A stretch of DNA of 38,346 nt, from positions 1 to 38,346 of the forward strand of contig JAAVIE010000136.1 in assembly GCA_014799325.1 (NCBI GenBank), in the 5' to 3' direction. Both the position numbers and the translations under genes were made by a program. Each line of letters begins with the position of its first letter. Within the stretch, counting starts at the first letter, position 1. The notes beneath the pieces are model-generated. The model worked only from the letters and a program-made list of their open reading frames with translations, was not told the origin of the DNA and ran no database searches. Positions 1 through 38,346 of the stretch are shown piece by piece. The DNA comes from Oscillospiraceae bacterium. GTDB taxonomy: Bacteria; Bacillota; Clostridia; Oscillospirales; Ruminococcaceae.

Positions 1-310
1 AATCCGAACTCAGTTAGAGCAGCTTGCTGCGTGTACTTCTCGGCTTGCCGAGAAGTACCTAATAGTTCAAGATTTAAATTTGCCCAGTTTTTCAAGCAAA
101 TTTAAATCTTGACGGTTTTGAAATTCTTTTTAAATCAGTAAATTACCACCAACTGCCTTGAGAGAACCTAAATTACCGCCAACTTTCCTTGAAAGCGACC
201 TCTATTTGCACCTCTTTCTGAAAAGCGGGCATATATCAGCACAACTTTTCTGAGAGAACCGCAAATCTGCATAGGCTTCTTAAGAGCATAAAATTTAGCA
301 GCACACAATT
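1..310 (-). repeat. Modular hairpin element copy 1 (reverse orientation, truncated by window start) plus flanking degenerate ~30-nt units
   Basis: Hairpins GTACTTCTCGGC-TT-GCCGAGAAGTAC (33-58) and CAAGATTTAAATTTG-N14-CAAATTTAAATCTTG (68-111); end motif GGTTTTGAAATTCTTTTTAAATCAGTAAATTACC shared with other copies. Confidence 0.85.
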
Positions 311-311
311 T

Positions 312-872
312 TTACTCCCCGATAATCAGTTCCATAGCATAAGGCAGCTTTTTAATCTCCTCGCAAAACTCCCTCCACTCGGGCAGTCTGTGGTTTTTAC
401 GCTGGCTGTAGATCGTCTTTAAGCAGCGGTAATTGGTAGTGAGCCTTGCTGTCAGTTCGAAGCCGCAGGGATTGGAATACAGCAGCCTTAAATAATCCTC
501 GGGATCATTGGTCTCGTTGTACCTGTCTTTCAGCTCCTCCATGATCTCGATCATGCGGGGGTCTACATACTTGTTATATTGCTTTGAAAGGTCAAATTTC
601 GATATTCTGTGCATGGTGGATTGGCTGGAAACAAATTCCAAAAATCTGTAGCGCTCCGCCTCTGTCCACGCTTTTACCGTGAAGGTCAGGTCAAAGGCCA
701 CCCTTATTCCCGTGAGGAATTGGTCGTGTCCTTCGCCTTTGGGGCTTTGGGCAAGGCTCTTTATCCTGTCGGTGATGTCGCCGTTTACCGACTCCGTGTT
801 TATTGCCATTGGGTATTTGCTGGCTTTAAAGCTTTCCTCTATGTCGTATACCTTTATGTTTTCAAGTTTCAT
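312..872 (-). CDS. Conserved hypothetical protein (phage/Firmicutes type; possible remote ThyX-like relationship, unverified)
   Basis: 186-aa ORF with coherent protein composition (WTEAERYRFLEFVSSQSTMHRI, RLTTNYRCLKTIYSQRKNHRLPEWREFCEEIKKLP). Confidence 0.7.
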   Translation of the reverse strand: MKLENIKVYDIEESFKASKYPMAINTESVNGDITDRIKSLAQSPKGEGHDQFLTGIRVAFDLTFTVKAWTEAERYRFLEFVSSQSTMHRISKFDLSKQYNKYVDPRMIEIMEELKDRYNETNDPEDYLRLLYSNPCGFELTARLTTNYRCLKTIYSQRKNHRLPEWREFCEEIKKLPYAMELIIGE

Positions 873-929
873 TTTTTATTTGCTCCGTTTTTTGTTATTG
901 GGTTGTAAAAACAAACCTCTTATTTTATG

Positions 930-1168
930 CTCCCAGAAAAGTTGTGGTGATTTATGGCTCTCAGGAAAGTTGGCGGTAATTTACTGATTTAAAAAGAATT
1001 TCAAAACCAGAAACTTTTTAAATTTACTTGAAAAAATGGGTAAATTTAAAAAGTTTCTTATCTAACTGAGTTCGGCTTTTTTGCTTGAAAAGCTGGGCAA
1101 AAAATCCGAACTCAGTTGATTTTTGAAATTCGTGCTATCAATGCAGTTGTGCTAGTGGAAATCCGCTA
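930..1168 (+). repeat. Modular hairpin element copy 2 (forward)
   Basis: Outer stem 996-1006/1121-1131; hairpins 1010-1027/1040-1057 (18 bp) and 1064-1084/1097-1117. Confidence 0.9.
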
Positions 1169-1172
1169 AAAA

Positions 1173-2486
1173 TTATTCTGAGAGCATGAACATATCGTAT
1201 ATCACTTGGATAGCCTTTTCAAAATCCTTTTCGTGAATGCCCACGATTATATTAAGCTCGCTGGAGCCTTGGTCTATCATCTTTATGTTTATATTTGCGT
1301 GGGAAAGAGCTGCGAAAATTCGGGTGGCGGTTCCTTTTTTCTCCTTCATGCCGCGGCCTACAACGGCTACTACCGCAAGATCGTTTATTACCTCAATGTG
1401 GTTGGGGTGACAGACCTGGGTGATGTATTTTACCGTGTTGGGGTGCGCTTCCAGCTCCTCTGTGCTTACCACAAGGCTCATGGTATCGATGCCTGTGGGG
1501 ATATGCTCAAAGCCCATGCCCTCGTTGTCAAGAACGGTGAGTATTCTCCTTAAAAAGCCTACCTCGGCGTTCATTTCATCCTTTTCTATGGAGATTACAC
1601 TGAAATGCTTTTTGCCTGCTATTCCCGTAATTATTTTATTGGTATTTTCGGGAGCCTCGGGGACTATCATTGTACCTTTTGCTTCGGGTGCGTTTGTGTT
1701 TTTGATGTTAATGGGGATCTTGGCGGAGCGGACAGGGAAAATGGCGTCCTGGTGCATTACCGCCGCGCCCATGTAGGAAAGCTCGCGGAGTTCCTTATAG
1801 GTGATGTACTCTATTACCTCTGGGTTTTCTACTATGTGGGGGTCCGCTGCCAAAAAACCGCTTACGTCTGTCCAGTTTTCGTACAGGCTTGCGTTTATGG
1901 CTTTTGCCACTACCGAGCCTGTGAAGTCGCTGCCGCCGCGGCTGAAGGTTTTGATAGTGCCGTCGGGCATTGCACCGTAAAAGCCGGGGATAACCGCTTC
2001 GGAATAGCCGCCCAGGACTGATGCAAGGCAGGCGTCGGTAAGGTCTGCGTCAAATTCCCCCTTGGAGGTGAAGAATATACATTTTGCGGCGTCTACAAAC
2101 TCGAAGCCCAAATAATTTGCTAAGATTATGCCGTTAAGGTATTCTCCGCGGCTGGCGGCGTAGTCTCTGCCTGCTCTTTTTCTGAAATTTTCAGCTATTT
2201 TATCATACTCTTTATCAAGGCTTATGGTAAGTCCCAGATCGCTGATTATGCCGTCGAATCTTTCAGCGATCGGCAGAAATTCCGCTGTGGCGTTTTTGCC
2301 CTTTTCTACCGCGTCATAGCATTGGTACAGCATATCCGTTACCTTGGTGTCGTCGGGGGAACGCTTTCCCGGCGCGGAGGGAACTACATATCTTCTGTTC
2401 CTGTCAGAACGGATTATCTGCGCGACCTTGCGGAACTGGTTGGCATCTGCCAGGGAGCTTCCGCCGAATTTTACTACCTTTGACAT
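1173..2486 (-). CDS. lysC: Aspartate kinase
   Basis: N-term MSKVVKFGGSSLAD, FSRGGSDFTGS, C-terminal ACT-type sequence; the ORF track extends to 2561 but the MSKVV start at 2486 is preferred. Confidence 0.93.
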   Translation of the reverse strand: MSKVVKFGGSSLADANQFRKVAQIIRSDRNRRYVVPSAPGKRSPDDTKVTDMLYQCYDAVEKGKNATAEFLPIAERFDGIISDLGLTISLDKEYDKIAENFRKRAGRDYAASRGEYLNGIILANYLGFEFVDAAKCIFFTSKGEFDADLTDACLASVLGGYSEAVIPGFYGAMPDGTIKTFSRGGSDFTGSVVAKAINASLYENWTDVSGFLAADPHIVENPEVIEYITYKELRELSYMGAAVMHQDAIFPVRSAKIPINIKNTNAPEAKGTMIVPEAPENTNKIITGIAGKKHFSVISIEKDEMNAEVGFLRRILTVLDNEGMGFEHIPTGIDTMSLVVSTEELEAHPNTVKYITQVCHPNHIEVINDLAVVAVVGRGMKEKKGTATRIFAALSHANINIKMIDQGSSELNIIVGIHEKDFEKAIQVIYDMFMLSE

Positions 2487-2551
2487 AGTTTTTGCCCTTT
2501 CTTTTGGGTTTTTTATATATTTTTGTGATGACTTTTTAGCAATACCATAAT

Positions 2552-2580
2552 AGTATAGCATATTATATGCAAAATTGCAA
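2552..2580 (-). promoter_or_regulatory. Sigma-A-like promoter upstream of aspartokinase
   Basis: Minus strand TTGCAA-N17-TATACT. Confidence 0.55.
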
Positions 2581-2689
2581 CTTTTGGAAATAAAATTTTG
2601 CTTTTTGAAACAAAAAGGCGCAGATGTTTATTGAATTTGTCAAGTGTTTATGGTAATATTAAAACAGCATATAGGCGGAGGGAACAGGC

Positions 2690-3124
2690 ATGATAGTGAA
2701 AGCGGGAAAAAGAGATGCAAAAACACTCGCAGGTTTGGCGGTGCTGATGTGGGACAGTAATTCTGTTGAGGAGCTGGCTGCCGAATTTTCGAAAAATATT
2801 TCCGATAGCAGAACGCAATTCTTTTTAAAATATGAAGATAATATACCGATAGGCTTTGCCCAGTGTCAGCTTCGATGTGATTATGTGGAGGGAACAAGCA
2901 CAACGCCTGTGGGTTACTTGGAAGGAATATTTATCAAGGAAGAATACCGCAGGAAAGGATATGCGAGGGAGCTGCTGGCAGAGTGCGAAGCATGGGCAAG
3001 GGAAAAGGGCTGTCGGGAGTTTGCAAGCGATTGCGAGATAGATAATGATGACAGCTTTCACTTTCATAAGGCTATGAATTTTAAAGAGGCAAACAGAATT
3101 ATCTGTTTTACCAAAGATTTATAA
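2690..3124 (+). CDS. GNAT acetyltransferase, aminoglycoside 6'-N-acetyltransferase-like
   Basis: GYLEGIFIKEEYRRKGYARELLAECEAWAREKGCREFASDCEIDNDDSFHFHKAMNFKEANRIICFTKDL resembles chromosomal AAC(6') enzymes; upstream GGAGGGAA. Confidence 0.8.
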   Translation: MIVKAGKRDAKTLAGLAVLMWDSNSVEELAAEFSKNISDSRTQFFLKYEDNIPIGFAQCQLRCDYVEGTSTTPVGYLEGIFIKEEYRRKGYARELLAECEAWAREKGCREFASDCEIDNDDSFHFHKAMNFKEANRIICFTKDL

Positions 3125-3213
3125 AGAGTTGCATTTTTTTAAAGAATGTGATAAAATACCTTATATGATTTTTTATATGATTTTTTTCGGAGCAGTATGA
3201 AAGGAAAAGGCAA

Positions 3214-3819
3214 GTGAATGCGGTTTTAGGACTGTCCAAGGCTATTATGTACGTTACATACAGACCGAGGGTCGTTTACAAGAATAAAGCCTTGAAAAAG
3301 GCGCTTAGGGGCAAGGCTTGTATATTTGTTGCAAACCACACCTGCCATACCGACGGGCTTTTTGCGGGGGCTGTTTTAAATAGGTATAAGCCCTACTCGC
3401 TGGTGGCTAAGGATTGGTATGATAAGAAGGTCATGGGCTTTTTCCTGAAGCAGGCAAGGACGGTGCCTATTGACAGAGTTAATCCCGACAGCGATTGGTA
3501 TTTGGCAGGGCAGAAAATTTTGGAAAAGGGAAGCCCTATGTTGATCTTTCCCGAAGGTAAGACCTCGCACGGCGGTCCTATGAATGAATTTAAGCCCGGA
3601 GCGGCGCTGTTGGCAGCTAAAATGGCTGTGCCTGTGGTGCCTTGCGCCATTTACGGCGGGTATCACAAGTTTTTTGGGAAAAGGCAGGTCATGGTGATAG
3701 GTGAGCCTGTGGAAATGAACTGTCCCGAAAATATTCGTCTTTCGCGGTTTGCCAAAGAGCAGACCGTAATTATACAAAGCAAGGTGCAAGGGCTCCTTGA
3801 CGAAAACAAAAATAATTGA
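3214..3819 (+). CDS. plsC: 1-acyl-sn-glycerol-3-phosphate acyltransferase (PlsC family)
   Basis: NHTCHTD (NHx4D) and FPEGKTSHGG motifs; GTG start. Confidence 0.88.
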   Translation: MNAVLGLSKAIMYVTYRPRVVYKNKALKKALRGKACIFVANHTCHTDGLFAGAVLNRYKPYSLVAKDWYDKKVMGFFLKQARTVPIDRVNPDSDWYLAGQKILEKGSPMLIFPEGKTSHGGPMNEFKPGAALLAAKMAVPVVPCAIYGGYHKFFGKRQVMVIGEPVEMNCPENIRLSRFAKEQTVIIQSKVQGLLDENKNN

Positions 3820-3841
3820 ATTCTAAGAAAGAGGTATTATT

Positions 3842-4090
3842 ATGAACGAAAAAGAAATTGCTGAAAAGATCAAGGCTATGCTGGTTGAAAATCTCCGCAT
3901 CCCCGCTGATGCGCTGGAAAATGATTCTGAGCTGTTCGGCGATGATATTGGGTTGGATTCCATTGATTCTATCGAGATCATTGCGGGAATAGATACTTTG
4001 TTCGGAGTACAGATGACGGGCGTTGCAAAAGAGCATTTTCAGTCTATAAATACTCTTACAGCTTATGTTAAAGAGCATATGGAGGGCTGA
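3842..4090 (+). CDS. Acyl carrier protein
   Basis: 82 aa; phosphopantetheine motif GLDSIDSIEI. Confidence 0.9.
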   Translation: MNEKEIAEKIKAMLVENLRIPADALENDSELFGDDIGLDSIDSIEIIAGIDTLFGVQMTGVAKEHFQSINTLTAYVKEHMEG

Positions 4091-4140
4091 AATTTGTGCA
4101 GCTGTTTTGAGAAAGCTGTAAAAACTTAGTGCTAATTTAG

Positions 4141-4350
4141 AATTCCTTCAAAAAAGTTGGCAATAATTACCTGATTTAAAAAGAATTTCAGAACCGCAAA
4201 CTTTTTAAAATTGCAAGCAATTTTAAAAAGTTTGCTATCCGACCGAGTTTGCGCTTTTTGCTTGGAAAAATGGGCAAAAATCACAAACTCAGTCGATTTC
4301 TGAAATTCGTGCTCTCAAAACAGTTGTGCTATCGGATATCCGCTTTCAGA
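4141..4350 (+). repeat. Modular hairpin element copy 3 (forward, diverged)
   Basis: Outer stem GAATTTCAGAA (4183-4193)/TTCTGAAATTC (4298-4308); hairpins 4196-4214/4217-4235 (19 bp) and 4241-4261/4274-4294. Confidence 0.88.
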
Positions 4351-4396
4351 TAATGTTGTGCTGTTTTACAGCTAAATAAACTTTTGAAAAATTTCC

Positions 4397-4416
4397 GGTT
4401 TTGAAATTCTTTTCAG
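4397..4416 (-). repeat. Solo element end (GGTTTTGAAATTCTTTTCAG) just upstream of the KS start codon
   Basis: Matches GGTTTTGAAATTCTTTTTAAATCAG of copies 1 and 5. Confidence 0.55.
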
Positions 4417-4430
4417 ATAAGGAGCAAATA

Positions 4431-6764
4431 ATGAACAAGAACAGATGCGTAGTAACAGGCTTAGGACTTATCTGCGCCTTGGGCGACAACGTTGACGAAT
4501 GCTGGGAAAATGCCGTCAGCGGTATTTCGGGCATTCGCGATGTTACAAGCATAAGCACCGAAAACTGTTACGCTAAAAAAGGCGCGGTAAACGATACTGC
4601 CGACAGCGAGCTTTCCGGGGAGAACTATGACCGTTCCTCTCTGCTGTGCATTAAGGCGGCAGAGGAGGCTTTGAATGACGCGGGGATCTCTCCCGAAAAC
4701 GATAGCGGTATCGGCGTTATCGTGGGTAACTGCGTAGGCGGCGCGGCAAGTATTGACAGCTATTACAGAGCGGTCAAGGAGTGGGGAGACGAAAATGTTT
4801 CCAAGGAGGAAATATTGAAGATGCCTGCTTCCGCTATCGCCAACAATGTTTCCGCTCATTACGGATTGAAAGGGCTTACCGCCAATATCGTCAACGCCTG
4901 CGCGGCGGGAACTATCAGCCTTGGCTACGCCTGTGACCTTATCAGGAACGGAGAAGCGGAGGTGTTCCTTGCAGGAGGCTCCGACGCTTTCACTTCCCTT
5001 GCCTTTGCGGGATTTCACGCCCTTCATGCTCTGGACGAGCACCCTTGCTCTCCCTTTAACCACAGCAGCGGTATCACTTTGGGCGAGGGCGCAGGAATGC
5101 TTGTTATCGAAAGCTATGAACACGCTGTTCAGAGAGGGGCTAAGATATATTGTGAGATCTTGGGTTCGGGCGTAAGCTCGGACGCGCACCATATTACCGC
5201 TCCCCGTCCCGACGGCGAGGGACAGATGAGCGCGATAAAGAGAGCTATGGCAAGCTCGGGTGTCAAGCCCGAGGATATTGACTATATCAATGCTCACGGC
5301 ACAGGCACCGCAAAGAATGACGAGGCTGAGTTTTTGTCGCTCCATACGCTTTTTGACTGCTCCGATAAGCTGTCCGTAAGCTCTACCAAATCTATGACAG
5401 GACACTGTCTGGGCGCGGCGGGGTCTATCGAGGCGGTGTTTACGGTAAAGGCGCTTAAAGAGGGCGTGATTCCTCCCACAATAGGATATACTGTGGAGGA
5501 TAAGGCAGTTTTGGAGGAAAAGGCAGGGAAGATCGACTTTATGCCCAACGAGAGCAAGGAGAAGGAGCTTTCCTTTGCTATGTCCAATTCCTTTGCTTTT
5601 GGGGGAAATAATGCAAGTATAATTTTCGCCAAGGAGCCTAAAGAAATTCCCGAAATGCGTAAAGATTCTCCTATCTATATTACGGGTCTGGGAATTGTCA
5701 GCAGTAATGCGGACGGTTCGGCTTCTGTCAAGGCGGCGCTTAGCGCCGAGGACTACAAGGCGCATGATATAAAAATGGCGTTTTACAGGAAGCTTGACAG
5801 ATTCAGTCAGTTACAGCTGGTGAGCGGTGTCAGGGCGCTCGCTGATGCGGGCTTTAAAGCCGATGAGAGCAACGAGAATGATATTGGTATTATAATAGGT
5901 ACATCTGACGGACCTTTGACCGAGATCGTCAATTTCCAGAAAAATGTTATTGATAACGGTACTAACGGGGGCAGTGCTTTTTCGTTCCCTAATACCGTTT
6001 ATAATGCGGCAGGGGGTTATTTCTCCATTTTTGCAGGAATAAAGGGCTATAATGTTACTGTGGCTAACGGCGCACAGTCGGGATTGCAGAGCGTTTGCTA
6101 TGCTTATGACGTTATTCGGAGCAAGGAAGAAAGCGTTATGGTGGCAGCAGGTACCGATGAGAACACCGACGTTACCGAGTATTTGTATAACAAGTACGGC
6201 GTTGTGGCTGAAAATGCGCCTTACAGCGGCGGCGAGGGCTTTGTGCTGGGCGAGGGATCGGTTTCGGTTGTTTTGGAGTCGGGGGAGTATGCGGATAAGC
6301 ATGATTCCAAGAAGTACGCCCAAGTTGTGAGCTGTGGAATGGCGCATTGCCCTAAGGAATACTCCGATCCGAAGGTGGATCTTGATACTGTGAAGAAGGC
6401 TGTGGGTGACGCTTGCAAGAAGGCGGGCATTTTCCTTGAACAGATAGATTTTGTCAGCGGCTTCGGCTGCGGACTTAAAGAGATCGACGACGGCGAGTTG
6501 GAGGTTTACCGCGAGTTGTTTGGTGTTAACAAGCCTGTGCTGTCCGTTAAGGCGGCTACGGGTGACGCAAGGGCGGCTTCTGCGGCTATGCAGCTGGCTC
6601 AGGCAGCTAAGGTTCTGCACGGTGACAGTGATGTTTCGGGTAAGTGGTTCAGGATCACCGAGAACGGCGCAGAGCCTGCCGAGGCTGTCAGGGGCGAATA
6701 TGCCCTTGCTGTTAGCTGCGGCGCGGGGGGTTCCTGCTCGGCGGTTATTATTAAAAAGGTTTAA
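4431..6764 (+). CDS. Fused tandem beta-ketoacyl-ACP synthase (active KS + degenerate KS/CLF-like domain)
   Basis: First domain: NACAAGT, NAHGTGTAKND, STKSMTGHCLGAAGS. Second domain: SPIYITGLGIVSS..., VANGAQSGLQ, SGFGCGLKEIDDGE, SVKAATGDARAAS. ATG at 4431 with AAGGAG. Confidence 0.9.
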   Translation: MNKNRCVVTGLGLICALGDNVDECWENAVSGISGIRDVTSISTENCYAKKGAVNDTADSELSGENYDRSSLLCIKAAEEALNDAGISPENDSGIGVIVGNCVGGAASIDSYYRAVKEWGDENVSKEEILKMPASAIANNVSAHYGLKGLTANIVNACAAGTISLGYACDLIRNGEAEVFLAGGSDAFTSLAFAGFHALHALDEHPCSPFNHSSGITLGEGAGMLVIESYEHAVQRGAKIYCEILGSGVSSDAHHITAPRPDGEGQMSAIKRAMASSGVKPEDIDYINAHGTGTAKNDEAEFLSLHTLFDCSDKLSVSSTKSMTGHCLGAAGSIEAVFTVKALKEGVIPPTIGYTVEDKAVLEEKAGKIDFMPNESKEKELSFAMSNSFAFGGNNASIIFAKEPKEIPEMRKDSPIYITGLGIVSSNADGSASVKAALSAEDYKAHDIKMAFYRKLDRFSQLQLVSGVRALADAGFKADESNENDIGIIIGTSDGPLTEIVNFQKNVIDNGTNGGSAFSFPNTVYNAAGGYFSIFAGIKGYNVTVANGAQSGLQSVCYAYDVIRSKEESVMVAAGTDENTDVTEYLYNKYGVVAENAPYSGGEGFVLGEGSVSVVLESGEYADKHDSKKYAQVVSCGMAHCPKEYSDPKVDLDTVKKAVGDACKKAGIFLEQIDFVSGFGCGLKEIDDGELEVYRELFGVNKPVLSVKAATGDARAASAAMQLAQAAKVLHGDSDVSGKWFRITENGAEPAEAVRGEYALAVSCGAGGSCSAVIIKKV

Positions 6765-6923
6765 GGGAACCTCTAACCCCCTGTGAGCAAAAACGAACAG
6801 GGCGCACCGTCTACTGCGTCGATCCTCCTCGACAGGCGCCTGGTCTGCCTTCGTCGGATTTCCTTGTGTCCGGCGCACCCTGTCTGTTTTTGCTTTTCAC
6901 AAGTTTTTTAGAGGCACCCTTAA
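6761..6923. mobile_element. MITE-like inverted-repeat element
   Basis: TTAAGGG...CCCTTAA ends; imperfect ~50-nt inverted arms 6761-6809 and 6871-6923; possible TA target duplication. Confidence 0.6.
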
Positions 6924-6946
6924 GATTTTTCGACAGGAGAAGCTTT

Positions 6947-7438
6947 TTGAATACTGAGATAATTTCAAAGAAAGCAGAGATACCTGCTTTTGATGCAAAA
7001 GCTATAAAAATACAGCATATCGAATACTTTGACCACCCCTACACCGAGTATGAGGGGGAGGAGATCACAGAAGAAGTTATTGCCAAAGTACTGCATAAAA
7101 TTCCTTTGGGGCTGAATGTTTACCTTTCTCTTGAGCCCGAGGGAGAGGATAGCTGGCTTGAGGTGAATTGTGACGGCAAGTGGCTGTCCTTATGGTATTG
7201 GTCAGAGGAAAGAGAGGAAAGCTATTTCTTGTATAACTCTGCTTTTGCCGATACGGAAAAGCAGGTTCGAGACGGTGATCTTGACCCTGCTGTATGTTGT
7301 CCTCTTTTGAGCGGAGGGCAGTCGCCTATTGCTAAGCTGAATGCCATTACGGATATTGAAACGGGCGTAAAGGCAGTTGAGTTTTTTATCCGCACGGGAG
7401 AATTCTATCCCGGGCTGGATTGGTGGCATGAGCATTGA
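6947..7438 (+). CDS. Hypothetical protein
   Basis: ORF with likely TTG start at 6947 after AGGAGA; the upstream part of the 6866 ORF lies in the inverted-repeat element. Confidence 0.6.
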   Translation: MNTEIISKKAEIPAFDAKAIKIQHIEYFDHPYTEYEGEEITEEVIAKVLHKIPLGLNVYLSLEPEGEDSWLEVNCDGKWLSLWYWSEEREESYFLYNSAFADTEKQVRDGDLDPAVCCPLLSGGQSPIAKLNAITDIETGVKAVEFFIRTGEFYPGLDWWHEH

Positions 7439-7501
7439 TTTTTTGGGAACAGACTTGAAAGTAATAATTTACAGAACTTGACAGGAATGACGGAGGAACT
7501 T

Positions 7502-8236
7502 ATGGGAAAAACCGCAGTTATTACAGGCTCATCAAGAGGCATTGGCAAGGCTTGCGCTCTGAAGCTGGCTGAAAAGGGCTTTGACATTGTTGTGAACTAT
7601 AACAGCAATGAGGAGGCTGCCAACAAGACTGTCAGCGAAATAACCGCTCTGGGCAGAAAAGCTGTTGCGGTGAAGGCGGACACCTCGGATATAAAGCAGG
7701 TGCAGGATATGTTCAGGACTGCTTTTAAGGAGTTTGGCGGCATTGATGTGCTTGTCAACAACGCGGGGGTCGTTAAAGACGCTTATTTGCTTATGCTGAA
7801 CGGTGATTCTCTCCAAAAAAGCTTGGATATAAATATTAAGGGGTACTTTAACTGTGCGCAGCAGGCGGCTCTTAAGATGATGAAGAATCGAAAAGGAAGC
7901 ATCATCAATATTTCCTCTGTCAGCGGAAACCATGCTTTGGTGGGTCAGAGCGTTTACAGCGCTACCAAGGGGGCGGTCAATTCTATGACTATGGTTTTGG
8001 CTAAGGAATTGGCGCCTTATGGGATACAGGTAAATGCTGTTGCGCCGGGATTTGTGGAGACGGAGATGATTGATGCTGTTCCCGAGGAAAAGCTTAAGGA
8101 GTATCTTGATGTTATTCCAATGAAGCGGTTTGCAAAGGCGGAGGAAGTGGCAGAAGCGGTCTCGCTGTTTGCGGACGGAAGCTTGTCTTATGTTACGGGG
8201 CAGGTCATTGTTATGGACGGAGGTTTGTCGTTATAA
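7502..8236 (+). CDS. fabG: 3-oxoacyl-ACP reductase (SDR)
   Basis: TGSSRGIG, NNAG, YSATKGAV, VAPGFVETEM; ATG 7502 after GGAGGAACTT. Confidence 0.95.
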   Translation: MGKTAVITGSSRGIGKACALKLAEKGFDIVVNYNSNEEAANKTVSEITALGRKAVAVKADTSDIKQVQDMFRTAFKEFGGIDVLVNNAGVVKDAYLLMLNGDSLQKSLDINIKGYFNCAQQAALKMMKNRKGSIINISSVSGNHALVGQSVYSATKGAVNSMTMVLAKELAPYGIQVNAVAPGFVETEMIDAVPEEKLKEYLDVIPMKRFAKAEEVAEAVSLFADGSLSYVTGQVIVMDGGLSL

Positions 8237-8691
8237 TGGCTGTGATGAATTTAATTGAGATAAATAAAAGGATCAAGCAGAGACCGCCTTTTCAGATGAT
8301 AGAAAAGGTTCTGGAGCTGGAACCCGATCAAAGGGCGGTGGGTATCAAAAACGTTTCGGTGAATGAGCCTTATTTTGTTGGGCATTTCCCCGATTTCCCC
8401 ATTATGCCCGGGGTGCTGGTTACGGAAGCTTGCGCGCAGCTTTGTTCGTTGGTTATTGACCCCGAGAAGAGCAACGATCCCAATGTGATATTTGTGCTTT
8501 TGAAGATCAAGGATTTTAAGTTTGTTAAGCCTGTGGTGCCGGGAGATACTCTTGTTATCGAGGTCAACAAGACACTGGACAGCTCGGGGCTGTATGAGTT
8601 TTCGGCTGTGGTTAAGGTCGAAGATACGATTAAGGCAAAGGGTACGCTTATGTTTACCGCAGTGGATAAGGGCAATATTTACGGAGAATAG
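8236..8691 (+). CDS. fabZ: 3-hydroxyacyl-ACP dehydratase
   Basis: RPPFQMIEKV, GHFPDFPIMPGVLVTEACAQ; TAATG overlap with fabG. Confidence 0.93.
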   Translation: MAVMNLIEINKRIKQRPPFQMIEKVLELEPDQRAVGIKNVSVNEPYFVGHFPDFPIMPGVLVTEACAQLCSLVIDPEKSNDPNVIFVLLKIKDFKFVKPVVPGDTLVIEVNKTLDSSGLYEFSAVVKVEDTIKAKGTLMFTAVDKGNIYGE

Positions 8692-8698
8692 TTTTATT

Positions 8699-9451
8699 AT
8701 GGAAAAAATAATTGCCGAAAAGCTTGAGGAAATCGAGAAAGGTGAAAATGTTAAGATAATACATTGTATTGAGTCGGGCAGCAGGGCTTGGGGTTTTGCT
8801 TCTCCCGACAGCGATTATGATGTTAGGTTTATTTATGTGCGTCCGCTTGAATATTATTTGAGGCTTGACAAGACCTCCGATGTTATCGAGTGGCAGCTTG
8901 ACGACGTTTTGGATATAAATGGCTGGGATATAAAGAAAGCGCTTATGCTTTTGCACAAGTCCAATCCCACTTTGTTTGAGTGGAACGGATCGCCTATTGT
9001 GTACCGCACTACCGAGCAATGGAAAAGGGTTTCGGATATCATCAACGGCTTTTTTATAAGGAAGTCGGGGGTGTATCATTATTTGAGTACCGCTAAGAGC
9101 AATTATCGGGAGTATTTGAAGGGCGAACAGGTAAGGCTTAAAAAATATTTTTATGTGATAAGGCCAATATTGGCTTGCAAGTGGATACTGAATGAGCAGA
9201 CACCGCCGCCTATGCTGTTTACTGAGTTGGCGGAAAAGTATCTTGATGATGAGATCAAGCCCGAAATCGACAAGCTGCTTGAAGTAAAAATGAAGTCCCC
9301 CGAAATTACTATGGGGAAAAGAATAGATGCTTTGAACAGGTATATTGACAGGAATCTTGAGGAGTTGGCAGAAACTGTCAAGGCAATGCCCGAGGAAGAG
9401 GGCGGAGATTGGGAAGAGCTGAACGGGTTGTTTTTGTCGATGATAAAATAG
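8699..9451 (+). CDS. Nucleotidyltransferase (YcgL/RlaP-type Pol beta superfamily)
   Basis: GSRAWGFASPDSDYDVRFIYVRP motif; ATG at 8699. Confidence 0.85.
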   Translation: MEKIIAEKLEEIEKGENVKIIHCIESGSRAWGFASPDSDYDVRFIYVRPLEYYLRLDKTSDVIEWQLDDVLDINGWDIKKALMLLHKSNPTLFEWNGSPIVYRTTEQWKRVSDIINGFFIRKSGVYHYLSTAKSNYREYLKGEQVRLKKYFYVIRPILACKWILNEQTPPPMLFTELAEKYLDDEIKPEIDKLLEVKMKSPEITMGKRIDALNRYIDRNLEELAETVKAMPEEEGGDWEELNGLFLSMIK

Positions 9452-9503
9452 TCGGCAGTATAGCTGACAGCGGGGCTAACAGGATAGCCGATATATAGAA
9501 AGT

Positions 9504-10085
9504 ATGAGAAAATTTTTAGTAATGATAATACAGTTTGCTCCCTTTATGCTGCTTGCAGGGGTGATCTACGGAGCTGCAAGGCTTCTGTATCTTCACATCT
9601 CGGGGAAAAAGGGAATGGGTGCAGGAGCAGAGCTTTTGCGCCTTTGTTTTATTTGTTATATTTTTGCGCTGGTGGCTTTGGTGTGGGTGCCGGAGGATTT
9701 TTGGGATCTGGTGTGGAGCTTTATTGAGAGCGGGGAAATGCCCCAAACGGGATTTAGATTTTTCAGCGGAAATTATACAAGCAGGAATCTGATACTACAG
9801 TGCTTGAAGGGCGATTTTGCAGGAGTATGGCGGGAGAAATATCCTATCGCTGCTAACGTCCTGATGTTTGTGCCTTTGGGGTTTTTGCTGCCGTTGGTAT
9901 TTGAGAAGGTGAAGCCCTTGGGGGCGGTTTTTGTTTGCCTTGGGGCTACTTGTTTAATAGAGATCGTTCAGCCTGTAGTGGGCAGGACGGGGGATCTTGA
10001 TGATGTTATTGCTAATTTTCTTGGAGGTGTTCTGGGGGCTGTTATGGCAGCTGTTGTCAGTCGGGTCTTGAAAAGGCGGCGGTGA
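9504..10085 (+). CDS. VanZ-like family membrane protein
   Basis: NVLMFVPLGFLLPLVF, EIVQPVVGRTGDLDDVIANFLGGVLG. Confidence 0.85.
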   Translation: MRKFLVMIIQFAPFMLLAGVIYGAARLLYLHISGKKGMGAGAELLRLCFICYIFALVALVWVPEDFWDLVWSFIESGEMPQTGFRFFSGNYTSRNLILQCLKGDFAGVWREKYPIAANVLMFVPLGFLLPLVFEKVKPLGAVFVCLGATCLIEIVQPVVGRTGDLDDVIANFLGGVLGAVMAAVVSRVLKRRR

Positions 10086-10153
10086 ATTTTCACGTTTCTT
10101 TTTTACGCAGCGGGTTTTTATTGCCGATAGGAAATTTACAGGAGGACATCATT

Positions 10154-10951
10154 ATGACAGTTAAAGGCTTGGAGGGAACATTTGATACTGTGGCTTCTGC
10201 CTATGAAAAGCTCCGTCCCGGTTATCCCGATGAGCTTTATAAAATGATATTTGATCATGCTGCTCTTGACCGGTCTTGCCGCGCGGTCGAGGTAGGGATC
10301 GGCGGCGGACAGGCAACTTTGCCGTTTTTGAAAACGGAATGCGAGCTTACCGCCGTTGAATACGGTGAGACGTTTTCTGCATTGTGCAAGGAAAAGTTTA
10401 AGGAATTTTCTAATTTCTCTGTCATAACGGGGAAGTTTGAAGATGTGGATCTTCCGAATGATGCGTATGATCTGGTCTATTCTGCGTCGGCGTTCCATTG
10501 GGTGCCCGAGGAGGTCGGGTATAAAAAGGTATTTGCTATGCTGAAGGAGGGCGGCGTGTTTGCGCGGTTTGCCAACCACCCTTTTCGCGCTAAAGATAAT
10601 TTGCCTCTTTCAAAGGAAATTGATCGGATCTATGGCGAGTATTATTACAGTTACTATAAAAGTAAGAAGCAGGAAGTGCCTGTGGAGTATACCGAGGAGC
10701 AAGCCGGGGAAAGGGCAGAAATTGCGGAGAAGTACGGTTTTACGGATATAAAATACGCTTTGTTTCACAGGACGCGGACTTTTTCGGCTGATGAGTATTG
10801 CGCACTGCTTGGGACGTATTCCGATCATATTGCCATAGAGGAGAGTGTAAGGGATGAGTTTTTCTCGAAGATAGGGGAGGCGATCGATAGCTGCGGCGGT
10901 TCAATCACGTTGTTTGATACTGTTGATCTGCAGTTGGGGAGGAAGGTGTGA
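10154..10951 (+). CDS. Class I SAM-dependent methyltransferase
   Basis: FDTVASAYEKLRPGYP, AVEVGIGGGQAT, DLVYSASAFHWV; ATG 10154 after AGGAGG. Confidence 0.88.
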   Translation: MTVKGLEGTFDTVASAYEKLRPGYPDELYKMIFDHAALDRSCRAVEVGIGGGQATLPFLKTECELTAVEYGETFSALCKEKFKEFSNFSVITGKFEDVDLPNDAYDLVYSASAFHWVPEEVGYKKVFAMLKEGGVFARFANHPFRAKDNLPLSKEIDRIYGEYYYSYYKSKKQEVPVEYTEEQAGERAEIAEKYGFTDIKYALFHRTRTFSADEYCALLGTYSDHIAIEESVRDEFFSKIGEAIDSCGGSITLFDTVDLQLGRKV

Positions 10952-10961
10952 AGCAGGCTGC

Positions 10962-11000
10962 AGATTAGCACAACTGCACTGACAGCACGAATTTCAAATT
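10962..11000 (-). repeat. Modular hairpin element copy 4 (single end, reverse)
   Basis: TTAGCACAACTGCACTGACAGCACGAATTTCAAA matches the right end of other copies. Confidence 0.6.
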
Positions 11001-11051
11001 TGATTTCACACAATTTTCACATATTTTTCATATTTTTTTCATAAAAAAGCT

Positions 11052-11078
11052 TAAGTTATTTACTCGACCTGCCGATAA
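11052..11078 (+). promoter_or_regulatory. Sigma-28 (FliA/SigD) promoter of the flagellar operon
   Basis: TAAG-N15-GCCGATAA versus consensus TAAA-N15-GCCGATAA, upstream of flgM. Confidence 0.85.
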
Positions 11079-11217
11079 TACTTATAAGAAAATCTAACGG
11101 GATAGGTATCTCTAAAAACAGTTGAACATGATCCCGCGGTTTTCGGTTCGATCAACGGTTATTATTTAACAAACCTTTTGACCGCCTGCGCGGTCAGAGA
11201 AAGAAAGGGTTGATATT

Positions 11218-11505
11218 ATGGAGATAAAGAATTTAAGAGCTAACGCGATCCGTTCCTATGAAAAGCTGGCTAATACTGTTCCAGCTAAAAAAGACACGGA
11301 AAAAACCGCCGTTAAGGCCAACACCGACAAGGTGGACTTCGACTTTTCAAGCGCTTTGGCTGCGGCAAAGGCTAACGTTGCTTCCGCTGCAGACGCTGAG
11401 GCTAACACCGCGCGCATCAATGAGCTGCAGGCTCAGTATGCGGGCGATAACTGTCCTATTCCCTCGGAAAGCATTGCCACTGCTATTTTGAGCATGGGAA
11501 TGTAA
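11218..11505 (+). CDS. flgM: Negative regulator of flagellin synthesis (anti-sigma-28)
   Basis: Small FlgM-like protein (KVDFDFSSALAAAKA, IPSESIATAIL) at the head of a flgN-flgK-flgL cluster. Confidence 0.75.
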   Translation: MEIKNLRANAIRSYEKLANTVPAKKDTEKTAVKANTDKVDFDFSSALAAAKANVASAADAEANTARINELQAQYAGDNCPIPSESIATAILSMGM

Positions 11506-11546
11506 TTGGCTGTCATAATTGACCGCAAATAATCGGAGGATAGGGA

Positions 11547-12047
11547 ATGGCTGAAATAATTTCTGATAAAGTTTCTGATCGTATTGCCGATATAGTGATA
11601 AATTTCCTTGACGGCTACAACTGTCACTTTGAGGCTCTTGTGGATTTTTTGACGGAAAAGCAGAACCGTATTCTGGTTGACGACTTAAAATGGCTGGAGG
11701 AGGCTTTGGTTGACGAGCAAAGCTTTATCATGAAGGGAAATTCTCTGGAAGAAAAGCGCTTGGAGCTTTTTTCACAGACAGGGCTCAAGGACAAAAAACT
11801 GTCGGATCTGCCCGATTGCTTTCCTCCCCAATATGCGGGAGTGCTTAAGCTCCAGAGCGATCGGCTGACTAAGTCTATCGAGACTATTAGGCGGCTCAAC
11901 GCGGTTTCCAAGGATCTTGTGGAGAGAAAGCTGAAGGTACAGGCTAAACTACTGGGAGTAAGCGAGTTTACCGGTATCGGCGCGTACTCGGGAGACGCTA
12001 AGATCGTCAAGGGCAGCGGCAGCGGAGATTTTCTCGGCAGTGTTTAA
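11547..12047 (+). CDS. flgN: FlgN-like flagellar chaperone
   Basis: Helical 166-aa protein directly before flgK. Confidence 0.7.
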   Translation: MAEIISDKVSDRIADIVINFLDGYNCHFEALVDFLTEKQNRILVDDLKWLEEALVDEQSFIMKGNSLEEKRLELFSQTGLKDKKLSDLPDCFPPQYAGVLKLQSDRLTKSIETIRRLNAVSKDLVERKLKVQAKLLGVSEFTGIGAYSGDAKIVKGSGSGDFLGSV

Positions 12048-12149
12048 GAAGTTTTTTCGCGCAGGATCTTCTGCGGAGAAATTCAGCGGTTTTTTAAAAA
12101 ATAATTAAAACGTAAGTTCTGATCATTATCAGAATATTCAGGAGGATAT

Positions 12150-13850
12150 ATGCGTTCAACATTTTTAGGTTTCGAGGTTTCCAAGCGCACCATTCAAATG
12201 GCACAGAAAAATCTTGATATAACCAACAATAACCTTGCCAATATGAATATCAGCGGCTACACAAGACAACGTGTGGATATGAACTCGCTGTATGTGCCGG
12301 TGAGCGGAAAATATTCCTCCCCCATAGCTCAGCTCTCCCTTTGCGGACAGGGCGCTAACGCTTTCGGCGTTAGCCAGCTGAGAGATTCATACATAGATAA
12401 GAGATACAGAGAGTTTACCGCTTATGTTGCTCAGGCCGATGTAAGACACTCCATTCTGTCGGAAACAGAGAAGGTTCTTACCAATGTAAGCAATAAAGGC
12501 TTAGTTTCCAACTTGGACGATTTCAGAGCGGCTCTTGCAAAGTATGCTGAGGATTCCGCTTATAATAAGGAATTGGCAAGCGTTGTAAGAAACGAAGCAT
12601 ATTCTATCTGTCAGACACTTAATGCGTATGCAAACGATCTGGAAAATCTCAGACAGGAAAATGTTGTCGAGCTGAAAAACTCCATTTCCGAGGTCAACAA
12701 CCTGATAGACAAGATCGTTGACCTGAACAAGGCTATCGTGGGCGAATACAATATTACTGCTGCCGATAAGATCTACAAAGGGGAAACGGTTATCGGCTCT
12801 TACGGACCCAACGAGCTTATTGACGAGCGCAACCGCCTTATCGACGAGCTGTCCTGCTATGCCAACATAAAGGCTTATGACAATGACGACGGTTCGGTAA
12901 GGATCGTTATGGGCTACGGCGACGACCTGAGCCAGCAAGGCGTTGAGATAGTCAACGGCAAGTCCTATGAACACCTTGTTTTCAAGAACTACAAGAGCAG
13001 CGCCGTTCAGCAGACCTTTGACGACTATGACGCGGCTATGATCGTGTTCACCAACGGTGTTGACGCCAATGCCATGATAAAGACAGGAGATCTGAGAGCG
13101 AGACTTGATATGATCAACGGAAACGGCAGCTACGCTTCCTCGCATCAGAATACAGAGTACGGCATCAGATATTATCAGTCCGCTATTGACGAGTTTGCAA
13201 GAGAGTTTGCGGATCTGATGAACGATCTCAACAGCATGAATGAGGCTTACGGCGGCGACAGCAGAGCAATGTTTGCAAGCAAAGCGGATTATGACGAACA
13301 CGGCAACCGCTTGTTGGCTTATGACGAAAACGGAAATGTGATCCTTGACGACGACGGCAATCCCAAGCTGGCAAACAGAGAAATTATAAATGCCCGCAAT
13401 ATAGCCATTTCACAGGAGTGGCTCAATGACGCAAATATGATCGGTCAGGTTTACAAGCCCAGCGAGACGGATCCCGACGATCCCACAAAGGGCGAGTGGA
13501 CTTTGAGCTTGGACGGCAACAACGTCAACGTTATCTATCTCGGTCTTGACAAGGAGATCACGGTAGGCAGAACGGGAGAGTTCAAGGGCTCCATTTACGA
13601 CTATGTTCTGTTCCTCAACAACCGTTTGGCTGAGAACATCAACTACTGCCAGGAGCAGTACGATCTGAACTCACAGAACGTAAACTCTATAATGGACGCG
13701 AGAGATTCCATTTCGGGCGTTTCTGATACAGAAGAAGGAACCAATATGCTGAACTATCAGAAGTGGTTCAATGCAAGCTCCCGTATGCTTACCACCATTG
13801 ACGAGATGCTGGATAGGCTCATCACCAACACAGGCATTGTTGGAAGATAA
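12150..13850 (+). CDS. flgK: Flagellar hook-associated protein 1
   Basis: N-term STFLGFEVSKRTIQMAQKNLDITNNNLANMNISGYTRQRVDM; C-term GTNMLNYQKWFNASSRMLTTIDEMLDRLI. Confidence 0.95.
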   Translation: MRSTFLGFEVSKRTIQMAQKNLDITNNNLANMNISGYTRQRVDMNSLYVPVSGKYSSPIAQLSLCGQGANAFGVSQLRDSYIDKRYREFTAYVAQADVRHSILSETEKVLTNVSNKGLVSNLDDFRAALAKYAEDSAYNKELASVVRNEAYSICQTLNAYANDLENLRQENVVELKNSISEVNNLIDKIVDLNKAIVGEYNITAADKIYKGETVIGSYGPNELIDERNRLIDELSCYANIKAYDNDDGSVRIVMGYGDDLSQQGVEIVNGKSYEHLVFKNYKSSAVQQTFDDYDAAMIVFTNGVDANAMIKTGDLRARLDMINGNGSYASSHQNTEYGIRYYQSAIDEFAREFADLMNDLNSMNEAYGGDSRAMFASKADYDEHGNRLLAYDENGNVILDDDGNPKLANREIINARNIAISQEWLNDANMIGQVYKPSETDPDDPTKGEWTLSLDGNNVNVIYLGLDKEITVGRTGEFKGSIYDYVLFLNNRLAENINYCQEQYDLNSQNVNSIMDARDSISGVSDTEEGTNMLNYQKWFNASSRMLTTIDEMLDRLITNTGIVGR

Positions 13851-13920
13851 TTTTGCAGAATATTCCGTATAGCTTTTATAGTTATAATGGTATACATAAG
13901 AAGAGAAAGGTTAAAATATT

Positions 13921-15198
13921 ATGAGAGTATCTAATCAGGCCGTTTCACGCAACTATCTCCGCCGTCTGGAGACAAACTATTCCAACAAGTTCAACTCCGA
14001 GAGAAAGATAGCAGGCTTCCGTCAGTACGACGAGGCAAGCGAAATGCCCGCACAGGCAGCTACCGCTATGAGAGTCAGGAAGGCAATAGCTAACCTCAAC
14101 ACATATCAGGAAAACCTGAAAACCGCCGATAATATTTATTCCAACGCGGAAAGCTCGGTAACTGCTATTTCCGAGATCATTCAGCTGACCTATGAGAAGT
14201 GTATCGAGGCTGCCAACGGCACAAGCTCCGATGTTCACACCCACTCTCCCGACCAGATGGAGATGATCGCAGTAAACGTTGAAGCATATGCGGACGAAAT
14301 TGCACGTCTTATGAACCTCAGCGTTGCGGACAGAAAAATTTTTGGCGGCGTAAACAATGACGAAAAGGCTTTTTCTATCGAAAATGGCAGAGTTATTTAT
14401 AACGGTGTTGATGTAGATACCTATAATGATCCTACTATGTTCCCCAACAGCGTGGTTTCCTACTGCGATATCGGACTTGGTATGACCTTGGATCAGAACG
14501 GAAGAGTTGATGAGCAGTCGGCGCTGCCTATTACTTTTAACGGTGTTGAGGTCATTGGCTGCGGAAAGGCTGCAAGCACTGCATATATCGACCTTGCTTC
14601 TGCTGATCCTGGCGCTCTGTTCAGCTTTGAGCTTACTATTGGTGATGAAAAGCATGTCATTTCCTTTAACGGTGGTGTTGACTCGGAGGATACACGCGAC
14701 AATATCAATGCAGAGCTTGATAAAATATTTAATGGTAAGGTTTCTGTTTATGAAAATGGAATGATATTCAACCAGCTCAATGACAAGCCTGTTACTGTAA
14801 GATCCATTAACGAGGGCGGCAATGTGCTTTCAGTTGAAAATCAAAGCAATGAATACTCCAACAACATCATTCAGAGCATTCTTGATGCAGCGCAGATGAT
14901 AAGAGAGGGTAACGGTAAGGAGATCGCAAAGTATGCGGATCACATCTACTCTCTCCAGACCACCGTTTCACTTGCTCTTGCAAAAATAGGTACTCAGACC
15001 AAGTTTATTGAATTCAACCAGACCAGAATAACCAACAACCTTGAGAATATGGGTCAGCGCCAGAACGATCTTGAAGCATTGGTTGACACCAGCCTTGCCG
15101 CTGAGATCACCAACAGAGATATGCTGGATTCTCTCTATACAGCAACTCTGCAGATGAGTGCTTCGGTCATTCCTCAGTCTATCTTCAACTTTATCTGA
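13921..15198 (+). CDS. flgL: Flagellar hook-associated protein 3 (FlgL, flagellin-like)
   Basis: Flagellin-like N- and C-termini, position after flgK. Confidence 0.9.
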   Translation: MRVSNQAVSRNYLRRLETNYSNKFNSERKIAGFRQYDEASEMPAQAATAMRVRKAIANLNTYQENLKTADNIYSNAESSVTAISEIIQLTYEKCIEAANGTSSDVHTHSPDQMEMIAVNVEAYADEIARLMNLSVADRKIFGGVNNDEKAFSIENGRVIYNGVDVDTYNDPTMFPNSVVSYCDIGLGMTLDQNGRVDEQSALPITFNGVEVIGCGKAASTAYIDLASADPGALFSFELTIGDEKHVISFNGGVDSEDTRDNINAELDKIFNGKVSVYENGMIFNQLNDKPVTVRSINEGGNVLSVENQSNEYSNNIIQSILDAAQMIREGNGKEIAKYADHIYSLQTTVSLALAKIGTQTKFIEFNQTRITNNLENMGQRQNDLEALVDTSLAAEITNRDMLDSLYTATLQMSASVIPQSIFNFI

Positions 15199-15252
15199 TC
15201 TTTTATAATAAGACGAGTTGTAATCAGATTTTATTCGATTTTTATAATAATT

Positions 15253-15281
15253 AACAGGGCAATATTAAACTTTGCCCTGTT
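15253..15281. terminator. Intra-operon hairpin/possible terminator after flgL
   Basis: AACAGGGCAA-TATTAAACT-TTGCCCTGTT perfect 10-bp stem. Confidence 0.6.
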
Positions 15282-15310
15282 TGTGACGATATTATTAAGG
15301 AGGGGTTTTT

Positions 15311-15916
15311 ATGGTAAGTCATAATCTGCTGGATTACCACATTCAAAATACCGTAATGAATACCTCCATAAAGCACCCCCGCATGGTGAATCCCGGCACG
15401 GAGCAGACCTTTATCCGCCAGGACACACAGCCGGGCGGCCTGGAGGTTCATACCACAGACGGCATTATCGAGATAGATACCACCGCCGCAAGAGAGAGCA
15501 TGGGCTATGGTCAGCTCTCGGACGAACACATGGTAGAACGTCTTGCCGAAAAGGGAAAGCAGACCGTCAAGGATTTTATCAGGGAGACGGTGCAGCACGG
15601 CACGGCTATGGTAAGGGGCGAGGCTACAAGGTTAGAGCTGCAGAAAAACAGCTTTATTCAGAAAAAGATGCCCAAGCCTTCGGGAATGGCTTTTTATCCC
15701 TCACAGCCTGCGGAGCTGAACGCGAGACCGGGTACGACGGATATTTCCCACCACCCCACAGAGGTAAACATAGATTGGGCAAATACCGATATCGTTCCTT
15801 ATCAGTTGGACAGAGGCACCGTTAACTTTGATATAGTTCAAAGGGCTTATATAAGCTTTCAGTATATGGGCGAGCCTAACTTTTTCCCCGATCCTACTTT
15901 TCAGTCATGGGCATAA
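15311..15916 (+). CDS. DUF6470-like flagellar-locus protein
   Basis: Position between flgL and fliW; length and motif pattern (VNIDWANTDIVPYQLDRGTVNFDI). Confidence 0.7.
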   Translation: MVSHNLLDYHIQNTVMNTSIKHPRMVNPGTEQTFIRQDTQPGGLEVHTTDGIIEIDTTAARESMGYGQLSDEHMVERLAEKGKQTVKDFIRETVQHGTAMVRGEATRLELQKNSFIQKKMPKPSGMAFYPSQPAELNARPGTTDISHHPTEVNIDWANTDIVPYQLDRGTVNFDIVQRAYISFQYMGEPNFFPDPTFQSWA

Positions 15917-16023
15917 CGGGATTTGGGACTTGAAAATCCCCGATACTGCAAACGGACTTTATAAAACTGAGATAACTTCTTAAGATAACATAAAATAAAT
16001 TACAAAAGAATGGAAAAGCTGCC

Positions 16024-16455
16024 ATGGAAATTGAAACAAGAGATTTCGGAAAGGTCGATGTAAGGGAAGAGGACATTATCAGTTTTCCCGACGGAATTTA
16101 CGCCTTTGACGAGGCTAAGCACTTTGCGCTTATAGCTCCTCAGGAAAATAAGTATCCTATGTGGCTGCAATGCACAGACTGCCTGAAGCCCTGCTTTATC
16201 GTTTTCGACCCCAAGCTTTTCTGCGAGGATTACAAGGTAACTCTTAACGACAGTGAAAAGTCGCTGCTGAAGGCGGGTGACGATGCGAAGCTTCAGGTGC
16301 TTTGTATCGCTCATGTTCCCGAAGATTTCAGAGATACCACAGTCAATATGAAGTCGCCTATAGTAATAAATACTGAGAATAAGCTGGCTATGCAGGTGAT
16401 ACTTCCTCACAACTATCCTTACCGCCAGCCAATCTATAAAAAACAGGAGGCTTAG
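16024..16455 (+). CDS. fliW: Flagellar assembly factor FliW
   Basis: ITFPDGIYAFDEAKHFALI-type N-term; adjacent to csrA. Confidence 0.9.
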   Translation: MEIETRDFGKVDVREEDIISFPDGIYAFDEAKHFALIAPQENKYPMWLQCTDCLKPCFIVFDPKLFCEDYKVTLNDSEKSLLKAGDDAKLQVLCIAHVPEDFRDTTVNMKSPIVINTENKLAMQVILPHNYPYRQPIYKKQEA

Positions 16456-16548
16456 TTTGAAAGAGCTTGAAAAATTGGGGTCTTTCAAACCCGTCGCGTT
16501 TGCGCTAAAGGCGCAAACACTTCCTCAAAAGGAAAGGAATGATTACAA

Positions 16549-16785
16549 ATGTTAGTTGTCACCAGAAAAACCGACGAAAGCCTCATAATTGCCGATAATA
16601 TAGAGATCACAGTTCTTGAAGTTTCAAGAGATAAGGTAAAGATCGGCGTGTCCGCTCCAAAGGATATTAAGATAATCCGAAACGAGCTTATAGATACACA
16701 GAATGTAAACAAAGATTCCGCAGAGTCAAAGGTACTGCCAAAACAGACGCTTGAAGCTCTGCTGAATTACAATAAGGAGGACTGA
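16549..16785 (+). CDS. csrA: Carbon storage regulator CsrA
   Basis: MLVVTRKTDESLIIADNIEITVLEVSRDKVKIGVSAPKDIKIIRNEL. Confidence 0.97.
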   Translation: MLVVTRKTDESLIIADNIEITVLEVSRDKVKIGVSAPKDIKIIRNELIDTQNVNKDSAESKVLPKQTLEALLNYNKED

Positions 16786-16790
16786 ACACC

Positions 16791-19700
16791 ATGGCTAATG
16801 CAACCAGCGCACTGAGAATGAGCGGTATGAACTCCGGTCTCGATACCGAAGCTATAGTTAACGCTCTTACCGCTACTACCAAAAATAAGATCAATACTAA
16901 TGAAAGAAAGGTATTGAAGCTCCAGGCACAGCAGGAGGCTTACCGTTCGATCATTACTGCAATGACAAATTTCCAGAACAAGTATTTCAGTATGTCGAAT
17001 CTCGGCACCTGTCTTAAGTCGGGCTCTCTTTTCAACAGCTACAAGAGCACTCTCACAAACGCTGCGGGCACCAATGTAAACGGTGTTACCGTTTCCAGCA
17101 GCGCTAATGCTACACCCGCTGTTTACAATGTCAAGGTAAAAACAGTTGCTACTCAGTCCACCCTGAAGTCTGCCACCACAGAGGGAAAATCCGTGGATCT
17201 TTCTCAGTGTACGGATGAAGACCAAGACTATATGATGACTGTCAACGTAGGCGGAAAGAGCAAGAATATCGTTGTCAAGGGCGGCGACGAGACTACTGTC
17301 CGTAACAATATCAATGCTGCATTAAAGGACGAATTTGGAGTAACAAATATAGGCGACAACAGAGTTGTTATGACTGCCGACAATAAGTTTGTTGCTTCCG
17401 ATAAGTCCAGCGTTTCCGCAAGCACGCCTACAATTTATACATCAAGCAGAGAAGTGACCGGTATTGATGTAAACGATATGAAAACCGGCAACAATACCTT
17501 TACCATTACAGTAGGCGATACCACCAAGACTGTAAGCTTCTCCAGCATTTCCAAGGATTATTTTGACGAGATCTTTGAAGAAGGCTACAGCGACGGCGCT
17601 CATATCAAGGAGGACGCCGATCCCACAAAGGTGGCTCTCTTTAAGCAGATCGCAGAGAACCAGCGCCAGGGCGATGTTTATGAAGCTTATGAGGAGTATC
17701 AGAAAACATGGCTTGACGACGATGAGGACGCACAGGAAGCCTTCGTAAAGGACTACATGCAGTATGAGCGTGATCAAGCCCGTGATGCTGCTATGGAAGC
17801 ACAGCGCAATGCTGTTAAGAATGATCTTATCAATAAGAGCCTTGCAAATATAAAGGAAAACATCAAGTTTGACAAGGAAGGCAATGTTGATATAAACTAC
17901 TCCGAGCTTTCTTCAAGAGAAAGGGAAGCTTACGATAACGTTTATCAGGCTTATCAGGACGCTCTTGACGCAGGCGATCTCTCGGATAACCCCAAGCACT
18001 TTGACTATATGTCATTTGAGACATATTACAAAAATCATATTGACGGCGAGTTCAAGTCATTGGTAGATGACAGCGATATTGACGATCATTGGGCTTCCGA
18101 TCAGAGCAAGTACGACGACGCTCTCGACAAGAGATACGAAGCTATCGAAAAGTCCTATGAGACTAAGAAGGAAGCTTTTATCAAGGGCAAGCAGAATGTT
18201 GCTTACGAGAAGCGTTTCCAGGAAGCAAAGCAGGCAGCTTATGACGCCGCTGTAGCTGCGGGAGATATTTCCGACGAAGAGGGTCACAAGTATTACTGCT
18301 CCTTCGACAATTTCAAATTCACAAAGGCTGAATTTGAAAAGGGCGAGGATTACGAATCCTTCTACAACGATTATCTCTCCGACTGCGAAGATATTGAAAA
18401 TGAATATGCAGGCGTTGATTACATAACCGATTACAGCAAAATTTCACAGTCCAAGAAGGTCGAGTATTTCGACAAGAACGTATATTCGGGAATCAACGAA
18501 GAGGACTATCTCAGCAATTACGACGCTGAGCAGGCTGTAAGGGATTTCAATACAGCAAATATTCAGAATAACTTGGGCGCGGTTACCTTCAAGGACGAGT
18601 TCACCAATATCAAGGCAGTGGTAAATGATGATGGAACCGTTACCATCAGCGGCGAAGCTATGTATGCTATTGAGGACGAGGACGGCAATACATCAAATCC
18701 TCCCAAGAGCTTTGCAATCACTCAGGGCGACAAGAATGTCAACGACTTCGGATTTGACAAGGCTTCCACTCACTCTTCCACCAGCAACAACTCCAACCAG
18801 GTCTCCACTACCCAGACACTGGATTCCTTTGGGCTTGAGGCAGACGAAAAGGGCTATTACAACTTCAGCATAAACGGAGTTAAGTTCTCCTTCAAGAGCG
18901 ACACCACAGTTAAGGATATGATGAGTGAGATCAACTCCTCCAAGGCAGGCGTTAAGATGTCTTACACCACCCTCACCAATCAGTTCACAATTACCGCCAA
19001 CGAATACGGAAGAGGAAATGAGATCACCTTTGAGGACGGGGACGAAGGTCTGCTGAACGCTTTCGGCTTCAACGAAAACGCAACCTTTACAGAAGGTCAG
19101 AATACAACTATCAACATCAACGGAGAGGATATCGAGACAAACTCCAATTCCTACACCGTTGACGGAACCACTTTCACCTTTACAGCTGCGGCAGAGGGCA
19201 CGGAGTTCACAAACGAAGTAAGCCGCGACTACTCCAAGGCTATTGACGCTATCAAGAGCTTTGTTGAGGATTACAACAAGCTTATCGATGAGGTTTACGG
19301 CTATGTGGACGATGAACCTAACAGCGATTACTACTTCCTTACCGATGACGATAAGGAGGAAATGGATCTTTCCGAATCGCAGGAAGCAAAGTGGGAGAAG
19401 CTGGCTAACAAGGGTATTTTGTACCGCGACTCTACCTTGCAGAGCATTATGTCATCGTTAAGAACAATAATCTATTCTTCTGTTGACGCTCCCGACGGCA
19501 CAAAGGTCGGTCTTTACACCTTGGGAATCACCACCTCGTCGAACTACTCCGATCACGGTAAATTGGTGTTCTCCTCCGATATGACCGACGCGCAGTTTGA
19601 AAGCACTTTCGCACAGTATGCGGACGAATTTGCAAAGCTGTTCAACGACACAAAGAACGGTATCGCTTATCAGTTTGACAACGTTCTCAACGGTGCAGTA

Positions 19701-19949
19701 AAGACCTCGGGCGCTGAGGCAGACAGAGGTATATTGGTACAGAAGGCCGGTGTTTCGGGCACGGCTTCCGCTACCACCAACTCTATCTACAATCAGATCA
19801 AGAGCCTGAAAACAATGATCGACACCTTAAAGGATCGTTATGAGCAACAGCAGGAGCGTTACTGGAGCATTTACTCCAACATGGAAACAATGCTGGGTAG
19901 CATCAACGGACAGTCCTCCTACATTCAGCAGCTTATGGGCAGTATGTAA
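16791..19949 (+). CDS. fliD: Flagellar filament cap protein FliD with large central insertion
   Basis: N-term MSGMNSGLDTEAIVNAL, C-term FVEDYNKLIDEVYGYV...; 1052 aa. Confidence 0.92.
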   Translation: MANATSALRMSGMNSGLDTEAIVNALTATTKNKINTNERKVLKLQAQQEAYRSIITAMTNFQNKYFSMSNLGTCLKSGSLFNSYKSTLTNAAGTNVNGVTVSSSANATPAVYNVKVKTVATQSTLKSATTEGKSVDLSQCTDEDQDYMMTVNVGGKSKNIVVKGGDETTVRNNINAALKDEFGVTNIGDNRVVMTADNKFVASDKSSVSASTPTIYTSSREVTGIDVNDMKTGNNTFTITVGDTTKTVSFSSISKDYFDEIFEEGYSDGAHIKEDADPTKVALFKQIAENQRQGDVYEAYEEYQKTWLDDDEDAQEAFVKDYMQYERDQARDAAMEAQRNAVKNDLINKSLANIKENIKFDKEGNVDINYSELSSREREAYDNVYQAYQDALDAGDLSDNPKHFDYMSFETYYKNHIDGEFKSLVDDSDIDDHWASDQSKYDDALDKRYEAIEKSYETKKEAFIKGKQNVAYEKRFQEAKQAAYDAAVAAGDISDEEGHKYYCSFDNFKFTKAEFEKGEDYESFYNDYLSDCEDIENEYAGVDYITDYSKISQSKKVEYFDKNVYSGINEEDYLSNYDAEQAVRDFNTANIQNNLGAVTFKDEFTNIKAVVNDDGTVTISGEAMYAIEDEDGNTSNPPKSFAITQGDKNVNDFGFDKASTHSSTSNNSNQVSTTQTLDSFGLEADEKGYYNFSINGVKFSFKSDTTVKDMMSEINSSKAGVKMSYTTLTNQFTITANEYGRGNEITFEDGDEGLLNAFGFNENATFTEGQNTTININGEDIETNSNSYTVDGTTFTFTAAAEGTEFTNEVSRDYSKAIDAIKSFVEDYNKLIDEVYGYVDDEPNSDYYFLTDDDKEEMDLSESQEAKWEKLANKGILYRDSTLQSIMSSLRTIIYSSVDAPDGTKVGLYTLGITTSSNYSDHGKLVFSSDMTDAQFESTFAQYADEFAKLFNDTKNGIAYQFDNVLNGAVKTSGAEADRGILVQKAGVSGTASATTNSIYNQIKSLKTMIDTLKDRYEQQQERYWSIYSNMETMLGSINGQSSYIQQLMGSM

Positions 19950-19970
19950 TTATTGATCTTTTCTATACGG

Positions 19971-20002
19971 ACATTGCCCTGAGTTATCGCTCAGGGCAGT
20001 GC
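19971..20002. other. Strong hairpin between fliD and fliS
   Basis: TTGCCCTGAG-TTATCG-CTCAGGGCAG stem with no T-tract. Confidence 0.6.
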
Positions 20003-20088
20003 CGAATAAAGAAATTGACTGTGTGGAAAAACACATATTTCCCCCACATAGGCAAATTCCAATAATGAACTTTTGAGAGGGAACAACA

Positions 20089-20502
20089 ATGAATCCTTAT
20101 GCAACATATAAAAAACAGGCTGTGACCACCATGACTCCTATAGAGATCGTGGTAAAACTATACAGCGAGACTGAGCGTGAGCTTAACCGCGCGGTTGTGT
20201 TCATTGATCAGAAGGATTTTGAAAAAGCCAATAAATCCCTTACAAAATCGGGTGATCTTATCAATGCGCTGCGCTCGGTGCTGGACGTAAAACTGCCTAT
20301 AGGACAAAATCTTGATGCGTTGTATTCTTTTTTTGAAAGGCAGATAATAACTGCCAATGTAAAGAAGGATAAGGAGATCATAAATTCGCTTATCCCTATG
20401 GTGGGTGAGCTGAAGGACGCGTTCACACAGATCGCTTCCATGTCCAAGGACGATATTGCTTTGCAGGCTATGCAGGCACAGAAGGCGGCAGGCAATCAGT
20501 AA
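20089..20502 (+). CDS. fliS: Flagellin export chaperone
   Basis: NPYATYKKQAVTTMTPIEIVVKLYSETERELNRA. Confidence 0.93.
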   Translation: MNPYATYKKQAVTTMTPIEIVVKLYSETERELNRAVVFIDQKDFEKANKSLTKSGDLINALRSVLDVKLPIGQNLDALYSFFERQIITANVKKDKEIINSLIPMVGELKDAFTQIASMSKDDIALQAMQAQKAAGNQ

Positions 20503-20524
20503 CTAACAAATAAAATTACAGTAT

Positions 20525-20560
20525 AAGGGGCAGGTCTTGGAATAAGGTCAAGCCCCTTTT
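20525..20560 (+). terminator. Terminator-like hairpin after fliS
   Basis: AAGGGGC...CTTGG...CAAGCCCCTTTT. Confidence 0.6.
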
Positions 20561-20583
20561 ATGATAAAGAAAGGGATCTTGTT

Positions 20584-21078
20584 ATGATCAAGGAAAATAT
20601 AGATCAGCTTATTGAAAATTTTGAAAATATGGAACAGCTGCTGAAGGATTATACAGCCGCTACAAATATCGTTATGGGTACGGAAAGCGACGATATTAAG
20701 ATAATCGCAGACAAGATAGAGGAAAGGGAGGCGCTTATCGGGCAGATAGACTTCCTCAAAAAGCAGTGCACTGAGCTTATCAATTCAGGGGAGCCGGAGG
20801 AGGCTGTTCAGATAAGGGAGATGCTGACAGGTTCAAACATCAATCAGCATATTCCCGAGCATTTTATGGCTTTGAGAAATACCATAGTCAGTCTGCGTTC
20901 TGCGCAGAGCCTGGCAGCGGAAAAGGACAAGGCGCTGCAGGCGCAGTTCAATTCCAGGACTAACGAGGCTAAGGAAGAGCTGATGAAGCTGAAAAAGGAC
21001 AAGAAAAAATTGGATTATTACACCTCTGCTAATGCAGGAACTTCAAGCGTTGGCGGATCGCTGGACGGAAGCTTCTGA
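20584..21078 (+). CDS. Coiled-coil flagellar-locus protein (FliT/FlgN-like position)
   Basis: 164-aa helical protein downstream of fliS. Confidence 0.6.
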   Translation: MIKENIDQLIENFENMEQLLKDYTAATNIVMGTESDDIKIIADKIEEREALIGQIDFLKKQCTELINSGEPEEAVQIREMLTGSNINQHIPEHFMALRNTIVSLRSAQSLAAEKDKALQAQFNSRTNEAKEELMKLKKDKKKLDYYTSANAGTSSVGGSLDGSF

Positions 21079-21122
21079 TCGGAGCTGGGTGAAAATTTAG
21101 TTATTCGGACGGAGACAAGGTC

Positions 21123-21557
21123 ATGATAAACATTCTTGCGGCGGAAAACGACCGACAGACTGCCTCTTTGATATACAGCGCGCTATCGGACAAAGAGAAG
21201 TATCATCTTGCGATAGTGGAATCTGGATATACGGCTTTGGAGGCGATAGGGCAGAAGCGGTTTGACATTATCATAATCGAGAGGGATCTTTCCTATATGA
21301 ACGGGGTAGTTACTGCCAGGAAGATAAGGGAGAGATTGGGTTCGGAGATGTCACCGTTTGTGATAACTGCGCCTGAGTTCAGCCGTGAAGAGGTGGAGGA
21401 TTTTATTCCGTATGGGATTTTTGATTTCTGGGAGAGACCTGTCAGCATTCAGAGGATAAGGCTTGCGGTAAATGCGGTGGCTGAAGGCTGGAAAGGTCAG
21501 AGAGATAATTTGCTTAATTATCGGGAGTTTTTGGAGAGGAACGGGAAGAAAGCGTAA
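21123..21557 (+). CDS. Atypical standalone response-regulator receiver protein
   Basis: Receiver-like pattern MINILAAENDRQ..., FDIIIIERDLSYMNG, FVITAPEF, FDFWERPV. Confidence 0.75.
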   Translation: MINILAAENDRQTASLIYSALSDKEKYHLAIVESGYTALEAIGQKRFDIIIIERDLSYMNGVVTARKIRERLGSEMSPFVITAPEFSREEVEDFIPYGIFDFWERPVSIQRIRLAVNAVAEGWKGQRDNLLNYREFLERNGKKA

Positions 21558-21576
21558 AGCTTATCTTAAAATAAAA

Positions 21577-21614
21577 AGAAAAAAGGGCTGTAAAAAAACA
21601 GTCCCTTTTTTATA
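21577..21614. terminator. Bidirectional terminator
   Basis: AAAAGGGCTGTAAAAAAACAGTCCCTTTTTT between convergent genes. Confidence 0.85.
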
Positions 21615-21638
21615 ACATTTTTTTAAAAGTACGTTATA

Positions 21639-23321
21639 TTATTTTTTCTTCCTCTTAACAAGGAAAACAGTCAAGGCCGCCGCTCCTCCCGCAGCTATCA
21701 CTCCAACTATTATGATAATAAAACCAAGTGGGCTATTTGAAGAACCGTCATTATCGGAAATATCATCAGAAGCATCGCCATTACCCTCTATCGGAGCGTT
21801 ATTGCCTGAACCGTCTTCGCCGGAAGTAACGGGAGAGCCGTCATCTGAACCGTCATCGGAGGTTTGATCACCCGATACTGTATTTTCAACCGTTTCGGAG
21901 GAATTTGTTTCTTCGGGAGAATAGTCAGATTGGCTCGTTTCTGTTGTTACATCTTCCGGGCCGGTCACATCTCCTACGGTTTCCGACGTTGTTTCTCCCG
22001 CCACTGTTGTAGTTTCTTCCTTAGCAATAACAGGCAATGTTCGAGTTTCAGTGAGCTTACAAACAGAGCAGATCCTTGTTTCTGTGCCCTCTGTTGACTC
22101 CGTTGGCTTTGTCGTTGTTTCCCACTGCCCAAAGCTGTGCTGATTTGTCTTAGGTATTATTTCCGTAACGGAATAGCCGCATATTTTGCAGTTTTTTTCT
22201 GTTTTCCCCTCGTCCTTGCAGGTAGCTGGCACAGTGGTAACTTCAAAGCTGTGATCGTTTGTCTTCGGTATAGTTTCCGTAATGGTATCACCGCAAATTG
22301 AACACTTTTTTTCTGTCTTACCCTGCTCCTTGCAGGTGGCAGGAATGTTGGAAACTGTTGTGTATAAATGATCGTAAAAGATATCCTTTTTAACGGTAGT
22401 TTTATTGGGCAGCACAGCCGTAATAGTTGAAGAACCGCAGGATATTCTTTTAAGATGACCTCCCGAAATGGTAACAACGCTTTCATTGGAGGATTTCCAT
22501 ACTATACTGTCTGCAGAAGCTCCCACTACTGTAAGACCTTCCGTTGTAATACTACCGCCCCAATAATCGGTAAAGGAAACGGAAGCGGTAACCTGAAGAT
22601 CATCTTCACCGCTCAAACCATAAGAGGATATGTATTCGTCCTTAACTTCAAGGGCTTGTATGACAGTTCCCGTTGAGCTTCCACGCAAGGTGTCAAGCTG
22701 CTGCCTGCTGCGGCTGAACTCCCCTGCCGTTGTGTTATAATATGCGGTTTTATCGGAACAGAATGCGGCAAGTCCCACATAACGATGATCGGGCGATATC
22801 ATAGAGATGTAGTGTCCGGTAACACCGCCTGTATTATTGACCCAATCGTACTTTTCTTCATACCACTGGTCAATTCCTCTTGTCATTGATTCGCTCCAGT
22901 TCCATGCAATCACTTCGGCACAGCTTGAAACTCCTCCGGGAGACTCAAACCAGATCCACTCTCCGTTTGTCCTTGCGTGATCCATTGTCAGCGCCGCCTC
23001 TGCTGCACGGATCCTTGCAATATACTCCAGATCGGAGGACCACTGTATCGGCACATAGTCATTCTTGGTCAGCGGCATGCCTGATTCCGGGTTAATAACG
23101 CCCTCATTGCAAGCCTCGAGCCTTATTTGATTTATGAGATCAATAGATTCTTGGATCTCTGTAATATATTTTCCTTCAAGACCTAAAAATGTATATCCGT
23201 CTCTAAGAACGGTTTTATCGCTTGGCAGAACAGTAACCGCATTTACGGGAGCGACAGGCATTACTCCTGCGAATACAATGGCTGCGGCAATGGTGACAAA
23301 AAATGATGATATCTTTTTCAT
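21639..23321 (-). CDS. Secreted, membrane-anchored CAP/SCP-domain protein with Ig-like region and CxxC repeats
   Basis: Signal peptide; CAP-like MDHARTNGEW...; three CSICG-type repeats; Ser/Thr/Asp linker; C-terminal TM + KRKKK. Confidence 0.8.
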   Translation of the reverse strand: MKKISSFFVTIAAAIVFAGVMPVAPVNAVTVLPSDKTVLRDGYTFLGLEGKYITEIQESIDLINQIRLEACNEGVINPESGMPLTKNDYVPIQWSSDLEYIARIRAAEAALTMDHARTNGEWIWFESPGGVSSCAEVIAWNWSESMTRGIDQWYEEKYDWVNNTGGVTGHYISMISPDHRYVGLAAFCSDKTAYYNTTAGEFSRSRQQLDTLRGSSTGTVIQALEVKDEYISSYGLSGEDDLQVTASVSFTDYWGGSITTEGLTVVGASADSIVWKSSNESVVTISGGHLKRISCGSSTITAVLPNKTTVKKDIFYDHLYTTVSNIPATCKEQGKTEKKCSICGDTITETIPKTNDHSFEVTTVPATCKDEGKTEKNCKICGYSVTEIIPKTNQHSFGQWETTTKPTESTEGTETRICSVCKLTETRTLPVIAKEETTTVAGETTSETVGDVTGPEDVTTETSQSDYSPEETNSSETVENTVSGDQTSDDGSDDGSPVTSGEDGSGNNAPIEGNGDASDDISDNDGSSNSPLGFIIIIVGVIAAGGAAALTVFLVKRKKK

Positions 23322-23448
23322 AGCTTTCCTCTCTTTTTAACTTCTTTTTTGTTATTTTATCATATAATTGCACAAATGAAAAGGGGAAATTTACACAATA
23401 ATATTGTTTGGATTTTTGCGCTTTTTCAGATTTTGTATAAATAAAAAA

Positions 23449-23784
23449 GGGGCTGCAAAAAAACGATCCCTATGTTTTTGCCAAGGTTCCTGAAAGAATC
23501 GTAAAAATCAGCATAACACCTCTAAAAGCGGGTTTCCACTCGCACAACTTTTCTGACAGCACGAATTTCAAAAATCAACTGAGTTCGGATTTTTTGCCCA
23601 GTTTTTCAAGCAAAAAAGCCGAACTCAGTTAGATAAGAAACTTTTTAAAATTGCCCAGTTTTACAAGCAATTTTAAAAAGTTTCTGGTTTTGAAATTCTT
23701 TTAAAATCAGTAAATTACTGCCAACTTTCCTTAAAAGCGGGTTTCCACTCGCACAGCTTTCTTGGGAGCTGTTTTTTTACAGCC
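23449..23784 (-). repeat. Modular hairpin element copy 5 (reverse, complete)
   Basis: Outer stem 23563-23573/23688-23698; hairpins 23577-23597/23610-23630 and 23637-23654/23667-23684. Confidence 0.92.
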
Positions 23785-23801
23785 CCGCAGCTGCTCATTC
23801 C

Positions 23802-24953
23802 TTAATAAGCCACTTCATCTCCCTCACGCAGCCCCGCAAGAATAACAGTATACCCGCCCACAGTATCACCAACAGCAACAGGGGTCTGTATCCGCTGCCC
23901 CTCGTGATACAAATACACATAAGCGGTATCCTTGATAGTAACAGCATTAGTGGGAAGCACCAGCGCTCCCGAATACTTTTTGGTAACAACAGTAACAGTA
24001 GCCCAGCCCGCCTTGACAGCATTGGGTGTTTCTTCCAGAAGCGATTTCAGAACATCGGGCTCAAATCTTATCATGATATTGTTGCTGCTGTCCGCCGCAG
24101 TAGGTCCGCCCTGCGGATTGCCGAATATAGTATTCTGTATGTGGTAATTGTCCGAAGCCAAACCAAGCTCTTTTACAGAATGACCCGACTGTGTATTATC
24201 GGATATAACAAAACCTGTCCTTTCCGATACAACAGAATCAGCCGTATATCTCAAAGGGTGATCGTAAGCGCCGCTTTTCGGCATACTCACCACTGTGCCT
24301 TCATAAGTCTGACCCGTAAGAGTAACGCCGACCTTTGCGCCTAATTTAAAGGGAGTGGTTTGGTCTCTGGAGGGATTGTAGCCTATATAAACAAAAACAT
24401 CTTCTTCGGGAGCAACGGAGCATATATATGACCCCGCTTCCAATTCCTCCCCCACAGTACGGGTGGGAACGTCCGTCACGATACAGTCATAAGGCGCATA
24501 CACAACATACTGATCCCGTCGGTATTCCACCTCGTCAAGAAGAGCCTTTTGGTATTCGTATTCAAGCCTTGCCGCTTCGGTGCCAAGCCTTTGATACTCC
24601 TCCCTTGCCGCTTCGGTGTAGATGCTCTGTCTTTTGTATTCGTATTCCATATCGGAGCTGTCTATGGCGGCAATTACCTCGCCTTCCTTGTAGAATTGAT
24701 AAGGGGAGGCGTTAAAGGTGATAAGGTTGCCCTTTACCGAGGTTGTAAGAGTGTCGGCGGTAGCGTAGCCTATTGCCGCAGCTACCTTTTCGCTTTCCTC
24801 TAAATCTCTGATCTCCGCTTTAACGGTATTGACCTTTACGTTGTTTTCGTAAATAGGCAGTTGTATTTCCTTGTCGACCTTGTCCTGCATAGAACATGCG
24901 GAAAGGGATAGTACCAATATACCTGCCGCTAAAGCTTTAACAAAATTTTTCAT
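23802..24953 (-). CDS. HlyD/RND-type membrane fusion lipoprotein (efflux adaptor subunit)
   Basis: Lipobox LSLSAC; YAPYDCIVTDVPTRTVGEELEAGSYICSV; C-term LPTNAVTIKDTAYVYLY...GLREGDEV. Confidence 0.8.
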   Translation of the reverse strand: MKNFVKALAAGILVLSLSACSMQDKVDKEIQLPIYENNVKVNTVKAEIRDLEESEKVAAAIGYATADTLTTSVKGNLITFNASPYQFYKEGEVIAAIDSSDMEYEYKRQSIYTEAAREEYQRLGTEAARLEYEYQKALLDEVEYRRDQYVVYAPYDCIVTDVPTRTVGEELEAGSYICSVAPEEDVFVYIGYNPSRDQTTPFKLGAKVGVTLTGQTYEGTVVSMPKSGAYDHPLRYTADSVVSERTGFVISDNTQSGHSVKELGLASDNYHIQNTIFGNPQGGPTAADSSNNIMIRFEPDVLKSLLEETPNAVKAGWATVTVVTKKYSGALVLPTNAVTIKDTAYVYLYHEGQRIQTPVAVGDTVGGYTVILAGLREGDEVAY

Positions 24954-25089
24954 AAAGATCCTCCAAAGATCCTACGATCATCTTAACTATTGCTTCACCA
25001 AAAAGATGCTGATACTTCTTCTAAATTAAAATGATTGTAAATCTTTAGAGGTTAATTTAGAATTAGTATGAAAATCGGGCGGAACGTTA

Positions 25090-26274
25090 TCAGCCCTCAA
25101 CGCGCCTGATAACTTCAAGGCACATTCTTCCGTTGTGATAGGGGCATTTCCAAGGGTCAACGGTGGCTTTTGCCTTGGTGTAGCTGCCGTTTTCCTCTAT
25201 CTGAGAGAACCACTCGCCGCCCTCTCTTTTATCAATTATATGGTTCTTGATATAGCTCCAAACCGATTTTGACATTTCAAGATACTTTTCTTCATTGTAA
25301 CGCTGGTAGCCGTTTAAAAAGCCCACAACGCTTTCAGCCTGTACCCACCATATGCGGATCTTGTTTATCTCGGTCTTGTCACGCTCGTTGTTAAGGGAAC
25401 CGTTTTCAAAGGCAATATCCGCAATATTGGCGACTATGGCTTTGTTTATGGCGGAAATTTTCTTGGTAAGTTCTTTATCTCCGATAACGTCACAGGCTCT
25501 GTCAAGAAGCCAAGTAGCTTCAATATCGTGACCGTAGGAGTGAATGTCGCCGATGACCTTCATTTCCCTGTCAAAGAATACAAGGAGCTTGTGACCCTCT
25601 TTGTCGTAAATTTTATCATAGGTAAGCTCAAGCTGGAATTTCAGCCTTTCCAGAACTCTTTTATCGGGATTTACGCGGTACAATTCTGTATACGCTTCTA
25701 TAAGGTGCAGAACTGTGTTCATGGTCTTGTCTGCCATAAGTCCGTTTTCGGATAAGGCATCGTTTTCCACCAGCTCAAATTCCTTGCTTTGTGCTTCAAG
25801 ATAGGCTATATCGTCAACGCACTTTGTTTCAACTGTGTTAAACACGCTCATGGCTAATTCAAGGGCTTCCTTGTCCTTGGAAGCGTCATAGTAGCTCGCC
25901 ATAGCGTATATGAAAAACGCCTGACAGTAGGTGTGCTTCATAGAGTCGCTGACAGTGCCGTCGGCGTTCATGAGCCAGTAAACGCCGCCCTGATCTCTGT
26001 CAACGCAGTAGTTTTTCAGAAACTCAAAGCAGTGCTTTGCCTTTTCAAGGCAGTCCTCTCTTTTTAAGGTAAGGTAGCAGTTGGAGTAGAACCACAGTAT
26101 GCGCGAATGGAGAATAACGCCCTTTTCCGCATTTTTGTCAAGCTCCAGGTCGCTGCTCATATAGCCGTAAAAGCCGCCCTTTTCGTAGTCGCAAAGTTCG
26201 TTCCAGAAAGGGATAATGTGGTTTTCAAGCTCGCTCTTTATCTCTTCCTTAAAACCGTTTAATTCTGTTATCAT
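25090..26274 (-). CDS. Cellobiose 2-epimerase (AGE family)
   Basis: IIPFWNELCDYEKGGFYGY, ALSENGLMADKTMNTVLHLIEAYTELYR, GDIHSYGHDIEATWLLDRACDV, WKCPYHNGRMCLEVI resemble the R. albus enzyme as recalled. Confidence 0.9.
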   Translation of the reverse strand: MITELNGFKEEIKSELENHIIPFWNELCDYEKGGFYGYMSSDLELDKNAEKGVILHSRILWFYSNCYLTLKREDCLEKAKHCFEFLKNYCVDRDQGGVYWLMNADGTVSDSMKHTYCQAFFIYAMASYYDASKDKEALELAMSVFNTVETKCVDDIAYLEAQSKEFELVENDALSENGLMADKTMNTVLHLIEAYTELYRVNPDKRVLERLKFQLELTYDKIYDKEGHKLLVFFDREMKVIGDIHSYGHDIEATWLLDRACDVIGDKELTKKISAINKAIVANIADIAFENGSLNNERDKTEINKIRIWWVQAESVVGFLNGYQRYNEEKYLEMSKSVWSYIKNHIIDKREGGEWFSQIEENGSYTKAKATVDPWKCPYHNGRMCLEVIRRVEG

Positions 26275-26328
26275 TGGTTCGCCCTCTTTTTGTCGAAAAA
26301 TGTCGAAAAAATTTTAAGGTATTTTTGT

Positions 26329-27618
26329 TCAGTCAAAAATTTTATTCATAACAAGTCCCGTAGTAAGCTTTGGATAGAAATAGGTGGATTTCTGGGGCAT
26401 CTTGTCACCTGCCGCCGCCACTTCTCTTATTTCACTGACCCTTGTGGGATTCAGCAGGAAGCAGCAGTTCGCCCGCTGTCCGTCAACCGTTGATATAGCC
26501 TCGTCTGCGCTGCGGGTGTATGTAAGGTTTATCTGCCTTGCCATATTTTCCTTGTCAATGCCGAAGATCCTTTCAAGCACAAGGATATGCAGTACGCTGA
26601 CATCAAGCTGTCTTAAAGCCTTGCAGCCCTCAGGTATCACGGTATCCATTACGCTGATGTCCTTAAGCACCAGCAAGGTGTAATTGTTGTCGCCTGTGAA
26701 CATCACAAAGGCTTTCTTGCCCTCTCTGTACGCCTGCTCCAAGCCTACCTCTCCCTTTTCGCGGTTGAGATAGGGGGTTATGTCGAAATACTCCCTGCAT
26801 TTGTCGCAAACAGCGTTGTAATCAAAGCTTGGCAAGTCTCTCACAATACGGTGGGTGGGGAACACCACAAGCCCGCTGTTTTCCATATTAACAAGCATCA
26901 TCATTACATAATCGCTGCTGCCTGTTTCGTCCAGGTTGCCCTCAACGTATTTTTGGTAATTGAGGGCGGTCTCATAGCGGTGATGACCGTCGGCAATGTA
27001 CAGCTTTTTGTCTGCCATTTTGGCTGTCAATTCTGTGATAAAAGCTTGGTCATCAACGCGCCACATTCTGTGGGTAACGCTGTCCTTGTCGGTAAATTGG
27101 CTGTCAGGTTCTCTTTGGGAAACACCGTCGATAAGCCCGAACACAGAATTATCCTCATCAATATAAAGGGAATATATCTGGCTGAAATTGCAGCCTGTTA
27201 CTTTCATAAGGTTGAAACGGTCGGTCTTTGCTTTTGATAAAGTTTCCTCATGAGGCAGGATCACACCCTTGCTGAAAGGCTCTAACTTCACCAAAGATAC
27301 ATAGCCCTTGACCTTGTAGTTCTTGCCCTGGGCGGAAAAGTCCATTTCATAAATATAAATGCTGTCTTCCCCGTCACGTTTCAATATTTCCTCATGAAGC
27401 CAGGCGCGGAGGGTGTCTCCTGCGTCGCGGTACTGCTCAATATCCTCGCTGCCGCCTATTACGGGAAGCTCCAGGCGGATAAGGTTGTTGGGACTTTTCT
27501 CCATAAGCGCTAATTTTTCGTCGCCGCTGATTATGTCGTAGGGCGGGCAGGTGAGGTTTGAGATGTCGCCTGCTTTTTCGGTGTAGCGGAGGCCTTTGAA
27601 GGGTTTTATTTCTGCCAT
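26329..27618 (-). CDS. DUF1015 family protein
   Basis: IKPFKGLRYTEKAGDISNLTCPPYDIIS, ADGHHRYETALNY. Confidence 0.92.
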   Translation of the reverse strand: MAEIKPFKGLRYTEKAGDISNLTCPPYDIISGDEKLALMEKSPNNLIRLELPVIGGSEDIEQYRDAGDTLRAWLHEEILKRDGEDSIYIYEMDFSAQGKNYKVKGYVSLVKLEPFSKGVILPHEETLSKAKTDRFNLMKVTGCNFSQIYSLYIDEDNSVFGLIDGVSQREPDSQFTDKDSVTHRMWRVDDQAFITELTAKMADKKLYIADGHHRYETALNYQKYVEGNLDETGSSDYVMMMLVNMENSGLVVFPTHRIVRDLPSFDYNAVCDKCREYFDITPYLNREKGEVGLEQAYREGKKAFVMFTGDNNYTLLVLKDISVMDTVIPEGCKALRQLDVSVLHILVLERIFGIDKENMARQINLTYTRSADEAISTVDGQRANCCFLLNPTRVSEIREVAAAGDKMPQKSTYFYPKLTTGLVMNKIFD

Positions 27619-27639
27619 ATAATTCTTCCTTTATTTAAT

Positions 27640-28015
27640 TTTTTATTCTCTCAAAAAACTTGGTGATGATTTTGGTTCTCTCAAAAACCCGGTGCGAAAA
27701 TATGTCCGCTCTCAAGGAAAGTTGGCGGTAATTTACTGATTTAAAAAGAATTTCAAAATTCCGAAAATGAAACGCCGGAGGCGTTTCATTTCTCGGAACC
27801 AGGCAAAATTTTCGGAGAAAATTTTGGACTTCCGCAGGAAGTCATAGGCTTCTTTTGAAATTCGTGCTATCAGGGCAGTTGTGGGAATGGAAGCCCTCTC
27901 TTAGAGAGGTTGCTCTATTAGATGTCCACATTTTAAAACTTGTGCTGTCAAGGCAGATGTGCTAACGCAGCCCGCCCTTAAGGAAACAAGTGATAATCTT
28001 TCACCGTTCATAGGA
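27640..28015 (+). repeat. Modular hairpin element copy 6 (forward) carrying a different set of internal hairpins
   Basis: Outer stem 27748-27758/27853-27863; hairpins 27759-27798, 27804-27826, 27827-27843, each with a 3-nt loop. Confidence 0.9.
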
Positions 28016-28029
28016 AAGCTGTACTATAA

Positions 28030-30804
28030 TTACTCGTCACGTCCGCAGCACTTCTTATACTTCTTGCCGCTTCCGCAGGGGCAGGGATCGTTTCTGCCGA
28101 CTTTCTTGGAAGAACCGCTCTTTACAACGTGAGTTTGAGGGCCTGTGGGCAGGGGAGTGGGTGTAGAGGGCATAGCAGGCATCACAGGGGTAGGCTTGGG
28201 AGCTTCCTTGGGAGCTTCTCCGACAGGCTGCTGTACCTCAACTCTCACCTTCACGGTAAGCAGCATTCTCACTGTGTCCTCACGGATAGAGGCTATCATC
28301 TCGTCAAACATTGCAAAGCCCTCAAAGCGGTACTCTACAACAGGATCCTTCTGACCCATGGAGCGCAGTCCGATACCCTTCTTCAACTCGTCCATAGCGT
28401 CGATATGGTTCATCCACTTATTGTCAACGTTGGTAAGCAGGATAACGCGTTCCAGCTCGCGCATTATCTGAGGGGAAACCTCAGCTTCCTTAGCGTTATA
28501 CAGCTCCATAACGCGGTCTTGGAGGAATTTCTCCACATCTTCCTTGCGGAGATCCTCTCTTTCCTGCTTGGTGTAGCGCAAGTCCTCGGGTTTAGTGATA
28601 TATCCCATAAGGCTCTCGCGCAGTCCCTCTATATTCCAATCCTCGGGCAGGTCACCCTGACAGAACTGCTCCACATTCTCGGTGATGTAGTCCTTCATCA
28701 TGGTCTTGATGCTTTCGCTGACGTCCTCGCCGTTAAGCACCTTTGCGCGCTGTGAATAGATAGTTTCTCTCTGCTGTGACATAACGTCGTCAAAATCAAG
28801 AACGCTCTTTCTTATGGAGAAGTTTCTGCCCTCGATCTTCTTCTGGCAGGATTCTATGGTATTGGAGATTATCTTATTTTCAATAGGCATATCCTCGTCG
28901 AAGTTCATGGTCTCCATCATGCTGTGGATCCTGTCGCCGCCGAAAAGACGCATAAGATCGTCCTCGGTGGAGATGAAGAAGCAGCTTTCGCCGGGGTCGC
29001 CCTGACGTCCTGCACGTCCTCTCAGCTGGTTGTCGATACGTCTTGACTCGTGGCGCTCGGTACCTAAAATGTACAAGCCGCCTGCCTGACGTACCTCTTC
29101 AGCTTCGGGAGCGATTTCTGCCTTGTACTTATCATACAGCTCCTTATACAGCTCTCTTGCCTTCAGAATATCTTCATTATCGGTCTCGGAGAAGCCCGTA
29201 GCTTCATTGATAAGCTCCTCGTCTATCTCCATTTTGCGCATCTTGACCTTGGCAAGATATTCGGGGTTGCCGCCCAGCATAATATCGGTACCACGGCCCG
29301 CCATATTGGTGGCAATGGTAACGGCGCCCTTTTTGCCTGCCTGAGCAACGATCTCCGCTTCTCTCTGGTGGTTCTTGGCGTTGAGGACTTCGTGCTTGAT
29401 ACCTGTTCTTTTCAGCAGCTTAGACAGCAGCTCGGATTTTTCAATGGAAATAGTACCTACAAGCACAGGCTGTCCCTTTTCGTGACACGCCTTTATCTGC
29501 TCGATAACAGCGTTGAACTTGCCTGTCTCGTTTTTGTAAACCTGGTCGTGATGATCCTGTCTTATAACGGGCTTGTTGGTGGGAACCTCGATAACGTCAA
29601 GGCTGTAAATTCCTCTGAACTCGCCTTCCTCAGTCATGGCGGTACCTGTCATACCCGACAGCTTGTCATACATACGGAAATAATTTTGGAAGGTAATGGT
29701 AGCCAGGGTCTTGCTTTCGTTCTTGATCTTTACGCCCTCTTTTGCCTCGATAGCCTGGTGTAAGCCCTCGTTGAAGCGGCGGCCTATCATAAGACGGCCC
29801 GTAAATTCGTCAACGATAATTATTTCGTCGTCCTTAACTACATAGTCGATATCAACGTGCATTATACCATTTGCCTTGATAGCCTGGTTGATATGGTGGA
29901 GCAGTGTCAGGTTTTCGGGATCCATAAGGTTCTCTACGCCAAAATGTGCCTCCGCCTTTTTGACGCCGTCGGGAAGGAGGGTGGCGGACTTTGCCTTTTC
30001 GTCAATAAGGTAGTCGCCGTCATAATCGTCCTCGTTTTCCTTGGAGTCTGTTTCAACCATTACATAAGCCTTTAAGCCCTTGGCAAATTTGTCCGCTTTC
30101 TCATAAAGGTCGGTGGACTTGTCGCCCTGTCCGGAAATGATAAGAGGCGTTCTTGCCTCATCTATCAGAATGGAGTCCACCTCGTCCACAATGGCGAAGT
30201 TATGCTCTCTCTGCACAAGATCCTGTTTTCTCTTCACCATGTTGTCACGGAGATAGTCAAAGCCGAATTCGTTGTTTGTGCCGTAGGTTATATCGCTGGC
30301 GTAGGCTTTTCTTCTCTCGTTATTATTGATACCGTGGATAATAAGTCCAACGGAAAGACCCAAAAAGCGGTGAACACGTCCGATCTGCTCGCTGTCGCGC
30401 TTTGCCAGGTAGTCGTTGACGGTGACAACGTGAACGCCCTTGCCGGAAAGGGCATTGAGGTAGGAGGGGAGGGCAGCCACGAAGGTCTTACCTTCACCTG
30501 TTTTCATCTCTGCGATACGTCCCTGGTGAAGCACGATACCGCCCAGGATCTGAACGGGGTAGGGCTTTATGGCGATAACTCTCCACATAGCCTCACGGCA
30601 TACCGCAAAGGCGTCGGGGAGCAGATCGTCAAGAGTTTCTCCCTTTGCAAGTCTTTCTTTGAGGATAGCGGTCTGTCCTTGAAGCTCCTTGTCGCTCATA
30701 GCGGCGTACTTGGGCTCTAAGTCAAGGGTAGCCTGCTTTTTACCCTCTATTCTCTTAAGCTCCTTATCGGAATAGCTGCCGAATAATTTGTCAAATAAAC
30801 CCAT
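28030..30804 (-). CDS. secA: Preprotein translocase subunit SecA
   Basis: [53 protein letters not shown]-terminal zinc motif [13 protein letters not shown]. Confidence 0.98.
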
Positions 30805-31013
30805 TTTTTAACCTTCCTTTTGTCTGTTTATGGATATTTGCGGGGGCGGTTTTTGCCGCGCGGCGCAAAAGTTTTACTTTTTGCTTTTTATATTATGGCT
30901 TTTTTGCGTATTGCGCCATTATATAATTATACACTTTAATATTATACACTTTGTTTTGGGAAAAGTCAATATTTATGAGGCTTTTTGCATAACAAAAGGC
31001 TGCTCACAAAAAT

Positions 31014-31035
31014 GGGGCTGTCTTTTCACAGCCCC
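31014..31035 (-). terminator. Terminator of the Toprim-like gene
   Basis: GGGGCTGT-N6-ACAGCCCC followed by a T tract on the minus strand. Confidence 0.8.
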
Positions 31036-31051
31036 TTATACGAATAACCAT

Positions 31052-31726
31052 TTAATATCCAACAATAGAATCAAACATTGCCTTAAAATTCGACAAATTC
31101 TCATTTTCAAAATCAAAAGCTCCCATTTTGGACGCTTCGCCGATCTTACTGCCGATATATTTATCATTTGATGATAAATAGGTGTGCAGCCTTGATTTAT
31201 GTAAATGTTTTATTTTATATTTGTGCTTTTCCTGTGTAAGCTTTAAGTATTCGTCAACACAAGCCATTTTTGAAGCATATTGTTCGTCTTTCAAAATCTT
31301 TAAACATAAATCTTCCAATGTACCGTTTTCCCATTTACCGTTTGTCTTTATACCCGGAAGTATTCCGAAAACTGTATCCGGACCGTTATTGTTTTTCTTT
31401 AATTTAAAACATTGTTCTGAAGTTTCCAAATTGATTTTCTCAAAACTGCTTCTTACAGATTGTATTGCTCCTTCCGAATCTTTTTCGGCATCACGGATCA
31501 CTCCAAAGGATTTAAGCTGATCATAGCCTGATGTATACGTCCAGTTTTCCATACCTTTATCTAAATCATTTATTCCACCGATATCCTCTAATTGTATTTC
31601 ATTATATTTTTCATATCCTATTTTTTTATAATGGTCAAGATAAAAAATAAAAAATGTTTTTTCGTCTCTGCCCTCGCATAGGATCAAGTGCTTTGTGCTG
31701 TCTTTTATCTTTAAGTTTTCATTCAT
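31052..31726 (-). CDS. DUF3226-like (Toprim-type) protein
   Basis: HLILCEGRDEKTFF, FGVIRDAEKD, GILPGIKTNGKWENGTLEDLCLKIL, KIGEASKMGAFDFENENLSNFKAMFDSI. Confidence 0.75.
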   Translation of the reverse strand: MNENLKIKDSTKHLILCEGRDEKTFFIFYLDHYKKIGYEKYNEIQLEDIGGINDLDKGMENWTYTSGYDQLKSFGVIRDAEKDSEGAIQSVRSSFEKINLETSEQCFKLKKNNNGPDTVFGILPGIKTNGKWENGTLEDLCLKILKDEQYASKMACVDEYLKLTQEKHKYKIKHLHKSRLHTYLSSNDKYIGSKIGEASKMGAFDFENENLSNFKAMFDSIVGY

Positions 31727-31737
31727 GATCTCACCGC

Positions 31738-32826
31738 CTATCTGATTTCCAGAGAAGAATTTAATATTGATCTCAGCTGTTCCTTATCAATACACTTTGC
31801 GGTGATGATCCCGGCAGGATCTGTATTTTCCAGCCTGACGTAGCCAAAATCAATATCTATATCATTATTTGCGGCATCGGAGGCTCCGTTGATACATTCA
31901 TAGCTATGTGTAGTGGCTATTACCTGAACGTTTGATTCCTTGGCGGTTTTGAAAATAACTTCCCAGATCTTTTTGTGCATGGAATAATGGAATCCGTTTT
32001 CTATCTCATCTATCAGAATTATGCTGTTGGGATTTGCAAGAATAGAAATACAGATATAAAGCAGCTTGAATATTCCGTCACCCATGTAGTCAACAGATAT
32101 TTTGTGTCCGTCGCTCAATACCGCATAAAGTCTTGCCATGCCTTGCTGTACAATAGTTTTTAGATCAACAATGTTGGGGTCAAAAATTTTTAGTGCGCTG
32201 ATAATTTGCTTGTTCTTTTCTTCTGTATCAAGGGCGAGCCTTCCGTACATTTCAGCTAATGTCATTTGATTGTAGCCTGTTTTTGATGAAACATAATGTG
32301 TTAGGATACAATTCCTTAAAGGGCTTTTTGTTTGGTCTCTGCTTGTCGTTTCTATACGTCCGTCAAACAATACATTAAAACGCAAAGAATCGTTTATTTC
32401 GCCGTCTGTTGCCGATACAAACAGCTGATGTGTTATACCGCTTTTATCTTGTGTCTTCTGACCGAAGGGATCAATATCGTTCACTTGATTGTTTACAGAA
32501 TTAAATACAGTATCTGCACTTTCTAATCTTACATCAACCTTTTTTATTTTATTATCAAATGTTTGAATAGAAAAAGCATTTTCTGTGGAATAAACGTTAA
32601 TAAACGATTTCCATACATCTGTCATCAAAGAGCTTGAGGCTCCTCGTAAGTTGTTTAATGTTAGGAAAGCGTTGGGGTGGTAATAAAAGTTGGAAAAAAA
32701 TATCGCTTCCAACAATGTCGATTTACCACAGTTATTTTTTCCCGAGATCAAAGTAACTTGGTGCAGGTGCTCAATGGAAAGCTCTTTTAAAACCTTAAAG
32801 TTTTGTATTTTTACAGAACTTATCAT
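31738..32826 (-). CDS. AAA/ABC-type ATPase (AAA_15/AAA_21-like, OLD/RecF-type)
   Basis: Walker A SGKNNCGKSTLLEAIF, Walker B SIILIDEIENGFHYSMH, ATTHSYE; 11-nt gap to the downstream gene. Confidence 0.88.
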   Translation of the reverse strand: MISSVKIQNFKVLKELSIEHLHQVTLISGKNNCGKSTLLEAIFFSNFYYHPNAFLTLNNLRGASSSLMTDVWKSFINVYSTENAFSIQTFDNKIKKVDVRLESADTVFNSVNNQVNDIDPFGQKTQDKSGITHQLFVSATDGEINDSLRFNVLFDGRIETTSRDQTKSPLRNCILTHYVSSKTGYNQMTLAEMYGRLALDTEEKNKQIISALKIFDPNIVDLKTIVQQGMARLYAVLSDGHKISVDYMGDGIFKLLYICISILANPNSIILIDEIENGFHYSMHKKIWEVIFKTAKESNVQVIATTHSYECINGASDAANNDIDIDFGYVRLENTDPAGIITAKCIDKEQLRSILNSSLEIR

Positions 32827-32919
32827 TTGTGCTACCCCTTTCGTATAATATAAATCAAATTTATTATAGCATAATTTTTTAAAAAAATCAACGAAATGAC
32901 TTCTTTAAAAAATAAAAAG

Positions 32920-32941
32920 GAGCTGCTCATTCACAGCCCCT
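32920..32941 (-). terminator. Terminator downstream of ABC permease
   Basis: Minus strand AAGGGGCTGTGAATGAGCAGCTCCTTTTTATTTTT. Confidence 0.75.
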
Positions 32942-32963
32942 TGTATTTATATCAAAAAACCCT

Positions 32964-34160
32964 CTACTTACTCGCCCTCCTCCCCCTCTTAAGCGAAGCC
33001 GCCAACAGCGCAGCCGCAAACACCGCCAATGCAAACAGCGCCTGCACCGTAATACAAACCATGACCTCCCCCTTGTCAAAAACAGCGCCGTCTCCGCCCA
33101 TTATCAGATTGTTCCCCCTGACATACCAATAGGCGGGCAGCAGCTTGCTTGCGTTGAGCACACCTTCACCCAGCAGCGACTGCTTGACGAAAACGCCGCA
33201 CATAAACGCCATGCCCAAGCCCAGAACGTTGGACACCATAGAGGTGACGTAAGGGGAATTTTTTATAGATGAAGAACACAAAATTCCCACCAAAGCCGAT
33301 ACCCCGAGGCTGAACAGCATGAAAATAAACATCTGGATAAGAGAATATACGCTCTTGTCATTAAAAAGCCTGCCCTGCGTGATTATCAGCCCTGTCACAA
33401 GCAGAACCAAGGATATTGCTATCGAGATCACAAATGCCCCTGCGATTATCTGAAAGGTATAGCGGACGGGAGAGATCGGGGAACAAAGGCTTCTGCTCCT
33501 CATCTCGTCATTGAGGAAGGTTGAGAAGGTGGGTACAAGTATGGCTAATATCATCATTATCATAATATAGGGTATAAAGTTGTAAAAATAGTACGCCGCC
33601 TTGTTCTCCTCGTTCCAGCCTTCTTCCTGCTGATAGCTGGTGACCTTTACGCCGTTTTCAAGGGTCTTTGCCGCTTCGGCGCAGGCGGTGACGCTGTCGC
33701 TTCCTCCTATGATGTACAGCCTTACCGCTGACATGTAGGTGTCTATCTCGTTTCCCACAAAAGATTCATAGCTGCTGCCGCCTATTACCTCGGAGGAAAG
33801 GATATTTTCATATTCGCCCTTTTGCAAGCTTTCCCCGAAGCCCTTTTTTACGGTAAGAACATACTCGGTCTTGCGGTTGTAAAGGCTGTCCTGGACAGCG
33901 CTTTCTTTATCGAAATCAATGTCGATAAGCTTTATGTTAGGGGAATTTTCAAGGTAGCTTATCAGTGCCTTGCTCTCCTCGGTACCGTCAAGATCGTTCA
34001 CCGACACGAGAGAGGCGAAGCCGCCTAAAGTACCGCTGCCCGCGCTTATATTGTCCGTTCCCACAACTACCATTGCCAGCAGGACGGCGAAGATCACCAT
34101 ATACATTATGACCTGATTGAGATAAGAGGGAACCAGCTTTAAATATGCTTTGAAAACCAT
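32964..34160 (-). CDS. ABC-2 type transporter permease
   Basis: Hydrophobic N-term, large extracellular loop, NDEMRSRSLCSPISPVRYTFQII and C-terminal TM segments. Confidence 0.85.
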   Translation of the reverse strand: MVFKAYLKLVPSYLNQVIMYMVIFAVLLAMVVVGTDNISAGSGTLGGFASLVSVNDLDGTEESKALISYLENSPNIKLIDIDFDKESAVQDSLYNRKTEYVLTVKKGFGESLQKGEYENILSSEVIGGSSYESFVGNEIDTYMSAVRLYIIGGSDSVTACAEAAKTLENGVKVTSYQQEEGWNEENKAAYYFYNFIPYIMIMMILAILVPTFSTFLNDEMRSRSLCSPISPVRYTFQIIAGAFVISIAISLVLLVTGLIITQGRLFNDKSVYSLIQMFIFMLFSLGVSALVGILCSSSIKNSPYVTSMVSNVLGLGMAFMCGVFVKQSLLGEGVLNASKLLPAYWYVRGNNLIMGGDGAVFDKGEVMVCITVQALFALAVFAAALLAASLKRGRRASK

Positions 34161-34180
34161 TTTACACTCCTATTTATAAT

Positions 34181-35332
34181 TTACAAGCTTTTGTATTTGC
34201 GTTTTCTTGTGGCAACAAAAGAGCCCGTCAGAAGCAAAACGCACCATATAAGCAAAACTATAACATTATTCCAAAATTTGTCGTAGCTGTCGTAAACGCA
34301 AAGGCTGTAAAAGCAGTCCACTATCAGCGCCGCGGGATTTATGCGGTTGAAAAAGGGAACTGTTTCCTCGATTATCAGCCGCATTCCCCCTACCATAAGA
34401 CCGCTCAAAAAGCATAAGCCCAGGGAGAAAGCAAGGCAGATACCGTTTTTCACGCCCTCTTTCATGGTGGAAAGAGAGCCTGCAAAACAGCCGAGGCAAT
34501 CCCCTATCAGAGTACTGAGGAAATTCACAAAAAGAATTACCCAAAAAGGTACGCCGAATTCTACTCTCAAAACAAATACAAGATAAGCCGCCCCAATACT
34601 GGTGAAAATATTGTGTATCAGCAAGGTTGCTATCATTGATGAGATAATGTCCTTGGTTTTGCTCATGGGGCTTACCTCCACCCTTGCCCCCAAGGTCGAC
34701 AGGTTCGCCTGGTGGTTTATGGAGCAGTACATTCCCATCATACTGCCCATAAGTCCCGCCATAGCCAACAGATTGTAGAAATACTGGACGTAAGGATCAA
34801 AGTTTGCATCATTGGAGGAGGAATTCACAAAGCTTGCCTCCGCGCCTATATTTTCCAGAAGCTCGGGAAGCTTTTCGGGGTGATTTTCCGCCACAGAGGA
34901 AATAATGTCGTATCTGCTCTTAAAGCTGTCAAGCACAGATCTCACTATGCCCGACCTTATTCCCGCGCCCACAGGCACTTCAAGGGAAATTTCGCTGTCC
35001 GAATATATGATGCCCTCCAGCTCGCCCCTTTCCATAAGCTCCTTAGCTTCCGCTTCGTCCTTTGTTTTGATAAGGAACAGGGGTTCTTCCCCCTCGTCGG
35101 TTTCAGCTTTTGTTTCCGATAGTGTGTCTATCAGCACATCAAAGCCTTCGGGGGCTTCTCCCTTTTCAATGACCGCAACGGCTATATTTTTGTAGTCCAA
35201 TTCCTCATCGGCAAGAGTACCGAAAGCCACATAAAACAATGTACCCAATATTATGGGAAAGCCTAACAGCCAGAAAACCACCACCTTTTTTCTCATAAGG
35301 TTGAGAAATTCGTATTTTATACAATGAAACAT
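34181..35332 (-). CDS. ABC-2 type transporter permease
   Basis: Same architecture; overlaps the ATPase gene end (ATGA-type). Confidence 0.85.
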   Translation of the reverse strand: MFHCIKYEFLNLMRKKVVVFWLLGFPIILGTLFYVAFGTLADEELDYKNIAVAVIEKGEAPEGFDVLIDTLSETKAETDEGEEPLFLIKTKDEAEAKELMERGELEGIIYSDSEISLEVPVGAGIRSGIVRSVLDSFKSRYDIISSVAENHPEKLPELLENIGAEASFVNSSSNDANFDPYVQYFYNLLAMAGLMGSMMGMYCSINHQANLSTLGARVEVSPMSKTKDIISSMIATLLIHNIFTSIGAAYLVFVLRVEFGVPFWVILFVNFLSTLIGDCLGCFAGSLSTMKEGVKNGICLAFSLGLCFLSGLMVGGMRLIIEETVPFFNRINPAALIVDCFYSLCVYDSYDKFWNNVIVLLIWCVLLLTGSFVATRKRKYKSL

Positions 35333-36261
35333 CAGTCCCTTAGCTCCTTTCCCGTGATCTCCAAAAATACGTCATTCAGCGTGGGCAGGGTGGAATAAAC
35401 ACGGCCGATAGGCACTTCCTCGCTATGGAGATAATCAAGCAGTCTTGTGAGATTGTGCTTGCCGCCGCTGTAAAGCAGGGTGAGGGTATTATTGTCATAC
35501 CTGCATTCGTAGGAATGGGGCATCTGCCTTACTGCCGTCAGCTGCTCCTCGGTAAGACCTGCCGCCTCCACCGTTACCGTTTCGGTGTTCTTTATCATCT
35601 TTTTAAGCTCCTGCTTGGTGCCTATGGCAAGATTTTTGCCCTTGTCGATTATGGCTATGCGGGTGCAGATCTGCTCCACTTCTTCCATGTAGTGTGAGGT
35701 GTAGATTATGGTGGCGCCCTGTCGGTTCAGCTCCTCTATGCCTTCAAGGATTTTATTGCGGCTTTGAGGGTCAACGGCTACCGTGGGTTCGTCCATTATG
35801 ATAAGCTTAGGTTTATGTGCGATACCGCAGGCTATGTTAAGACGGCGGAGAAGTCCTCCCGAAAGCTTTTTGGGCTTGAATTTTTCAAAGCCCTCCAAGC
35901 CGACGAACTCAATAGCTTCCTTGACGCACTGTTCTCTTGTCTTTTTGTCCTTGACGTACAGACCGCAGAAGTAGTCTATGTTTTCCTTCACGGACAGCTC
36001 GTCGTGGACTGCCACGTTCTGCATTACCACGCCGATCTTTGCTTTGGATTCATTGTCCATTTTCTTGCCGAAAACGGTTATCTCGCCCTTGTCATAGGTG
36101 AGAAGATTCAAAAGACAGTTTATGCAGGTGGTTTTTCCCGAACCGTTGGGCCCCAGAAGTCCGAAGATCTCGCCCTCTTTTATCTCAAGGTCTAAGTGGT
36201 CTAACGCTATCAGTTCCTTGTAGCGTTTTACAAGCTTTTCTATTTTTACTACTGTTTCCAT
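35332..36261 (-). CDS. ABC transporter ATP-binding protein
   Basis: GLLGPNGSGKTT, KLSGGLLRRLNIAC, LIIMDEPTVAVD; start METVVKIEKLVKRYKEL at 36261. Confidence 0.95.
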   Translation of the reverse strand: METVVKIEKLVKRYKELIALDHLDLEIKEGEIFGLLGPNGSGKTTCINCLLNLLTYDKGEITVFGKKMDNESKAKIGVVMQNVAVHDELSVKENIDYFCGLYVKDKKTREQCVKEAIEFVGLEGFEKFKPKKLSGGLLRRLNIACGIAHKPKLIIMDEPTVAVDPQSRNKILEGIEELNRQGATIIYTSHYMEEVEQICTRIAIIDKGKNLAIGTKQELKKMIKNTETVTVEAAGLTEEQLTAVRQMPHSYECRYDNNTLTLLYSGGKHNLTRLLDYLHSEEVPIGRVYSTLPTLNDVFLEITGKELRD

Positions 36262-36340
36262 GATTTGCCCCCTTGGTTTATTTCGTTTATATTTTAGCAT
36301 TTTGGAGGCGCGGCTGCAAGTGAAGTTAATAATATTGTGA

Positions 36341-36356
36341 TGTGACAAATGTCACA
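36341..36356. promoter_or_regulatory. Perfect palindromic operator-like site in divergent promoter region
   Basis: TGTGACA-AA-TGTCACA. Confidence 0.6.
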
Positions 36357-36431
36357 AAATATTTTTTTCTATGGATTTAAATGTCAAATTGTGTTAAAAT
36401 GATAAAAAAGAAATCAAAAGGGGGAGTAACA

Positions 36432-37535
36432 ATGCTGGTTCTGTTAGACAAAATAATAATATTCCTGCTTTGCTTCCTCCCCTATTTCGGCAAAGCTCTG
36501 TCTGCCGCAGATATTTATGGTATACTTGGCGCTGTGATAATTTCCTGCCTGTGTCAGGCGCTGATACCCGAAAGACCAAATTGCACCGCACTTTCTCCAA
36601 AAAAGATAATGAAAACCGCCGCCGAGAGCCTTTTCTCACTGTTGTGTATATTTTTCCCTGCCCTGCTGCCATTTTTGCCGCTTACAGTCTATGAGGCGGT
36701 GAGGACAAAAGACCTTGCTCCCCTCGCTTTTGGGGGAATTGCCCTTGCCTGCTCTTTGGCAAACGCTCCTCTATCCTGCCTTTACCCCCTGATACTGTGC
36801 TTGTTGGCTGTGTATTCATGCGTAAAAACGTTGAAAAACAGGGAGCTGTCCGAGAAAAACAACCGAAACCGCGACGACAGCGCTGAGCTTCAAAGGATAA
36901 TGAGCAGACGCAACCGCGAGCTGAGGGAAAATCTCGACTATGAGGTGCATATAACCGCCCTCAACGAGCGAAACCGAATTGCAAGAGAAATTCACGACAA
37001 CGTTGGACACCTGCTGTCACGCTCTCTTTTGCAGACAGGGGCGTTATCTGCTATCTGTCCAAAGGATCAGACAGCTATGAAAACCGCCATAGACGGCTTA
37101 AAGGACACTCTCGACAGCGCCATGAACAGTATACGGGAAAGCGTTCACGGCATAAGAGACGATTCCCTTGATCTGAAAACCGAGGGGAAAAAAATACTTG
37201 CTCCCTTGTCGGAAAGGTTTTCGGTGGCTCTCGATTGCGATATCGGAGAAGATATGCCCTCAAAGATCAAGCTGTGCTTTATATCCGTAATGAAAGAAGC
37301 GGTAAGCAACATCACAAAGCACAGCAACGGCAAAAAGGCAAAGATCACTTTAAGAGAACACCCCTCCCTCTACCAGCTTGTGGTATACGATGACGGCACC
37401 TCGGGCTGCAAGGCGGAGATGACCGAGGGCATGGGGCTCAACAATATGCGCGAAAGGGCGGAAAGTGTAGGGGGCTATTTCCGCATAAGCTGTGAGGAGG
37501 GCTTTACGGTTTTCGTGTCTGTAAGGAAAGGATAG
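36432..37535 (+). CDS. Sensor histidine kinase (NarL/LiaS-type, HisKA_3)
   Basis: ERNRIAREIHDNVGHLLSRSLLQ, MKEAVSNITKHSNGKK, GMGLNNMRERAESVGG; ATG 36432 after GGGGGA. Confidence 0.92.
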   Translation: MLVLLDKIIIFLLCFLPYFGKALSAADIYGILGAVIISCLCQALIPERPNCTALSPKKIMKTAAESLFSLLCIFFPALLPFLPLTVYEAVRTKDLAPLAFGGIALACSLANAPLSCLYPLILCLLAVYSCVKTLKNRELSEKNNRNRDDSAELQRIMSRRNRELRENLDYEVHITALNERNRIAREIHDNVGHLLSRSLLQTGALSAICPKDQTAMKTAIDGLKDTLDSAMNSIRESVHGIRDDSLDLKTEGKKILAPLSERFSVALDCDIGEDMPSKIKLCFISVMKEAVSNITKHSNGKKAKITLREHPSLYQLVVYDDGTSGCKAEMTEGMGLNNMRERAESVGGYFRISCEEGFTVFVSVRKG

Positions 37536-37537
37536 CT

Positions 37538-38170
37538 ATGATTAACATTATAGTAATAGATGACGATCCCTTGGTGACAATGTCCATCAAGACCATACTT
37601 GAAGCAGGGGGAAATATAAAGGTAACAGCCGCAGGGGACAGCGGTGAACAGGCGATAGAGCTGTATAAACAGCATTCCCCAAATGTTCTTTTAATGGATA
37701 TAAGAATGGGCGGGATAACAGGGCTTGAAGCTGCAAGGGAAATTCTGAGCTTTGACAGAAATGCAAAGATACTATTCCTCACCACCTTCTCCGACGACGA
37801 TTATATTTTAAAGGCTCTTGACATAGGGGCAAAGGGCTATATCCTGAAGCAGGACTTTGAGGGCATAGAAGCCGCCATTACCGCGGTATACGAAGGACAA
37901 AGCGTTTTCGGCTCACAGATCACCCAAAAGCTCACGGGAATGGTGCAGAAGCAGGAGCTTTTCAATGCGGAAGCGGCAGGCATAAGCCGTAAGGAATCCG
38001 AGATAATAGAGCAGGTGGCAAAGGGACTGTCCAACAAAGAAATCGCCTCCGCTTTATACTTAAGCGAAGGCACTGTAAGAAACTATATAAGCAATATTCT
38101 TTTAAAATTAAACCTCAGGGACAGAACGCAGTTAGCAGTTTTCTACTTTGAAAAAATAAAAGGCAGATAA
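37538..38170 (+). CDS. NarL/LuxR-family response regulator
   Basis: IIVIDDDPLV, VLLMDIRMGGITG, GAKGYILK, C-term HTH KGLSNKEIASALYLSEGTVRNYISNILLKL. Confidence 0.96.
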   Translation: MINIIVIDDDPLVTMSIKTILEAGGNIKVTAAGDSGEQAIELYKQHSPNVLLMDIRMGGITGLEAAREILSFDRNAKILFLTTFSDDDYILKALDIGAKGYILKQDFEGIEAAITAVYEGQSVFGSQITQKLTGMVQKQELFNAEAAGISRKESEIIEQVAKGLSNKEIASALYLSEGTVRNYISNILLKLNLRDRTQLAVFYFEKIKGR

Positions 38171-38177
38171 TACTAAT

Positions 38178-38346
38178 TGTGCAGCTTTCTTGGGAGAGTC
38201 GTAAAAATTAGCTCAACATCTCTAAGAGCATGTCATATTTAGCTTGACTGTTCTGACAGCACAAGTTTTAAAACGCGGACTCCCAATAGCACTACTTCTC
38301 TGATAGCACGAATTTAAAAAAGTCGCAGAATTTCCTATGGAAATTC
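38178..38346 (-). repeat. Modular hairpin element copy 7 (reverse, truncated by window end)
   Basis: Degenerate ~30-nt units, GATAGCACGAATTT end, and hairpin GAATTTCC-TAT-GGAAATTC (38328-38346). Confidence 0.75.

Follow-up and report, generated by a model that had tools for sequence, protein, structure and literature searches.

The segment at positions 4183–4308 of the window, by which we mean the whole 38,346-nt stretch of Oscillospiraceae contig JAAVIE010000136.1 analyzed here, is a single copy of a dispersed repeat in which an 11-bp outer stem encloses two hairpins in a three-way junction. On balance, and judging from comparison of the copies, we think that this is probably a young, dispersed, non-autonomous and mosaic palindromic repeat of mobile type, whose arms evolve in concert by template switching in DNA.

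Anatomy and modular build of the repeat

The boundaries that a preliminary description had assigned to the window copy proved exact. On the + strand, the 5′ arm of the outer stem, GAATTTCAGAA (4183–4193), is followed by CC (4194–4195), hairpin 1 (4196–4235), TATC (4236–4239), hairpin 2 (4240–4295), AT and the 3′ arm, TTCTGAAATTC (4298–4308), with the unpaired CC, TATC and AT separating the stems. Hairpin 1 has 18 bp and is of the short-loop form (TTGC AAGCAA), and hairpin 2 carries a conserved apical loop, here TTGGAAAAATGG, with two C·A mismatches and one C·T mismatch in its stem. Both CC and TATC are invariant in 25 of 25 aligned copies, and TATC is retained in several copies from a sister species. 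The + strand folds to −54.7 kcal/mol, as compared to a shuffled mean of −21.5 (z = −9.4, 0 of 200 shuffles), and the − strand also folds far beyond its shuffles (z = −10.6). The left flank (4148–4182, +) contains AAAGTTGGCAATAATTACCTGATTTAAAAA, which is common to array-type copies, while the right flank (4309–4367, +) is made of array-like units, GTGCTCTCA.AAACAGTTGTGC.., and is followed by the left-end fragment of another copy in the opposite orientation (4382–4422, −). This fragment lies just 5′ of the Shine-Dalgarno sequence (AAGGAG) of a ketosynthase gene with its start codon at 4431. A scan for an intrinsic terminator within the element found none, and a search of the window against Rfam gave no match at gathering level and only chance-level miRNA/7SK matches at a relaxed threshold.

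Counting the 4183 copy as copy 3, the window holds two further class I cores, copy 2 (996–1131, +) and copy 5 (23563–23698, −), together with copy 1 (6–126, −), a class I copy with an extra inserted hairpin module that is truncated by the contig start. Copy 6 (27747–27864, +), which had been grouped with copies 2 and 5, does share their outer stem, but its inner hairpins are unrelated in sequence and it belongs to class II. Right-end fragments lie at 10966–10998 (−) and, at the contig end, at 38270–38321 (−). Elsewhere in the window (31052–32826, −), genes for an AAA_15 ATPase and a DUF3226 protein, matched by the PADLOC models AbiLi / PDC-M38A and PDC-M38B, form a probable anti-phage defence pair.

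Class I is defined by hairpins 1 and 2 within the outer stem, to which optional modules are added: a hairpin inserted in the hairpin 1 loop (GTACTAATCCC..GGGATTAGTAC), two hairpins replacing TATC (GTACTTCTCGGC..), or a hairpin 3, with an apical loop reverse-complementary to the loop of hairpins 1 and 2. In class II, known from 30 distinct sequences, that outer stem encloses a pair of unrelated hairpins, A and B, with a third hairpin and nested ones as options. Hairpins 1, 2 and 3 and the inserted modules combine freely, and the copies are mosaics. Many copies are preceded on their left side by arrays of a 29-nt unit, CTCTCARGRAASTTGTGCTGATTTGGGTT, with 187 pattern matches in the host genome versus 0 in 24 other genomes searched; examples are L139:1000–1200 and C151:143–311, and many contigs end in such arrays. 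On the right side are units of ∼47 nt that can repeat, as at L218:375–640 beside a class II copy (..GTGCTATCAGTAAAGCGGTACAAGTGGTAACCCSCATTTTATAGCTT..). A CRISPR array was considered for the 29-nt units and rejected, since they are contiguous tandem copies without unique spacers between repeats. Beyond the outer stem, similarity among copies continues to the left and to the right, with a left boundary that differs between copies. We picture each copy as a constant outer stem around exchangeable hairpin modules, flanked by the ∼29-nt and ∼47-nt tandem units. A second palindromic insert, GAACATGTTCCAATAG..CTATTGGAACAAGTTC, was seen inside element copies in two other species (L061:1380–1570, L092:1–50) and also adjoins one host-genome copy (right flank of L070).

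Covariation among the copies

The paired differences between copies that the preliminary description reported are real. Of the 25 aligned copies, 3 have the outer-stem change from A-T to G-C; copies 2 and 5 have a hairpin 1 foot of AGAAAC/GTTTCT where copy 3 has GCAAAC/GTTTGC; and the base of hairpin 2 is AAC/GTT in copies 2 and 5 versus GAC/GTC in copy 3, with an inner C-G that became T-A. Hairpin 2 of copy 3 bears these paired changes but also one-sided or broken positions, namely its three mismatches. Covariation beyond chance extends through the genome: in alignment A1, made from 25 canonical host-genome copies, pairing holds in 98.1% of 1276 cells, and both partners change in 24 of 52 pairs. 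The covariation score is 0.301 versus 0.102 for shuffled alignments, with none of 500 shuffles reaching it, and in all slid registers pairing drops to 30–59%.

No pair in A1 has a one-sided G-U state, excepting the junction pair at columns 74–129 (T·G in 13 of 25 copies), which we took as a junction nucleotide and which, if genuinely paired, is the sole common wobble in the alignment. Exchanges of transversion type, C-G for G-C among them, occur in at least about half of the pairs that vary, and for these a route via G-U alone is impossible. To count wobbles, we folded 55 copies with G-U forbidden and scored symmetric single mismatches; against 3033 Watson-Crick pairs there were internal mismatches of 11 G-T, 16 A-C and 27 other types. 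In tRNA stems of the same genome, used as a control with ARAGORN, which accepts only standard pairs, 45 of 624 pairs (7.2%) are G-U. The comparison of the 27 wobble-type element mismatches with the 45 tRNA G-U pairs gives a Fisher P of 2e-18, with cells that are not independent in either set.

Stems mostly change by whole pairs

In minimum spanning trees of haplotypes, both-sided outnumber one-sided changes by 16:4 in hairpin 1 and 34:14 in hairpin 2, and by 12:8 and 27:21, respectively, when a double change is costed as two. For hairpin 1, a both-sided change in a single pair, with all else identical, makes up 13 of 18 tree edges, while other differences come in blocks, e.g. AAACTTT versus CAAGATT. 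One-sided G-U or A-C intermediates, by the mismatch counts above, are nearly absent.

The stems are also highly diverged. Between-copy difference per site is 0.334 in the hairpin 1 stem and 0.305 in the hairpin 2 stem, 0.152 in the hairpin 2 loop, 0.03–0.06 in the outer stem, and in the flanks 0.147 on the left and 0.407 on the right. With G-U limited to ≤1%, a one-step pair model predicts a stem divergence of ∼0.05 at a neutral divergence of 0.36 (∼1/8 of neutral), and the same model with G-U free predicts that a third of pairs would be G-U. The observed stem divergence together with scarce G-U means that one-step evolution through G-U cannot produce the pattern.

Inverted segments are found between paired arms. 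The three-base loops of hairpin B in class II, 11 in number, include four reverse-complement pairs (GGA/TCC, GTA/TAC, GCA/TGC and GAA/TTC) on arms that are identical or similar; set against a null matched for composition, this count is modest (P = 0.034). In hairpin A at L225:514–600, a 24-nt spacer is inverted between perfect arms relative to L218 and L222, with 1 mismatch in the inverted alignment versus 11 in the direct one. Among class I copies, no inversion of the apical loop of hairpin 1 or 2 was seen, suggesting a strand-specific constraint.

Template switching predicts simultaneous compensatory changes at several bases as well as inverted loops (PMC8794818), and in E. coli it is known to bring quasipalindromes closer to perfection (PMC7202029). 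As far as the sequences can tell, the combination of arm homogenization with loop or spacer inversion that marks template-switched quasipalindromes is present here. The hairpins would form in single-stranded DNA during replication or repair, where a polymerase or repair process would copy one arm from the other; a mutation in a single arm would then be erased or passed to the other arm in one event, and pairing would persist at nearly neutral stem divergence. Recombination between copies would exchange whole hairpins, and some of the whole-pair steps could be due to this.

It is very unlikely, in our judgment, that recombination or gene conversion among copies did all of this, block-shuffling a few founder hairpins so that the covariation is old, with neither current correction nor selection. 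Module mosaicism and the block differences in hairpin 1 would fit such a history, but the edges with a both-sided change in a lone pair do not, nor do the loop and spacer inversions, and an origin would still be needed for founders with different, perfectly paired stems.

The preliminary description had read the paired substitutions as selection for the folded form, as RNA or cruciform, and had set against it substitutions paired by chance or by gene conversion of palindromes. That interpretation is supported in part. The fold is real, the architecture is kept and the pairing exceeds chance; however, the pattern is the one that arm copying in DNA would yield, which comes close to the contrary case named in that description. 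Paired substitutions alone do not show selection here, because one-sided G-U states are lacking and steps involve whole pairs, and because the stems diverge to near the level of the right flank while loops and a spacer are inverted. As to the form, we favour a fold at the DNA level, hairpin or cruciform, over the less likely RNA.

Distribution, insertion sites and search for a mobilizing enzyme

A DNA search of the host genome (2.64 Mb, 164 contigs) found tens of copies in both orientations. In all there are at least 75 scattered copies, ∼50 of class I plus 30 of class II, a lower bound; repeats break contigs in this 164-contig assembly. The covariance model R1, built from A1, matched ∼50 places in the host genome, one in the congener G016 and, weakly, one in the congener G011; a search with it of 22 further congeners and 16 genomes of the order gave no match. 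A long nested hairpin at L062:1480–1600 of G011 is unrelated but has a similar apex, TTTTTGC..GGGCAAAAA. Scanning named genomes for the right-end 18-mer brought up two relevant MAGs: the Oscillospiraceae MAG JAAVIG01, through the very contig that carries the G016 match, and the uncultured Clostridia MAG CANEHP01 (G041), a sister species with roughly 80% identity at shared loci. The three other 18-mer matches were rejected, as each stands alone in an unrelated taxon and lacks a match to the model; the viral contigs searched gave none. G041 contains 18 element matches, overlapping ones counted, which are diverged relatives with the same architecture and different stem sequences, e.g. CAAGCAGGTAAGC..GCTTACCTGTTTG at L196 and AAACAGGGTTGC..GCAACCCTGTTT at L198.

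Two comparisons of occupied and empty sites were available. At an orthologous site in G041 that is empty, the gene ends and the sequence runs straight on, where L021 has a terminator, an array and the element; in G008, a 60-nt spacer between the acyl-carrier-protein and ketosynthase genes takes the place of the window copy. The relatives are too diverged to define a target duplication. Neither a target-site duplication nor a terminal boundary nor a mobilizing enzyme was found in these two comparisons and a Y1_Tnp search. An IS200-like Y1 transposase is split across contig ends (end of G000:C40 and end of C103) and is probably multi-copy in the host genome. A Y1/RAYT link was rejected, as the Y1 fragments are ordinary IS200 and the element does not lie at their ends.

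These data bear on whether the element moves as folded single-stranded DNA recognized by a hairpin-specific HUH/Y1-like enzyme, with selection for DNA pairing in place of arm copying. We hold this to be rather unlikely. Watson-Crick pairing kept nearly without G-U, the conserved outer stem, junction and loop, the many recent copies and the empty sites would all be expected of it. Against it, besides the Y1 fragments, stand the absence of a GTAG/GTGG head and the lack of defined ends; moreover, selection alone requires one-sided intermediates, which are rare here.

Under concerted arm evolution by template switching, conservation outside the inner stems needs a separate account. The junction CC / TATC / GATT, the apical loop TTGAAAA..GG and the outer stem are kept while the stems turn over, including in the sister species. 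The outer stem is nearly invariant though it too is an inverted repeat, so that concerted change alone leaves part of the pattern unexplained. A constraint of another kind probably keeps these parts, the simplest candidate being recognition of folded DNA during spread, and since the architecture recurs around different stems in G041, the fold itself probably matters, again most simply for spread as DNA. More speculatively, the repeat might be a replicating DNA element with a folded single-stranded phase in which every stem is rewritten from one arm each round and only the parts read by an enzyme are fixed. The stems would then be hypervariable and the junction, loops and outer stem fixed, with the structure inherited and the stem sequence disposable; we put this forward as a long shot.

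Strand and neighbouring genes

Mismatches in hairpins 1 and 2 are skewed, with ∼12 A-C versus 4 G-T on the + strand, which corresponds to G-T on the − strand; in the simplest copies, by our own grouping, there are ∼8 versus 0 events in the same direction. As a means of assigning an RNA strand this asymmetry was set aside, being suggestive in hairpins 1 and 2 but lost over all modules (11:16). Among host-genome copies, the right-hand gene reads toward the element in a ratio of 33:14 (P = 0.008), and co-directional flanking genes are biased 19:6 (P = 0.015), a count in which the window copy was reassigned because its left neighbour had been misread by a simple ORF caller. About eleven copies without a left array (L035, L049, L065, L071, L080, L086, L088, L216, L221, L228 and L229) begin a few bases before the Shine-Dalgarno sequence of a gene on the − strand; their spacing is nearly constant, the native leader is replaced, and both classes are represented. 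The genes adjoining copies are unrelated to each other, and the orientation, though biased, includes both directions. A groEL-like gene (..GGMGGMY stop) ends exactly where the copy at L029:1490–1515 begins, and this copy apparently supplies its stop codon.

The mismatch skew and the gene-orientation bias could reflect a functional − strand RNA, and because of the orientation bias we retain as a rival a structured cis-acting RNA of the − strand, an mRNA leader or 3′ UTR element, whose pairing is kept by selection on the RNA fold. The bias toward − strand co-transcription, the G-U skew on that strand, the copies that stop short of a Shine-Dalgarno sequence and the conserved junction and loops speak for it. 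We nevertheless consider it unlikely, as G-U is depleted on both strands relative to tRNA, hairpin 3 bears an inverted loop, the neighbouring genes are unrelated and copies occur in both orientations, Rfam gave no match, and high stem divergence at low G-U is out of reach for one-step change.

Comparison with known repeats

The pneumococcal and streptococcal BOX elements (PMC3049150) are likewise dispersed, intergenic and modular, with conserved ends, a variable number of inner modules, an extensive predicted fold and species-restricted families. The same modularity is seen here, the outer stem and flanks being constant around class I, class II and inserted hairpins. In contrast to BOX, the inner stems are hypervariable yet paired, loops are inverted and 29- and 47-nt arrays flank the copies. 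Terminal inverted repeats and target duplications are on record for BOX, and we found none; the likeness is one of build.

REP/BIME sequences with RAYT transposases (PMC2817692) are also high-copy intergenic palindromes that form mosaics and foldable single strands, but the element's stems are AT-rich rather than GC-rich and it has two or more hairpins inside one outer stem. The GT(A/G)G head of REP/BIME is absent from the hairpin feet, which read ACC / TATC / GATT (+) and AATC / GATA / GG (−), and among the Y1 fragments of the host genome no RAYT gene flanked by the repeat was found. Like MITEs, the element is short, AT-rich, highly base-paired, non-autonomous and recently amplified. A target duplication, true terminal repeats and a partner transposase were not found in the two occupied/empty comparisons and the Y1_Tnp search, and similarity continues on both sides past the 11-bp inverted outer stem, itself constant.

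Quasipalindrome template-switch mutation (PMC7202029, PMC8794818) shares the complementing of an arm in one event, compensatory changes and predicted loop inversion. That work used reporters and RNA genes, whereas our reading comes from comparison of copies that are natural and dispersed, tens of them in a single genome. By analogy, the repeat behaves like a BOX-, BIME- or MITE-type interspersed repeat combined with quasipalindrome correction, and we treat it as a family of its own alongside these groups.

Implications

Compensatory base changes are widely regarded as the best comparative evidence for functional RNA. The repeat described here is a warning that paired changes in stems are not proof of one: at least 75 copies in one genome, together with those of its sister species, display strong covariation that looks DNA-driven, and DNA arms copying each other fits the pattern better than slow selection on RNA. 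Published evidence on the maintenance of stems by template switching has been termed circumstantial (PMC8794818), and this family may serve for testing to what extent perfect stems are created and kept by template switching and not by selection, with the combination of G-U depletion, whole-pair steps and loop inversion offering a simple diagnostic.

Follow-up and report, generated by a model that had tools for sequence, protein, structure and literature searches.

A modular palindromic repeat of Oscillospiraceae, probably BOX/MITE-like, with hairpins exchanged in a conserved frame

Introduction

BOX elements of Streptococcus pneumoniae and S. suis are short, intergenic, modular and strongly folding repeats with a density of about 0.05 per kb, which cluster with other repeats, insert into one another and are confined to few related species (PMC3049150). 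S. suis has two BOX families with common inner modules, and boxB occurs within different outer modules (PMC3049150). The Oscillospiraceae repeat described here resembles BOX in all the former respects (161 in 2.64 Mb), although the likeness to the boxA-boxB(n)-boxC modules of pneumococcal BOX is architectural only and no sequence relation is claimed. Unlike S. suis BOX, it has a fixed outer frame in which inner hairpins are swapped, several of its class A hairpins share an apical loop, and no target-site duplication could be defined. With MITEs it shares an AT-rich composition (30% GC versus 45% for the window, the whole stretch of 38,346 nucleotides analysed), an 11-bp inverted repeat, extensive base pairing and an intergenic, non-coding location, and with both MITE and BOX repeats it shares many dispersed intergenic copies that are absent from orthologous sites in relatives. 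It differs from MITEs in having conserved sequence beyond the inverted repeat, and neither a parent insertion sequence nor a target-site duplication was found.

High-copy extragenic palindromes arranged in mosaics are also typical of REP/BIME sequences (PMC2817692, PMC3733652); the present elements are larger (about 135 bp or more, with several hairpins), lack a GTAG/CGTC tag, and three of four carrier genomes, all three incomplete, yielded no Y1 transposase. Paired changes in the two arms, together with small loops that become inverted, are shared with hairpins maintained by template switching, which were described from rRNA, microRNA and yeast coding sequences and not from a dispersed modular repeat (PMC8794818, PMC8604942). 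Integron attC sites fold with extrahelical bases and belong to gene-cassette arrays with IntI; the stems here are near perfect and the genes near the elements ordinary (aspartokinase-like, ketoacyl synthase, HlyD-like). A search of the open-licence literature retrieved no earlier description of this repeat family, which is new to the sources searched and specific to a clade of Oscillospiraceae.

Results

Architecture of the element

An earlier note on this DNA had reported nearly the same loop on three different stems. This was confirmed, as CCAGTTTTTCAA caps three distinct, nearly perfect stems (68-111, 23577-23630 and 23637-23684) and recurs inverted at about 991-1139, where the reversed loop noticed on the other strand (TTGAAAAGCTGG) belongs to an element in opposite orientation. 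The core of the loop, a 16-mer, lies far above chance, with 7 window matches at ≤3 mismatches versus 0.83 in shuffles (0 of 100 shuffles reached 7) and 87 genome matches at ≤2 mismatches versus 9 for a reversed-pattern control (2.64 Mb). The hairpins at 23577-23684, termed HP1 and HP2, are the two inner arms of a single element rather than free hairpins, and the gap drawn in the first stem proved to be one A/G mismatch. The element of about 135 bp forms a three-way junction consisting of the outer stem GAATTTCAAAA/TTTTGAAATTC, HP1, the spacer GATA, HP2 and a final GG (Table 1). Folding of the 156-nt element was strong both as DNA (z = -11.3) and as RNA of the other strand (z = -10.1).

The 11-bp outer inverted repeat was paired in 25 of 25 copies, 10 of its 11 pairs being invariant among them, but it is not established as terminal because conserved sequence continues outside it. 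The modules that flank the outer stem, CACAACTTTTCTGATAGCAC to its left and TTTTTAAATCAGTAAATTACCGCCAACTTTCC to its right, are parts of degenerate tandem arrays of about 30 bp. An exact boundary or target-site duplication is not definable, since the flanks are repeated modules and the intergenic DNA of relatives is too diverged to align. In the flanks of numerous copies, for example at 23445-23500 and 23753-23800 of the window, the element arrays often abut terminator-like palindromes, GGGGCTGTAAAAA...TTTTTACAGCCCC. At 6766-6930 the window contains another, different intergenic repeat that folds strongly (z = -6.0), with about 20 matches in the related genome G061 and a few in two further relatives, G092 and G016.

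Table 1. Repeat elements and their parts in the window
Position	Strand	Feature	Details
1..126	+	Truncated class A element at contig start	HP1 3' arm 1-15; mid insert GCAGCTTGCTGC..GTACTTCTCGGCTTGCCGAGAAGTAC; HP2 68-111, loop 84-95; right outer arm 116-126
991..1139	-	Complete class A element	HP1 loop CCAGCTTTTCAA; HP2 loop CCATTTTTTCAA
4178..4316	-	Complete class A element	12-nt loop lost from HP2 (TTGCTTGCAA)
10954..10998	+	Isolated left half-frame	AGCACAACTGCACTGACAGCACGAATTTCAAA
23523..23560	+	Left flanking module	TAAAAGCGGGTTTCCACTCGCACAACTTTTCTGACAGC; common to most copies, often tandem
23555..23703	+	Complete class A element	Outer stem, HP1, HP2; R1 score 174.2 bits
23563..23573	+	Left outer arm, terminal-inverted-repeat-like	GAATTTCAAAA; pairs with 23688-23698
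23577..23630	+	HP1	20-bp stem, one A/G mismatch; loop CCAGTTTTTCAA at 23598-23609
23636..23685	+	HP2	19-bp perfect stem; loop CCAGTTTTACAA at 23655-23666
23688..23698	+	Right outer arm	TTTTGAAATTC; sequence and pairing with left outer arm
23699..23769	+	Right flanking modules	TTTTAAAATCAGTAAATTACTGCCAACTTTCC... and second GCGGGTTTCCACTCGCAC unit
27747..27868	-	Class B element	Outer frame as in class A; three unrelated hairpins, triloops TGC, TCC, TCC
38305..38346	+	Class B element, left part	Cut by contig end

One frame with interchangeable cargo

The outer frame, with the layout GATAGCAC-GAATTTCAAA ... TTTTGAAATTC-TTTTTAAATCAG, was found about 161 times as left frames in the 2.64 Mb of the source genome (G000), and at least 43 of these carry the HP1-GATA-HP2 cargo. 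The frames are intergenic and never lie inside a long ORF, and of those between tandem genes 15 run with and 13 against the genes. Among 94 frames examined, the loop was present in 45 and missing from 49, which is no unbiased proportion because the loop was one of the criteria for picking regions. Most loopless frames carry class B hairpins, for example GGACAAAATTTTC-NNN-GAAAATTTTGTCC and TTCCGAAAATGAAGCTC...GAGCTTCATTTTCGGAA, in exactly the frame of class A. Optional modules comprise HP0, in which the loop is reversed, a mid insert bearing CTTG loops, a class B insert, and HP3, which grows from the HP2 loop in four copies and has a similar loop (ACAGYTTTAAAA). Since two unrelated cargo classes occupy one frame, optional slots exist and all four combinations of HP1 and HP2 alleles are present (10, 7, 7 and 1), the exchange of hairpin modules suggested earlier is well supported.

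Copy counts of the elements are lower bounds, because many contigs of the draft assembly end in or beside elements (C25, C37, C41, C58, C62, C64, and positions 1 and 38346 of the window). At L161 (G000 C91:5800-7500) and L218 (G092), there are tandem half-elements whose junction lies at or near a hairpin apex, as well as tandem duplications of the right half, which suggests breakage or slippage at the centre of the palindrome. Where a C-G pair closes a class B triloop, the triloop mostly reads GNA or its complement TNC, N being variable (22 of 31; e.g. L123, L131, L133 and window 27747-27868), which recalls the DNA GNA triloop, a very stable structure. Class B copies of G092 use an AAG triloop, so this pattern is not universal.

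Conservation of loops, stems and frame

Loop conservation with stem replacement, as put forward in the earlier note, was observed between HP1 and HP2, whose loops are 81% and stems 38% identical in a comparison that favours the loop, as the copies were selected by loop similarity. The phenomenon of different stems below the same loop is thus mostly that of two fixed positions, HP1 versus HP2. Within a hairpin type the loop is only slightly ahead, so the loops come partly close to the divergence of the stems that would speak against the claim: in 25 aligned elements, identity was 96-98% for the frame, 90% for the spacer, 86% for the loops and 77-82% for the stems. A recognition site is therefore more likely to reside in the outer inverted repeat and its flanks, the most sequence-constrained part. 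In relatives compared with the G000 consensus, loops were 64-93% and stems 45-78% identical; the HP2 loop had no advantage over the stem in two of four comparisons, as in G061 (loop 64-71%, stem 72-78%). The 12-nt loop is missing from HP2 in several copies. Where present at HP1 and HP2, its orientation is fixed (64 of 64, never inverted). Concerted evolution of the HP1 and HP2 loops within one element was not seen (0.829 versus 0.837 between elements).

Covariation of the stems

Two-sided changes affected 21 of 50 stem pairs in 25 copies, in which 99.6% of cells remained paired. Two-sided changed cells numbered 131 versus 9 one-sided ones, with far lower values in shuffled and slid controls; as the copies are related and not independent, p-values from these stem and loop statistics are only indicative. 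Over all stems, distinct mismatches were few and symmetric (8 G-T, 6 A-C), and a strand-specific folding considered from G-U pairs in A1 did not hold over this set. Small loops occur in both orientations: CTTG 7 and CAAG 2 times in the mid insert, 7 versus 1 in loopless HP2, and reverse-complement triloops on the same stems in class B (GAA/TTC, GGA/TCC, AAC/GTT, GCA/TGC). Homogenisation of arms together with inversion of the spacer has been published as the signature of template switching (PMC8604942; PMC8794818). Because the stems covary almost perfectly, with few G-T intermediates and on either strand with respect to genes, palindrome upkeep at the DNA level by template switching fits better than an RNA function.

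Distribution and mobility

Of 71 genomes of the genus, 4 gave convincing family matches (E<1e-8), with at least 43 in G000, 10 in G061, 22 in G092 and 1 in G016, all lower bounds because 43 candidates were scored per genome; a fifth genome gave one marginal match. The class A elements of G061 and G092 are diverged, G092 also has many of class B, and similar loops, often with the core TTTTTCAAG, sit on different stems in all three relatives. At two sites of the window, relatives keep the flanking genes without the element (gaps of 67-158 bp versus 291-347 bp): the orthologous genes of G016 and G061 lack the element of 991..1139 between them, and those of G061 and G092 lack that of 4178..4316. 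Phage and plasmid records contained no family match, and viral contigs gave 0 matches. An exact 20-mer loop scan of GTDB returned 23 matches, all but one (L082, a G016 record) attributed to chance because their stems extend only 0-2 bp beyond the pattern; loop matches in other genomes of the genus were likewise chance, with stems of ≤3 bp in those checked. Class A hairpin stems at L049/L180 (G016 C199, about 6040-6205) and L178 (G092 C99 contig end) contain an insertion of a second palindromic element of about 160 bp that is unrelated to the family (ACTTGTTC..CTATTGGAACATGTTC), with an apparent TTAGA duplication in G016 and a related piece in L039 of G000.

No transposase-sized insert indicating an autonomous copy was seen in any both-armed frame among the 94 examined, and no clade-specific transposase was found for the family.

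Discussion

We consider the family, with a probability of about 0.6, a BOX/MITE-like, non-autonomous modular palindromic repeat in which hairpins are swapped within a fixed frame and maintained by template switching. Such a repeat would have spread through the intergenic regions of one small clade, the outer frame likely being the part recognised by whatever copies the element, while slots in the frame would hold interchangeable hairpins, HP0, HP1, HP2 and HP3 in class A and others in class B. During replication, template switching would copy one arm onto the other, and mainly for this reason the stems would stay palindromic while their sequence changes; the same process may invert small loops and drive duplication, loss and reassortment of modules. 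The 12-nt loop, which a partner arm cannot correct and which should hence diverge at an ordinary rate, would mark the common descent of class A hairpins, possibly with some constraint; the conserved tip is most simply explained by common descent and modest constraint. Simple template switching predicts the fixed orientation of this loop only if inversion is rare among long loops or if orientation is of importance. Moreover, structural selection combined with exchange of whole modules can also produce paired changes in stems.

The fixed orientation counts in favour of the proposal that a hairpin-binding protein or recombinase, acting on DNA or RNA, recognises the 12-nt loop, which would then keep its sequence and orientation while the stems need only pair. 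All 64 loops share one orientation, as against 14 in each orientation among class B triloops (Fisher p = 3e-9) and 14 versus 3 among CTTG loops (p = 0.008), values that treat copies as independent and are confounded by loop length. The identity of loops between HP1 and HP2 and the similar loops on different stems in the three relatives agree with this proposal, and a loop recognised by a protein is possible. Nevertheless, roughly half of the examined frames are loopless yet dispersed, HP2 has lost the loop in several copies, the frame is more conserved, the loop exceeds the stem little within a hairpin type and not at all in HP2 of G061, and no protein or recombinase recognising the loop was identified; we therefore regard this reading as rather doubtful. 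It appears still less probable that a hypothetical enzyme recognises the CCAGYTTTTCAA tip on single-stranded DNA and swaps or adds stems as a combinatorial hairpin-exchange system, in which case the outgrowth of HP3 from the HP2 loop would represent an intermediate stage. A structured RNA, either a regulatory RNA or a 3'-end stabiliser or terminator selected for its three-way junction, would account for the strong fold and the covariation, and in A1 all one-sided changes that keep a standard pair are G-U. Such a function is nonetheless unlikely, as orientation to tandem genes is unbiased, mismatch types are symmetric over all stems, Rfam gave 0 gathering-score matches in the window, terminator-like matches lie only in the right flank and not on the element itself, and totally different cargo occupies the same frame. 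Dispersed intergenic palindromes would also be expected of REP/BIME-type repeats mobilised by a RAYT or an IS200/IS605-like Y1 transposase, and G000 has two partial matches to PF01797 (Y1 transposase), at least one of them at a contig edge. This origin seems very improbable, as PF01797 had no match in the carriers G061, G092 and G016 (genomes 76-86% complete) and is present in many relatives without the repeat family, and neither strand of the A1 consensus contains the GTAG or CGTC tags of the REP superfamilies (PMC3733652).

In practical terms, assembly contigs repeatedly end inside these elements. With roughly a hundred copies, a single genome also supplies natural replicates for studying how a palindrome can remain perfect although its sequence changes, and the relative parts of template switching and selection in palindrome upkeep are a live question.
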